Part shown: piece by piece, positions 1-64,000 of the stretch | How positions within the stretch are numbered: the first letter of the stretch is position 1 | How the letters are laid out: each line of letters begins with the position of its first letter | NCBI RefSeq assembly: GCF_030867095.1 | Contig: NC_081828.1 | Coordinates: 206,545,978 to 206,609,977 of the forward strand | DNA length: 64,000 nt | Direction of reading: 5' to 3' | Source of the DNA: Alligator mississippiensis | Taxonomy: Eukaryota > Chordata > Crocodylia > Alligatoridae | Program-made: the position numbers and the translations under genes | Notes under the pieces: generated by a model | Told to the model about the DNA's origin: nothing | Database searches by the model: none | Seen by the model: only the letters and a program-made list of their open reading frames with translations

Positions 1-1591
1 GCAGAAGTATAACATAGTCACCAGGACAATAGCATATACTACCCTAGGCAAAGCCTAGTTGTTCTGTTAATTTGAAACTGGTCCCAGGGCCTGCAGTCTT
101 CCATATGTGATATAAAATACAGAACAGCACCAAGCCAGCATGTTCTGTGTAGCAGCCACCCACCTACTATTAATAATTTCTGTGAGATAAGGAGGTTTCA
201 TGCTTCATGATGCTGAAGAATATATGAGGAAACATAGAAAAGGACTACTATGTCCAGAGTTTCCCAAGATGGGGAAGAGGCTCTTTCACCACCAAATTGG
301 CTAGCAACTGATGGGGCTTTCATGGCCACACATATCTGAATGTATAGGGGAGTCTTCATGATAGTGTGCTGTTCCTGTACCTTCTGGATAAGCTCTGCAG
401 ATCTCCAGGAAAGTGCCTGTTGTCATTTGGAAGACCTGAAGCCACTGCTGTTTCTTGCAGATTTGCAGTTATCCTCTTGTCATCTGTAAGTTTTACACAC
501 CTCTCCAAAACATCCAGCGGGGATGCTATACTTTTTTCTAAAGGCTGGAGAGCAGTCACAGATTAGGAAACCTACTCCCTGGATTGAATATGTGCTGTCA
601 TTTGCACTGTTCAGTGATGGTGTCCTAACAGTTTTCGTTTGGACTGAACCGAGAGGTCATCTGGACTTTAAAAAGGGGACGAGGGCTCCACAAGACAATG
701 TAGGAGAAGGATATAAAGGAAGTATGGAGGAAAATAAAGTAAAGATGTGAATAGGACAAAAGTTGTGCAGAGCCTGGATGCCAAGAATAAGAACTTTAAT
801 CTATTCTTTCCTGGGTTTGCCCATTATAAAATTATACCATCATCGAGCTAGAATCCAGAGATGCAAACAACCCCACGTATCGTCTAACCTCAGAAGGCCA
901 AGGCAAATTTTCCATAGCTCTGAACAAAATACCCATTCCCTGAATCAGCTTAAGCCAAAAGCAAGCTTTTAAGTATAGTAAAACAATGTTACCTCAAATT
1001 AGAAAACAGTCACTTAGGCTAATAAACACAAAGATTTAATATGAAAGTTCAGAGTGACTTTGGCCAGGAGTCTATGTTTGTATTTTGGTGACTGGTCAAT
1101 ACTTGAACCTCTTGCCCCTGAGCATTTGAGTGTCAATGCTATCTGCCCATACACACAAGCATACAACCCTTCTGTTTATTTGAAACCAAATTCTTTATCA
1201 GTGAATTACAGTTAACTCTTCAGCTTCTCATTCCAGCAATCATTTAACCTTAATTAGGGGGTGGAATATGCTAAAACTAAAGTGTCAGTTCATTCCAAGA
1301 CTAAAACACACGGTTAGCACAATCCAGGACTCTTGGTGAGTGTGAATGATAACAGAGACAAATAGAAACAAAAAGAATTTCATTCAGGGGAACAGTTTCG
1401 CTATCAAGTCAAATGCACAGAGACTGCTGATAGTTGGAGGAAACCTTTTCATGGTCCTGCCTGGCTCCATATAGTATAATGGAAATTTGAATACAATGTG
1501 AATTATATTGCAGTATTTCCACTGATTTCCAATTGTGTTACTGCATGACATAGGATATGAAAGTCCAAGTCTACAGAATTCCTAATGTCAG
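1..1591. other. Intergenic, nothing recognised
   Basis: This is AT-rich single-copy-looking DNA with only short chance reading frames on both strands. I see no splice-flanked conserved peptide, no tandem repeat of note and no transposon end before the AAG duplication at 1,592-1,594. Confidence 0.5.
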
Positions 1592-1705
1592 AAGGGCTAT
1601 GTCCAGACGAGCGCAGCCGTGCAGTATGTAGTGCCACAGACACATCTGCAGCTCTACATACCGCATGTGCAATTGTTTTTTGTGCTGCAAAGGAGCAACA
1701 CGGAG

Positions 1706-1745
1706 GGTTGTTTTGACCCCTGGATATCCAGGGGTCAAAATAACC
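1706..1745. repeat. 40-bp near-perfect palindrome
   Basis: The arms meet between 1,725 and 1,726. The inner 30 bp (1,711-1,740) is a perfect palindrome whose half is TTTTGACCCCTGGAT. One mismatched pair (1,710/1,741) follows, then four more matched pairs. It lies inside the 485-bp element and could extrude as a cruciform. Confidence 0.9.
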
Positions 1746-1998
1746 TGTGGGGAAAAAAAGCAGAGTGGCACATACGGCGGCAATGTGTGCTGCTCGAAGC
1801 CTAAGCCTGGCCAGCCAGAGTCTCACTCCACAGCTAGCTAGGATCCACATGGCAAGATCACCACTGCTGCAGCCCTGGGAGGCCCCCAGTACCCCAGGTA
1901 AGGCTGCTGGGGCCAGCCCAGTGCTGGACCCAGCCTCCTCTACCCCACCAATGGTATTTGCCGCATGCCAGAGTGTACATGGCACAGGCACTCCTCGG

Positions 1999-2041
1999 GG
2001 ACAACTAGCAGCAGCACAAGGTGTCCCTCTGCTAGTTGTCC
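1999..2041. repeat. Stem-loop with 13-bp perfect arms
   Basis: The arm GGACAACTAGCAG (1,999-2,011) pairs perfectly with 2,029-2,041 across a 17-nt loop, about 40 bp from the right end of the element. The same place in the partial copy at about 17,506-17,540 also forms a stem (CCCTGGGGGACA with TGTCCCCAGGG) although its bases differ, so the fold rather than the exact sequence seems kept. Confidence 0.8.
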
Positions 2042-2082
2042 TCAGGGAACCAAACATCCACGCACATCTGGATGTGGCCAAG

Positions 2083-3104
2083 AAGAGCATAAAATGTAAA
2101 AGTATTGGAAGGTATATTTGGTCTTCTTCATCCTTTGGACTCTCTCTGACCAGCACATTTGGCTATAATGCCCCAAATTTGGTGCTGATAACCTTGTTTA
2201 GGGTGCTATTGTAATTTGTGAGCACAAGAGAAAAAGGGCTGTAGACTTGTAAAGAACCCAAAGAGACCATTCTACAAAATTCAGTAGAAGTCACAAACCC
2301 CCATGAATGTAGAGGTTGTTAGCAACCAATGGATAATTGGAACCTGCATTTTCTACACAGCTTTCAGTGACATAATCTACTTTTCTCTTGCCCTTTCTGT
2401 CAAGAAGAGTCCCAAAGTGCCCATATATAAATGTATGCCCAGCCCCTACCATATTCTTCGTTTTTATTGTGCAGAGGATATTTAGGATTAGTGATTTTGG
2501 TATTCTCATTTGTAGGCCCTGATCTTCCAAAGACCTATGTATATGTTTAATTTTAAATGTATGCTTAAAGTTAAGCATGTGCATAAGTCATTGCAAAATT
2601 AGACTGTAGTTTGCATTGATACCCCAAAATTTTCTTCAGTATCTTTCATTTGAAATAAATGTATATCACAGTATCACAGCATCAGATTTCTAACACTGGC
2701 CCATCTTACCCTTACACAAGAAAAATCCCACAAAGGTGACAATGTCTACAACTTTCATCTGATCATTTTGTGACTAGAAGGGGCCTGGATTAACATCCCC
2801 TCTCCAACTTCCTGGACAGAATGGTCAGGAGGCCTACTGGGAAGAAAACTGTTGTAGTGGAAGTGGACACCCTCCCCAGACAAGTGTGCACCTGCACACA
2901 CACACCACTGCAAACTCAGAATGGGGTGGGGGAAAAGAAGGAGATACATGTTGACAGTCAGTGTTGTTTTACACTGTGCATTTCCATGCAATTAGCTGAT
3001 ACTTATAACTCTTTGTGCATGGGTTAGTGAATTGTTGTCCAATAATTGGACTTATCCTCTCTTCCATTCTTCTCTGGATTGAAATCTGTGACCTACAGAT
3101 GAAG
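2083..3104. other. Intergenic with a decayed repeat scrap
   Basis: No gene is seen. Around 2,515-2,600 lies a strongly decayed stretch of the type GGCCCTGATC..AAAGAC..ATGCTTAA, which recurs near 54,175-54,260 and looks like a remnant of an old interspersed repeat common in reptiles. The rest is unassigned. Confidence 0.4.
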
Positions 3105-3480
3105 GATGCTATAACCCTGTGCCATGGGTGTCTGGTGCCTCTTGAGTCAGGAGGGGCCTGTGCCTCCCCTGAAACCAGTCAGCGACCAGGAAGGGGGGGG
3201 GTCCCCCAACAGCCAATCCCGCTGACTGGGGAAGTGTCCCCCAGCAGCTGCTCCCACTGGCCGGGGGGGGAGGTCCCTTGCGGCCTATGCCGCTGCCTGG
3301 GGGGACCGATCCCACGGGTAACGAGGGGGCCAATCTCACTCACCATAAAAGTGGCTACGCTGCTTCTGGAGCATTGGTGCTCCTGCCTGACCCCTGCCTG
3401 CCAGCTACACAGGGAGTGTGGCCTGACAGGGGCTGGACTGGTACTCCCAGGGGGTGCACGTGCACCCCTGTGCACCCCCT
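3105..3480. repeat. GC-rich block with 18-bp palindrome
   Basis: A sharply bounded GC-rich insert sits in AT-rich surroundings, with runs of G and repeated CCCC-AGCAGC/CCCACTGG motifs. An 18-bp perfect palindrome, GGGGTGCACGTGCACCCC, lies at 3,451-3,468. It resembles the GC-rich cores of other elements here (8.1-9.1, 28.8-29.7, 35.9-37.0 kb). No terminal repeat was found, so its class is unknown. Reading frames through it on both strands are composition artefacts. Confidence 0.5.
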
Positions 3481-3989
3481 ATGTGTTGCCCCTGCCCTGT
3501 GCCAGCCCCATGAATGGTTCATAGCCCAATCTCCAGTCCCATCTTCCCATATACAGTCCTAATATCTATGCTACTTCTTATCCTGTTGGTTGTTTGCCTT
3601 TATTGTAAGCCATCCTGAGCCTTTCTGGATAGGGTGGAATATAACTCTAAATAATAGTAATTATTATTTTTATTATGATAATAAAGAATCTATGAAATTG
3701 TACCTTTACTGTCTCTAGTTCATTTTCTGTCTACCACAAAATACAGGACTATTTTAAGGTGTGGTTGAAATGCCTTGCTTAGTGGAAAAGTGTTATTTTT
3801 TAGCACTGTATAACCATGGCATAAAAAGCTAATAATAAGTTCTCTAGTAAAGGCAAAAACCTTCCCTCAGTTAATGCATTCCTTCAGGTTCCAAATGTAA
3901 CCCAAGAAGTTGTTACAGGAAAGGAATGGGAGACATTCCCATGGTCTTCCCAGGTCAGCCAGGTCATTTCTCATTGCTGGATACAATGA
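3481..3989. other. Probable retroposon tail and AT-rich spacer
   Basis: At about 3,560-3,690 there is a stretch reading TTATTGTAAGCCATCCTGAGCC..TTCTGGATAGGG (with gaps) and ending in AATAATAGTAATTATTATT-type simple sequence. It looks like the 3-prime tail of an old retroposon of a kind abundant in reptiles. The remaining bases hold nothing recognised. Confidence 0.35.
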
Positions 3990-4880
3990 ATTTATTTATT
4001 CATTCATTCATATGATTTATATGCTACCCTCCCCAACAAAGGCTTTGGACAGCTTACAGTAAGACAGAACAACTTAAAAGGCAACTAGAATTAATAGAAC
4101 AAAATAACACTTTTTGCGCCGCACTTCAGGAGGGATGTGGACAGCATCGAGAGGGTCCAGAGGAGGGCCACCCGCATGATCAGGGGGCAGCAGGGCAGGC
4201 CCTACGAGCAGAGGCTACGGGACCTGAACCTGTTCAGCCTCCACAAGAGAAGGCTGAGGGGGGATCTGGTGGCCATTTACAAACTGACCAAGGGGGACCA
4301 GCAAACTATGGGAGAGTCCCTGTTCCCCGAGCACTACTGGGAGTAAAGAGGAATAACAGCTAAACGCCCCCAAGGCCCAAACAGAAAGGTCTTACAATGC
4401 TTCTGAAAGATGTCCAGACTCGGGCTCAAGAGGGAGGGAGTTCCAGAGCTGAGGAGCAGCTGCCAAGAATGACCTCCCACTCGTTTTCTCCAAGCAGACT
4501 TGGTGCTGTGATGTAAGAGGTTGCTCTTGGCTGACCTTAGGGATCACAGTGGGGCAGATCCTGTTCCTAAATGCAGCCAAACAGTGGGAAAGGACTGAGA
4601 CTGGGGCAGGGGAAGAAGAGAATCAGGCACTGGAGGGTTACTGGCATTCAAATGGTAGAACTTGTGTCCGGACACCCTGGAGCACGCATTTAGATGGTAT
4701 AGCTTGTGTCCATATTACTGAATGGGCCAACTCCCAGCTTGAGTAAAAGAGGCACATGGGCCAGTTGGTCCTGCTTTAAAGCACCACGTGTTGAGAGAGT
4801 TTCATATATGGGGAGGAGCAGGATTATGATCAATGCCTGGATAAGAGCCTGGGCTAATTCTGCAGGAGAGACAGACATGA
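3990..4880. mobile_element. Old interspersed repeat split by a CR1 piece
   Basis: The halves 3,990-4,114 (ATTTATATGCTACCCTCC and following) and 4,346-4,880 (AGGCCCAAACAGAAAGGTCT and following) look like one middle-repetitive reptile element interrupted by the CR1 fragment at 4,115-4,345. The right half contains phrases typical of that repeat, such as a GAGTTCCAGAGCTG segment. No protein is encoded. The family name is not known to me with certainty. Confidence 0.4.
4115..4345 (+). mobile_element. CR1 LINE fragment (RT C-terminal region)
   Basis: The plus strand encodes about 75 residues of the region just after the reverse transcriptase core of CR1 ORF2: APHFRRDV, then IERVQRRATRMIRG, then YEQRLRDLNLFSLHKRRLRG (key phrases, in order). 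The reading frame is open throughout, so the piece is young or short enough to have escaped stops. It lacks both the catalytic FADD box and the CR1 3-prime tail. That is odd, because CR1 copies normally keep the 3-prime end and lose the 5-prime end. A deletion after insertion, or capture as an internal piece by another element, would explain it. Confidence 0.8.
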
Positions 4881-6440
4881 AGCATTCAGAAATCCTCTCC
4901 GCATCTATTCTTTGCCGAAAAATTTTAAAATGCCAAAACCTCTCATTCCTTATTCACTGGATTATTTAGCTTATAAAACCTGTGAGTGCATACTTGTTTT
5001 TCATCACCCACACAGGGATGTATATTCAGCTGTGGAATAGTTTCCTTGGAGGGTGGTAGAGCCCCTTAGTTTCCTAACTTCAGAACTCGTACACCAGACA
5101 AAGTAGTCAAAACACTATTGAAAGGGACAAGCCTATCCTGGTAAGAGATGCAGTACAGGACTCACTGGATCTCTTCTATCCCTAACGTCCAAATCTAGAG
5201 AGACAACAAACATATCTTTGCTCATTTGTGAGCAACTTTCTGCCCTATTAATTCTAAAAAAAAGGAAAACAGAAAAGGCTCCTTCTGGGTAACTCTAGAT
5301 CATGATTCTGGGCAGCCATCCAGTCTTAAAAACTCCTCCTCCAGGCTGGGAAATCACGTTAGAAGGCTGTATAATATTTTTCATTGATTTTTTTTTTTTT
5401 GGAATAGCTGCCTTAAATGATTGGTTTTGGCTTCCAGAAGTGTTTGCTTACCTGGCACCTGAGCCTCAGTGATGAACCTTAATGTTCTCCTCAGAGTGTT
5501 CACACAACACAAGAACTAAATTCACAGCATGCTCTCGAGTTACAAATATGACATTTTTGGAAAAAAATTAAAATCAGATGGTGCTCATTAGAACCCCCAG
5601 GTCCTATCAACCCATCAAGATCTAAAAGTTTTAAAAGCTTTGTTTAAGCCTGTCTCAATTCTACGGATGGAATAGACTTTAATATTTTATAGCTCTGACT
5701 TGCACTTCTAAAAGTCCTAATTAATCTCACTAGAGAAAAATTGGCACACAATGGCACAAAGGAGAATAGCTCCATCTTTCCTCGCAGCAGTTGTGTGCCA
5801 GTTCATCTTGGAGCATGTAATGATTTACTGTAATAGTTTTAGGCCCATAATGGGGCCAATAACTGGCATCTGGAAGCTGTGATGCACTTCCCAATGGATG
5901 CCATTCACATATAGTTATTTAATTAATTAACAGCTCCTTTAGCACCAGCCCGTAAAGGCTCCATTAAAGCTTTTTCATATAACTTCCAAAGTAAGAACAT
6001 ATGCTACACTCTGCTTTCCCCTTGGAGACTGCTTAGAGTTGCAACCTGTTTATCTTATGACTGATTTTCAAATTCTACCTTAACCAGCTGCTTTTGCTTG
6101 ACTTTGGGATTCAGCAGAGAACTGGCTGCAGCGCGCTCGGTAGGAGCAGCAAAATAACATTCTACCTGCATGCGCTCATTCTGTCCTGAGGTGCCAAGCC
6201 CCTGGAAAGGGTTAGGTCGTCTGCGTGCAGTTCCCAGACAGCACATGTGACACTTTCACTTGCCCATTTCTGCACTGAAAAGAGGTGGGAGTTTCTTTGG
6301 AACAAGTAAAATATCAGTAGAGAAATAAAGCCTGCCAGAAGCTTTCGGGAGTTGGTTAAGTCTGTAAAAGTATTTGAGAGCCCAGTCCTGTATGAAATGT
6401 AGGAAAACCATCAAGGGGCTTGAAGCTAGTAATTAATGGG
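4881..6440. other. Intergenic; possible conserved non-coding stretch
   Basis: No gene or clear transposon is seen. The block about 5,760-5,960, with TTATTTAATTAATTAACAGC and balanced composition free of repeat hallmarks, has the look of a conserved non-coding element. This is an impression only. A poly-T run lies at about 5,388-5,400. Confidence 0.3.
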
Positions 6441-6559
6441 CTTGGTTTAGGCATGATGCTGATGGGTTTTGCTTTCTAAACTGTGAAGATTCTTAGTCCC
6501 TAACAATTCAAGTGTAGTTAAACGTTGATCAGGTCTTAATGTACATCTGTTGCTTTGAA

Positions 6560-7830
6560 AAACGGCGAAGGAACCTTCATCAACATTGGCAATCCCTCGC
6601 AGTGGAGGATGACTCTCTTCCATGATTGTCTTATCTGTGGGTCTGAAGATGGTTGACAAGGCCTATCTGGGATCAACAGACTCTGTTGCAGCTCGGGCAT
6701 ATGTTTCTATGCGGAGTGGGTAGCTCTGGGTTCTTGGTTCAGTCTGCGAGACTCTGTTTCTGCTGATCCCGTTTTTCCCCTCTCCTGCTGTGTTGTAAGG
6801 TTTCAAAGTACGGAGATCCTTGCAGCAGACTGTTCGGCCACTTGGGGTGGTCCTAAGTAATAGTCTCCCATAAGTTGATATCAATGTTGCATTTTTTTCA
6901 AGTTGGCCTTGAACATGTCCTTGAATCATTTTCTCGGCCCTCCTCTTGAGCGTATGCCTTGACTGAGCTGAAAGAATAAGATTTGATGTTGAGTGATCAT
7001 CTCAGTGCTCGTGGTGTTTGCTTGCGAGAAAACACTAAATGTCAGTGCATCTGTCTACCCACTGAATTTGAAGGATCTTCCACAGGCAGAATTGCTGGTA
7101 CTTCTCCAGAAACTCGAGGTGTCTCCTGTACATTGTGCACATCTCAGCATACAGTAATGTGCGGATCACGACTTCTTGATAAACCATGACCTTGGTTTTG
7201 GATCTGATGTCATGATCTTTGAACACCCATTTCCTCAGGTGCCCAAAGGCTGCACTTGCACATTTGAGGTGTTATTGGATTTCTTCGTTGAATCAACCTT
7301 CTGTGAGAGATGGTTTCTGAGGTCTGGGAAATACTCAGTGTTCTCCAGTCTCACCTTGAATCTGAATTATTGGAGCTGGGATCTACTCATTAACAGCTTG
7401 TCGATGGAGAACTTTAACCTTCTGAATGTTAAGCATCGATCCCATTTTCTTGTATGCCTCAGCAAAGACATCAATGATTGCCTGAAGGTCTGCTTCTTAG
7501 TGAGCATGCACTACAGCATCATCAGTGTACTAGAGCTCAATGACTGAATCAGGGTGGTCTTGGTTTTGACTCTGAATCGGCTGAGATTAAACTGTTTACC
7601 ATCATTTGCCTTGTGAGAGAAGATACATCTTACTTTGACGAAAACTCTCTCACCCTGAAGGCAGAAAAATGACAGAAACGGAAGGAAAGGAAACAAGACC
7701 AAGAAATCCATGGTTCGACCTTCTCTTTAACCACCACCCGTGGTGTCTGTCAGAGAAGCTGCGACTCTGGGATCGGCCCTAGCCATAAATGGACTCATCT
7801 ACAACCCTTTACTTGACCCATGGGAGTGAT
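6560..7830 (-). mobile_element. LINE fragment: RT core to C-terminal zinc finger
   Basis: Read on the minus strand, the order is: an FNLSRFRVKTKTT phrase (about 7,560-7,600), the catalytic box as YTDDA (7,515-7,529; YADD expected), NIQKVKVLH near 7,420, then HDIRSKTKVMVYQEVVIRTLLY and RRHLEFLEKYQQFCLWKIL key residues at 7,035-7,226. A KDMFKANLKKCNIDINLWET segment follows near 6,870-6,925. Last comes a C2H2 finger with CPSC, then SQIGLVNHLQTH (about 6,640-6,702). This order is that of a non-LTR retrotransposon ORF2 of a type common in fish and reptiles whose protein ends in a zinc finger. Several frameshifts and stops separate the pieces, so it is dead. The clade is not assigned; the part 5-prime of the RT core is not recognised. 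Confidence 0.7.
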
Positions 7831-7845
7831 CATCCTCACTGATGA

Positions 7846-9204
7846 CAGGGATCCTGGTTTTCTCTGATAAAAATTCACAAATTCTCTGATTTAAAAAACA
7901 AAATCTGTGATTAAAATGAAACACCACTATCTATATAGGCATCAGTTGAACACAATGTTTTATTGATCTATTTTCAATTTTGCAGCAATTTGAAAGCCTA
8001 CCAGTGCTTCAATCACTATAGTAAAATAAATTCTAAATACCTATAAATGTTAGAGTTTGCTTTTGGGCTTTTTATCATGGAAAATCAGAGCTCCCTCTGC
8101 CCCTTCACTCACCAGGGTATAGGTCCAGCTGTGTCTGCTCCCCCTAACTGCTTTGTGGTGCTGAGCAGCCCCGATATGCCGGTGCCCTGCCCCTGCCATT
8201 GCCCTTCACTCCCTACCCACAGCCCCCCGACCCTGCTGCTGCCCCTCATTCCCCACCCACAGCCCCCCTGGCCCTTCCAAGAGGAAGCAGAGCCAAAGCA
8301 GAGCCTGTCAGATGGGGAGGGCACAAGCTGCCCACTGCAGGCTCGGGGCTCCCCATCCTGCTGCCCTCCCCCCAGGGCCTGCACAGCCCAGTGGGCAGGA
8401 GCTGGTGTGGCAGGACAGAGTCGGGTGAGGAAGCTCGGTGCCACCACCATGAGCCCCACGCTGCCATGGTGAGGCACCTCATGCCCAGCAACCGCAGGGG
8501 TGTCAGTGCAGGGTTGTGCCCCATGTTGCTGCCAGGCATGCAAAGGGTGCTTCACCATGGCAGTGCGGGGCTTATGGTGGTAGCACCAAGCTTCCACACC
8601 CTGCTCTGTCCTGCCATGCTGGGTCCTGCCCACTGGGCTGCAGAGGCCCCAGGAGAAGGGCAACAGGGCGGGGAGCCACAACTGCCCCATGCACAAATAA
8701 GGGGGGCGCATGCCCCCCAAGCTCCCTCAGGAGTGCATGCAGTGGCAGGGAGCCAGCCCTACCCCCCACCCCCAAATGAGCCACCCACGACCCTGTCCCA
8801 CTCCCTGCCCAGACCCTGCAGCCACTCATGGCCCTGCACCCTAAGTCCCATGTACTGCCCAGGCTGGGCACCAGCCCCAGCCCTGCCCAACTCTCTCCTC
8901 ACTATTAGGGCCTCAATTCCTGTCTCCCTCACCAGACTTACCTGTGGGAGCTGCTCTCCAGGCTGCCTGGTGGCCATGTGCATGTGTGAGCACGCAGACG
9001 CACATGGCACTCTCTGCCTGACCGCCCTCCTCCCACTCCCCACAACCCCTTGCAGGTTGGAAATCTGCCACCCTGCAAGGCGAAACCTATCTTAACCCAC
9101 ATTTCTGTCCTTTAAAGGAGAAAATCTGGGTTTTTCTCCTTAAAATGAGAAAATCTGGGTTTCACCATGTTTTTTCCATTGCAAACGGAAAACCCAGATT
9201 CCTG
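7846..9204. mobile_element. Fold-back hAT-like non-autonomous element, 1.36 kb
   Basis: The left end reads CAGGGATCCTGGTTTTC and the reverse complement of the right end reads CAGGAATCTGGGTTTTCC, a hAT-style CAGG terminus. A 7-bp direct repeat CTGATGA flanks it (7,839-7,845 and 9,205-9,211), or 8 bp with the next C shared. AT-rich arms (to about 8,040 and from about 9,080) enclose a GC-rich core holding a large inverted repeat at 8,347-8,677. The long overlapping reading frames on both strands of this core come from its composition and mirror symmetry. It seems to have inserted next to, or into, the LINE fragment on its left. Confidence 0.7.
8347..8677. repeat. Large inverted repeat, about 150-bp arms
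   Basis: The left arm 8,347-8,492 and right arm 8,525-8,677 are reverse complements at roughly 80-85 percent by eye, with a 32-nt spacer. Shared blocks include GGCTCCCC, CAGCCCAGTGGGCAGGA, GGCAGGACAGAG and ACTGCCATGGTGA-like segments. Because of the symmetry, the two strands encode similar chance peptides, for example SPVGR and HHHEP/HHKP stretches. Confidence 0.85.
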
Positions 9205-9211
9205 CTGATGA

Positions 9212-9814
9212 CGATGATGAGAAATTGGGACTCAGAGACTTGGCTTTTTCTGACTCCACTCCTCCGTCATTTTTGTACCAGTTAAAGGCAGTTAAATTGG
9301 TGCAGCCTCCTATGGTATACACAGTATAAAAGTGTTTATTTCATTAAATTAATAGAAATAAATTATAGTCATATAAACAGCTATACCAACATAGCTGTGG
9401 CCATACTGAATGTACCAATTAATTGTAGCAATTTCTAAACCAATGTAATTACATTTTTACAAAAGCTGCATACAGACTGGTACTAAACCAATAAGTCAAC
9501 TGCAAAATAAGCACCAGATTCACTAATGCACCTTTGTCTGCTTTGCGTTATTCTAGCAATGCAAGGCAGCTATAAACACAGCTTCGTTAGCTATTGTGCT
9601 TTCACTGGTTTGCACTGCTCTGCTACTGCAGTGAATACGCTCTTTAAAAAATGGAAGTTTAATGACCCACGTCTTCAATAATATCTTCAAATACCATGTT
9701 CAAATATCACCCAGTCTACTTAATACATAGACAAATAATACAGTGCAAAAAAAGCTAATGACAGACATACTGGAATATTTTAGGTAAGTCACAGCAAGCA
9801 ATTTTTCCACTGCT
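9212..9814. other. Intergenic, AT-rich
   Basis: No gene or repeat boundary is recognised between the hAT-like element and the CR1 fragment. Confidence 0.45.
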
Positions 9815-10310
9815 TTCAGCTATAGTGAGGCTTTGCTTGCATACTGTGTCCAGTTTTGGGCACCAACCTCTAAGGAAAATGGGGACAAATTGAGAGTCCA
9901 GAGAAAAGCCACAAAAATTGTTAGCGATCAACAATTCATGATTCAGGAGGAACGTTTGGAAGAACTGGGCTTTCTAGACAGGACAAAACTAAGGGGAATT
10001 TGATAAACCTTCAGATACAAAAGGGTTGTTATAAAGAGGAGGGCAAACAATTGTTTTCTGGCCAGTGGGGACAGGGTAAGAAGTAATAGGGTTAAACTGG
10101 AAAAAAAGAAGGTTTAGATTAGATATTTCTAACTATGCAGGTGGTTAGCACAGGAACAGATAATCTAGAGAGGTTGTAGGATCTCAGTCACTAGAAGTTT
10201 TTAAGTGCCAGCTGGCCAAACATTTGTCTGGGGTAGTTTAGACAGGGATGATTATGCCTTGAACAGGCCTCCTTTTCTCTTGCAATTTTAGAGGCAAGTC
10301 AACCTGAAGG
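9815..10310 (+). mobile_element. Old CR1/L3-like LINE fragment
   Basis: The plus strand preserves the 3-prime part of a CR1-type ORF2: a reading like CVQFWAPTSKENGDKLRVQ followed by RKATKIV near 9,845-9,920, then the run down to the C-terminus. Multiple stops and indels show it is ancient. It begins after the RT catalytic core, the usual 5-prime truncation. Confidence 0.7.
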
Positions 10311-11213
10311 GCTGACAGTGAGGACAACTTCCTTTGATGCTCTCAGTCACAGAAGAAAATGTTTCCATCTCTCTGAGTACATGACTAAACAGAAGCATGA
10401 CGGATCACTGTTTTCATTCCAGCACTGTTGCTGGATGAGCAGCAAACATCCTGGAAACCATATAACATGACTTTCACTGGACATATGTTGTATATTGTAA
10501 AAACACTCAAAGGATTAGCAGCTATCAGTGGATGTATCTCGAGCTGTGCACATATGGTGAATCTACAAAGAAAGGACTAGTATAGGATATGAAAGTATAA
10601 GAAAAAAAAAATTACAGTGAAACCAAGAATGAAGTCCAAAGAAAAAGGTGTTTTCCTGGATCTATAAGAAAAAATTATGGTGAATCCAGGAATGAAGTCC
10701 AAAGAGAAAGATCTAATCCTGGATTCTGTTATGTTTTATAGAAGTCACTTTTTTAATGTTATTTATTTGCATTGTAGTCGCATCTACAAACCTCTACAGG
10801 CATTCAGAGTCCCATTTTGCTAGATGCTATACATAGATGATGAAAAAAAATGTTCCTTCCTCAAAGAGTTTGCAACCTCTAGTGGCTAAATCCTGCAGTG
10901 GGATCCACACACATGGCTATGGGTATGTCCATCCAGCTCCATTTTCATGACCTACCCTCAATAGACTTTATTAACTAATAAATCAAGTTATTACTTAGAT
11001 GCTTACTTTTTCAAACATATTAATTATGAATGTTAAGAAGGCAAAAACTGTATTACCTGCCTTTTTTTTTTACATAAAATTGAAAAACTGAGCACAATTG
11101 CACATGCAAAATATGTCATACGGATGGTGCATCATGCTGCTGTCCTTAACAGGCTGTCCTTATGCTAAAACCTAAAGTCCACTGGACAAACGCTTGCAAA
11201 CCTGCTTCACTTA
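10311..11213. other. Intergenic
   Basis: Nothing coding is seen. A short tandem duplication inside it is listed separately. Confidence 0.45.
10597..10730. repeat. Tandem duplication, two units of about 67 bp
   Basis: The first unit begins TATAAGAAAAAAAAAATTAC and the second TATAAGAAAAAATTATG. Both then carry GAATGAAGTCCAAAGA and end in an ATCCTGG/TTCCTGG-like segment. The spacing is 67 bp. It is a local duplication of no known function. Confidence 0.8.
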
Positions 11214-13745
11214 GAATAGAATCACCAAAACACAGGGCTAAAAAAGACCCCTGTAAATCATCTCAACCAGTTCCTGCACTGTGGCAGGATGACAGCACCT
11301 AGACAGGCTTTCTGTTTGACCTATGCTTAAAAATATCCAGTGAAGGAGATTCCACACCCTCCATCAGCAATCTGTTCCCGTGCTTCACAATCCCAAGATT
11401 AGAACATTTTTCCTACTATCAAACCAACATTTTTGCTGAAAAATCAAGATTTTTTTTCCTTCCCAATCTCCCGTGAACATAGAGAAAGAAGGGATCACCA
11501 AACACATTCCCTAGAGACTATTATCATCTCCCACACCCTGCTACTAGTCTTCTCTTTTTCTAGATTAAACAAAGTCAATCCTGTATGGGATAATCTTCCC
11601 CAGATGGCATGGAAACCAGTCAACACAGTGCCAGGCACTCTGATGAATTAGTCAGCCCAGCTGGAGCTGGGCAGCCTTCCCCTTTAGCCCGCTTGTCTGG
11701 TTGGCTCCCAGACCAGGCTTAAGAGAGACCAAGCAGCTGCACCAATGTACCTTGCTCCTAAAACAGCCTTGTTTCTTAGCTCCTGCCCTTGCCAGTTTGT
11801 TGTCCCTGCCCAGGTGTCTCCTGTGTTCTGGATTCCCTGACTGCTGGTCTCAGCCACTGTCTTGATCGCTGTCTGAGGATCTTGGCCTATGGCTTGGTTC
11901 CTCTGGCTTAAATCTTCTGAATACTGACTCTGGTCCATGGATTTTTCCCTGATTTGGATGCTGGTTCTGTCTACCCAACTAGGCTGCCTATGCCTTGGTC
12001 CTAACAAATCTTTCCACCTTCCTTCAGGGGTACCATTTGCCAAACCCCCTATTGTTCATGCTGCTGTCTTCTGGATCCTCTCCAGTTTTTCTGCATCCTT
12101 CTTATAAAGATGTTCAGAACTCTAGCTGAGGCCTCGCAGACAGTACAGGAGAGCAATTACCTCTTGCATTTTATATACAATGACCCTGTTAATACATCCC
12201 AGAACAAGATTTGTCTTTTTTTTCCAACGGTATCACATTTTTTATTCCTACTCAAATTGTGATGCACTCAGACCTCAGATCCTCCTCTGCACTTCTGCCT
12301 AGCAGGTTACCAATATTTCCAGTTTTATAATGGCATGTTTGAGCTCTCCTTCCTGGATGATGGAAGTATGCAATTGATCATATTATATATCATCTTTCCT
12401 GGCTTTGGACCATTTCTTATCAAGACCACTTTGAAATCGAATCCTGCAAATGATTATAAGTGTTCTCTCTATACTTTCATCACCTCTTTAATGAAAATAC
12501 TGAGTAGAACCAGGTCCTCTGGATCCCACTTGAAAATGCTTTCCTAGTTTCACAGCAAACTATTGATGACCATTCTTTGATTGTCGTTTTTTAACCAGTT
12601 TTGCACCTCTTCAGGGTGATTTCACGTAGACTGTATTTCCCTAGTTTGCTTTTAAGAATGTCACGTGGGACACTGTCAAAAATCTTAACTAATTAAATAT
12701 ATGACCCATCTAGTGTTTCCCCCTTATTTTCTAAGCAGTCATCTATTAAAAAAAAGGAAACAGATTATCCTGACATTTTCTCTTGACATTCGCACTGGCG
12801 GTTTTTATCACATTATCCTCTAGGTGCTTTCAATTTGTTTAAAATTTTGTTCCATTATCTTTCCAAAGATGAAAGTTAAACTTACTGGTTTATATTGACT
12901 TGGGTCCTCTCATATAAACATAGATAGTGCGTTTCCTCTCCTCCTTCCCCTGAGACTTCAGTTGTCCTTCGTGAGTTTTCAGAAATAATCCCTATTCATG
13001 AAGAGATTGCTTCATCTAGTTCTTTAAGTACCCTGTGGTGCATTTCATCAGGTCCTGCCGACTAGTATGTAACTAGTTTATCTAAATATTCTTTAATCTG
13101 TTAACATTAATGCTTGATATTTGGTCAAGAATGAAGCAAAGTTGGCTTTGAACACTTTTTCTTTTTCTGCTATCTGCTACTTACAGGGGGAAAGAGCCAA
13201 TAATGGACCTCAGTCTCTCTTGTCTTGTCCTCTCTTGTCTGATGTATTTATAGAATCTTTCTTGTCACCTTCTTGTCACTTGCTAATTGTAACCCATTTT
13301 TTATCTTAGCCTTTCTGATTTTTACCCTTACATGCTTGTGCTATTTCTCCATACTCAACCTTCATCATGTGTCATTGTTCCACTTTCTGTATGATTCCCT
13401 TTTGATTGTTCAGGTCCTTATAGAGTGCTTGATGCAGCCACATGGGTCTCTTGCTACACTTCTATCTTTCTACCTTACTGGTATAATTTGGCATTGTGTT
13501 CTTAATGTAGTATCAGTAGCAGCCAGCTGTCCTGAACTTCTTTTTACATTTGATTGTTTTCCGTATGTGCCAGTTCCTGGAGTCTGTTGAAAGTCCGTTT
13601 TCCTTGTGCTCGCTCTTTTTCTTTCCGTGGATTTCACTTTCATTCAGACTACCTTTGACCTTTAGATTTTCAGCCAGTGCTTCCCTGTTAGTTAGAATTG
13701 CACCAAAATAATCAGTACCCTAGAAATGGCCTCTCCTTTCTGAAA
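11214..13745 (-). mobile_element. Old CR1/L3-like LINE, antisense, interrupted
   Basis: Read on the minus strand this is a decayed CR1/L3-type element, with its 3-prime tail near 11,214-11,300 (CCTGCACTGTGGCAGGATGA on the plus strand) and ORF2 towards 13,745. It is collinear with the better copy at 55,090-57,600: both share AGATTAAACAAA/AGACTAAACAAA, TGGACCATTTCT, the AATGTCA.G.GG segment and CTTCAGCCAGTTCTTCCCTG-like blocks in the same order. No reading frame of useful length survives. A foreign segment at about 11,600-12,047 splits it. Confidence 0.75.
11600..12047. mobile_element. Unclassified 450-bp insertion in the old CR1
   Basis: CR1 homology stops after the TAAACAAAGTCAATCCTG segment and resumes at about 12,055 with GGATCCTCTCCAG, so the segment between is an insertion or replacement. 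It holds no terminal inverted repeat that I can see. A 119-codon minus-strand frame (11,684-12,043) without protein resemblance is probably accidental. Confidence 0.45.
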
Positions 13746-14086
13746 GGACATGTTCTTGTCCACTTTCTCTCCCATTTTTCCTCTAAATCTTACCTTGCTT
13801 TCCTACTTCCCTTTTACAGCAATCCCTTCTCTGCCTCACATCAGCCCTGTGTCCCCAACTCTAATACCACTGTTCCGCATTAGTTTGAATATGATTATCT
13901 GATCATGATGTGAATCCAATTTTCTCAACATCTTTGTGTTATAGAGGCTGGGTGGCAAAAGTGGAATGGGGAGCAGTTCTTATTCTCTCTAAAGCTCAGT
14001 CAGTCGTGCCATAATAGAAGTCCCATCCGAGGAAAAGCTTTTCAGCATACTGATATTAGACAATTAAATAGAATTTCTTCTATGGA
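13746..14086. other. Intergenic
   Basis: The first 150 bp may still belong to the decayed LINE on the left; the rest shows nothing recognisable. Confidence 0.4.
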
Positions 14087-14092
14087 CTAGTC

Positions 14093-14354
14093 CAGCATTC
14101 AACAACCTTTTCAGACTGTGAGCCAGAATGAATCAGCTTGGGTCGAGGGCAAGCAAGTGGGTGCTGGGAAGGACTGAGTCATCGATGCCACCGGTGCTTC
14201 TCCCCCTTCTGTGGCACATGGCAAGCACCTGTGGCTGCCACTTCCCCTGCACCCGCCAGAAGTATGGGGGAAGCACCTGCCGCTGAATGCTGCTGAAGTT
14301 CCATGTCTGCGAGCCGGGTCCAGATCCGTGGACCGTAGGTTGCCATCCCCCGTT
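14093..14354. mobile_element. hAT-like MITE, about 260 bp
   Basis: The left end reads CAGCATTCAACAACCTTTTC and the reverse complement of the right includes GGGGGATGGCAACCTACGG, the decayed form of the common hAT end with a CAACCT core. CTAGTC occurs on both sides (14,087-14,092 and 14,355-14,360), probably the remnant of an 8-bp duplication. There is no coding capacity. Confidence 0.55.
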
Positions 14355-14360
14355 CTAGTC

Positions 14361-16872
14361 ACTATTTGAACCCACTTCTCTAGAGATACAAGGCACAACT
14401 CTGCCCCCTGGGTTTTGAGGTGGTCTGGAATGAGGAAATCAGACTTTTGCTGAGGAAATTGAAATGTTTCTATGTGTTCTTTTTAAAATCTGCTTGTTAG
14501 TACCTAGCACCTAACTTGAGTTGAGAAGTGACTTTTTCTCACTACAGGCTAAATAAAGTACTGTACTGTTTTTATAAATGTCCTCGGCTTTGCCAGAACG
14601 CTGGCAATAAAACAGGCTGGCAAGGGACAGGCACTGCCTCTGTTCTGTATCGCGGAAGTAAGTCTAAGGACTCTGGCCAGCGCCTCCCATCAGCAGGAAT
14701 GTGACCAATTAACTCCCCGATGATGTCATGGCATGGCAAGAGTACTTCCCTCTCATAGCACTTACTGCTTTGCCAACTCCAACCTTCAGTGTATTTTCCT
14801 CAGTCTGGTCCATGTACTGTAATAACTAAGTCAACTGGAAAAAATATTGAAGAAAAGACTGAGGAAAAACAGCGTGTAGGGGCAGCTGGAGCCAGCAAAG
14901 AAGGCACACTGAGAGCTATAAAGGAGCATTGTGCAGCAACTTCTCTCGACTTCAGCGTGTTTAGTTCCACGGGAGTTGGAGAAGATGGGTAATAAGCTGG
15001 CCTTTATTTTAAGGGATATCCCTTGGAGTCTCAGCTGCATAAAGATCAGCCTTTGGGGTGGGTGGAAACAGTGCTAACAGTATCTCTCTTTCAACAACTC
15101 CTGCTACTTGCTCTGTTGAATGGCTGTGGTCCAGCAAAGAAGAAAAAAAAAAAAGCTTCAATGCAGAAATGGCCATCAGGCTGCGAAAGGGAAGAGGTGA
15201 TGAAAATCAGTTAGATGTGATGAAAGGAGATTATTCTTTCTCATATAACATTTATATTGTCATAACTATCAACCCCTTTTCAGCATTAATCCTGATTCCT
15301 GAACCAGGAAGATAAAGACAGGATCCCTACAACAAAATGCTACAGTCTAAGGTCCAAGTCCTGAAGGCACTAACACGTGTGCTTAATTTAAGGCATGTGA
15401 GAGGTCCCACTGAAGACAAGAATACAATTTGGAAAGTTAAATCATACGTATCTTTGTGCCCTAAGAAGCTGGCGGAAAGGCGAAGGATACAATTGACTGC
15501 TACAATGTTCTGAACACTTATAAGCTTTTTTTGTATTATTATAAATGAGTTCCCATTATCTCTATCCATCATTAATTTGCTGATTTCTTACTGCTGTTGT
15601 GGCGGAGATGAGTTTTGAAGAACAACTGGAAAATGAAAATAATGGCCTGAGAGGGCTGCTCAGGGAGAGTGTCCCATGCAGCTTGGCAGCATACTGAACA
15701 GATCAAAAACCAAGCTTACTATTTAGAAATGTTTTATCTAGGAAAGAAAAAAAATACCCTGAACCAAAGTGCCTGGGATGTACCACACAGATTGTCTCAG
15801 CAGGGCCATGTCAGGTGTTTTCCTATCCAAGGTAAACCAGCAAAATGAACTCTTCCCTGTTTGGAGTCACCTGCATAAGCAGTTACTGAACATTTTGTAG
15901 CACTGGATATTTAAGTGATTTCCTGTTCTGTCTCCAGCGGGGATCTGGCCCTGCATCAACCTCTCAAGTTTGGTATTAGAAAGATGGAGAGCAAAATGAC
16001 ATTATTGGTACAACCACTACGTGACTGGAACATTGTTAGTAGCTGCAATATGCTGAGACTCCTGGTGAACACAAAATACTGAATTTTTCAGATGTAATTT
16101 AAGGTTCCCAGAGGGACTGATCCTTGCCTTGCAAAATGCTTTGTGCATCTTCCAACTGGCAAAATGTAAAGTGACACTAAGTGAAATAAACCACCTTATA
16201 AGTCTGTCCTAAGTATACCCAAGAACCATATGACCAGATTATAAACTGTTTAATAGAAGTAAAGTGCTTATTTTTTTTCACTTTTAAAACAAGAAGAGGT
16301 GACTTTGATTCTCCAGAAAAATATATTGTGAACAGCGCAGTTACCTGCATCTCAAAATTGTGTAGTCCAGGCCTTCTGTATGCACAAGCGTATTTGCCTT
16401 GAGTTCTTTTCTTGCAAGCTTCATCTTTCATCCTCTCTTATCAGAAAGGAATACACTTACTCAAGGATGTGAGAGAAAGAGAGATATTTCTATGATTATA
16501 AATTGGCCATGATTAAACTTAAGCTGAAAATTATAAGCTTTCTAACTATCAGAGGTTCTGGAAGAGCCTCCCATTGGGATTAGCGGAGGACAAAACTAAA
16601 AGTCTAATTACTTCTAAGCTGGAGTTTGTTCAGTTTATGAAAGGGGTTATAGATTGTGATTGGCTGCAGTAGCAGGGGAGTGGATGCAATGACCCAGGAG
16701 ACCCCTTCAAGCCCTAGGCACATAGATATCATTGTGCAGTGTGCATTAGAAATACCTATATTGGGTTTGAATATGTTTCCTTTCAGTCAGTGATATAAAC
16801 AGTATCTATGGATCAAGCCCATAGGTCATTCATTCTTGACCATTTCACTAGAAAGAGATTTGGTCTGTTAAC
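14361..16872. other. Intergenic, no gene recognised
   Basis: This is mixed-composition DNA with short chance frames only. There is an A-run at about 15,143-15,154. No splice-site-flanked conserved peptide or transposon end was seen. Confidence 0.45.
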
Positions 16873-16875
16873 TGA

Positions 16876-17131
16876 GGGTACATCTACACATTCATTAATG
16901 CATCTTTGCTATTGCAAATTAGGTTTAGTACTTCTAATATAAGGTATTACATAAAGGCGTATTAGCCCATGCTAATGCACAGTAACAAAGGTGAATTCTT
17001 TTTTGTGATGCTTAATATGCAGTAAACTAATTCTACTCTGCATTAGCGCATTAGCACAGTTTTTGCCACGATGTGCTAATGAACAGTAGAATAGGCTATT
17101 GCGCATTACGGCACTTCATGTAGACATGCCC
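16876..17131. mobile_element. 256-bp MITE with CATCTACA-type ends
   Basis: The left end reads GGGTACATCTACACATTC and the reverse complement of the right reads GGGCATGTCTACATGAAG. TGA is repeated at 16,873-16,875 and 17,132-17,134. The interior is built from ATTAGC/GCTAAT and GCACAGTA-type words, as in the larger relatives at 61,517-62,105 and 41,040-41,272. It is non-coding and non-autonomous. Confidence 0.65.
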
Positions 17132-17134
17132 TGA

Positions 17135-17391
17135 ACCACATGAACTGTTGATTGTGATTAGTAGAATTGTGACAAACAAGATTAAAAACTGTCTTTTCAG
17201 TATTTGTTATTTTAAAATTCCTTAAAGCTTTTTAGGACACTGGCTTTGCTCTGAACACTGAGGGACTGATGTCTACCAGGCCAGACCTTCCAAGATTTTG
17301 TCTTTCAGTGTTAATTTTTCCATAAACATCTTTTCCACATTCTCTGGATGCAATCCACTGTATAGATAACTACTTATATATAGTAGAAACA
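17135..17391. other. Intergenic spacer
   Basis: No recognised feature lies between two MITE-like elements. Confidence 0.4.
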
Positions 17392-17690
17392 GGGCACTTC
17401 TACACGTGCAATTAGTGCACATGAATAAACTCCTGAGCTTATTACTCCAGAGTTTTTTGCTCTCAGGAGCCATGTCCACATGAGTGCAGATATTTGTTTC
17501 CCTGGGGGACACCTTGTGCTGCTGCTACTTGTCCCCAGGGAATGCCTATGCCACATGCCCTCTGGCGCATGGCAGGTTACCCTGGGTGAGGTAAGGGATG
17601 CTGGGGCCAGCAACTGTTGTGGCACTCCTGTAGCTGGGAGCCTGGCCAGCAGCCAAGTAAGAGCAGACATAATCTCCCTACAAGCATGCG
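17392..17690. mobile_element. Composite of two MITE pieces
   Basis: The left 75 bp begin GGGCACTTCTACACGTGC, an end of the CATCTACA family. From about 17,469 the sequence switches to GCCATGTCCACATGAGTGC and follows the reverse complement of the 485-bp element at 1,595-2,079, including its TGTGCTGCTGCTA hairpin loop. No matching right end was found for either, so both are truncated and one probably inserted into the other. Confidence 0.55.
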
Positions 17691-17699
17691 GTATACCAG

Positions 17700-19512
17700 G
17701 GTAGAGGGATTATAAACGCTTTGAGAAAAGGTGGAGATGGGGACTACCTTGGTGGTTGGGGGCAAATGAGAACAAAGCGACAGGGGTAGCAATAGTATTC
17801 AAGAACCCAGAGTAAAGCAGGTAAAAGAAGTCAAAGAAGAGGTAGAACGAATGATATTATCACTCAGGGGAACAGAATTAGAAATTTTCAATGTATATGC
17901 ACCACCAGAGAGGGAGGGAAGGAACGTACTACTTAGCTAGCAGTTTATGTGATTGGAGGGAGACCAGTTTATGTGGCTGGAGGCAGTCTCTGGTTGTGGG
18001 TGGTGTGTGCTGCTGCCATGTATGCCACCCTGCTTCTTTTTGGCATGTTTTTTTTTGTCCCCAGGATCTACTGGTACACTCCTTAAAAAAGATTGAAAAC
18101 CCCTGGTATAGGGAAACAGTGAGTCAAGTCCAAATGAACGGGCATCTAAGCAGAGCCTTTAAAATCCATACAGGAGTGAGACACAGGTGCCCCCTGCTAC
18201 CACTACCATTTGTATGTGGCATGGAACTGTGAGCACAAAGAATAAAAAAACCAAGGTTATAAGCAGAGTAAAGATACTGAGAAGGGCTGCAGTAAAATGA
18301 TGATATGGATGATATAAATGTAGTAGTTAGAGATGGACTTTCAATGGAAAGGGTGCTAAAGCATACATCAGAGTATGGAGAAGCAACAGAGGCTAAACTA
18401 AATGATCAAAAATCACCATAATGGGAGTGGGGAACTGGAGGGACTTGGAGGAGTTGGGCCTTCAAATAAGAAAGAGAGAAATCAGAGTGCTAGGGATCCC
18501 AAAGGATGTCAAAGGGAAAGGCAATGCATCATGGGAAAAAGGTGATGGCAAAGCTATAGCAAATACTTTGGTTATGGTCTGGAAGGACACTGAGCTTTGC
18601 TGGAAGAGAGGAAGCAGTTAAGGTTGTGCTACTGCCAATTATTCTTTATATAGGCATTGTGTTCTCACCAATGTGGCAGAAGATAGCAGAGGTATAGAGG
18701 GAAATATGTGTGTTCTTCTGGAATGCAAAAAGAGAAAGCTTGGTTAGATCTGAACTGTACGAAGTGGGAGTGGTGGGCTGTTTGTCTCTGTGAACTGCAT
18801 TAGCATGATATGCAAGGTTGTAATGGAAGGGAGAAGGAAAAGCAGCGTGTATTACCCAATTTCACAGTGCTGCAATTCTGAGGAAATGGGGAGTATATCA
18901 GAATTCTTTAAAGAGTTCATGGGCGTGGCAACCACCCGTCATTACATCAGGAAAGAAGGATTCATCCAGAGGTATAAAATAGGGAAGGTAGGGCTGGAGG
19001 TCCTGAAGACTCATAAGAAATTGATGAAAGAGATAAGAGAGAGAGACAGGATGGCGCCAGTAAGAAACTTCACAGAAGGACAAGTAAAAGCGGTGGCAGG
19101 TAAACAACAAAAATAGGAACATACTGACCTAGCATGGATGGTTGTAAGACATATCTTGCTGGTGAGTGAGGTGCAACAAAGATGGGGCTTGACAAGCCCA
19201 TTAAGGTGCCCAAGGGAGAGGTGTGGGGAAGAAGAAACTGTGGGACATGTTTTTTGGGAGTGTACACATGCAAAAGGGGGTATAGGAAAAGGACACTTTC
19301 TGAGTGCACCAAAATAAACCTGGCATTAGCGCAGGAGATGGTACTATGTGGACTTATACCAAAGAGAACAGAGGAAATGTTATTAAGAACTTGATTAGCA
19401 TGTGTTAAAACTAATTTATGAAAAATTAGAAACATCTGGGCATTTAAGAGGTTGGCTTTCACTAAAAGAGAGTTCCTGAAGTTGGAACTACATGAACTGA
19501 AATACTACATTG
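17700..19512 (+). mobile_element. Tx1/L1-like LINE, internally deleted
   Basis: Plus-strand fragments appear in the order expected of ORF2. The endonuclease part (about 17,760-17,915) has TGVAIVFKNPE and ILSLRGTELEIFNVYAPP. After a non-matching 170 bp comes the reverse transcriptase (about 18,110-18,230) with MNGHLSRAFKIHTGVR and CPLLPLPF (canonical GxRQGCPLSPLLF). The catalytic box region near 18,300 is damaged, with DDxNVVVRDG following. Next are LGLQIRKREIRVLGIP (from 18,421), LPIILYIGIVFSPMWQ (about 18,640) and, near 19,130-19,270, AWMVVRHILL then EETVGHVFWECTHAK, the C-terminal domain of L1-type elements. Frameshifts and stops occur throughout. The YAPP, VLGIP and HVFWEC phrases favour the Tx1 branch over mammalian L1. 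It is split by the hAT element at 19,513. Confidence 0.75.
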
Positions 19513-19742
19513 TAGGACTGTGCAAAGCTTCAGTTCCTGATTCGATTCAGTGGAGATTTAGCCCAGTTCAGTGGCTGAATCTCTGAATCAAAACAGAGGA
19601 CCCTTTAACCTCTCTGAATCAAATCAGAATCCTCCGAACCGATTTGGAGAGATTTGGAAAGATTCAGAGATTCAGATATAGGCACAGCTTTAAATGTTTT
19701 TTCTACATACCTCTAGGTAGCAGGTGGATTTAGCTCATAGGT

Positions 19743-19827
19743 GGCTCTGTGGTGCAATGGATAGCATGTTGGACTTCTAGAAAGTGAAGGGATTCAAAGG
19801 TTCTGGGTTCAAGTCCCAGCAGAGTCA
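19743..19827 (+). tRNA. tRNA-Arg(TCT)-like head with intron (SINE part)
   Basis: All tRNA arms fold: acceptor GGCTCTG with CAGAGTC, D stem GTGC with GCAT, anticodon stem TTGGA with TTCAA, and T stem CTGGG with CCCAG. The anticodon loop CTTCTA is followed by an insertion of about a dozen bases before ATTCAAAG, the normal place and length of the tRNA-Arg(TCT) intron. The A box is TGGTGCAATGG and the B box GGTTCAAGTCC (normally GGTTCGAGTCC). Changes from the functional gene are mostly CpG-type transitions. Because a CR1-like tail follows directly, I treat it as a retroposed SINE head, not a working tRNA gene. Confidence 0.6.
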
Positions 19828-19944
19828 TGCTTTTCTCTTGCTGGGATCACTTGATCCCAGCTGACTTCCTACCTATGGTATGGGCGTTGGACCCGATGAT
19901 CTCATGAGGTTCCTTCCAGCCCCTAATGTCTGTGAAATCTATGG
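19743..19944 (+). mobile_element. tRNA-Arg-derived SINE with CR1-type tail
   Basis: The first 85 bp are an intron-containing tRNA-Arg(TCT) sequence, listed separately. The remaining 117 bp match, nearly end to end, the last about 105 bp of the CR1 at 26,256-28,661 read in its sense direction. Shared blocks are CTTGCTGGGAT, ACTTCCT, TTGGAC.CGATGATC (CTGGACTCGATGATC in CR1), CCTTCCAGCCC and AATGTCT.TGAAATC. This is the classic SINE design in which a pol III head borrows the 3-prime tail of a partner LINE to be copied by its reverse transcriptase. CR1-driven copies usually lack target duplications, and none is seen. A TTTT at 19,832-19,835 just after the tRNA would stop pol III in this copy. Confidence 0.75.
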
Positions 19945-20280
19945 ATGCTGGGGCTCATGGAGTGAAGCACTTCTGGTCCACTTCCAGGTTCACCGCCAAG
20001 CACGTGGAGGGCCCCCCCGCACTCCTGTGGGATGCTCTATATGCCCCAGCATCACAGCATTCACAAGCTGCGCTGGTACTTCGAGGTATGTAGAAAAAAC
20101 ATTTAAATCTGTGTCTATGTCCGAATTGCTGATTCTCCAAATCACCATTGAATCTACAGATTCAGATTTGGCCGAATCGAATCAGGGGCAGTGGTCCGAA
20201 TCCACGAATCTAATCACTGTCCCTGATTTGGGCTAAATCCGAATCAAATAGGGCCCGCTTCGCACACCCCTACTACATTG

Positions 20281-20340
20281 ATCAGGACAAGGAGATGTAA
20301 TTCTTAAACATTTTCACCGTCTGTGTCCCTTCCTGTTAGC
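20281..20340 (+). mobile_element. Probable continuation of the Tx1-like LINE
   Basis: This is the right side of the hAT insertion point. Removing the hAT element and one copy of its duplication rejoins the LINE flank here. The extent of the LINE 3-prime end is uncertain. Confidence 0.35.
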
Positions 20341-23300
20341 AAAGGAAAAAAGATCTGGTGTAGTTCAGGGTGAGTTTATGGATGTCAAAAAGAAAGAACA
20401 GTGTTGAATAGAAAATATTTGAGTGGACAGAGAAGCTTTTCTTTGAACATCAGTATTTCATCTATCATAATACTAGGCTGTTTCAGTGTATGTTATAAGG
20501 CATGAAATGCATTCAGGCCTCTTGCTACATGTTTTGTCAATATGCAATATGCAGCTTCTAGTATTTGTGATTGGAGAAGGAGATTTTCAAGACACAAAAG
20601 ATGTATAGATTCCTAACTCCCATTTAATGCCAAAGGGACCTGAGCGTCTAACTCCAATTTGTGCATTTGAAAATCTCCCCCTTTGGGGAAAAAGTAACTG
20701 ATTGAATTTACTCAAAGTTCAACACCCAATATCTTTCAGTATTCTAGCACTTCCTGATTGAGCAAATATCATCCCTTTTTTCTTTGTCTGTCCCCACACC
20801 TGTAATCTATTTATCCTAATGGCACTGGGAGGGGAAACTTAACAACTTAAGCTCTGTTCTCTACAGGTAATGTTAAAATAGGTTGTCTTAGATAAGAACT
20901 ACTTTTTAAAAACATTAGCAATTTTTTTTGAGATCTGGCCATGTCCGATAGATTGTCAGAGGTTCCAAGCTGTTTGCTCATTAGGCAATTCATCCTGTCA
21001 TAATCACGTCCACTCAAGTTTGTAGAAAAGTTGAAATGGATTAAAAGAAACAGTTGAAACCCTCAAGCTTTTAGAAAGATCAAGAGTAGAAATCAACAGC
21101 ATGTGAATGGTTTCTTGCTGTGTCTGAATGGATTGGTATTGAATATGGGGGTCCTGGAACAAAACTGGTCATTATATCATTGTGATTCCAGAGATTACAG
21201 CTATCATTCTACTGCATGTCCTTGGGAAAGTCCATACTGAAAAGGCTGCACTGTGCTGAGATGCCTGAAAAATGTTTTGGGTTGTGGCTGGCAACAAACA
21301 TCTATTCATTAAAATCTTAGAACTGCAAACCAGCCTTTAATCTTGCACTGGATCTATAAAAAAAGACTGAGAGTGACTATAAATGTGACTATAAATGTGT
21401 CCCTTGAAACAAATTATGGAAGACATTATAGGAAGACTGGTTTCGAGCCAGCTTTTCCATCTTAATGAATTCATTTCATTTCAAGGAAGCGTGAAAAATG
21501 CATTGAGACTACTGGTAAGTGTCTTTATACTGCTGTGGTGAGATTGCATAAGAGGTCCATACTATGGTATTCTTATTTTTCCATTCTTGGAGAGAAGCTG
21601 GAAAGGAATCTGAAATGAAAATGCCGCACTCCAAATAATGTTCATGGTGAGAACAGACCTAATTGAAGACTGGAACTTCTGCTCAACCCATCATTTAAGA
21701 TAACAGGAACCATTTTCCAACTTCCATTACAGTAAGAGCTCATTATCTCATTCATTCACAGGAGTAACACTTTAATATGCTCATATAAGCTTCAGCTGTA
21801 TCTAAGGAGGAACAGAGTACAATGCTGGTCAAGGAACACATTTCACCAGATACCTTTACAGTACTTTGTATTTATAGCATCTCTTCCAATAAATGACCTT
21901 TAATACTTAATAGCTACAGATTAATTACAGCATTGTGGAGTTCATAATCGTTTTCAGTGTCTCCATTACGAAGGGAATTGGGACACTGATCTGTATTTAG
22001 CTATGTGCTCTTGATGGGAGGAGCTCTCCATATCCTGGGTCTCAGTCCTGCTTGCATATGCCTCAAGCCAACCATTCTGCCCAAGACATGAGGAGGGTCA
22101 GAGGAAGCTGAGGGAACTGTAGTGTAAGCCATGTGGAAGGAATCTGCAGAAGAGGATAGATGGGAGAAGAAAGTAGTGTGGACTTCAGACCTGAAATGCC
22201 ATGAGGACCTGGGGAAGTGGGAAAGAAATGGCAGAAAGATGCCAAGTGTACAAAATACAGAGAGAATGGAAAATGGTTCAAGAGCCAAGGAAAGAATGAA
22301 TATGGGAGATAAATGAAAGGTACTAAAAAGAAGAGAAATGAAAAATGAATCAAGATTTATTTTAAAGGTTAGAAACCGTTCATTTGTGTGACTTGGCTGA
22401 TGGCTGTATTAACATATCCTAGTATTCAGCATTTGACTGATTATTACAGTGAGATACTAGAACAAACTTACATAGCATATATAGTTAAGAGCTATTAGAC
22501 AAACTGTACATATTGTGCTAAACATCATCAGATTAATTATTCTGGTTAATGTAGCATAGTGCTTTGAAGCTTTACAGTGCTATATAAATGCTAAGTATTA
22601 TCATCTAAAAAACTATACATACTAGAATAGGTGTCTTCACACATAGCAAAAATTCACTACCATTTTACTTACTGCTTTACAGTTTACGTATCAACCGATT
22701 GCATTTTTCCTTAATTAATAAGACTTAGATGGGTACATTAGTCTATTTTATATATATATGGGTGTCAGACGACAGATGTATCTTGCTACGTACTATCCAA
22801 ACTGGGCTGCCTAAACTGGGGCTGGTTGGACTATCAGTTTTGAAAATCTGACCCACAATGCAGTTTCCCCTTTTGTTGTTTCTCACATTGCAGGTTTAAG
22901 TCTATATTGATTCCTTATGTAATTCAACTGAAGTCCAGCGCGGTAATTGAGGAGCGTACTTGTTTCAGGCAGTTCTCATATAGCTAGGATGACTGTGGCT
23001 TTTCTTCTTCCTCTTCCTCTTCTCGTGCCCTTGTCATAAACTAGATGCTCTTCTAGAATCATGCACAAGCAATGGCTCTTTCCATTGCTGAAGCAAGGTC
23101 CTCCTTCATACAAATCTTACCAAGGAGTCAGCAAATGAGCCTGTGCTCCATAGTCTGCTCTTCTCTGCACTCACATGTATTTATCAGGAGAAGAAATGAC
23201 TGAGGTGAGGTGGTTTTGGGACAGTTGTGAACGGGCAGAGAGGATGGGCCAGAAACAATGTGGTGACTGTAGTAATTACTAGTTAATGATGCTGAAGCAT

Positions 23301-26255
23301 AAATAGGATCAGGGAAGGATAGTTCTATCTCAAAGTTATTTATTGTGGGGGCACATAATCAAACCAGTGATTGCAAGTGCAGTAAACATAGCATACTCCA
23401 CCCCGCACTGTATTAACAGCAAATATTTGCCATAATTTAAAAGAAAAATAAAACAGTGGGCCAAATTCTTCTACTGAAGTTAGTTGGAGTTTCACCAATT
23501 TCAGTGGAAGCACAAAGGGATGAGCAAGTGTCCAAACTTTTAATCCACTGCTGGATATGGCAATGGTGTAGATATGGGATTAAGCAGCAGAGACCTTAGT
23601 GGCTACTATGAAAGACAGTTCATTTCGGTTACAGGGATGTCATTTTTAGGCACTTGAAAATACTTATTAGCATCAGAACTAAAATGGGGTGAGGAGGTCT
23701 TAGAAAGTAGGAAAGGGAATTCAGGAGGATATGCAGGCTGGTCTCTGAAGTGCACGACAGGTGAAGAGATGCAGGTCTTTCCTTGTCATGTGATTTCCAA
23801 CTTTTAGATGTTTCTGGTCTATCTACCTTGTCGTGTGATTTCCATCTCCTTGATGTTTCTGTTCTATCTACCTTTTGTGAGGACCCATAAGGCTGAAATA
23901 TATCCCACGTACATCATAAAGACTTTTTATCATCTTTCATGTACAGGTAGAGTATCCTGAGAGAGAACATTTTGCATCTGAAAGCTTTTCTGACATCTCT
24001 CCCAGGCATACAGTTGATCCAATAAAATATATTGCCAGATACCCCTTGCTTCCTGCATATTTCTTGGACCAGCCTGGGAACAACAGCACTCCAGCCTTAC
24101 TACATGTGTAGGTAGACAAGATTGCCTTATGTCCTTAAACACAGTGGAGCACTTGGATACCCACACGTGGTTATAGAACATATAAGCATATATCTGACAA
24201 CATTCAACCAAAAGACTTAAATGTTGACAAGCTTTATGGTTTCTTCAGCTTTGTGTTATTGCAGATTGGAAAAACTGTAACAGCCCCCAGTAAATTAAGA
24301 TACAAAGGGTATTGTTGAATTCAAAATTAAGCTTAATAATAAACTCAAGCATCCCTTGAGTTTGTTTCATTATTGAATTCTATTTATATCAATCTTTTTC
24401 TGTTTTTTATAAGTTATCAAAATCTGTGTATTACTAACCAACTCAGTAGCTTATTAGATACTTGATGTCTCCTGGGCATTCAGGTAGAAGCCGGAGAGGA
24501 AAAGTCAGAGTCTGCAGTATGGACTCTGCCACCGTTGTCTATGACTCTGTCACCTACATGATGGCTTACGTTATCATTATAGTAAACTATAAAGACCCTT
24601 TGGCAGGTTCAGTTGAGTACCTGAAAGGCCATTAAGAGGTGAATGGGTCCTTCTCCTCAGCTGTTGTGGATTAAAAGGGCCTTTTGACTAGAGGCAGTCA
24701 AAATGTGCATATTACCCCAAGCTCCACCTGCTCCACTGGGTAATTCTTCAGTTCTGGGCACACTTTATGTTTTTATGTTCCCCATAAAGCCATTCATGAT
24801 TGGGAATTCAGTTATCAAATAATTTGCCTCCACATGGTCCTCCAGGATAGCTTAGCTTTCTAAGTCTGACAGCAGAGCATTCTTGCTTTGTCCATGACTT
24901 GGCAAATTTCAGAACACGCTGCAAAGCGCTTTAGTTCAATCTGGCATTTTTCTTTGTCACTATGTTATTCTATTTCTATTTTGCTTTTGGTTTCTTTTTG
25001 GAGGGAGGTTGGTATATTTGGGTAAACTGAGTATCTTTGACCTGGTGAGTTTTTCTAAGGGCAGGATACTGTCTGAATTTTAAGGGTAGAATGGTTGGTA
25101 TAATGATAGTTGTTATGGGCTCTGTTTTAGAAATACGTAAGCATGTATGTGGAAGGAAAAAACAAACATTTGTAGTTGGTACAGGGACTATTACACCTTC
25201 ACCTGAAAACCAGATATTAAGAAGTACTGTCAGCTGTAAATGTTCAAAAATCAGAGCGGAATCCCCTAAAATCATGAAATTGACTTAAAATTAATAAATA
25301 TAGAATTCTTTTTCTTTGCTTTACATTTTTTGAACCATTCGGTCACACTTCATTTATACTTTCAAACTACTATGTAATCAATAGAAATAGAAACTTATTT
25401 TTCAGGGTTTGTTTTTTTTAAGAATTAAATTCTATCTTTTGTTATATGGCTCCAGGAGATGGACTTTAAGTAAAATTCCAAATATCACAATATTTATAAT
25501 TAAGTCAGGAGGCCAAACAACACTAATTTAGACTAGGAGTAGGAATCAGAAGGGCAACAGAGCTAACTGATTATTTTGTTTAAATGTAATGAGGCTTTTT
25601 AATGACTGCTTTCTGTTGTCTCTTTTTAGTAGTTTTCACCTGTCATTTATTCATTGTGTGCTTGAGCATGACATAAAGTACCACTTCTGCATTAATACCA
25701 GAGGCCAGTTGCTAAATTTGCCCTTCCATCAAACATTACATGAAAAGGTAAAAAGAATACCATGATACTGCTCAGTATCCGTGTCACAGCTGAGAAATAT
25801 AAAAGCATAGATTTCAACTCCATAGTAAGGGTGTGTTGAGATTTGTACTTAAGAAAAAATAAGATTATTTTTTGTTTTATATGATGACAAAAATATATAT
25901 TCCCATGTTAATGGTACTTACTTTTCTAGTTAAAAATATTTTTATGGCAAATTTACAAGTAGATCTAATACTTACTGAATTAATGTTCATTTTAAAACGG
26001 GTCCTTAAAAATTAGCACTAATTATCAGAACATTTACATCTCAAATAAACGTAATAAAAGATAATAGAAACTCCAACCTTTATGCATCATTAAACCTCAT
26101 TGAAATCTTACATTCAGATGACAGTAGAAGAAATTAAGTAAAAAATAAAGTTATTAATTGTTGTTACAATTATAAACTAAAAGATGGGACAGGACCACAG
26201 GTCAGTAGTTCAGGGCACTTTTAGGAGACACCAGAGTGGCATCTGAGGTTTCACG
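20341..26255. other. Gene-free spacer with few recognisable repeats
   Basis: Almost 6 kb shows no exon-like conserved peptide. Around 23,940-24,110 lies a decayed segment (CATCTGAAAGCTTTTCTGAC and CCAATAAAATATATT) like the 3-prime part of a widespread reptile repeat. A phrase GGGCCAAATTCTTCTACTGAAG near 23,459 (broken after 20 bases in any alignment) is another old scrap. The block about 25,560-25,740, with TTTTTAATGACTGC and balanced composition, could be conserved non-coding DNA. Confidence 0.4.
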
Positions 26256-28661
26256 GATTTCATAGACATTTGGGCTGGAAGGGACCCCAGAGGATCATCG
26301 AGTCCAGCCCCTGCCCCAGGGGCAGGAAGTAAGCAGGGATCATAGAATCCCAGCAAGATAAGCATCCAAATGTGTCTTGAAGGCGTTCAGAGTAGGTGCT
26401 TGAACCACCTCTGGCGGCAGTCTGTTCCAAACCTTGGGGGCTTAGACAGTAAAGAAGTTCTTTCTTATGTTCAGCCTGAAGCAGTTGTGGCGGAGTTTGT
26501 GACTGTTTGATCTTGTCATCCCTTGGGGCGCTCTGGTGAACAGACATTCTCCCAAATCCTGATGGACACCCCTGATAAACTTACAGGTGGCCATCAGATC
26601 ACCCCTGAGCCTGCGCTTTTCCAGGCTGAAGAGTGCCATGGCTCTTAGCCTCTCATCATAAGGTCTGTTTTCCTGACCTCTGATCATGTGCATGGCTCTC
26701 CTCTGCACTCTCTCAAGCTTCTCCACATCCTTTTTGAATTGTGCAGCCCAAAACTGGATGCAGCACTCCAGCTGCGGCCTCACCAAAGCTGAGTACAGGG
26801 GGAAAATGACATCCTGGGATTTGCTTGAGAAGCATCTATGGATGCAAGCCAGCATTTTGCTCACTTTACTAGCTGCAGCATCACACTGATGGCTCATGTT
26901 CATCTTGTGGTCAATCATAACCCCCAAGTCCCTTTCATCTGTAGTGCTAACCAGAGTAGCACTGCTGAACCTATAAGGATGCTGCAGGTTTTTCCTCCCA
27001 AGGTGGAGAACCTTGCATTTTTCAGTGTTAAACACCATCAGGTTCTCATCCGCCCATTTCGTGAGCCTGTCAAGATCCGCCTGGATCACCCTCCTGTCCT
27101 CAGGTGTAGATGCTTTACCCCAGAGTTTGGTGTCATCGGCAAACTTGGCCAGTCCGCATCTGACTCCAATGCCTACATCATTGATGAAGATGTTGAACAA
27201 TACAGGTCCAAGGACAGAGCCCTGGGGGACCCCACTGGTCACAGGACACTATGACGATTGACTTCCATCAACCACCACCCTCTGGGCCCGACCATGGACC
27301 CAGTTCCCCAAACAGTGGATCATGGTGAGGCTGATGCTGCAGTTAGCCAGTTTTGCCAAGAAGTGATCATGGGATACCAGATCAAAGGCTTTTTTGAAGT
27401 CAAGATATACGTCAATCTCTCCCCCCTTGTCCAGGTGATAGGTCACCTGGTCATAAAAGGAAATGAGATTGGTCAAGCAAGACCTACCTGCAACAAACCC
27501 ATGCTGGGTATCCCTCAGGAGATTGTCTTCAGTTAGTCTGTTAAGAATGGCCTCTTTGATAATCTTTTCCACAACCTTCCCCACAATCGAGGTCAGGCTG
27601 ATGGGCCTGTAGTTTGCCGGATGTACTTTCCTCCCTTTCTTGAAGATAAGCATGACATTGTCCCTCTTCCAATCTTCAGGCACTTCACCAGAGCACCAGG
27701 AGCTCTCAAAGATCCATGCCATGGGCTGAGCTACAATGCTTGCCAGCTCCTTGAGTACCCTTGGGTATAAACCATCAGGGCCAGATGACTTGAAGGTATC
27801 CAGCCTGTCAAGGTGTTCGTTCATGAGGTCAGCTTCGATGGAGGGCAAGGAATCTCCCTCACCTGGGCCTCCCTGACCCACAGTGGGCAGGGGCATCCCA
27901 TGGGACTGGTGAAAAACTGACACAAAGTACCCATTTAGCAAGTTCACGTTTTCCTGGGCATCGGTTGTCAGTTGCCCCATCTGGTTTAGCAGGGGTCCAA
28001 TGTTGCCCTTGCTTTTCCTCTGGCTCCCCACACATCTAAAAAAGGACTTTTTATTGTCCTTGATATTTGTAGCTAGCCGGAGTTCCATCGCAGCCTTGGC
28101 TTTCCTGGCTTGCTGTCTGCAGGTCCGGACCAGAGCAGAGTATTCCTCCTTGGTGGTGGTTCCAGTCCTCCATCCTTTGTAGGTCTGCCTTTTAAGACGC
28201 AGGAGGTCCGCTAGTTCCCTGGAGAGCCAAGGGATCTGCTGTGCCCTTTTGCTGCCTTTCCTCCGAGACGGGATGGACTTTGCTTCTACATCCAGGAGCA
28301 ACCACTCGTCCTGAACTCCCCTCTGCTTTGGGTTGTGGCCCTTTAAGGCCGCTCTGACAAGCCTCCTTAGCTTTTCAAAGTCAGCTTTCCTGAAGTTGAG
28401 GACTTCTGTATTACTGACTGACTTGCCAGCTTTATGGCAGATGGTGAAGGTGATCAGCTCATGGTCACTGTCACCCAGCTTCCCTTTGATCGTTAGGTCA
28501 CTGATTAGGTCATCCCCAGTTGCCAGTACGAGGTCAAGCAGCACTTTACCTCTCGTCAGCCCGTAGACTTCCTGAGTCAGATAGAAGTCATCCACGCATG
28601 AGAGAAAGCTTTGTGACTGCTTGGATTTGGCCAAGCGCTCCTCCCACGAGATGTAATTCAA
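26256..28661 (-). mobile_element. CR1 LINE, 5-prime truncated, fairly young
   Basis: The element is antisense, with its 3-prime end at about 26,256 and its 5-prime truncation in the endonuclease domain near 28,655. It keeps the endonuclease C-terminus, the whole reverse transcriptase, the C-terminal region and an 84-bp 3-prime UTR (26,256-26,339). It borders an AC microsatellite and an unclassified element about 90 bp further on. Only two stop codons interrupt some 2.3 kb of coding sequence, so it is much younger than the CR1/L3-like copies at 11.2, 31.5 and 55.1 kb. Its tail is the match for the SINE at 19,743-19,944. Confidence 0.95.
26340..28661 (-). pseudogene. CR1 ORF2 (endonuclease end, reverse transcriptase)
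   Basis: From the truncated start the order is: SWEERLAKSKQSQSFL and DSDHELITF (endonuclease C-terminus), SGPDGLYPRVLKEL, NYRPISLTSIVGK, TQHGFVAGRSC, then YLDFKKAFD (RT motif A, aspartate kept), TSGVPQGSVLGPVLFNIFIN, and FADDTKLWG (catalytic FADD kept). After that come LGRK, LGVMID, YSALVRPQLE and LERVQRRAMHMIRG. A TAG at 27,249-27,251 stands where CR1 normally has the Trp of the WRPVTSGVPQG phrase, and a TAA at 26,442-26,444 follows NFFTV. Beyond it APKVWNRLPPEVVQAP continues in frame to the natural TGA at 26,340-26,342. No frameshift is evident. It cannot work, being truncated and twice stopped. Confidence 0.92.
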
Positions 28662-28749
28662 CCAATCATTGTTCTTCCATTATTTCAACTAATTTTTATT
28701 CTGCAATTCTATTGTGTGAAATGAGTAAATTGCATGAAGGGACAGTGTA

Positions 28750-28811
28750 TACACACACACACACACACACATACATATATACATATAATATACACACACA
28801 CACACATACAC
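28750..28811. repeat. (AC)n microsatellite with AT interruption
   Basis: Two AC runs (about 28,751-28,771 and 28,791-28,811) are separated by ATACATATATACATATAAT. It abuts the start of the unclassified element and mirrors the TG run on its far side. Confidence 0.95.
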
Positions 28812-29740
28812 ACTAGCCAATTGCCCATCACGAATGACGGGGGGGAGAAGGGGGGAACAGAGCCCCAGCCCCTCCCCCAGTCCAGGCCCGCTCCCCCTTC
28901 CCTCCTGCTGTTTGGGGTCCAGGCTCACTCTTCCCCTCCGTGCCGCAGCGGCAGGGGGGTGGGGAGAAGCCAGTCCACTGTGGTTGGGGAGCGGGGGGAG
29001 CAGTGGGCCCAGGCCGACTCGGCGGCAGTGGGGGGACAGAAGGAGTGGGGGAGGGGGAGGAGTGAGCCTGGGCCCGACGAGGGGAGGAGGCTCACTCCTC
29101 CCTTCCCCCCGCAGCTGCCGCATTGGGCTGGGCCAGGCCGGGCCTGCTGTCCCCCCGCCACTGTCATGACAGGCCAGCTTTTCCCTTGGCTCGGGCTCGT
29201 TCCCCCCTGCATCGGGCCTGGGCCCACTCCTCCCCAGGCCCCACCATCACCGCCGATGCCATGACTCACCCGCTCCTTTCCCCCCATCGGACCCGCTTGG
29301 GGACAGGAGGAGCAGGCTCGGGGCGACACGGGGGGGGGGGGGGAAGTGGGCCTGGGCCCAAGGGGTGGAGAAGGCCCTCTCCTTTCCTCTCCCAGTTGCT
29401 GCTGTGGCTGCGTGGGGCCGGGCCCACTGTTCCCGCCCCACAACACGGCGAGCCAGCTTTTTGCCTGCTTGGGCCCACTCCCCCCCCTACCCCCACATTG
29501 GGCCCAGCCCCACTCCCCCCACATTACCTTCTGTCTGCTCTGTTGCTGCTGCCTCCAGGGAGCAGGGTGGGGGGGCAGCATCTGGCCTTGCCCCCACACA
29601 ATCCCCTGTGTCCCCACCATCATGGTGGTGGGCTGCCTTCTGTCAGAATGCTTCTTCGCGTTCTGATTGGCTGTTTGTCAGCCAATCAGCGTGCAAATAA
29701 AGTGTTATGGACAGACAGACAGACTTTTATAATATGAGAA
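28812..29740 (+). mobile_element. GC-rich-core element of unknown class, copy 1
   Basis: It starts ACTAGCCAATTGCCCATCA (with a CCCATCA..TGACGGG mini-hairpin right after) and ends GTTATGGACAGACAGACAG then ACTTTTATAATAT. The copy at 35,853-37,038 shares both ends. The orientation is set by the end with CAGACAGACAGAC and a T/A-rich tail, which looks like a retroposon 3-prime end; similar ends are known from Penelope-like and RTE-like repeats, but I cannot assign it. The interior is very GC-rich and internally repetitive: a GCCAGCTTTT..CTTGG-CTCGGGC unit near 29,172 recurs near 29,453. No plausible protein is encoded. Long frames on both strands are GC artefacts. Confidence 0.6.
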
Positions 29741-29743
29741 AAG

Positions 29744-29744
<1 letters not shown>

Positions 29745-29781
<37 letters not shown>
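29745..29781. repeat. (TG)n microsatellite
   Basis: About 18 TG units lie directly after the GC-rich-core element, followed by TTTATATTTTATATATGG. Together with the AC run on the other side it brackets the element with inverted simple repeats. Confidence 0.95.
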
Positions 29782-29783
<2 letters not shown>

Positions 29784-30153
29784 ATATTTTATATATGGGG
29801 TTCTCATTTGATAGGTTTCTTGGTTGCCAGCTACCACTGAACTGGCCTCAGTGTCATTGCTCTTAAAACTCCCTGCCTCTTTACAAGTCAGTTTATAGCC
29901 AGATTCATTAGAATGCTCCAGCTTTTGTGTAATAACCCAAACGTTTTAAATAAGCTGCTTTGCACTACTTTTGGGGTGGAGGTGTGGGAGAACAAGGGAG
30001 GAGGAGGGGGCAGCCAGAGTATGCCAGTGAATCTGGCATTACAGTTAATTTTAAAAAACTGATGTCAAGTTGTTTCAACCTGTCTTTATGTCAGAAATTG
30101 GAAGGACCAAAACACAACTAACAAAGAATATAAAGGGTAAGGAAACCTTCTGT
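29782..30153. other. Intergenic spacer
   Basis: Nothing recognised. It contains a short G-rich stretch near 29,970-30,010. Confidence 0.4.
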
Positions 30154-30182
30154 GGGTGCATCTACATGTGCAAATACTCTGA

Positions 30183-30222
30183 GGTGGGACTCTAGAGTTA
30201 ATTACTCTAGAGTAAACCCACC
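30183..30222. repeat. Twin ACTCTAGAGT palindromes within an inverted repeat
   Basis: ACTCTAGAGT occurs at 30,189-30,198 and again at 30,204-30,213, separated by TAATT. The pair is flanked by GGTGGG (30,183-30,188) and its complement CCCACC (30,217-30,222). Confidence 0.85.
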
Positions 30223-31130
30223 CTGGGCAGGTATCTACACAGGCAGGGATGCAAGAGAAAATTTGATGCTCATGGAAGCAGCCTACTTCCGCCCCTGCCG
30301 GCCCAGCACCCGCTCCCTGCAGCAGCCAGGGAGAGCTCTAAGCTCCCCCTGGGTGCTAACCCAGGGGCTGGCAGGGAGCACCAGGCCAGGAGACAGCTGT
30401 CTCCTGGCACAGGCTGGAACACTGCTCCCTGCCCCTGGGAGCTGCCTGCTCCTGGGGTGGGCTCTGCCACTGAAGCCTGGGCAGGGACAATGTCCCCCTG
30501 CCCTGGCAGCAAGGAGAAATTGGGATTGCAATCATTAAGTGAGGATTGAGAGGTCCCTGCTGCATGGGTAGGGGGACATTGTCCCTGCTTGGGTACTGGT
30601 GGTGGAGTTCACCCTGGCAGCAGGCAGCTCCTGGGGGCAGGGAGCTCCTGGGGGCAGGGAGCAATCTCCCGCCCCATTGGCGACACGTAGGGGGTGCATC
30701 CCCTGCAAAAAGTGCTGCCAACACTGCCAGCAGTGCCTGCAGGCAGCCGCTGCTCGCCACCTCTCCCCCCCGCCCCTGCTGCTGACACCACCAGCAGCAT
30801 CTGCAGGCAGTCCGCAATTACTACTGGCCACTGCTGACGCTACCAGTGGCATCTGCAGGTGGTTGCCAACCGCTGGTCGGTTCTCACCACCACCACCACC
30901 CCCCCCCCCCCCCGCTGCCAACACTGCTGTTGCTGCCTGTGGGAGCTCCCCAGTCACCACTGCCACACCCCCACCACCGCCACTGCCACCTGCAGGTGGT
31001 CACCATCCCCCCCAGCCTCCCAGGGGCATGCAGCACTCATGTCTCGGCCCCCTGCTGCCCAGTTGACCGGGAGCACATTTGCTTCTTATTCAGCTGTCTA
31101 CACATGTGCTACTGCACAGCAAGTAATTGG

Positions 31131-31172
31131 GAGTAAATTTGCTACATGTATTTACAGGTAGCAAATTTACTC
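31131..31172. repeat. Hairpin, 15-bp perfect stem
   Basis: GAGTAAATTTGCTAC (31,131-31,145) pairs perfectly with 31,158-31,172 around a 12-nt loop. Confidence 0.9.
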
Positions 31173-31175
31173 ATG

Positions 31176-31251
31176 ATTAGAGCAAATTACTGCACAGTAA
31201 GCATCTGCATGTGTAGATGGTGACATTTACTGTGCAGTAATTTGCTCTAAT
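31176..31251. repeat. Hairpin, 25-bp perfect stem
   Basis: The arm 31,176-31,200 (starts ATTAGAGCAAATTAC) is the exact reverse complement of 31,227-31,251. The 26-nt loop itself contains GCATCT..AGATGG. It starts 3 bp after the previous hairpin, so two cruciform-prone stems stand in tandem. Confidence 0.92.
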
Positions 31252-32159
31252 TTCAAGTAAAGTGTCTCATGTAGATGTCTGCAGTAAGTACAAAATTAGT
31301 AAAGAGAGGAAAGAGTTGGCCCATTATTCAGTGAAGAAAGCTGAAATATCTCATTCTTCTTTTGATTTAGTTTTCACTAAAAAAGTTAGAATTACTTTGA
31401 AATTGTGGACTTCTATTTGAACTCTCTGGCCATATCCACGTGAGCATGAACATTTGTTTCCCTGGGGACCAGGGAAGGTATGTGGACTGGTTTGAAAACC
31501 ATACTCAAGGAGTAATTATTTACAGCTAAATCATCAGCTGAAGAGATGCATCAAATGGGGTTTCTCAGGGACCTTTCTAGCTCCAGCACTATATAATATT
31601 TTCATTAATGATTTGGAACATGGACTATTACATTTGCAGGTAATACCAAGCTGTGGGAGGTTGCAAGCACTTTGAAAAAAGGACTTAGAATTCAAAATCA
31701 TATTGAAAAATGGGATAAATTAACTGAAATAAAAAGGATGCAGTTCAATAAGGGCAAATTAAAAGCACAGTATTTAGGTAGTAACAATCAACTGCAGAAG
31801 TACAAAATAGGGAACAACTGGTTTGAAAATAGTTGTGCATTATAATGGATCACAAACTAGATATGAGTTCAAAATGTCATATTGTTTCTAAAAGGCAAAC
31901 AACACTGCAGGATGTATAAAAAGTAAAATGTGACAGAATCCTTTCACTCCATTCAGCACCAATAAGGCTTTAGCCGGAGTACTACATTCAATCTGGAACA
32001 CCATGCTGCAAGGAAGAGATGCATCAACTGGGGAGAGCAGAAGAGTTCAGACGAGGGGAATAAAAATGTTCAGAAATCTAGAAAGCACAACTCATGAGGA
32101 AAGACTGAAAGACATGAGTTTGTTTAGTTCAGTGAAGAGAGGAGCAAAGACCTAAAAAC

Positions 32160-33017
32160 TAGGCCTGTGCGAAGTGGCTAGTATTCGCTTCGGATTCAGA
32201 TTCAGCAGATTCAGGGGACAGTGATTTGATCTGATGATTTGAATCGCTGTCACAATTTGATTTGCCCAAATCTGATTCAGAGATTGGGCTGCTGCCAAAT
32301 CAGCCAAGTCTCCAAATCACACAGGCCCCGTCCCCCTCCCGCTCTCCCAGCCCCGTCCGCCCCCGCTCCCAGGTCTTTGAAAAGAAAAAAGCCCAAGTCA
32401 CCGGCTGCCGCCAGGTGGCAGGACAATCCCTGATGCCCCCCGCTGCATGGGGGGCTCTGCCACGAGCCCCCAGAAGCCCCAAGGCCACTGCAGGAGCCAG
32501 TGAGTGTATTTTTTTTTCCTTAAAGGGCTGGGAGCTGGGGCAGACGGGGCAGCCATGGGGGGGCCTGCGGGAGCGGGTGGAGGTTGGGGGGCTTGTGGCA
32601 GAGCCCCCTACACAGCAGGGGGCAGCGGGATTGCCCCCCCCCAACCTGGGAGCACCCAGTGACTAGGGTTTTTTGTTTAAAGAGTCAGGAGCTGGGGCGG
32701 GTGGAGCAGCCATGGAGGGGCTGGGGGAGCAGGCAGGGGATGAGGCCTCACAAGGGCCCCCTCGTGGCCCCCCCCTCTCCACCCCTGCCCTCTACTTACC
32801 AGCTTGGAGTCCAGGTCCAGCTCCCTGCTGCAGTGGGCGGGGACTGTTCAAATCACCGAAGCGCTCCGAATCTTTTCCGAATCAATTCAGAGAGCTTCAA
32901 ATCAATTCGGACCTTTTAATTGGTCCCCTGATTCGATTCAGATTCAGAGATTCGGCCACCAAATCAGGCCAAATCTCCTCTGAATCGAATCAGCACCCAA
33001 AGCTTCGCACAGCCCTA
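32160..33017. mobile_element. hAT-like element, 858 bp, GC-rich triplicated core
   Basis: Terminal inverted repeats TAGGCCTGTGCGAAG and TAGGGCTGTGCGAAG match at 14 of 15 positions. The flanking 8-mers CTAAAAAC (32,152-32,159) and CTGAAAAC (33,018-33,025) match at 7 of 8, fitting a hAT target duplication with one later change. The AT-rich arms are dense in GATTCAGATTCAG and GAATCAATTCAG words. The core (about 32,330-32,830) is GC-rich and carries a 160-bp unit in three copies. No transposase is present. It is the same family as 19,513-20,272. Confidence 0.85.
32350..32815. repeat. Three copies of a 160-bp unit, one inverted
   Basis: Two direct copies start at about 32,498 (CAGTGAGTG then poly-T) and 32,657 (CAGTGACTAGGGTTTTTTG). 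Both continue AAAG..GGAGCTGGGGC and GGAGCAGCCATGG-like phrases. A third lies upstream in reverse complement (about 32,350-32,420), recognisable by GGTGACTTGGG and TTTTTTCTTTTCAAAGAC on the minus strand. Confidence 0.7.
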
Positions 33018-33360
33018 CTGAAAACAGTCTTCAGATATGGGAAAGTTACTGCAAAGAGGAAGGTCATACAATGTGTTCTGTGTCCACTGGAAACAGAACA
33101 AGAAATAATGTGCTTAAATTGCAGAAAAAGAGTTGTTAAACATTGGGGAAATTATTCAAACTCTAAGGATAGTTAAGCAGTGAAATAGGTCACCTAAGGA
33201 GACTGCAGAGTCTCCATCATTGGAGGCTGGGTAAACATCTGTCAGGAATGGTTTTGATATAGGTGATCCCACCTTGAAAAAGTAGAACAGATTACATGAC
33301 TTCTTGAGGCCCCTTCCAGCCCTATTCTGTCTCTGCTCAGTCATGAGCAATACTGTGGAG

Positions 33361-34732
33361 CTCATTATATCTAGATATGATTTGGTTTGAAATGTTCAAT
33401 ACTGTTTATATGAAATGAAAAATTTTCCATAAGAATGATGTTAAGCTGGAATTACATTTTAAAAAAATCACCATGTAAGATTTAATCATCCACCAAAAAC
33501 CCCCCAAAGAAATTCAGAATTAAGTTTGCAGCTCAGAAATACACAATTAGGGCACCGAAACACCCCTACCATTGCCCTTTAGTGACACCACAGAACAACC
33601 ACACGGTGCAGATTAAGGCAGTTAAGTTTTTGTGGACTCATAATAAACTGATTTTTAAAAGATAAACTAGTTTTATAAAGATTTTTCTCATGCTAATACT
33701 CCTACTTCTCTGGGGTTTGGATCTGACACCATCGTTCAAATGCAGGACCCATCTACCTGCTAATGGCTTTTTAGAGACTCAGTGTAGGATAAGCTAGGAT
33801 AAGCTTGCATTTGCCAGGGTAGGATAAACCTGCATTTAGACATTTAGATATCTATGCCTAATAAAATATATGGGGAAGAATCTGGCCCTAATTTTTCTAA
33901 AAACCTCTGTTGCAGAGGCCAAAGAAGGAAATGCTCTGTCATCTTTTGTCTTCTTTCTTGGGGGAGCACTGAGGTTAGCCTCCTAGATTTAAAATCTCAC
34001 CACAGAGACAGAAAACAAGGTCAGCTAACCACAATGACTTGACTCACAGAATTAGCAACATTAGAAGATAGGCTGAGAATGAAAGGATGTAGGCATTCCT
34101 GAAAAATCTGCAGTCAGACTCATGTCAAGTTCTCTTGATAAATACCTATATAAAATTCGAGGATAGAAATCTCCACACTTCACAGAGTTTCACTACAGCA
34201 CAAATCAATGTTTCTTCTCTTCAGAAAAGTCAGATTATGCCTGTGAACCAACAATATGGAAGGGGAGAGACCATATTTTGTATTCTACATCGGATCTAAT
34301 ATAAAGAAAAGGCATGTATTATGCCAGATCCGAAATGGAAGCTATAAGTTTGTGTATTGTTTTGACACCTTTGGCAAGATAATACATGAAGAGAGAAACA
34401 CCCCAGTCAGAAACTTCTGCGAGCCCCCTCCTTTGTTTAAATTTTTGATCAAGTAGGAGGTCATCTGAGGGTACACCTACACTGCGGTGACTGTAGCTCA
34501 TGTCAATACATGCAAGCAGTAAACTAGCTAGCTTTCAGTATGGCTAGTGCTGTGGCCTTAACAGTATGGAGCGCAGTATTGGCTAACCACCTGAGTAGTT
34601 ACTTAGCATCTCAGATGGGTTTTGAAGACCATGCTGAGCTCTGTGCTGTTCTTCATATCCAAGCAAGTCCGTTTTAAGCTAATGCAGGTATGTGTACACA
34701 AGCTGCAGTGACTGCTATACCCTTAAGGCGCA
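33361..34732. other. Intergenic
   Basis: No gene is seen. A small local reiteration of TAGGATAAGC-like words lies at 33,785-33,830. The rest is unassigned. Confidence 0.45.
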
Positions 34733-34739
34733 TCCAGGC

Positions 34740-34771
34740 ACATGCAGTTTGTGGCACCACAAACTGCATGT
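34740..34771. repeat. Hairpin, 15-bp perfect stem, 2-nt loop
   Basis: ACATGCAGTTTGTGG (34,740-34,754) pairs with 34,757-34,771 around CA. Confidence 0.95.
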
Positions 34772-35325
34772 AGGGAATGTTAATGTGTGTCCCAAGCTGC
34801 AAATTTGCTACCAGGATTTCCTGGTAAGGAAAAAAACCAACATAAAAGGCAATGCAAAGCTTGCAAAAACGGTATGTACCGGGACAAATGCAAAGACAGG
34901 GGAGCAGCCAGCCTAGGCTGAGCTCCGTACTGTTAAGGCCCAGGCTAGGCTGCCTGCTGCCCCATCTCCATGCGCTGCAGATCCCCCTCACTGACATACA
35001 CTGCATGCACAGCAGAGCCACCATGCTGAGACACACTGCACCCCAGCCAGTCACAAAGCACAGAGCAGCTGGCTGGGGCACAGTGTGCCATGAGACAGGG
35101 GAGCAGGCAGCCCTGGGCTGGCTGCTCCCCTGTCTCCACATGCCACTCTCCAGCTGGCTGGGGCATAGGGTGCCTCAGTGCAGGGGCTTCCTGCCAGCTA
35201 GCCCCGCACTGAGGAACCCTGCGCTCAGTCAGTCCCCTCCGGTCCAGCACGTGGAGCCTGGCCAGGAGCCTAGAGGAACTGGGCACAGCTCGTAACAAAG
35301 GGCACACGGAGGGGTGTGCACTGTA

Positions 35326-35365
35326 GCACAAAGTAGCGGCACAAGTTTGTGCCGCTACTATGTGC
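35326..35365. repeat. 40-bp near-perfect palindrome
   Basis: AGTAGCGGCACAA (35,332-35,344) and its exact complement (35,347-35,359) enclose GT. After one mismatch, five more pairs extend each arm. Confidence 0.93.
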
Positions 35366-35406
35366 CACTGCAAGCACATGCCCTTGCTCGCCTGGATGCA
35401 GCCTTA

Positions 35407-35852
35407 GAGAATATGTCTTGGCATGACTCAGAGTAAAATAAAATCCATTTTGTTTACTCTGTAATTTGTTACAAAGCATATGTAAAATATTACTGTTCAG
35501 AATTTATGTTTTGCCAATGGCTGCCTAGGAGCAGTGATGTATTGTACTGAGTCGCATTTCCAACACGCTGCATATTGCTACCAATAGCTATCAAAATTGA
35601 AGACTGGGGGTGAAAAACGGGCCCCACTGAAGTCAATAGCAAAAATCCCACTCACTTCAGTGGGGCCATGATTTCAATGTGGGTCTTTCACACTATGTTT
35701 GGCAATTGAGTCATGTGATAAAGAAATCAGATGTGCTCTGTAAATGTTATGTCCCCCTGAAGTCTCTGGGCCAGCCACATTTCAGTTTCCTTCCTGGGGA
35801 AAAAGGACTGAAGTTCCTAAACAAAGTCTTCTTTTCTGGGGTCTTATTTAAT
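35407..35852. other. Spacer with a 14-bp inverted repeat
   Basis: GGCCCCACTGAAGT (35,620-35,633) and its exact complement (35,654-35,667) enclose 20 nt. The CACTGAAGTCAATAG and CACTTCAGTGGG wording is typical of a decayed reptile repeat. Nothing else is recognised. Confidence 0.6.
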
Positions 35853-37038
35853 ACTAGCAAAATGCCCGTCAAGAATGGAGCAGCCATGGTGTGGGGGCAC
35901 AGGAAATGCCTACCAGCCGTTTGGCATGGGCAGCAGCCTTGGTGTGTGGCGTGGTGCAGGTCATGGTGCAGGGAGCACCCACTGCTGCCTGCATAGTATG
36001 GAAAGCAGCCCTGGCATATGGCGCAGGGCGTTTGGCGGGGCATGGTGCATGGCAGCACAAAGTAGGTGGAGGTGCATGGCCAGAGGGCGTGGCACAAAGA
36101 GTGGTCTCAGGGTGTGGCAGACGGCGCGTGGGGGGAGTGGCATGTGACTGTGTGGGGGGTGCAGCGCATGGCTACAGGGCGTGGTGTGGGAAGCAGCCAG
36201 GGTGGGGGGAGCATCCACTGGCTGCGGCTGTGTTGCATGGAGCACAACCTTGGGGTGTGGTGCAGCTCGCAGGGGGCATGGCACACGGGGAGGGAGTGGG
36301 CAGGGGATGTGCCCCACCCCACGGCCGCATGCTACAGTGACTGCCTGCAGGCACCCCCTACACCCACTTCCCACACGGCACCCTGTTGCCGCACACCATG
36401 ACCCCACTGTCACACCCCTCCCACGTGTCCTGCATGCTTCCCACATGCAGCCACCCAACACTTCCCATGCAGGAGGGAGTGGACCACGGGGGTGGGGGTC
36501 ATGGCATGCAGTCACAGGGTTCTGTGCAGGGAGCAGGTGCAACTGCCCATCCCACTTTGCAGCTGCGTGTTGCAGCTGGTGGCCACGCATCCATGTGCCA
36601 CGCCCCGCCCTTGCATGCCCTGCGCTCCCCATGCCCACAGCCAGCAGGCATTCCCTGCGTGGAGGGGCATGGCTTGAGGTTGCATGGGTAGAGCATGCAG
36701 TGCAGCCACAGGGTGCCACACAGGGAGCAGGTGGGGGAGCACACCCTGACCTGCAGCCGGCCGTTGCTGCGCACAGCACCCTGTGGTTGTGCGCCACCCC
36801 TCCCCACCCCCGTGTGCCACATTCCACACCCCCCACACAGCCGCAAGCCATGGCCCCACCCCAGGACTTTCCCCACGCCACTTCCCACAACAGGGAGCAC
36901 ACCTTCACCCTGACCACCTCCACCTCTATGTCTGTCTGTCCTTAGGCTTCAGGACATGCATGCACAGGTGGCCCGGAGTGTTATGAACAGACAGACACAC
37001 AGCCAGAAGTGCCATGGCTTTTATTTTATTAGAATAGT
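35853..37038 (+). mobile_element. GC-rich-core element of unknown class, copy 2
   Basis: It starts ACTAGCAAAATGCCCGTCA and ends GTTATGAACAGACAGACAC, then a T-rich tail TTTTATTTTATTAGAATAG, as in copy 1 at 28,812-29,740. The interior differs from copy 1 in sequence but is likewise GC-rich and repetitive. A unit containing CACAGGG..CAGGGAGCAGGTG recurs at 36,508-36,540 and 36,702-36,733 (194-bp spacing), with a diverged relative near 36,170. Interior CpG has largely turned into TG/CA, suggesting age. Long overlapping frames on both strands encode low-complexity Cys/His/Ala/Pro-rich peptides and are rejected as genes. Confidence 0.6.
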
Positions 37039-39165
37039 ATCGCTAACACCAAAATATGTCTTAACACTTATATGGCAAATCTTTTTCTCCCATGCCTTCT
37101 CCTCTCGTGGCTTCCTCCGTTTGTTCCAAAGCCTTTAACACACTTCAGTGGAGTGAAGAGAGCAGAACGCCGATTGAAAAGGAATAGGTGGGCAGTCCTC
37201 ACCTGGTATAAACACTCATCGTTCCATTGACTTCAATTATCACATTTTACACCGCCTGATGATCTGTGTGTGAAGAGTGAAATAACAGGGGGTTGATGTA
37301 GTTGGAAAGGTTTGAAAACTGTAAAGGTGGAAAGCAAAGAAACGACTGTGGCTGGAAAGGGATGCAAAATAAAAGCAGGTTTTGAGAATGAGAGACAATG
37401 GCACGTTTCAATGAAAGGGACAGAAGCACAAAGGAGAGGAGGGATGGACTGAGGGAGGGATCTAGGCAGGTCAGGAGTGTTCAACAATTCTCATCAAATG
37501 TTGTTTTCCCAATGGGTTTCCTGGGATGAAAACATAACCTTTCCCCTGTTACGTAGGCCACAGTGTGTAGTAAAGAAGCTCTCACCTTTCCCCTGAAATC
37601 AGTTAAGAAAGAAGTTAGAATGAATGAAAAAGGACATGGGACCACTCCCTCCTTCATTGTAAACCTGTCCAGTTTCTTTCCCCACTACAACGTATTAAAT
37701 GGGAAAGACCTGTTAGATCCCTGAGTCCATCTACCATAAGAACAGGAGTTAATAGCTCACCACCACCACTACTACCACCTCCAGCACCACTAAAGAATAT
37801 GCCAAATGTCAAACTGACCTTGTATTAAGTAGTTAAATGAACAGTGCAAAAGGGCAGGTTCTCTACTAGTGTCTAAGGTTGCTTAATAAATATAAAAAAT
37901 TAACATCTGGTCTCTCAAACAAATCAGAGCTTTATTTCTGTGATGCTGATAGCACCCACTGGCCCAAGAAACAAGAGTCCTGAGTTCTGTCCCCAAAGCC
38001 GGATTCGCACGACCAACTGGCGGGTTGTTCCTTGCCAAGACATTTTTTGAGGAATTATAAAAATCCTTCTTAGAGAGGGGAATTATATATGTGGTGCTTA
38101 GGCAAAACAGTTGTGCCATTTATAAATATAATTACTTTTGCCATTCCTTCATGGAAAAGAATCTCCTAGTAAGGGGAAATTAATACAATAGAGGAAATTA
38201 TTTATGTGTACTCACTAGGATCCTAAATGGAGAAGAGGGCCAATTGAAACTGTGTGCAATGAAAAGCATGAGGAAATGCAAAAGTGAGATTAATAACTTA
38301 AGATGTGGAGTCATGTCCACTTTGGCACTTCTTTCCCAGTAGACGAGCAGCCCTTCCTTCAGCTCCGTGTTTTTATTTTAATGTTTTTCAGTCGATATGA
38401 GGACATGCTCGTGCTCTTGTCTGCCATGACTGCAGGAGACCTTGAGCACAGCAAAACAGGTGCCATTCTTCGGTGGGGAAAGGAACAGGATGTGGCTTGC
38501 AGGTGCTCCCTCTCCTGCAGTGAACAGGGACATGAGTGTAAGACAGACCCAAGGAAGTGATTCTACCAGCCCGGTTCACACACACTGATGGGGTGGGGGG
38601 CAGCAGCAAAGGAAGGGTCCTAACCCATCTCCTACCTTCCCTTCCCTGCTCCAGTTCCCCTCTGCACGGCCCATTTACTCAGACTGATTTCTTATTTTTT
38701 ATTTTTGCCTCTAGTTATTCTACTTGGACTTGTTAGGAAGATTTTTCTACCCAGCATTTTTATTCTTAAAGATATTAATGATTTAATGCATATGGTCTGC
38801 CTTTATTTTTATAAAGCTGTAAGATACCATGGTGATGACTGCTGTCTAAGAACGTAAATAGAAAAGAAGAGAATAGCTGAGATGTCAATAAAACAGCTAT
38901 AGGTGTGTGTGTGGGGGGGGGTTAACAACAAAAGAAACGTATCTTAAGTGCATGGTTTTTTGCTGTATGTAAGAAGTGCTGAGGTCCCATGGAAAATAGA
39001 TGATCGTTATGGTAAAAACACTACTCTGGATGAGGTTTTGAAGAGAGAAACATTTCTTTTGTTGTATTTCTCCCTTGTTTTAAGCAGGCCTCTCCGATCA
39101 ATTATGTGAAAATTAGATTGATTATCCTTGCTCGTCTAATGATGCAGACTTGCTGCTTTGACTGA
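37039..39165. other. Intergenic, no gene recognised
   Basis: Low-repeat DNA without conserved coding blocks. Short CACCACCAC-type simple sequence lies at about 37,760-37,790. Confidence 0.45.
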
Positions 39166-40400
39166 TTGGAGAGGGATGGGGAGGAGGGAGATAAGACGCA
39201 GCAGCCACACGCATCTCCTTGCCATGCCACCTTGTTTCTAGTAGGCAATGACCGTCGCTTAAAACAGCCTTGCAAATTTGTGCGCACACTTTTTAGTGCA
39301 AAGGCGAAGCCCGCTCGCCCTTCCCCGGGCTGCGCCTCACCCCAGCACGGGGCTTTACAGACCGCACCCCCAGCCAAGGCACGGGAACCGCTGCAAAGCT
39401 CGCAAGGTGGATTGAAAAGCAAGACGGGCGAGGATGGAAAAGAAACGCGTCTCTGCCTCTCTCGAAAAACCAGTCTTCAGCTCTTTGGGTTTCGTCCTTT
39501 CGGTCCTTGCCTGGTTTTACAGGCAGTGGGTTTCTCAAAACAGTGAGAAGCAACAAAAAAGCATTGTGACTGCTGCTGACACTGGGGTGGGAGACGATGC
39601 CTGCGACCAGCCCGCCTCCTCCGGCTGTCCCCACGCCCGGAGGCCCAGGGTAGGGCGTGGGGACAGCCGAGGGCAGCGCCGCAGCGCGTTGCAATGCTGT
39701 GCGGTGTGTGCGCGGGGCCCGGCGGGCGAGGGCCCTTTAACTCAAGCCGTGGGCAGGGAGAGCCTAGCAGCAACCCGGCGGGGTTTCCTCTCCTGCCCCG
39801 CCCTGGCCCGGATCCCTCCACGCGAAGTAGTGCCGCCCCCCCCCCACTCTCCCCTTCCCCGGCCCGGCCCGGCCATGCAGGGCTGCACCGCCGCGGGCTG
39901 CAGGGGAGGGAGCGGGCAGCCCCGCTGGGAGCCCCAGGGAGGGGGCCTATGTTTCCATGCCACAAATCCTGTCTAAATATTAGACTAAGCCCGTGCCTGC
40001 CCAGCGCCCCGCGGGGGAGGGGAGCCCCTGGCTCGGCAAGCAGCTTGACCTAGTTTGTCCTAAAGTGGATTTGACAGGTTGGTCGGCAGCTCGGCTCGGC
40101 TCAGCTCAGCTCCCCCTTCCTGGTACCTCTCGCCGAGCTGCCAGTCCCCACTCCAGATTTCCTCCCCACCCTTTCCTCCTCGGCTCCCTCTCTCCTTTCT
40201 CCGCCTGTTCCCCCGAAAGCTCCCCCAAGGCAAGGCAGGAGGGGGGGGGAAAGAAAAGAAAAAAGCCAGGGTTTCTAGCAAACTGGTCACCAGTCAACAA
40301 GAGCAAAACCTGCCCTGGGGAAGCGCTCTTGCTTAAGGATAAAAATGAGAGGATAATGGCCATGTTGGCTCGGCTGTAATTAAGGTTGTGTGAGGACTTT
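39166..40400. promoter_or_regulatory. CpG island without a recognised gene
   Basis: CpG dinucleotides are abundant from about 39,290 to 40,140 in otherwise CpG-poor DNA. GC boxes, CCCGCCC/GGGCGGG-like words and several GGCCCGG repeats occur. It lies about 6 kb upstream of KMT2C exon 1. Persistent CpG richness implies an unmethylated germline promoter, but no reading frame resembles a known protein. A non-coding or divergent transcript start, or an alternative distal KMT2C promoter, are possible. A 16-bp-stem hairpin is listed separately. The right shoulder (40,340-40,440) is AT-richer and may be conserved. Confidence 0.6.
39623..39668. repeat. Hairpin in CpG island, 16-bp perfect stem
   Basis: GGCTGTCCCCACGCCC (39,623-39,638) is exactly complementary to 39,653-39,668 across a 14-nt loop. 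Confidence 0.93.
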
Positions 40401-41039
40401 CATTTAAAAACCTGCTTTCTTCAAGGGTCTGGGGCTTGGAGAAGAGCATTTGCTGGAGGCAGAAAGATAACAGGGGTCTCACCCGGAGGAGTACGTGCAA
40501 CCGTGTCCCTACGTAACATCACATGCCTTGACACCAGCTTCGTTTACAAGTAGAGAGAGCTGTTTTGCCGTGGGGGAGTCGGTGAAGCAGGGCCGCGTTC
40601 TGTCTGCACGCTAAAAACACAGGGTGTCACGTCCCCATAGACTGTGCATGGCAAAAACGGAGCGAGGGGGGCGTTCTGCTTTGACTCCCATGAATCAAGT
40701 GAAAGCCCCAAGGCAGGTGGGATTTGACCCCTAATTGGCACCCGTCTTCTGGGCTGACACTACCCTTTCCGCGCTGTAGTCCTAAAAGCAGGCACAATCA
40801 GCTTGGGATGAGAGGTTTGTGCTTTGTGAGGTTGGCAGCATGTAAAAATACTAGTAGTAGTAATAACAGATGTATTATCATGGTACCAAGGAGCCTTTGC
40901 TGTGGACCAGGACCTCATTGGGGCAGCCACTGCACAGGACAGAACAGAAGCTCCCTGTTCTGCGTGTGTACAAACGGTATATACATACAGGCAGACCAAA
41001 CCCCCAGCCCCAGGCCAGACCCGTATTGTTTCTACTACG
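40401..41039. other. Intergenic
   Basis: No feature recognised. Confidence 0.45.
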
Positions 41040-41272
41040 CATTTATTAATGCACAGTGGTAACTATGCATTTCATTTAGTATTTGTATAGCCAAGTACTA
41101 AATAAATACACAGTAACCAGAGTTCCTGCACAGTAGCGCCAGCGAACACCTTTTTAGTGCGGTAGCCTAATAATACTGCGCAGTAATATATTAGCACTGT
41201 CCCTGCAGTGACGCACTACTGCGCAGCGTTATTAGGTACCGTGTAGTTAGCACCTCATGTAGACACACCCAG
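41040..41272. mobile_element. MITE of the CATCTACA family, one end clear
   Basis: The right end, reverse complemented, reads GGGTGTGTCTACATGAGG and continues into TGCTAA, CTGCGCAGTA and GCACTA words like its relatives at 16,876 and 61,517. The left end is decayed and placed only roughly. Confidence 0.5.
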
Positions 41273-42990
41273 GGCATTGAAAAATAACACCTCAGTCTTG
41301 CAAACACAAGCAACTATTTGAGCAAGTCAAATCTGTTTGTATGTTTGCAGGAAGAAGGCCCTAGCTAAGGAGCAGGCTTTTCTCTGGGGGCATGGTCAGG
41401 GTGGCCATCCACTATCAGGTTTTTTTTCTACTGTCAATGTTTTTTTCCCAGCATGCGCATATCAGCAGACCCAGCCCAGACAGAATTTGGCCCAAGGGAT
41501 ATGCCGGTTTCAAACACTCCTAAGGTTTTACCCAAAGGATTGGCTTTTGAATATTTGGGGGGAGAAAAAAAATGTTAAAATTGTAGCAGCACATAAAAGG
41601 TTCTTATATTTCTTGACCGCTAAACCTCCCAGAAATACATCATCACTAAAAAACAGAAGATTAAAACTATGTTTTAATACAATTCTGGCCAGGGCACAAA
41701 TTAGTAGAAGCTAGGGAAATCGAGAAGAATAGTACCCCATCCTTATCTTGTGCCAGTGTGCCTTTTCTATTGTGCTCCACAATAGAATGAAGTTCTGAAT
41801 TCATTTTAAAGTTCACATTCATGCTAACAAATAACAGAACAGAATACAGTCATAATTAAAGGACATCTATGATGGCCTGGCCACCTGGCCCAGGCAGACA
41901 ATGCACACAAATCCAAACCTCTCCTAGGCCGTGTACTGGAGAATAGGAAAAGAAATGCCCAAGAAAAGGAAATGCTGTTGTCCAAGACAGCTTGTCTAGG
42001 ACATTCTTTAGGCACAGCAGATCAAGTGCAACCTACCAGCTAATTCTTCTGTGATGTTAACCAGGGATACAAAAGAAGGGCGCGCCAAGGTGAGGGAAGG
42101 TGGCAACCTTTTTGAACAGCTGTGACATACCACTTGGCCAGAAAAACATACAAAGGCAAAGGATGCAGGAGCAGCTAACAACAGACCAACTCACACCTTG
42201 ACCGGTGCTGCAAATGATGTGACAAAAGGGGCTTATTGTGTGTAGTCCCACCTGCACACCAACCCTGCCAGCTCCACCGCCCTCCCACGGCAACAGCGCC
42301 CTCCATCGTGTGGCATTCATAGTGTTTAGCTGTCATGAACATAATGTGACATAACAGAGCCCACGTTAAGGTTCTGTAAATGTCTTTGTTATAAAAAATG
42401 ATTATTTCATTTGGGAGAATTTGCAGCTTGTTCCTGCAAATGACTGGGCACAAGAGAACTTTTAAGCCTATGAATAGTCCTATTGCCTCTTATGGAACTG
42501 TTTAAACATATCTAGTAACTAACCTACTTAACTAAGTGTTCACAGGATCAGAGCCCTTGTTTGGAATGAGATTTTTACTTCATTTTAAAACAAAGATCAG
42601 CTAATATTGGTGAGAAATAGGAGGGCTTCAGGGTAAGTGGTTTGTACAGTTATTAACATTTTAAGTGGCTTGTACAGCAGATAAAGTGTAAAAGCCGTAA
42701 CCTGAAATGCTACTAAAGCCTTATCTAAACAAAAATTAGCTATGCAGATAGAGTCATGAAGATCTAATTCCTATGTTATTCTGATAGGAGTGGGGATTTT
42801 TTCCCCAGTTTAGTTTATATTGCTTGGGAAGGGATTTAAACCAAAACATTGTACTCTACCACCATAAGTGTCTCCATATGGGGAATTAAACTAATATAAT
42901 TTTTCTATTGTTTTTGCTCACAAAGGACTTTCTCAGGTAGAATCAAGTGTGAATGGTGGGTTATTAGCAGATGTTAAACATGTGCTCACT
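41273..42990. other. Intergenic, possible decayed DNA elements
   Basis: No gene is seen. A 125-codon plus-strand frame at 41,337-41,714 has no resemblance that I recognise and no splice or Kozak support. From about 42,715 the text AAGCCTTATCTAAACAAAAA resembles the ends of reptile MITEs. Confidence 0.4.
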
Positions 42991-43085
42991 GATCCACACT
43001 CAAAGTCTAAGGTAGACAAGGCACATTGCCTTTAACATGTTTTAAACTGGTCAAGTTAAAGCCTACAAGGATGCTTCACCCCGGC
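42991..43085. repeat. Decayed repeat module, partner at 60,236-60,310
   Basis: Both places carry AGTCTA.GGTAGAC, CA.ATTGCC.TTAA and AAACTGGT..AGTTAAAGCCTA in the same order and spacing, so they are two copies of one old interspersed repeat. Confidence 0.65.
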
Positions 43086-43224
43086 TATACTGTTACACGA
43101 CTAGTTTAGCTCATGCTAAACTACACACATCCTTGTCTATACTGGACTTCTAGAATGTGTCTGTTAGCATGTGCTAGCTAGCATGTACTAAGTACATAAA
43201 ATGGGAGCCTGGCATTTGCATATT

Positions 43225-43680
43225 ATAATCCTGCCTCCAACCCCACCAGATGAACTGCCGCCACACCGGACCCAGAGGGGACCGCCTGAACCCCTCCTCT
43301 GCACCGGATGGACTTCACTTCGAGAGGATTCTTCAGCAATGGACGACCCCGCTCCACCCGAAGAGGACCCCCGCGATGAGACTCTCTACGGACTGAGACA
43401 CTTTCGTTGAACCACTTCCTCCACAATTGCGGACCATTGTAATGGGCTCATGTGTATCTATCTTCTTTCTCTCTCAGCATCACAAACCCTCCCCACCCCC
43501 CCTTCCCCTTCCCCTTCCCCCCCCACCGCCACCCCCCCGGCTTAGTTGGCTAACATTGTATTTTCTGTAACCTAGTTGCGTTCCCCTCCTCACCCCCATC
43601 CCTCTAATGTTAGTCCCTCGCTCGGGCAATATGTATTTGCCTACCGGCCTTGTCATCTTTTTTGGATTCACAATCCTAAA
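43225..43680. other. CpG-bearing, pyrimidine-rich block of unknown origin
   Basis: A sharply bounded 450-bp block keeps many CpGs (GCCGCC, CGCGATG, TCGCTCGGGC) in CpG-poor surroundings. It has a long C/T tract at 43,486-43,545 (G-rich on the minus strand). A 69-codon plus-strand frame (43,201-43,410) ends in an acidic segment MDDPAPPEEDPRDETLYGL but has no recognised relative. It could be a young insertion, a non-coding exon with promoter, or a retroposed transcript. No terminal repeats were found. Confidence 0.4.
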
Positions 43681-45700
43681 CATTTATTAATTCATATTCA
43701 GAGGAAATGTAAACCTGAAGCAAAAGAAAAGCTATTCAGGAATAGTTTACAAAAATAGCTGTTCTTGAGTAATCCCACAGATAGGCCAGCCTGATGTACT
43801 TGGGGTCCTGAACACTTAACATACTTAGTCCTGTCTCGATATGCAAAAGGTTTGTTTCTCAGTAGAGTTAGTTTAATGCGACTGAAAAGCTTTCATTAAA
43901 TGCTCATTAAGACGCAGATTAAGTTGCCTGAAGATGTGTTAGTTGGGCTATTCTCCCTGCTAAGCTTTACTTTTTATTAGACTGGCACCTGTAAAAGACG
44001 GAGGCTGTTGTCTACACTGGGATTTTTAAATTTGTTAACACCTAGCACGCTTTAAATCCTGACCAGGGGAAGGTCTTTATGACAATTTCTGGGGTGCGGA
44101 TACATACCCAAATGAGCCAAAATGAAACCTACATAATTCATTAGATATATGTTAGTGAACAATCATTGCCTTGATTTGGATTTGAACCAGTGTAACAAAA
44201 AAGAAGGTATCTATATCTCATTAACAGCTCCTTGAGTCATTGTAGTCCTCATTATTTTTGTTACCCAGGATTGTTTTTAGAGGTATAATGATACAACGGT
44301 ATTTACACACCAGTTCTCATTTTCCTTTAATGGTTTCCATAACAAGATCATTTTCCCTAACTGGCTGATTTAAGACAGCATCCCATCTTCAAGCTCACTC
44401 TTGTTTTGGCAGCTCATTGTATATGAGTCTATCACTTTGTCACAGAGCACATCAAGATGAGTTTAGATGTTTTTAAGTAAAAAATTGCAAAATATGCCTT
44501 GTTCAGATTGTCACACCAGGGTCTGTTACAGGCTGAAACCAACTGTGCAAGCACTAGAAACATTGCTGGAAGTTGGAGTTTATATCTTCAATTTGCAGTT
44601 GTAAGGGAGTCCTGCCTTGAAGGGCAAAAAGGAGTGTGTTTTTTTTTTCAGTGTTCTCAGCTCAGTCACATTAGCTGAACAGGAATTAAGTATGCCCAAC
44701 CCTTGGTTACATCCAGCCTAAACTAAACCTGCTACAAAAGGTTTGTTCTGACATGGAGACGACCCATATTAGGCCAAACAGACGAATAACAGACAAATAG
44801 ACAAATGATATTAGCTAGATTAGGCTAAATCTGCCTTTGGAAAGTTTTGCTGGTAGAGCTATAATGATACACAGTACCTGCAAAATACTCCTAGGGCGGA
44901 CACAGCTTATCACTGGAAAAACCGTGCCCTGGTTGGTATAGCTGAGTCCAGCCTCCCCTCCCGCCAGTCCTGCAGCGGCACTGGCCAAAGCATGTTTTGT
45001 GCCGGCACAACTGCCACAACGTATCTTTTACCAGCATTAGACCCGAGACCGCGTTGTCCTCCTCATACCCCTAACAGTCATGCCAGGAAAAAACTTCAGT
45101 GTGGACCTGGCCTTTTGAGAAAGTGATAGTGGAAACAAGACACTGTAATTTTTCCTTCGATGCAACTAGTGGGGGTAAAACCTTGGTGGCACTTGTCCCG
45201 TTCACCTAGCCCACATTAAAAACTACCTGTGCCTTGTCCTCACCGGGATTTTACGTGGAGATAACCACAGCAGTGTTTTGGGGGGGGACGACACTGTTTT
45301 TGTTGTGATGGAGACATAACCCGTAACTCAAGCATCTAAAAACTGAACTACAGGTGTTAAATTATATCAGTGCTGATATTGAGTGAATAACCACTTAATG
45401 ACATGAAAAGTAGGTAAGTCAGTCAAGCTAATGTCATCGAAAAAAATAAAATAAAACTTTTTTCCTAGCATGGGCAAGACCTAACCACTCAAGTTACCTT
45501 GTTTGAAGCCGAATTAGCCGACTGGCCGGGAGCTGATGGGAGAGGCTAAGAATACAAAGGTTTAACTGGAGAGACTGCTTTTCAATCAATTTGGGTTTAG
45601 ATTAGTATCCAGGAGAGGGCCAAAGAACGCCCACTTTTTTCCCCCTCTATCCTCTTGGCCAGACCCGGCCCTAAAGCGGTACATTTAAAAAAAATGAGAA
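43681..45700. other. Upstream flank of KMT2C promoter
   Basis: No gene is seen. The stretch 44,170-44,460 (ATTAACAGCTCC, GGTTTCCATAACAAG and similar) has no repeat hallmarks and could be conserved non-coding DNA. Near 44,930-45,115, GTGCCGGCACAAC and CAGTGTGGACCTGGCC suggest a decayed MITE. Confidence 0.4.
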
Positions 45701-45956
45701 CAAAACACCTCTCTGCAAAAGTCAGGCCCTCGATGGTAATGTTCCGCGGGTCTCCCGGGTCCGGGCATCGGCTGGGGCTTTCAGTGGCTCCCCCGGAGAG
45801 GCCGGGCAAAGCCCTTGGGCAGCTTGAGAGGGAGCGGGGGAAGCCGGGGTTGGTCGCCTCTCTGCTCCGGCAGCTCGCGTCCCCACCCCCGGCAGCGTCA
45901 CGTCGGGACGCGGGGCTGGCTGCACTGTGGCGGGGAAGGGGGAGCCGGGCCGGGGC

Positions 45957-45984
45957 GGCGAGGCGAGGCGAGGCGAGGCGAGGC
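45957..45984. repeat. (AGGCG)n pentanucleotide run
   Basis: Four perfect AGGCG units (45,961-45,980) with partial units on each side lie in the promoter island. Confidence 0.95.
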
Positions 45985-46148
45985 CTGGATGCGGTGGCGC
46001 CGACGGCAGGCATCGCCGCGGCGGCCCCACGCGCGCCCCGGGAGGCCGGCGGGTGCCGCGTGCGCCCCGTCGGGGCTGTCAAAACTTCCTCCCCGCCCTG
46101 CCCGGCTCCTCCCCGGCCCGGGGGCTCCGCCAGGGGGCAGGGCGCGGG

Positions 46149-46187
46149 ATGAAGCGGCCGCCGCAGCCGGGCAGCGCCGCAGCCTGA
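46149..46187 (+). other. Upstream ORF 1 (12 codons)
   Basis: ATG at 46,149 is followed by MKRPPQPGSAAA and TGA at 46,185-46,187. It matters only if transcription starts upstream of it. Confidence 0.4.
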
Positions 46188-46230
46188 GTCCGTGCGGGGC
46201 TGTGCCGGGTGCGGTGCGGGGCGCCCGGCG

Positions 46231-46386
46231 ATGCTCGGCGGAGGAGGAGGCGGCGGCGGAGGCGGAGGTGAAGCGCAGAGGCGCTGCGGGAGCAGGAGGA
46301 GCGTCGGGATCCGCGCTGCTGCCGCCGCCGCCGCCGCCGCCAGCCTGGTCGTCCCCCGCGCCCGCCCGCCCCGCGCGTCCCGCTGA
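46231..46386 (+). other. Upstream ORF 2 (51 codons) ending 8 nt before KMT2C
   Basis: ATG at 46,231 opens a frame of a Gly run, an Arg-rich middle and an Ala run, ending in TGA at 46,384-46,386. Only 8 nt separate it from the KMT2C ATG, so translation of this frame could limit or feed reinitiation at the main start. The peptide is a product of GGC/GCC triplet repeats and need not have its own function. Confidence 0.45.
46321..46341. repeat. (GCC)7 triplet run in the 5-prime UTR
   Basis: Seven perfect GCC units lie about 55 nt upstream of the start codon. Further GGC/GGA triplets lie at 46,238-46,268, and GCC/GCG runs continue into the coding exon. Confidence 0.9.
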
Positions 46387-46394
46387 CGGGCGGC

Positions 46395-46588
46395 ATGGCC
46401 GAGCCGCGCGCCCTCGCCGCCGCCGCCGCCGCCGCGCCGCCCCCGCCGCCAGAGCCCTCGCCCGAGCCCTCGCCGCCGCCGCCCGAGCCCGGAGCTCCCC
46501 CCGCCGCCGCCGCGGCAGCCGCAGACAAAAGACCTCGGGGCCGGCCTCGCAAAGATGGCGCTTCCCCTTTCCAGAGAGCCAGAAAGAA
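46395..46588 (+). CDS. KMT2C: KMT2C (MLL3) exon 1, N-terminus with first AT-hook
   Basis: KMT2C is the large nuclear methyltransferase that monomethylates histone H3 lysine 4 at enhancers within the COMPASS-like complex; its SET and PHD domains lie in later exons outside this window. This exon encodes 64 codons plus two bases. Residues 44-64, DKRPRGRPRKDGASPFQRAR and K, match the vertebrate KMT2C N-terminus as I know it. RPRGRPRK is the first AT-hook (core PRGRP, residues 47-51), a minor-groove DNA binder. Residues 1-43 are Ala/Pro/Glu low complexity and differ from the human MSSEEDKSVEQ start, although EPGAP is shared. The ATG has G at -3 and +4. The exon stops after two bases of the final Lys codon, the same phase as in human. 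Confidence 0.95.
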
Positions 46589-46594
46589 GTAAGT
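46589..46594 (+). other. KMT2C: Splice donor of KMT2C exon 1
   Basis: GTAAGT follows AAAGAA, a near-consensus donor. If not spliced, the frame meets TAA at once, since the G completes a Lys codon and TAA follows. Confidence 0.93.
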
Positions 46595-48829
46595 TGCGCG
46601 CCGCGGCCCCCGCGCCCCGCCGGGCCCCGCTCCCTCCCCGCCGCGCTTCGGGGGCGGTCGCCCGCCCGCCCCCGCTCCCCGCCCCCGCCAGCCGCGCGGC
46701 GCGGGGCAGCGCCGGGCCCCGCTCCTGCCCGGGGGTGACGACAGGGACACGTCACAGCTGGGTATGACGTCGCGCGGAGCAGGAAGCGGGGCAGAGTCGG
46801 TGTCGGGGGGGCACTTGACTCGGCCCCTCGCAGGTCTGGGGCCACAGACTGCGCGGGGAGCAAGGGAGCGGTGGGGGGGGGGTGTCCCATGCCATCCAGT
46901 AGCAGGAGGGAATATTTCTTCCCTCATCTTTCCAGGGTGTGGGGTTGAGTCCTCCCGAGTCGATAAGTCCAGGCAGAAGTCTTTTGAGTTTTGCACCGGT
47001 CCCTGGAGAACCGTTTGGGGTTTGGGGGCTCGCGTCTTGGCGTAGCTTTTCGTCCCTTTTCAGTCTCTGCTTTGTCAAAGCGACGCTAATTTCCCCATAG
47101 CGAGAATTTCACGGAGGTGCCCTGTTGTTGCTCCCGCCGTCCGGCACCGACCCACTCGTGTGCCTCACGCTTGGGTGTGAACCTTGCAGTTTCGTGTAGA
47201 CGTGTAAATTCCCAGTGTCGTACGCAGGACGCGTGAGGTGACTTGGTTGATAAAACTGAAAAATAGTTTGAGGTGAAACTCTGAATGCTGCACGCTTGGT
47301 CTGAACGCTGCACACGCTGTGCCTACCGCTACAGGCTATAAACACGTGAAATAACTCATTTTAAGAACAGCGTTATTTGGGGACATAGTTTGTTCTTCTA
47401 CGCCAGACTGAGATTGTTTCCACGCTTCATGAAAGCGGAGCCTCAGTGTAATTTCTTTTTCACTTAAATTTCTGCTCTTAGAGAGAGGCTTTCAAATCGG
47501 GCTGGGGTAATTTAGACTTGTTCTTCCAAAAATGACTACCTTTAACATGAGCATTAATGTAGAGCACGGCTGTGCCAGTGCCTGAGAGCTGGAAGCAAAA
47601 TGAGCAAAAAAACAAAAGTGAAAGCTGAACTTAATTGGCCTCATAATTCTCAAGTAGTGTATGAATGAAATGCAAAAACAAACGGTGTTTTGTTTTTCCC
47701 TATATCCATCCTTCTCTGTGGTTTGATCCTGCAGGATTGCGGCCTCAGATATAACCCCGCAAGTAACCACCTTTTCTAAAAATAGGATTTTGTTGTTGGT
47801 CATCATGATCCCCTGTGTATAACTGAGTAGATGACTGTTGGGCTCTTCTAAGCACCTGTGTTTCTGGGAGGAAAGATGTCTCTTTCTGAAGTAGCTTAGT
47901 TTTAGTGTTTCAACCTGCGCAGTATCGTTTAACGTTAAGATCAGCCCGGTGCAAGCAAAACAAAAAAATGAGTGAAAATGAAGTTTCTGCCGGCTTTTGT
48001 CCAAGTGTGTAGATCCTCTTCTCTCTCAGGCTTCCTAGTTGGATTAATATGCCTCATATAAACTAGATAAAAGAGCATATGTTCAAGCATTTTCTGTACC
48101 ATAACCACATGTCTAAATGACTATCAGCCAATCGGATCGTTCACCCGCTTTATCCCATTATAGAAAATGTTCCAGGGACGGTTTAGTCGGATGCATAAGT
48201 GTATGATATTAAAAAAGCATAGCCGAACTAAACACATTTCTGAGTTAAGGGTGACAGCCTTGGAGATTGGTATTTGAAAACCAGTGTAGCTTAGTATAGT
48301 TCACCTCCTCACAGACCATATCTTTAAATGGATTATTAAGATAGTCTTCTGTTTGCCTGTAAAATTTCCCTCTGCGAGGTGCTCATAACCCTCAACTTGT
48401 CCTGAAACCTCACAAAAGTAGGCCCTTTTTTTTTTTTTAAAGGACTACAGACATTGCCAAGCTGGCAGACACCTATTTAATTCCGTCTAGCCTGGCATCA
48501 TGCCCCTGGCAGCAGCAGTACCTGATTCTTCCCAGAAAGGCCGTGTATCCCCATAATGCACTGAGACAGTCGAACAGTTTCTGTGCAAGGAACACGGGAG
48601 GTTGCCTGTATGTGGTGAAGAGAGAATCAGCTTACACCGTGCTACAGGCAAGAGTCAGTGGTGCCAGTGCCCGGAGAATGGCTGTCTGTAGAGCAGTAAT
48701 CCAGGCCACCCTTTTTTTGGTTATAGCATCAGAGGCAATGGCAGAAGTAGCCCTGTTGCCCTGTCAGTGCTGTTGATTCAGGACTATGTCGGGTGAATAG
48801 ATGATGATGATTTGTATTACAGTTGTGTC
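46595..48829 (+). other. KMT2C: KMT2C intron 1, first part
   Basis: The GC-rich island shoulder runs to about 46,800, then ordinary intron sequence. Two CRE-like words, CGTCA (46,750-46,754) and TGACGTCG (46,765-46,772), lie 160-180 bp after the donor and may belong to the promoter. No exon 2 was recognised here or later in the window. Confidence 0.6.
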
Positions 48830-49475
48830 TAGAGGCCCGGATTTGCTCTGCTGTGTTAGATGCTGCACAAACATAACACAAATATGGTTCCCACCTGAAA
48901 GACTACAATCTAAATTTAAAATGCGACAACAGGTGGATGCAACAATTATATGGGGGGGAGCACAAGGGAAAGGTGATGCTTATGAATGGAACAAGAGGAA
49001 TAAGCAGTAGTCGCAGTGTCGTAGCTGCCACAGTCAGGAGTGATAAGTGTTTGTAGGGATTGCGGGAGAGGTAGGCTTTAAGGAAAGCTTAAAAGGAGAT
49101 AATGTTGTGGCCTTGAGTCTTCCCACGTGGATTGCCTTTCGTGCATATGGCATGATGGTGCCTGTCTACAAATGTGACAAATGGACCATCAAAGGCAGCT
49201 TTGTGGAGGGGCTGGAGTCTGAGGGATGAAAAGTAAAATGGGACTAGGCTAGGAAAGAAAGGCCTTAAAAGTGAAGGCAAATATCTTCCATTTGATCCGG
49301 TAAAAAAAGGAGGAGCTCGTGGAGGTGTGCAATGAGAAGCATGAGAAGCTCAGTCACGAATAGGAAGACCATATTTCTATCAAACTTTTGAATAGATGGC
49401 AGGATTGCATTAGTAAAGGCCGGAGCGGAGGGGATTGCAGAATGACAGAACCTGGAAAAAAGTGGCAGAAGGTAG
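48830..49475. mobile_element. Old interspersed repeat, left part
   Basis: The sequence from GATGCTGCACAAACATAAC through GACAACAGGTGGATGC, GGCCTTAAAAGTGAAGGC and TTGCATTAGTAAAGGCCGG-like wording follows a long-known amniote repeat read in one direction. Its continuation is at 50,330-50,560. The class is not known to me; no protein is encoded. Confidence 0.5.
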
Positions 49476-50330
49476 TGAAGGGTGACAGGGGGATGCAAAG
49501 CGGGCACAGAGGCACGGGAGCACCCCCTCCTTTAGTCCTGAGCAGCAGTCAAGGACATGTTATGTCCTTGAAGGTGGTAAGAATTGCCCCCCTTCCTTTC
49601 CCCTCTGTGACACATCCTGTCCCTTCTCATTTCCTCCCCTCCCCCATCCACTGCTGCTGCTGCTGCCTTCACTGTCCCTGTTGACCCAGGGACAGGGGGG
49701 GACTCCACTGTGCCCCGTCCCTCCCCAGCCAGTCTGGTGGGCCAGGCTCAGCTGAGGACAGCAGCAAGGGTGGGCAGTTTCCTCCTCCCTGTTCAGTCCC
49801 CCTGGGTGTCCTTGCCAGTCTGGGAGCAGGTGCGGGGAGGGGGGAGGGGGAGGGAGCTAGCCTGCTGCCACCACTGCTGCAGCTGCTGTGCCTGGCAGAT
49901 TTTGGCTCCCTGCATAGCCTGCCTGGAGTATAGCAGAAGTGGCTCTGGAGCCTCCCCCTCCCTACTCCCAAGGAATTGGGGACAGTGGTGGGGGTAGGGG
50001 AGGAAGATGATTACCTGATTGGGAGACTTAAATAAAAAAAAGTCCCCTGCTGCTGCTGCTGTTGCTGCTGTTCCTGCTGCAGGGTATACCTACTCTGCAG
50101 GGAAGGAGCTGGGAGCAGTGCTGGTGGCAGCTCCTGCATCCCCCTTTACAAAGTCCTGGATTTGCTCATGAAAGGTAGCATCTTCTTGGACACTCTTAGA
50201 TAGAGATACATGTCAGATGGCTAAACCAGTTAGTCTCTAAGGTGCCACCATGCACTACATTCTGCCTGATTTCAGACTAACACAGCTGACCGCCTCTGTG
50301 GAAAAGAATGCAAGTGGTATGAATGGTGGA
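49476..50330. mobile_element. GC-rich insertion in the repeat, with hairpin and CTG runs
   Basis: This block interrupts the repeat on either side. It contains a 10-bp-stem, 3-nt-loop hairpin (TCAAGGACAT, 49,549-49,558, with 49,562-49,571), CTG/TGC triplet runs at about 49,650-49,665 and 50,045-50,080, and G-rich tracts. Its right part (50,140-50,300) contains TTAGTCTCTAAGGTGCCACC and CAGACTAACACAGCTGACC, the recognisable 3-prime module of a very common reptile repeat. Two events are likely. Ends are not defined. Confidence 0.45.
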
Positions 50331-50560
50331 GAAAAGGCTGAATCCGACAGATCTTATACAGGAGAAATTGGCAATGTTCAGATACTGTTTTTACAAATGG
50401 GTTTTAGGAGAGGACTGAGTTGAAGATGTTGCCCAGTTTATGGGTCTGAGTGGCAGGGATGTGCTTAGAAAGAGGAAAGAATGGGACAATTTGGGGAGAA
50501 GGATTAAGGGCTTGGTTTGGCCATGTTAAGGCTGAGTTAACCACTGAATATCCATAAGCT
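50331..50560. mobile_element. Old interspersed repeat, right part
   Basis: GAGTTGAAGATGTTGCCCAG, GGTCTGAGTGGCAGGGATG and GGCTTGGTTTGGCCATGTTA resume the repeat interrupted at about 49,476, in the same orientation. Confidence 0.5.
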
Positions 50561-53500
50561 TGTATCAGAGCAGTACTGGCAGGTACAGTGCATTTTTTTT
50601 AATTACGTTTTAAACTATAAAGCCTTGTTAATTTCATCACACTGTAATTAGCACAGAAATGTTGGTCTCTTGCCACCTAGTTAAAATTTAGCAGCAGAGA
50701 CCTGTAGTGATGTGTCATTAATTATGGTCACAATCGTAACAACTCCATAACTAAGCTTTTGTCCAGACTTCTATTCTAGCCTTTGTTTCCAAGGCTTACC
50801 AATCTTTTAGTGGGTGTAATCTCATTTTTATTTAATTTAATTTTATTTTTTTTTTTTTGCACGCTGGTATTCTTTAAAACAAGGTAAGAAATTCACTTTT
50901 TCACAGAACTTGCAAATTCTCATGAAAAATCTTTTTGTATGCTGCTCAGTTCAACATATTTAAAGTTTAAATGTCCTTGAATGTTTCACTACATGTTCTA
51001 GCTCGTTTCAGCAGCAGTAAGTTTTTGCAAGTTTCCAGACTTTAGACATGCAAATAGTTTTACAGACACGTACATTTGGAGTATTTGTAAGGACGTAATT
51101 ATTTTAAGAATTGTTATCATTAGTTTGAGTGCACCCACTTTGGAATGAGCCAGCATTTACAGATAGCCACATTTACTTCAGACAAGCCTTCATACAATTA
51201 TTTAGTTATGTTTCTTTGGTTCTTCCTCTTTCCCCTACCTGCTGCCATGGTCATACCATTGCTTTCCCTTGCCTCTGTGTGCTCTTTATTCATTTGCAAA
51301 TGCTCATTTTTAACACCATAAACATGTTTTTAAAAACAAGTAGGCCAAAAATATATACTTAAAGTAAATTGGAGTAGAGAATGGGGAAAGGCACAACTTC
51401 TCCTAGCAGGAGTGGAGTCCTTACATGGCTGGACTTTGTACAGCCATTTTCTAGCTGAATTAAGTTACTAAGCTTTTGATTCTCAGTTATGAGTACAATT
51501 TTGTGATGAGTGAATACTAGAATTGTTATACATATTTGAGTTTTGTAACTATTTTATTTCATGGACAGAGTTATTAGGCTATTGATCAGTGTGTGTGTTT
51601 AGCATGTGTGCACACGTGCATGGGAATTGGGTGCAAAGCTTGGAGTCAGATTTGTTTATGTAACCTTAACTCATAATTTCCATAGCTTAAAAACAACCAA
51701 CACTTTCAAATGATGCCTGTTATGAGATCTCCAATGTTGCAAATAGCTGTATTAGCCGTTTGTTTATTAATGTTTTGCATACTGTACGGTGAAGTTTGGT
51801 AGTACCTTCCATCTGTGGGTCTGCAGACGTTACTGAATTAGTCATCAGAACACGGTGAACAAGGGGCATGTTATCCCCATTGGGCGCATGGGGAGGCTGT
51901 GCCACAGGTAGGAATAGAAATAAAACCAGTCACTTTTAATTTTTTTCCCTGGTGTTTTGAGGCCTCTGGCACATTACACTTAAGATGTTACCTGGCCACA
52001 CACAAATTAATGGCGTGATACAACAAGGAGTAGGCCACAACGTTACTACATGTTTTTTGTGTAATAACTTTGTGGCTGGTTCCTATTATGGTGTTTATTG
52101 AATGTGTGGCCAGGCTGGGGCTCCCAGCTGCAGTGTGCACCCCCATGGGAGGTTGCTATTTGCTGGTGCAAGGGGAGCTCTGGATCGTAATCTGGGGCTC
52201 CCCCTGCAGCGGCAATAAGGCCACATGTGGCATGGCAGGAAGTGTGATTGTGGGTATCATGTATCAGATCCTGTGGTGCCTATACTTGCATGTCTGCCAG
52301 GGGCCTGAGGGAGCCACAGGACTATTATTCTACAACATGTTTTATGGTAGGGGAGGTTCGTTAGGATTAAGATTGGAGGCTTCTCCAAATTATAAACCGA
52401 AGGATTATGTGCCTCAGCCTTGCTGAGCTTTTGCGGATGTTACTTTAGCAAAATATGTTAAGGTGGGTTTACTAAGATTAGGAAATATCAATAATTGAAA
52501 CTACACAACTACACTTCAGAATAAACCAAGAATATTTTGTGCTCCAGCACACTCGCCTTTTCATTGTTTTTGTTCACATGCTCACTCACTCGACTTGGTG
52601 ATATGCAGTGGGGTCTCGGAGTCATTGAGTAAGAGTCTCCCCTGCTTCAGTAATCTGCGCTATTGAAATCTGACATCGCACTTTGAACTTTTTCCTTGGT
52701 AGGTATTAAAGGAATATTACAAAGCATCACTGTTTGTACTACAGTACAGAGGTTGCTTAGTTCATCAGATGATGTAATCAATTGGTTTGGGTATTTGCTG
52801 CCATGGTAATTCTGAAAGTAAGTTTTAATACCATGGGTACTTCCTTGCAAAACAAAACAAGATAAAGTAGAAATCATCTTAAAATTCAGGACAATCATTG
52901 ATTTGAAAGACAAAGAGCATGTAGAATGCACTCCGTTGCCTGAAACATGGGTTCTTTTTAAAATGCTGGGCAAGTGTTAGATGTTAAAGTTCCCAAGGAC
53001 CTCTTGTCAGACCTTTATACAGCATTAAGTCCTATATATATATATTGGCTTGTTAGCTTAAAACATTCGTAACATTGTATATAAATGGTGTACTATGTTT
53101 TATTACTGAGTAGAGTCTAGGCTTTTGAGAACAAAGATAATTGACTCTGCTTTCATAGGTGAAACAGAATGACTTAATAGCAAGCATAGCTCAAATCAGC
53201 TCAGAATATGCAAAAAGCAAGAATATTAATAACTCTTCTTTAATTCAGGAAGTATTTTAAAACTAAAGCCAAACTATTGCCAGTTTCCCCAAAATAACAA
53301 ACAAGCGCTGATGTGCAGTATACTTATTAAGATCTAATTTTTGTTGGTGAAGAACCACCTGCTATTCTTTAAAATGGTAATGAAAGTTTTGATAACGTTT
53401 GTTGTTTCCTTAAGGCAAAAAGTAACTAGCCTGATGCCTTAATTAGGCTGAAAACAGAAGAAATCAGAATTAAGCAATTTACTTTTTTCTTGATTTAATC

Positions 53501-55089
53501 TATCTTGCCTATTTACATCTTACCAATCTCTGTGGTATCTGAGCACTGTACAACATTGTAACAAAAAAAGCTAATTTTCATAAATTTATTGTACTTGCTT
53601 TATTCCTTCCTGTCCCTTGCCACTTGCTTCTGTGCACCTTCTCTGTCTTTCTGTGCTTTGGTTGTTGTCTTTTTCCCTCCACCCTTCTAACAGTGAGGTC
53701 TTCTAAATTCTTCTATTTATTTTCTGTCTGGTCCACTATCACTGTGATGTGCCCTCCTGCTGACAAGGGCTTCCCCCCCATAACCTGTCTGTTCTAGTCT
53801 CTCTGACCCGCAGAGGAAGAGGGTCTATGTATAGCATTCTCTTTCATGCTTGGGCCTCAAGGCTTTGACTGTGCAAACACAGAATATGCATAATTTTACT
53901 CATATGAGTAAACTTAAAAGCTTAAATGTTTGCAGTATTGGATCTTAGGTGTCTGCCCACTTTTTAAAAGGGTGTTCCACCTCCACCCCCCAAAACAGGG
54001 GGCTGTTAATCACAGGTAGGAGAATAATGTTGATTTGCCTAGATACATCATAGTAAATACAACGGAGCCTTGTCTCCAAGAGGATTTTACAGTTACATAG
54101 TAAATACATGTGGGATATCCAGCTGTGGGAGAAAAAAGTAGGCAGTGGACATAGTCTAGGGCTCCAGTATTGCAAATGCTTAAGCACAGGCGTAACTTTA
54201 TTCATATGAATAACCTCATTGCATTCCTGTGAGTAAAGTTAATAATGCACATGCTTAAATGTGTTTGTAACCAATGTCTTAGGACAAGGCCACGGGCTTT
54301 TTCCTGTAAGGTGTGTTTTTTTTCACAAACGATAATATCGTATTGACTCTTTCTCTCGCATCCTAGTAGAAACAAGTCTCTAGTTTTTATCATAAAGTAA
54401 GAACTATGCAATCAACACTGTACTTAACTTTGTCTAGCTGCCTCACAATAAAACTGCAGAGCCTTGTCTCTGTTTTGATTTCACACTAGGCTAGCTATCA
54501 TATGGTAGTTATCCATTTAAAAAATGTGCCTTTTTGGCAATGAAGATATGGCCTCTGTGCTGCTTGTACAGCTGTCCTCCTCCCACCAAAGCCAGAGACT
54601 GTACTTAATTTCAGACTGCTTTTGTCTGGGAGGTGCAGTTAAAACAGAATGAAGCGGTTCATCTATTAAGTAGTGTTTCATGTAGGGGGTGCACGGTTGT
54701 ACTGGCTACTAGGAGAATTCTAGGTGAAGCGCAGGCTGTTGTGTTTGACCTATACGTCCCTATTTGTTTGGGGACCTGTTTTATTGGAACAATGCCTTCC
54801 ACCCTCTAGGTGATTCCATGGCAGATGTGATCATCTGTGGTGCTCAGATTTCCATCCCTCTGGTCAAAATGTGACAGCTGGCAGCATGACATTTTAGGGG
54901 CAGGGAAAGCAATATTGGAAGCTGTACTGAAGGCTGTAATGTAACAATTAGGGAGGTTTTACTATTGAGGATTTGTTATGTGTAGTTATAAGTTGATTTA
55001 TTGTAGATTCATGTTTCCTTTTGCAAAAGTTTGGGGTTTAAAGAGGAGCAACTGCAAATATACTTACATTCAATGAATAATATTTATTT
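50561..55089 (+). other. KMT2C: KMT2C intron 1, middle part
   Basis: No exon is seen. There is a T/A-rich tract at 50,822-50,862 and a short TA run at about 53,032-53,046. Around 54,175-54,260 lies a decayed AATGCTTAAGCACAGGCG repeat scrap related to 2,515-2,600. Confidence 0.5.
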
Positions 55090-57600
55090 CTGTTACACCA
55101 CCATACCAGTTTAAGGCTGAAAGAGAGCTTGAGAGATTGTACTGTCCATTCCCCTGCACTGTGGCAGGATAAATATACCTAGTCTATCCCTGACATAAGT
55201 TTGTCTAATTTGAGTTTGGAAAAATCTCCTCCAATAAAGGAGATTTTACATCCTGCTTAAACACCCTGTTCTGCTTCTTCACTACCCACATAGTTAGAAA
55301 GTGTCTTCATTTGCAGAAAACCTTTCTTGTCCTACCCATAGAGGATATAGGAAATAATTGATTACTATCCTCTTGAACAACTTTCTACATCTTGGAAGAT
55401 ACTACTGTGTTCCTCCTTTAGACTTTTCTTTTTCTAGACTAAACAAACTCAGTCCCTTCAACTGTTCTTCAGTGATCAAGCTTTCTAAACCTCTTATTAT
55501 TCTTGTTTCTTTCCTCTGGACTCTCTCCAGCTTGCCTACATGTTTCTTAAACAAGTACGGTGACTGAAGCTGGACCCAGTACTCGGGAAGAGGCCGCACC
55601 AGCACCAAGTAGAACAGAATAATTACCTTCTGTGTCTTACACACAACGTTCCTGCTAATACATTCCAGAATGAGAGTTGCCTTTTTTGCAACAACATCAC
55701 ATTGTTGAACCCTATTCAATATATGATCCACTCTAACTCCCAGATCCTCTTCTGCAGTTCTGCTGCCTAGTCAGTTATTTCCCATTTTATAAGCGTGCAT
55801 TTGATCTCTCTTTCCCAAGTGCACCAGCGTGTCCTTGTCTCCACTGAATTTCATCTTGCTGACTTTGGACCATTTCTCCAATTTATCGAGATCATTTTGA
55901 ATTCTGATCCTGTTCTCCGGAGTGCTTGTGACCCCTCCCAGCTCCGTCTCGTTGGCAAATTCTATAACTGTAGTCCATTTCCTCATCCAAGTTGTTAATG
56001 AGAATACTGAATGAAACCTGGCCCAGGACAGTTTCTGGCAGGACCTCACATGAAATGGCCTCTCAGTTGGACAGAAAATCATTATTAACTACTTTCTGAG
56101 TGCAGTTTCTTAACCAGTTGTTGCACCCATTTTAGGGTAATTTTACCTGGATCCTATTTCACAGAAGGGACCCTAAGGGTCATCTAGTTCAACTCCCTGA
56201 ACAAGTGCATGATTTGCTGTTCTTAAACCATGTCTTAATTTGCTTGTGAGAATGTCAGAGGGGAACAGTGTCAAAAGCCTTACAGAAGTCAAGATATGCC
56301 ACATCTGTTGCATTCTTCTTATTTGCTAGGCAACCGTACTGTCGAAAAAGGAGAGATTCTTGCATTTGACAAAACTTGTTTTTAACAAATCCAGGATGGC
56401 TTTTTTTTTTAATTGCCTTATTATTCTGAAGCTTCTTATTCATTGATCGTTTTAATACTTTGTTTCATTACCTTTTTGGGTATTGAAGCTAGGCTGACTA
56501 GTCTGTAATTCCCTGGATCCTACTTTATACTTTTTTTAAACATTGGTTTTGTATCTGCCCTTCCCCAGTCTTGTAAGAGCTTCCCTTTTCTCTCTTCGTT
56601 GGTGAAGATGATTGCTGATGTGTCCAGGATTGTTTCAGCTAGTTCCTTAAGTATTCTAGGCTGGGTTTCATCATGCCCTGCCAATTTAGATGTATCTAAT
56701 TTAGCTGAATATTCCTTAATCTGCTAAAATTAATTGTGCTAGGGTTCTGGTCACAATTAACTTGTTTTATGAAAACTGAGGCACAGAAAAGCATTGAATA
56801 CTTCGGGTATTCTCTGTATCATCTGTTACTGTATCAATATCATCTACTTTTTGCTCTCCTTTCTCAATAAGTAATATACCTATATTTCCCTTCCTCTTTC
56901 TCTTCTCTCTAAAGTATTTATAGAACTTCCCTTGTTGCCTTTATGCCTCATGCTAGTTGTAACTCATTTTACACCTAATTTTTATCCCTATGTGCTTGTG
57001 CTGTTCCCTTAAACTCAGTTATATATCCTTGTCACCACTTTTGTCTGATTTCTTTTTCATTTTCAGATCCTAAAAGCAGCCATGTTGATCTCGTACAATG
57101 CTTCCTGTCTCTCTCCCACACCAGGATAGTTTGCCATTGCGCCTTCCATATCATCTCTTTCACAAGTGCCAGCTCTCCTGTGCTCCTTTATTCCTTACAT
57201 TATCTCCCCAAGAGACCCTACCTGCCAGTTTGCTGAAGTGTGATTCTTTTGAAGGCCATTATACTTGCTCTGCTCTTTTTGCTGCTTCTTTTCCTTAGAA
57301 TCGTGAACTTTCTGTGTGTTACCACTTTCACCTAAATTACCTTCCACATTTTAGATCTTCAGCCAGTTCTTCCCTGTTTGTCGGAATCTAATCTAAAATA
57401 GCTGCTCCCCTAGTAACTTCCTCTAGTTTCTGAAATAATTTTCCCCTCAACCCATTTCAAGAATTTGTTTGGCTGTTTGTGTCTTGCTTTTCCAACAGAT
57501 ATCCTGGCAATTCAAGTTGCCTGTTACCCTGATCTTCTGGGTGCTCCTATTATTGCTCCAAAAGCCCTGTTCACGGTCTCCTTTAGCTTGAGTGGGTGCA
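55090..57600 (-). mobile_element. Old CR1/L3-like LINE, antisense, in intron 1
   Basis: Minus-strand ORF2 remains are recognisable: YLDFCKAFDTVP (56,260-56,300, RT motif A), then EFANETELGGVTSTPENR near 56,020-55,970 (from FADDTKLGG, catalytic Asp pair lost), DLDKLEKWS, VLVRPLPEY and LERVQRKETRIIRGLES (55,500-55,600). The 3-prime tail (CCCTGCACTGTGGCAGGATA on the plus strand) is near 55,152. It is collinear with the copy at 11,214-13,745. Endonuclease-region homology seems to reach about 57,560. It has many stops and frameshifts. A small younger CR1 tail sits inside at 56,155-56,235. Confidence 0.8.
56155..56235 (-). mobile_element. Tiny nested CR1 3-prime end
   Basis: Plus-strand text ACAGAAGGGACCCTAAGGGT then CATCTAGTTCAACTCCCTG is the antisense of a CR1 3-prime end. 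It interrupts the host LINE, whose aligned copy at 11.2-13.7 kb runs straight through at this point. Only about 80 bp were inserted, an extreme 5-prime truncation. Confidence 0.65.
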
Positions 57601-58679
57601 GCTGCCTCTCCTTTTGCTGGGTTCTTCCTGGTTCTCTATTTCCTACTTCCCATTCCCTCTATCTCTTATAACCTTTCCCATCCCCATTTTCTTTTCTTTT
57701 TTTCCTCCTTTTTTTTTTTTTTCTGTCCACTCCCTCCTATTAGCAGTGTTGCCAGTTCATGATATTTGGTATTCTTCTCAGACCATTCTCCAGGAAATTG
57801 TGTGATTGCACAGAAATCTTACCTTTTCTTTAACAAAAAGAAAAATGGTTCTTGTTCTCATATTTGCATGGAGAGGTTTGAAAACGGGAACCTGAGAGCT
57901 CTAAGAATTAGAATGTAAAAAAAAAAAATCCCCAAAGCTTAACTTCTTTCTAAAATCACCTGAGTTTTGAGCCTATATCCTCATAACTCCTTGTGGCCTA
58001 CTTCATATTTGCACATCTGGAGCTGGCAGTACGGCCACAGCGTGCTAGCAGTCTGCCTGCTTACCCAGTTTTCGAGCAGGAGGAGAATGAAACCAACACA
58101 GCCCTCAGTTCTGCTTTCATCCTGCTGGAGAAACACTGTGCAAGAGTTAATGCTTCTCTAGCCCACAGGGCATATGCGTGGGAGGGAGAGCTCATAGCAG
58201 CATAGCTCCTCAGGGAGCCGTGCTCCAAGGGTGGGGGGCGGGGTAGCCAGTCCAGAAAGCATCGGGAGGTTCCAGCTCTCAGCGCTGCTCCAAGATCTGT
58301 GTGGCTGCAGTCTGACTTCCCTGCTTAGCACTCCACGCAATTTCCAGGTTTGCTGCAAAGTAATAGATGACTTCTTGATAGGAGAATAGAAGGGAGACAT
58401 GAGGATTTTTAACTTTTAGGGTGTCTGTCAGGTTTTTCTGCCAGTGTATCGCAGGGAAAACTGTACAAGATACTTGAGCCCAAAAATGAGGGGAAGAAAT
58501 CTAGAAAATGCACTGATCTGTAGGTAGGATTGTCTCTAAATAAAATAGTTCCCTCACATCTACCATATGGCATTAAGAGGCAGATTGTGGCTGCCCTTTG
58601 TCCTAGTGCATAAATTGGGGTGACAGTTCAAAGAGCCTTCTCCCTCTTCCCGTATGCTCTTAAACAGGAGCCAGGTACA
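57601..58679 (+). other. KMT2C: KMT2C intron 1, T-rich and unassigned
   Basis: A pyrimidine/T run lies at 57,685-57,722. No gene is seen; the frames at 57,967-58,205 are chance. Confidence 0.45.
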
Positions 58680-59515
58680 GTGTTAGTTCCTTTCATTCAG
58701 TTGAGCTAAGTACAGACAGGCAAAAAGCCTGAGGCTGAATTGATTCAGTCTTTGCAGGTTAGTCTCAATTGCGGAGATTAAACTGAGAAACAAGTGAACA
58801 GACATTCACTTTTATTACGGGAAATGCAGCCACATGGCTCAGGCCAAAAGCTGGGGGTGCTAGCCAGCATGGGCTGTGTGTTCGCTTCCTCTTTCTGCTG
58901 CCCCTGAGGTCTCTGGGATTCGCATTCCAGAATCACAGCAGCAGGACTCTACAGGGTTGCTTATTACTACTTCTTCCTGCTTCCAGCTGCCTCTGGGACT
59001 TGTAGTCCACAGTCGCAGCCAGCCATAAGTTTTAGCAGCAGGGCAGCTCTGTACTTGGGGGAAGGTGGGCTTAACCCTGTTTCCTGGACACAGACCCCAG
59101 CCAGGGTTTGCATGGGTGGGGGCAATTCCTGCCTCTTCCTGTCCTCATCCCTGCCTGCACGCCCCCCACCCCCCGCCAACCCTTCTCTGCTGGAGCAGAC
59201 CGCACAGCACAGCACAGCCCAGGGCTGCAAAACATGCTGGGATGTGGCACCGGGGGGGGGCAGTGATTTAACTTGAACCAGGAAGGGGTCTAGGACAGAA
59301 GTTTCATAAACTGGCTTGACCCAAATCAGTTAAGTCTGATACAGCATTCAACCAGGTTTTTCTTAAGCCACTTTCAGCATTTTGAAACTGGTTTATGTGC
59401 ACATAGGTTTTGTTCTGTTACAGGCTTAAACCAGTTTCTGATGACTTAAGCTAGTTTATGCATAACTTCTGTCCCTGGCCTTGCAGTGCAGACGTAGCTG
59501 TGAGCTACACCTTGG
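58680..59515. mobile_element. Possible MITE with tandem GC-rich interior
   Basis: GAGCTAAGTACAGACAGGCA on the left and the reverse complement of the right (CAGCTACGTCTGCACTGCAA) look like decayed inverted ends. Inside, a unit TCTGCTGCCCCTG..TCTGGGATTC near 58,893 recurs as CCTGCTTCCAGCTGCCTCTG near 58,976. The outer arms carry several AAACTGGTTTA/TAAACCAGTTT words. Confidence is low. Confidence 0.35.
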
Positions 59516-60649
59516 AGACAGACGTGGCTATACAGGTGAGAAGAAGGTATGGCTCTTAGATGTTAGGTAATAGGACTGCATTGGCCCTAGTGTCCGCCTG
59601 AATTATAACTCTGGCTTAAATTATTGTACATGTTAAATCATTAGTGCCTGTTGTACAACATTTCATCTGTCTCAAAGCTTTGAGCTCAATTACAAGATCA
59701 GTACATTGATATTTTATAAAAATGGGAGACAAAAAGAGACATGTTCACAAAAAGAGAATTTTTTTTGCAGTCAGTCTAAAACAGGATTTTACTTGTTTTA
59801 ATAAGAATGGCACCAAGTCTTGGCGCACTGATTCAAGCATGCTTTCTCCGCCTAGTGTGGTCCCCTCAGGTAGGGCCTGAGGTACACATTTCTCAGTGCT
59901 GTTCTCCCAGTGTATTAGTATTGTTTTATATCCCTTGTGTTGACAAACAGGGAACAACAGTTCCTAGGCTATCAATCAGGTATTTTTAATTAATAGAATA
60001 AATCATAAGTAGAATCATTTGTAAAGGCAACTGACAATATTTTAAAAATCTGATATACTTTTCATAGTTTGTGCTGCCTGTCTTCATTTTACTTGAACTG
60101 GGCTTTATCTTGGTGAAAAGTATGTGTGGTAATGGGGGAGAGGGAAGGGAGGGTTCACTTGTGTTCACTCAAATTAAAGTCCTTTTCTGGACTGGGATTT
60201 AAGATGTTATATTAGTACATGTTAACTGACATGTTGTAAAAGTCTAGGGTAGACTAGACATATTGCCCTTAATATCCATAAACTGGTTGAGTTAAAGCCT
60301 AGACTAGTAGCTTTCAACCTTTTTAGACTCTCTCAGTATGCGTCAGCAGTGAGTTGGATGACTGTTTTAGTCCAGGCTATCTAACCGTGCACTGAGGCCC
60401 GGTGGTGAATTCTGGTGATGAATTTGTCTCCCAGCCCTGGAACTTCCTGTGTGGAAGTCCTTCCAAGTGAGTTGGACTGCCTGTGGATTGTATGGGCCTC
60501 CGTGCATCACTCTTATTCCAAAATTATAGTTTCTGTATTTTCAGATGTTTATATAGATACCTTGGTAGTCTATTCTGTTCAGACTTTTAGCCTTCCTGTT
60601 CTTTCAGATTTGCAAGGGAAAAACATCTCCAAGGCTTTACTGCAGTGGT
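59516..60649 (+). other. KMT2C: KMT2C intron 1, unassigned; repeat module at 60,236
   Basis: No exon. 60,236-60,310 carries the module shared with 42,991-43,085. Confidence 0.45.
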
Positions 60650-60955
60650 TCTCAACATTGTTAGCTTCAAAGCACACTTCATTAGACCATGCCAGCTCTT
60701 AGTTTTCACTCACTTGGGGTGGGGAGGGGGGGGTTGGCTTTCTCTTTTTTCGTAACTATAGAACTTCTTTTTTTTTCTGTTGCAAAGAGCGCAGGAAGAC
60801 CACAACAGGGCAGACTGTTTTTAACACTATAGATTCCTGTATGAACTCTCTTGTGATTTATGTTTGCCTGCCTAGCAGGGCTGACATTGTGTGGCAGCCC
60901 ACGGCACCCTTGAAAGGATTGCAGGCACCCTGGTTGAGAAATCACTGGTGTAGCA
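60650..60955. mobile_element. hAT MITE with CAGTGGTTCTCAAC ends (1 of 3)
   Basis: The left end reads CAGTGGTTCTCAACATTG and the reverse complement of the right reads CAGTGATTTCTCAACCAGG. This terminus is that of known hAT-Charlie type MITEs. No target duplication was found. Confidence 0.65.
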
Positions 60956-61126
60956 CTAACTCATCCAATGGGACATGGGCTGAGTTGCTGCTTTATTTTG
61001 CTTGCTTTGACAAAAGTTGTAGGAGGCGTTTTGTTAGACCGCCTTGCAACTCCACTTGACATTCTACTCTAGAGGAAGTCATTGGGCAGGCTAGCACATT
61101 AAATTATCTGGCCGGGTTGTAAACCA

Positions 61127-61206
61127 GTGGTTCTCAACTGTTTTAAATTCAGGTCACTCCTCCATAACTGCTTTTAATTTGGCGTCACCCCAGTTGAGAA
61201 CCGGTA
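61127..61206. mobile_element. hAT MITE remnant (2 of 3)
   Basis: An 80-bp copy made almost only of its ends: CAGTGGTTCTCAACTG on the left and CCAGTTGAGAACCGGT on the right. It is strongly deleted inside. Confidence 0.6.
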
Positions 61207-61229
61207 TTGTGTTGACTCAGTGTGCCTCA

Positions 61230-61490
61230 GTGGTTCTCAACACGGGTGATGCTTCCACCAAAGCCAGGTGGAACCACCCTGCATACAACCTGTATAGCTG
61301 TATATACACCCCTATATAGCTTCTGTCTTGAGGAGGAGCAGAGGGTGGGCAGGGAGGGGAAGGGTCAAACCAGGAAGGGCAGCAGCAGGCCCAAGAGCTC
61401 CTCCGTCCTTTAAGCTTATGCAGCCATACGTGAGGTTTGTGGGGCGGTTCCACCTGACTGCTGTGGCAGCCTGGTTAAAAACACTTTTGT
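61230..61490. mobile_element. hAT MITE (3 of 3)
   Basis: The left end is CAGTGGTTCTCAACACGG; the right end is decayed (CTGGTTAAAAACACTTTTG). Inner words GGTGGAACCACCCTGC and GGGGCGGTTCCACCTGACTG are inversely related, giving a subterminal inverted repeat. Non-coding. Confidence 0.55.
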
Positions 61491-61757
61491 AGACTAAGCT
61501 TTGCCTGGCTCTGATTGGGCGCATCTACACATGCATTAACGCACTTTAGTTAATGCACATTAAACTAGTACCTCCATTATGAGGTACTAGGAAAATGTGT
61601 ATCAGCCTGCCTTAATGTACGTTAACTAAAGGGCATGCTTTTTAAGTGACACTTAATGCACATTAGCCTATTTTCATGCATATTAAGTTAAAAGCACGGG
61701 GTGCCTGTACACGAGCACAGGGGCTGCTCCGATGTGCTGTCAATACAGCATGTCAGG

Positions 61758-61781
61758 GCAGACTCAATTAATTGAGTCTGC
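61758..61781. repeat. 24-bp perfect palindrome
   Basis: The half-site GCAGACTCAATT (61,758-61,769) is followed by its exact complement, centred between 61,769 and 61,770. Confidence 0.95.
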
Positions 61782-61815
61782 TGGAGCATGGTAATTGTCG
61801 TGCTTCAGAAGCCTT

Positions 61816-61950
61816 CAGTGTCTTGTGTATCAGTGTCCCCATGCTTCAAAATGGTGGTAGGGGCATTGGAAGTAAAGCTTGTTGACAGCTTTAGTTCAAG
61901 CACTCCTGCTGCCATTTTGAAGCATGGGGATGCTGATACGTGAGACACTG
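61816..61950. repeat. Inverted repeat, about 49-bp arms
   Basis: The left arm 61,816-61,864 and right arm 61,902-61,950 match as reverse complements except for a few sites. Shared blocks are CAGTGTCT, GTATCAG and CCCCATGCTTCAAAATGG. The spacer is about 37 nt. Confidence 0.88.
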
Positions 61951-62675
61951 GTGCTTTTAATTTGAGCAGCTCTTGGAGTCACTCTAATTAAAGCACTACC
62001 ACCCCCAACCTCGAGCATGTGTAAAAGCCCATGGTTTTTTAAGTGATACTTTAATGTGCATTACAATAGGCTAATGCACATTAACGTGCACCTGTAGACG
62101 CATCCATTGTGACCAACTAACACAGCAATTAACCCTTTGTTGTAAGTAGTGTACAGAAGGTTTTCATCCACCTTGTATTTACTTGATTGAGCTCATGAAC
62201 TCCCTCTACCAGTCTTGGGGAGATGAGACTAGTAAGTGAAAGAGTCTATTTTTCAGGTCCTCGTGCAGTGTTACACTGTTCTGATTCTTCAGATGTTAAG
62301 CTGTTTTCTGTTAAAGCTTTTAAAAACCATGGAAACATTTATTTTACCACTTGGTTTTCCTAAGCAATGGGTGCCCTGATCTGTATATTGGTCTGATTTG
62401 GGGCATGAGATATTTAGGACAGAGGCCTTGTCATTGCAGTTATGTGCAGCACTGAAATACAGAGCTGTGTAAACAACCAAGTTTTCTTTCTACTAAATTG
62501 TAAAGTATGTTGGGACCTAAACTTTCTGACTGTCCCTTATTTCTCTGTCGCAGTTAGGAGCCAGCCTGCAGCCCACAAGCAGGAGACATGCAGCCAGCGT
62601 GCCCCTGCAGCCACCTCTCCCACCATTACATGGCAGGAGAGGGACTGGAGAGGGGCACTGGTGCAGCCTCTAACC

Positions 62676-62840
62676 CAGGGGTGGGCAATTATTTCAGGCG
62701 GAGGGCCGCTTACTGAGTTTTGGCAAGCCATTGAGGGCCACACGACAGGCAGCCAGGGGCAGATAAATATGAATTTTCTTAATTTGGGCGGTGCCCTGTG
62801 GGCCGCATCTGGCCCCCAGGCCGCATTTTGCCCAGTGCTG
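62676..62840. mobile_element. 165-bp hAT MITE with perfect 8-bp duplication
   Basis: CTCTAACC is repeated exactly at 62,668-62,675 and 62,841-62,848. Ends are CAGGGGTGGGCAATTATTT (left) and CAGCACTGGGCAAAATGCGG (reverse complement of right), a known hAT MITE style. Inside, GGAGGGCCGC and GTGGGCCGCATCTGG repeat the same motif. It is among the best-preserved insertion footprints in the window. Confidence 0.85.
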
Positions 62841-62848
62841 CTCTAACC

Positions 62849-64000
62849 AGAAACAGACAGATTTTCAACATTACCTTCCTTTCTCAGCTTTTACAGCATT
62901 TGGGGTGTTTAATATCAGATGGCACCTGTATTTCCATTTCAGTGGAATATTTTTCTGTATTTTTGTGATGGGGAAAATATGGCTTGCCAGACTTTTTGTG
63001 GAAAAAACTTGTTTTGTTATCACCCTTCCCTTCCTCTCAATCCTCTAGTATCCAGTCCATTTGTCATCAGTCTCTCTGTGGTTCGACATACACTTGAAAA
63101 GTGCTCCAGTGTGGACAGTAATTAAGAGAAATGGTTCCCGCGTCACCGTTCCGTCTCATTCCCCTCAAATGGCGATGAAAAATGTTTAGCAAAGTTGTTT
63201 TCAACAGCCAGAAAAAAACAGGAGCAGACCCCATGTTCTGCTGCATTGCCCCATTACACTTTTTGTAGCAATGTTGAAAATAATCTTAGGGACATGGCCA
63301 GTCCCCATTCAACACCAGTTGAGCGGGCTCCAGCTGTTGGCATCTATTGTCAGCAGAGGTCTAATTGCGCAGGAGGTTTTAGACTTTCTCTTTTCCTCAG
63401 CTTGCTCCTTCTTTTCCCTTGTTTTTTAAACCCCTTCTTACACTTATTTTTCCCCCTCTTCCCCCACTTTCTGTTGCATCAAGTAACTATTTAATTAGCA
63501 TTCTGCATGATGTGATCCTACACAGTGGAGATTCCTCACAATAACACCAGCAGCAGTGTAAAACTGCCATAGATAACGTGATCCTTGTCCCTTCTCAGTG
63601 TGCCTATGGGAGGGCATTACTGCAGGTGACACAACCCTGGTCATCTACAAATAATACCAGGTAGGATTCCTTTCTGCAGTCTGGTGAACAATTTCAAGCT
63701 TTGCAGTGTTTGAAAAGCTCTGACAGTCGCACTACCTAAGCATAATGGCGTGTGTAGTACAGGCAGCTTTATCTTTCATTGGACTTGGTTGACTCAACTG
63801 AAATAATAAGCAGTACTTTTAACCAGAAATTCTTTGCAACTCCACTGTTGTCACTAGGATCACAGGAGCCAAAGATGGGACAAAACTTGGTCCTTTATAT
63901 TTAGAGTTACTGACGTTACTGTGCCTGCCTAGCATTACTGTTTCAGATTGTCTGTTTGCTAATAGCATGCTTGCTAGATATGAATCCAAACTTAATGGCT
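62849..64000 (+). other. KMT2C: KMT2C intron 1, last part in window
   Basis: No exon or clear transposon. The stretch 63,120-63,390 (CCCGCGTCACCGTTCCGTC, then GCGATG) keeps a few CpGs and has no repeat signs, so it might be conserved. A T/C-rich tract follows at 63,390-63,470. Confidence 0.45.

What the first reader, a model, noticed from the sequence alone, without database searches (positions are those of the whole stretch)
19743..19944. A SINE with an intron-bearing tRNA-Arg(TCT) head and a tail copied from the CR1 in the same window
The head folds as a complete tRNA-Arg(TCT) and even keeps the short intron after the anticodon, so the founding transcript was an unspliced pre-tRNA. The tail matches the last about 105 bp of the CR1 at 26,256-28,661 block for block. 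The classic reptile SINE I know with a CR1-like tail uses a tRNA-Lys head; an Arg head with intron would be a distinct family.
Basis: partly seen in the sequence, partly recalled or inferred. Interest (0 to 1): 0.78.

Follow-up and report, generated by a model that had tools for sequence, protein, structure and literature searches.

The report
tRNA-CR1 chimera riding a hAT transposon
The supposed SINE is an unspliced tRNA-Arg copy fused to the end of a CR1 element, but it spread as cargo inside a small DNA transposon rather than as a SINE, and it belongs to a recurrent class of tRNA-capped CR1 fragments that look like frozen first steps of SINE birth.

Summary
The anatomy is confirmed: 19743-19827 is a tRNA-Arg(TCT) copy with a 12-nt intron fused to a CR1 3' end. 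The SINE-family reading fails.

The genome (2.35 Gb, probably Alligator mississippiensis) gave 20 copies. Their flanks are homologous too, out to the ends of a non-autonomous hAT-type transposon (window 19513-20272; inverted termini; 8-bp target duplications 19505-19512 and 20273-20280). Of the 40 best places for that transposon without the insert, 39 run uninterrupted through the insertion point; 12 of 12 fetched are empty there. So the insert is cargo. Twelve of 20 loaded copies lie within 2.02 Mb, suggesting local hopping.

The head matches the primary transcript (4-nt leader, intron, trailer) of a tRNA-Arg gene on the same chromosome. The closest CR1 tails (93-96%) are another subfamily; the window CR1 is 79%.

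At least 12 distinct tRNA-Arg/CR1 junctions exist, and tRNA-Lys and tRNA-Cys copies run into CR1 too: within 300 bp, 21 of 32 loci in sense, 1 of 32 in antisense. Inference: CR1 reverse transcriptase repeatedly jumps to fresh pre-tRNAs; the retained TTTT may stop such chimeras from becoming SINEs.

The parts
19505..19512 (.). 5' target-site duplication CTACATTG of the hAT-type transposon
   Evidence: identical to 20273-20280
19513..20272 (+). 760-bp non-autonomous hAT-type transposon carrying the chimera; termini TAGGACTGTGCAAAGC / GCTTCGCACACCCCTA
   Evidence: termini and target duplications in 20 copies; empty relatives
19513..19730 (+). left arm of the transposon
   Evidence: homologous in the copies; present without cargo in 12 of 12 fetched empty copies
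19731..19738 (+). 8-nt filler between transposon and pre-tRNA leader
   Evidence: absent in the empty copies L059-L070
19739..19742 (+). pre-tRNA leader AGGT
   Evidence: same four bases before the tRNA in gene L033, L030 and L041
19743..19779 (+). tRNA-Arg(TCT) 5' half; anticodon 19776-19778
   Evidence: Rfam RF00005 55.4 bits for 19743-19827
19780..19791 (+). 12-nt tRNA intron
   Evidence: aligned with the intron of gene L033
19792..19827 (+). tRNA-Arg 3' half
19828..19834 (+). pre-tRNA trailer ending in TTTT, the Pol III terminator, at the junction
   Evidence: aligned with trailer of L033
19835..19943 (+). CR1 3' end
   Evidence: consensus tail 93-96% to CR1 copies L026-L028
19944..20272 (+). 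right arm of the transposon, partly an inverted repeat of the left arm
20273..20280 (.). 3' target-site duplication CTACATTG
26256..28661 (-). 5'-truncated CR1 in the window, a relative of the tail but not its donor
   Evidence: RVT_1 in two frames; 79.4% to the tail consensus
32160..33017 (-). related hAT-type element without the cargo; target duplication gttttcag/gtttttag
   Evidence: matches both ends of the composite consensus, 81% and 74%

Best explanation
Origin (inferred): a CR1 reverse transcriptase copying a CR1 RNA from its 3' end left that RNA after about 110 nt and went on at the oligo-U 3' end of a fresh, unprocessed Pol III transcript of a tRNA-Arg(TCT) gene, copying trailer, intron, tRNA and 4-nt leader. 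The chimera went, without a visible target duplication, into one copy of an abundant non-autonomous hAT-type transposon. Spread (shown): the loaded transposon was then moved as a DNA transposon, giving the 20 copies found, nearly all with 8-bp target duplications of their own; 12 lie within 2 Mb, which suggests local hopping (inferred). The chimera is cargo, and nothing found indicates that it retroposed by itself. A likely reason (inferred, untested): switching at the U-run leaves TTTT between head and tail, so a Pol III transcript ends before the CR1 tail that retroposition needs. The same kind of event appears to have happened many times in this genome, with tRNA-Arg, tRNA-Lys and tRNA-Cys.
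For: Both transposon ends found in 19 of 20 copies (18 by script, L018 by eye; L012 lacks the right end). Target duplications 8/8 in 10 of 20, 7/8 in 6, weaker in 3, not determinable in 1. No homology within 100 bp of the element ends among the outer flanks. Cargo and carrier diverge alike: 5.8, 7.8, 6.8 and 5.0% at non-CpG-type sites for left arm, head, tail, right arm. Without cargo: 39 of 40 scored places run through the join, 12 of 12 fetched of these 39 are empty. Head: majority of 19 copies equals gene L033 at 87 of 98 columns, 8 CpG decays, 3 other. Recurrence: 9 of 16 other tRNA-Arg loci have CR1 in sense within 30 bp, 0 of 16 in each other configuration; with four more loci and the L036 duplicate 12 of 21 within 60 bp, 0 of 21 in each other configuration. 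Lys and Cys: within 300 bp 21 of 32 in sense, 1 of 32 in antisense.
Against: The template switch itself is not observed. No target duplication surrounds the chimera in the hAT element, and none was evident by eye around nine single chimeras. Six tRNA-Arg loci (L029, L032, L038, L042, L043, L046) could not be classed as chimeras, and half of the Lys loci show no CR1 within 300 bp. Three of the 12 loci need care: L055 (the hit at 55 bp may be a further CR1), L058 (tRNA interrupted, end read by eye) and L036b (inverted duplicate of L036). Counts rest on capped candidate lists. That TTTT blocks retroposition is untested.
Confidence: 0.85

Rival explanations
1. A true tRNA-Arg SINE family mobilised by CR1.
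For: Pol III-type head, LINE tail and about 20 copies sharing one junction.
Against: All 20 copies found lie inside the same hAT-type element. Two other tRNA-Arg/CR1 chimeras used as queries found no dispersed family with their junction: L041 1 of 40 scored full length; L037 only itself full length, plus the L036 pair at 80-81% over positions 1-160.
Confidence: 0.03
2. CR1 elements insert preferentially just downstream of tRNA genes or tRNA pseudogenes, at the T-run, so head and tail arrived separately.
For: A T-run target could also give a fixed orientation and distance; no target duplications prove joint arrival of the single chimeras.
Against: No second copy of the T-run or trailer after the CR1 3' ends at the nine loci shown. 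The L033-type copies share leader to trailer with the gene but no longer homology upstream (L041 has two further matching bases), so they are copies of RNA, not of genes. In 12 of 12 fetched empty hAT copies head and tail are absent together.
Confidence: 0.1
3. The copies on C5 are segmental duplications rather than transpositions.
For: 12 of 20 copies lie within 2.02 Mb.
Against: Each determinable copy has its own 8-bp flanking repeat and no adjacent outer homology was found; 20 non-adjacent hits between outer flanks are ordinary shared repeats.
Confidence: 0.02

Closest known systems
TguSINE1 and PittSINE of passerine birds (PMC5729268, passages read)
   Same: tRNA head directly fused to a CR1 3' tail; template switching proposed for the birth of PittSINE
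   Different: heads are tRNA-Ile and tRNA-Asp; they are amplified SINE families; the present unit is carried by a DNA transposon and its head keeps intron, leader and trailer
Tortoise Pol III/SINE, tRNA-Lys with PsCR1 tail (Table 1 rows of PMC3747384 as shown)
   Same: tRNA head, CR1 tail, reptile
   Different: tRNA-Lys, amplified family; no Arg/CR1 pair in the bird and reptile rows shown
MER6/MER6A, a Mariner MITE carrying a V-SINE piece (PMC6887750, passages read)
   Same: a SINE-like piece inserted in a non-autonomous DNA transposon and amplified with it
   Different: Tc1/Mariner with TA duplications, V-SINE, mammals; here a hAT-type carrier and a single tRNA/CR1 chimera
L1 chimeras with tRNA and other small RNAs (PMC13174262, abstract, outline and passages)
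   Same: LINE joined at its 5' side to a Pol III RNA
   Different: 21 human tRNA/L1 chimeras, mostly tRNA halves in antisense; here full-length pre-tRNAs in sense on CR1
U6/L1 chimeras and pre-tRNA retropseudogenes (PMC4476161, passages read)
   Same: LINE template switching to small nuclear RNAs; unspliced pre-tRNA as template
   Different: mammalian L1; for CR1 that paper reports one uncertain turkey U6 copy beside a CR1-like element

Membership tests
tRNA-derived, LINE-tailed SINE family | tRNA-related head with Pol III boxes | tested here: met
   RF00005 55.4 bits
tRNA-derived, LINE-tailed SINE family | 3' tail from a partner LINE | tested here: met
   CR1 tail, 93-96% to L026-L028
tRNA-derived, LINE-tailed SINE family | dispersed copies whose homology ends at the SINE's own ends, with their own target duplications | tested here: not met
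   homology runs to the hAT ends; target duplications flank the hAT element
tRNA-derived, LINE-tailed SINE family | full-length Pol III transcript reaching the tail | not testable with these tools
   TTTT at 19831-19834 makes it doubtful; no RNA data
hAT superfamily, non-autonomous | 8-bp target-site duplication | tested here: met
   8/8 in 10 of 20, 7/8 in 6 of 20
hAT superfamily, non-autonomous | short terminal inverted repeats | tested here: met
   TAGGGNTGTGCGAAGC-type ends at both sides in 19 of 20 (L018 by eye)
hAT superfamily, non-autonomous | relationship to an autonomous hAT transposase element | not tested
   no search for the autonomous partner was made; the superfamily rests on termini and duplication length, which are recalled criteria
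LINE template-switch chimera | two RNA-derived parts joined in one insertion at an otherwise empty site | tested here: met
   12 of 12 fetched empty hAT copies lack both parts; for single chimeras no empty site was available
LINE template-switch chimera | target-site duplication around the joint unit | tested here: not met
   none around the chimera in the hAT element and none evident by eye at nine loci

The most novel reading that the evidence does not exclude
In this crocodilian genome CR1 reverse transcriptase routinely ends 5'-truncated copies by jumping onto fresh pre-tRNAs (Arg, Lys, Cys and probably others, sometimes two in a row), leaving a genome-wide stock of pre-tRNA-capped CR1s, that is proto-SINEs in sense orientation from transcript start to U-run. 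Most are dead on arrival as SINEs because the switch point carries the Pol III terminator into the junction; loss of that TTTT would be the missing step in SINE birth, and a dead proto-SINE can still spread by riding a DNA transposon.
Probability: 0.55. Interest if true: 0.76.

Novelty: new variant of a known kind. Interest (0 to 1): 0.62.

Why it matters
Template switching from a LINE to a tRNA has long been proposed as the way SINEs are born, but it is usually inferred from finished families. This genome appears to hold many separate, unamplified events with intact transcript ends, so the birth step, the choice of tRNA and the reason most fail could be counted. It also shows how the usual test for a SINE (many copies with one junction) can be passed when a DNA transposon carries the unit.

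Tried and rejected
Rejected: SINE family (all 20 copies found sit inside one hAT-type element); segmental duplication (own target duplications, no adjacent outer homology); the window CR1 as donor (79% against 93-96%); Arg specificity of the chimeras (Lys and Cys do the same).

Led nowhere or incomplete: the tree of the 20 copies is nearly a star. Target duplications around single chimeras were sought by eye only. L029, L032, L038, L042, L043 and L046 could not be classed as chimeras; L042 has CR1 ORF2 starting 257 bp downstream and may be one. CR1 also lies in other positions near some loci, but farther off: L029 307 bp, L032 298 bp, L036 270 bp and L044 680 bp upstream, L030 451 bp downstream in antisense. 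Lys: 40 places scored, 26 in one tandem array left out, the 14 others analysed. Cys: 40 scored, 18 analysed, 22 left out (9 in a cluster at C4:166.0-166.2 Mb, 11 at C2:135.6 Mb, and C2:164916187 and C4:164763418). A pattern search for functional tRNA-Arg genes did not complete. Kojima 2015 on snRNA-headed SINEs was not held.

Full report
WHAT IS THERE. The head is a tRNA: Rfam RF00005 at 19743-19827, 55.4 bits; ARAGORN sees it but misnames it because of the intron. The tail aligns to the 3' end of the window's CR1 over 107 bp at 76.6%; the unit has no second copy in the 64-kb window. The host is probably Alligator mississippiensis: named hits of the window CR1 protein include that species on a contig of 486,595,084 bases, and G000:C1 has 486,593,759. 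That is an inference.

COPIES IN THE GENOME. G000 has 2.346 Gb; the window lies at C5:206,545,978-206,609,977. The 202-bp query had 3,721 first-look candidates, of which 40 were scored: 18 match head and tail, 22 only the tail at 89-93%. A head-only search had 35 candidates, all scored: 18 belong to the composite described below, 17 are other tRNA-Arg loci. A second head query (L034) had 28 candidates, all scored, and added 4 loci. In all 20 composite copies (18 plus L039 and L040) and 21 other tRNA-Arg loci; these are lower bounds.

THE CARRIER. In the 20 copies the flanks are homologous too (both cut in display): 177-256 bp upstream, and downstream 300-386 bp in 17 copies with a measured right end and 112 bp in the internally deleted L039; L018 was read by eye and L012 has lost the right end. 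The ends are inverted repeats (TAGGGNTGTGCGAAGC ... GCTTCGCACACCCCTA). Target duplications are exact 8/8 in 10 of 20 copies including the window's, 7/8 in 6 (L018 by eye), weaker in 3 (L019, L022, L025), not determinable in 1 (L012). No homology within 100 bp of the element ends was found among outer flanks; 20 hits farther out are shared repeats. Such ends and 8-bp duplications are hallmarks of hAT elements (recalled). The two arms are partly inverted repeats of each other. Divergence from the consensus at non-CpG-type sites is 5.8% (left), 7.8% (head), 6.8% (tail) and 5.0% (right): the pieces moved together.

EMPTY PARENTS. The arms joined without the cargo had 12,224 first-look candidates; of the 40 places scored, 39 run uninterrupted through the join and the other is the source copy L023. 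The 39 are on 13 chromosomes. The search favours uninterrupted copies, so it gives no ratio of empty to loaded. The 12 I fetched of 39 all lack the cargo at the same point and have hAT-type ends. The site reads GGCAGCTC|GTGAATGCTGC; in loaded copies an 8-nt filler and the chimera stand there, with no target duplication. A related element without the cargo lies in the window at 32160-33017.

LOCAL SPREAD. 12 of the 20 loaded copies lie in C5:204.549-206.566 Mb (2.02 Mb of 2,346 Mb); 4 more are on C5 at 31.7-53.0 Mb and one each on C3, C4, C6 and C12. None of the 39 empty places is in the 2-Mb stretch. An internal deletion of about 59 bp is present in 13 copies, including all 11 informative copies of the 2-Mb cluster, and absent in 6, including all 4 of C5:31.7-53.0 (L012, L015 and L021 by eye, L039 uninformative). 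The tree is unresolved. Local hopping is inferred; scoring favours copies like the query, which may exaggerate it.

WHERE THE HEAD CAME FROM. L033 (C5:33,869,959-33,870,050) looks like a tRNA-Arg(TCT) gene, with the same intron and a long T-run. From leader -4 to trailer +9 the majority of 19 copies equals L033 at 87 of 98 columns; 8 differences are CpG decay and 3 other, two of them explicable as CpG decay in the trailer and one at the junction. Leader AGGT is shared by L033, the composite, L030 and L041; farther upstream there is no shared homology (L041 matches two more bases). So the template looks like the primary transcript with leader, intron and trailer. A second functional-looking gene with another intron is L056.

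THE CR1 PARTNER. The consensus tail is 96.3, 93.0 and 93.5% to L026, L028 and L027 and 79.4% to the window CR1; L026 and L027 continue upstream into CR1 coding sequence, L028 matches the CR1 3' region. These three are 3 of the 22 tail-only places.

A RECURRENT CLASS. Of 16 other tRNA-Arg loci, 9 have CR1 in sense within 30 bp downstream and 0 of 16 in each of the other three configurations; CR1 at 270-680 bp in other configurations occurs at five loci. With L036b and the four new loci, 12 of 21 have CR1 in sense within 60 bp, against 0 of 21 in each other configuration. L055 counts there through a CR1 at 55 bp that may be a further insertion, though by eye its junction is that of L036; L058 has an interrupted tRNA read by eye. 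Counting L036, its inverted duplicate and L055 as one, and adding L044 (CR1 protein at 14 bp), there are 11 distinct junctions, 12 with the composite. They begin at different CR1 points, from ORF2 residue 10 (L044) to the last 56 bp (L036). Eight run to the CR1 3' end and L058 does so. As a control for Arg I searched tRNA-Lys (82 candidates, 40 scored) and tRNA-Cys (48, 40 scored) and analysed 14 and 18 loci. CR1 lies in sense within 300 bp in 7 of 14 and 14 of 18 (within 30 bp 4 and 9, including two pairs of loci with the same flanks, L096/L097 and L117/L118); in antisense 1 of 14 and 0 of 18. So it is not Arg-specific.

MECHANISM. Shown: carriage by the transposon, RNA-type boundaries of the head, joint absence of head and tail in empty copies, recurrent sense junctions. 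Inferred: CR1 reverse transcriptase switched from CR1 RNA to the oligo-U end of a pre-tRNA. Inferred and untested: TTTT at the junction stops Pol III before the tail. Four or more Ts stand at the junction in the composite consensus, L030, L031, L035, L041, L044, L057 and L058, but not in L034, L037, L036 or L055 (read). L036 and L055 share one junction with different flanks, a possible first retroposition of a chimera.

LITERATURE (what I saw). PMC5729268 passages; PMC3747384 passages with table rows; PMC6887750 passages; PMC13174262 abstract, outline and passages; PMC4476161 passages; PMC4316615, PMC5753468, PMC7718744, PMC9223172 and PMC4640811 passages only. In ten searches of the open-access library (some listings capped) I saw no description of a tRNA-Arg/CR1 family or of tRNA-capped CR1s. 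Repbase and Dfam were not available, so a catalogue entry may exist.

Noticed in passing
L035:1110-1185 + (G000:C1, about 7.951 Mb): Match to RF00622, the 'mammalian' CPEB3 ribozyme, 56.2 bits (gathering 35), with the full model aligned, in a genome that is probably an alligator's.
   Followed up: partly
G000:C1:418.786-418.828 Mb; one unit in L104: Tandem array with a tRNA-Lys(TTT)-like copy about every 1.28-1.29 kb; 26 of the 40 scored places lie in it.
   Followed up: no
L123, L119, L121: A tRNA-Cys copy followed by a second tRNA-like sequence (Arg(CCG)-like in L123, Ser-like in L119 and L121; names recalled) and then CR1, as if two template switches had followed each other; L119 and L121 share the arrangement.
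   Followed up: partly
L036 (G000:C1:158.425-158.427 Mb): Two tRNA-Arg/CR1 chimeras about 0.7 kb apart in opposite orientation with similar flanks, an inverted duplication.
   Followed up: partly
window 45500-47100: GC-rich stretch with long overlapping frames on both strands and GC-rich tandem repeats, perhaps a CpG island; gene not identified.
   Followed up: no
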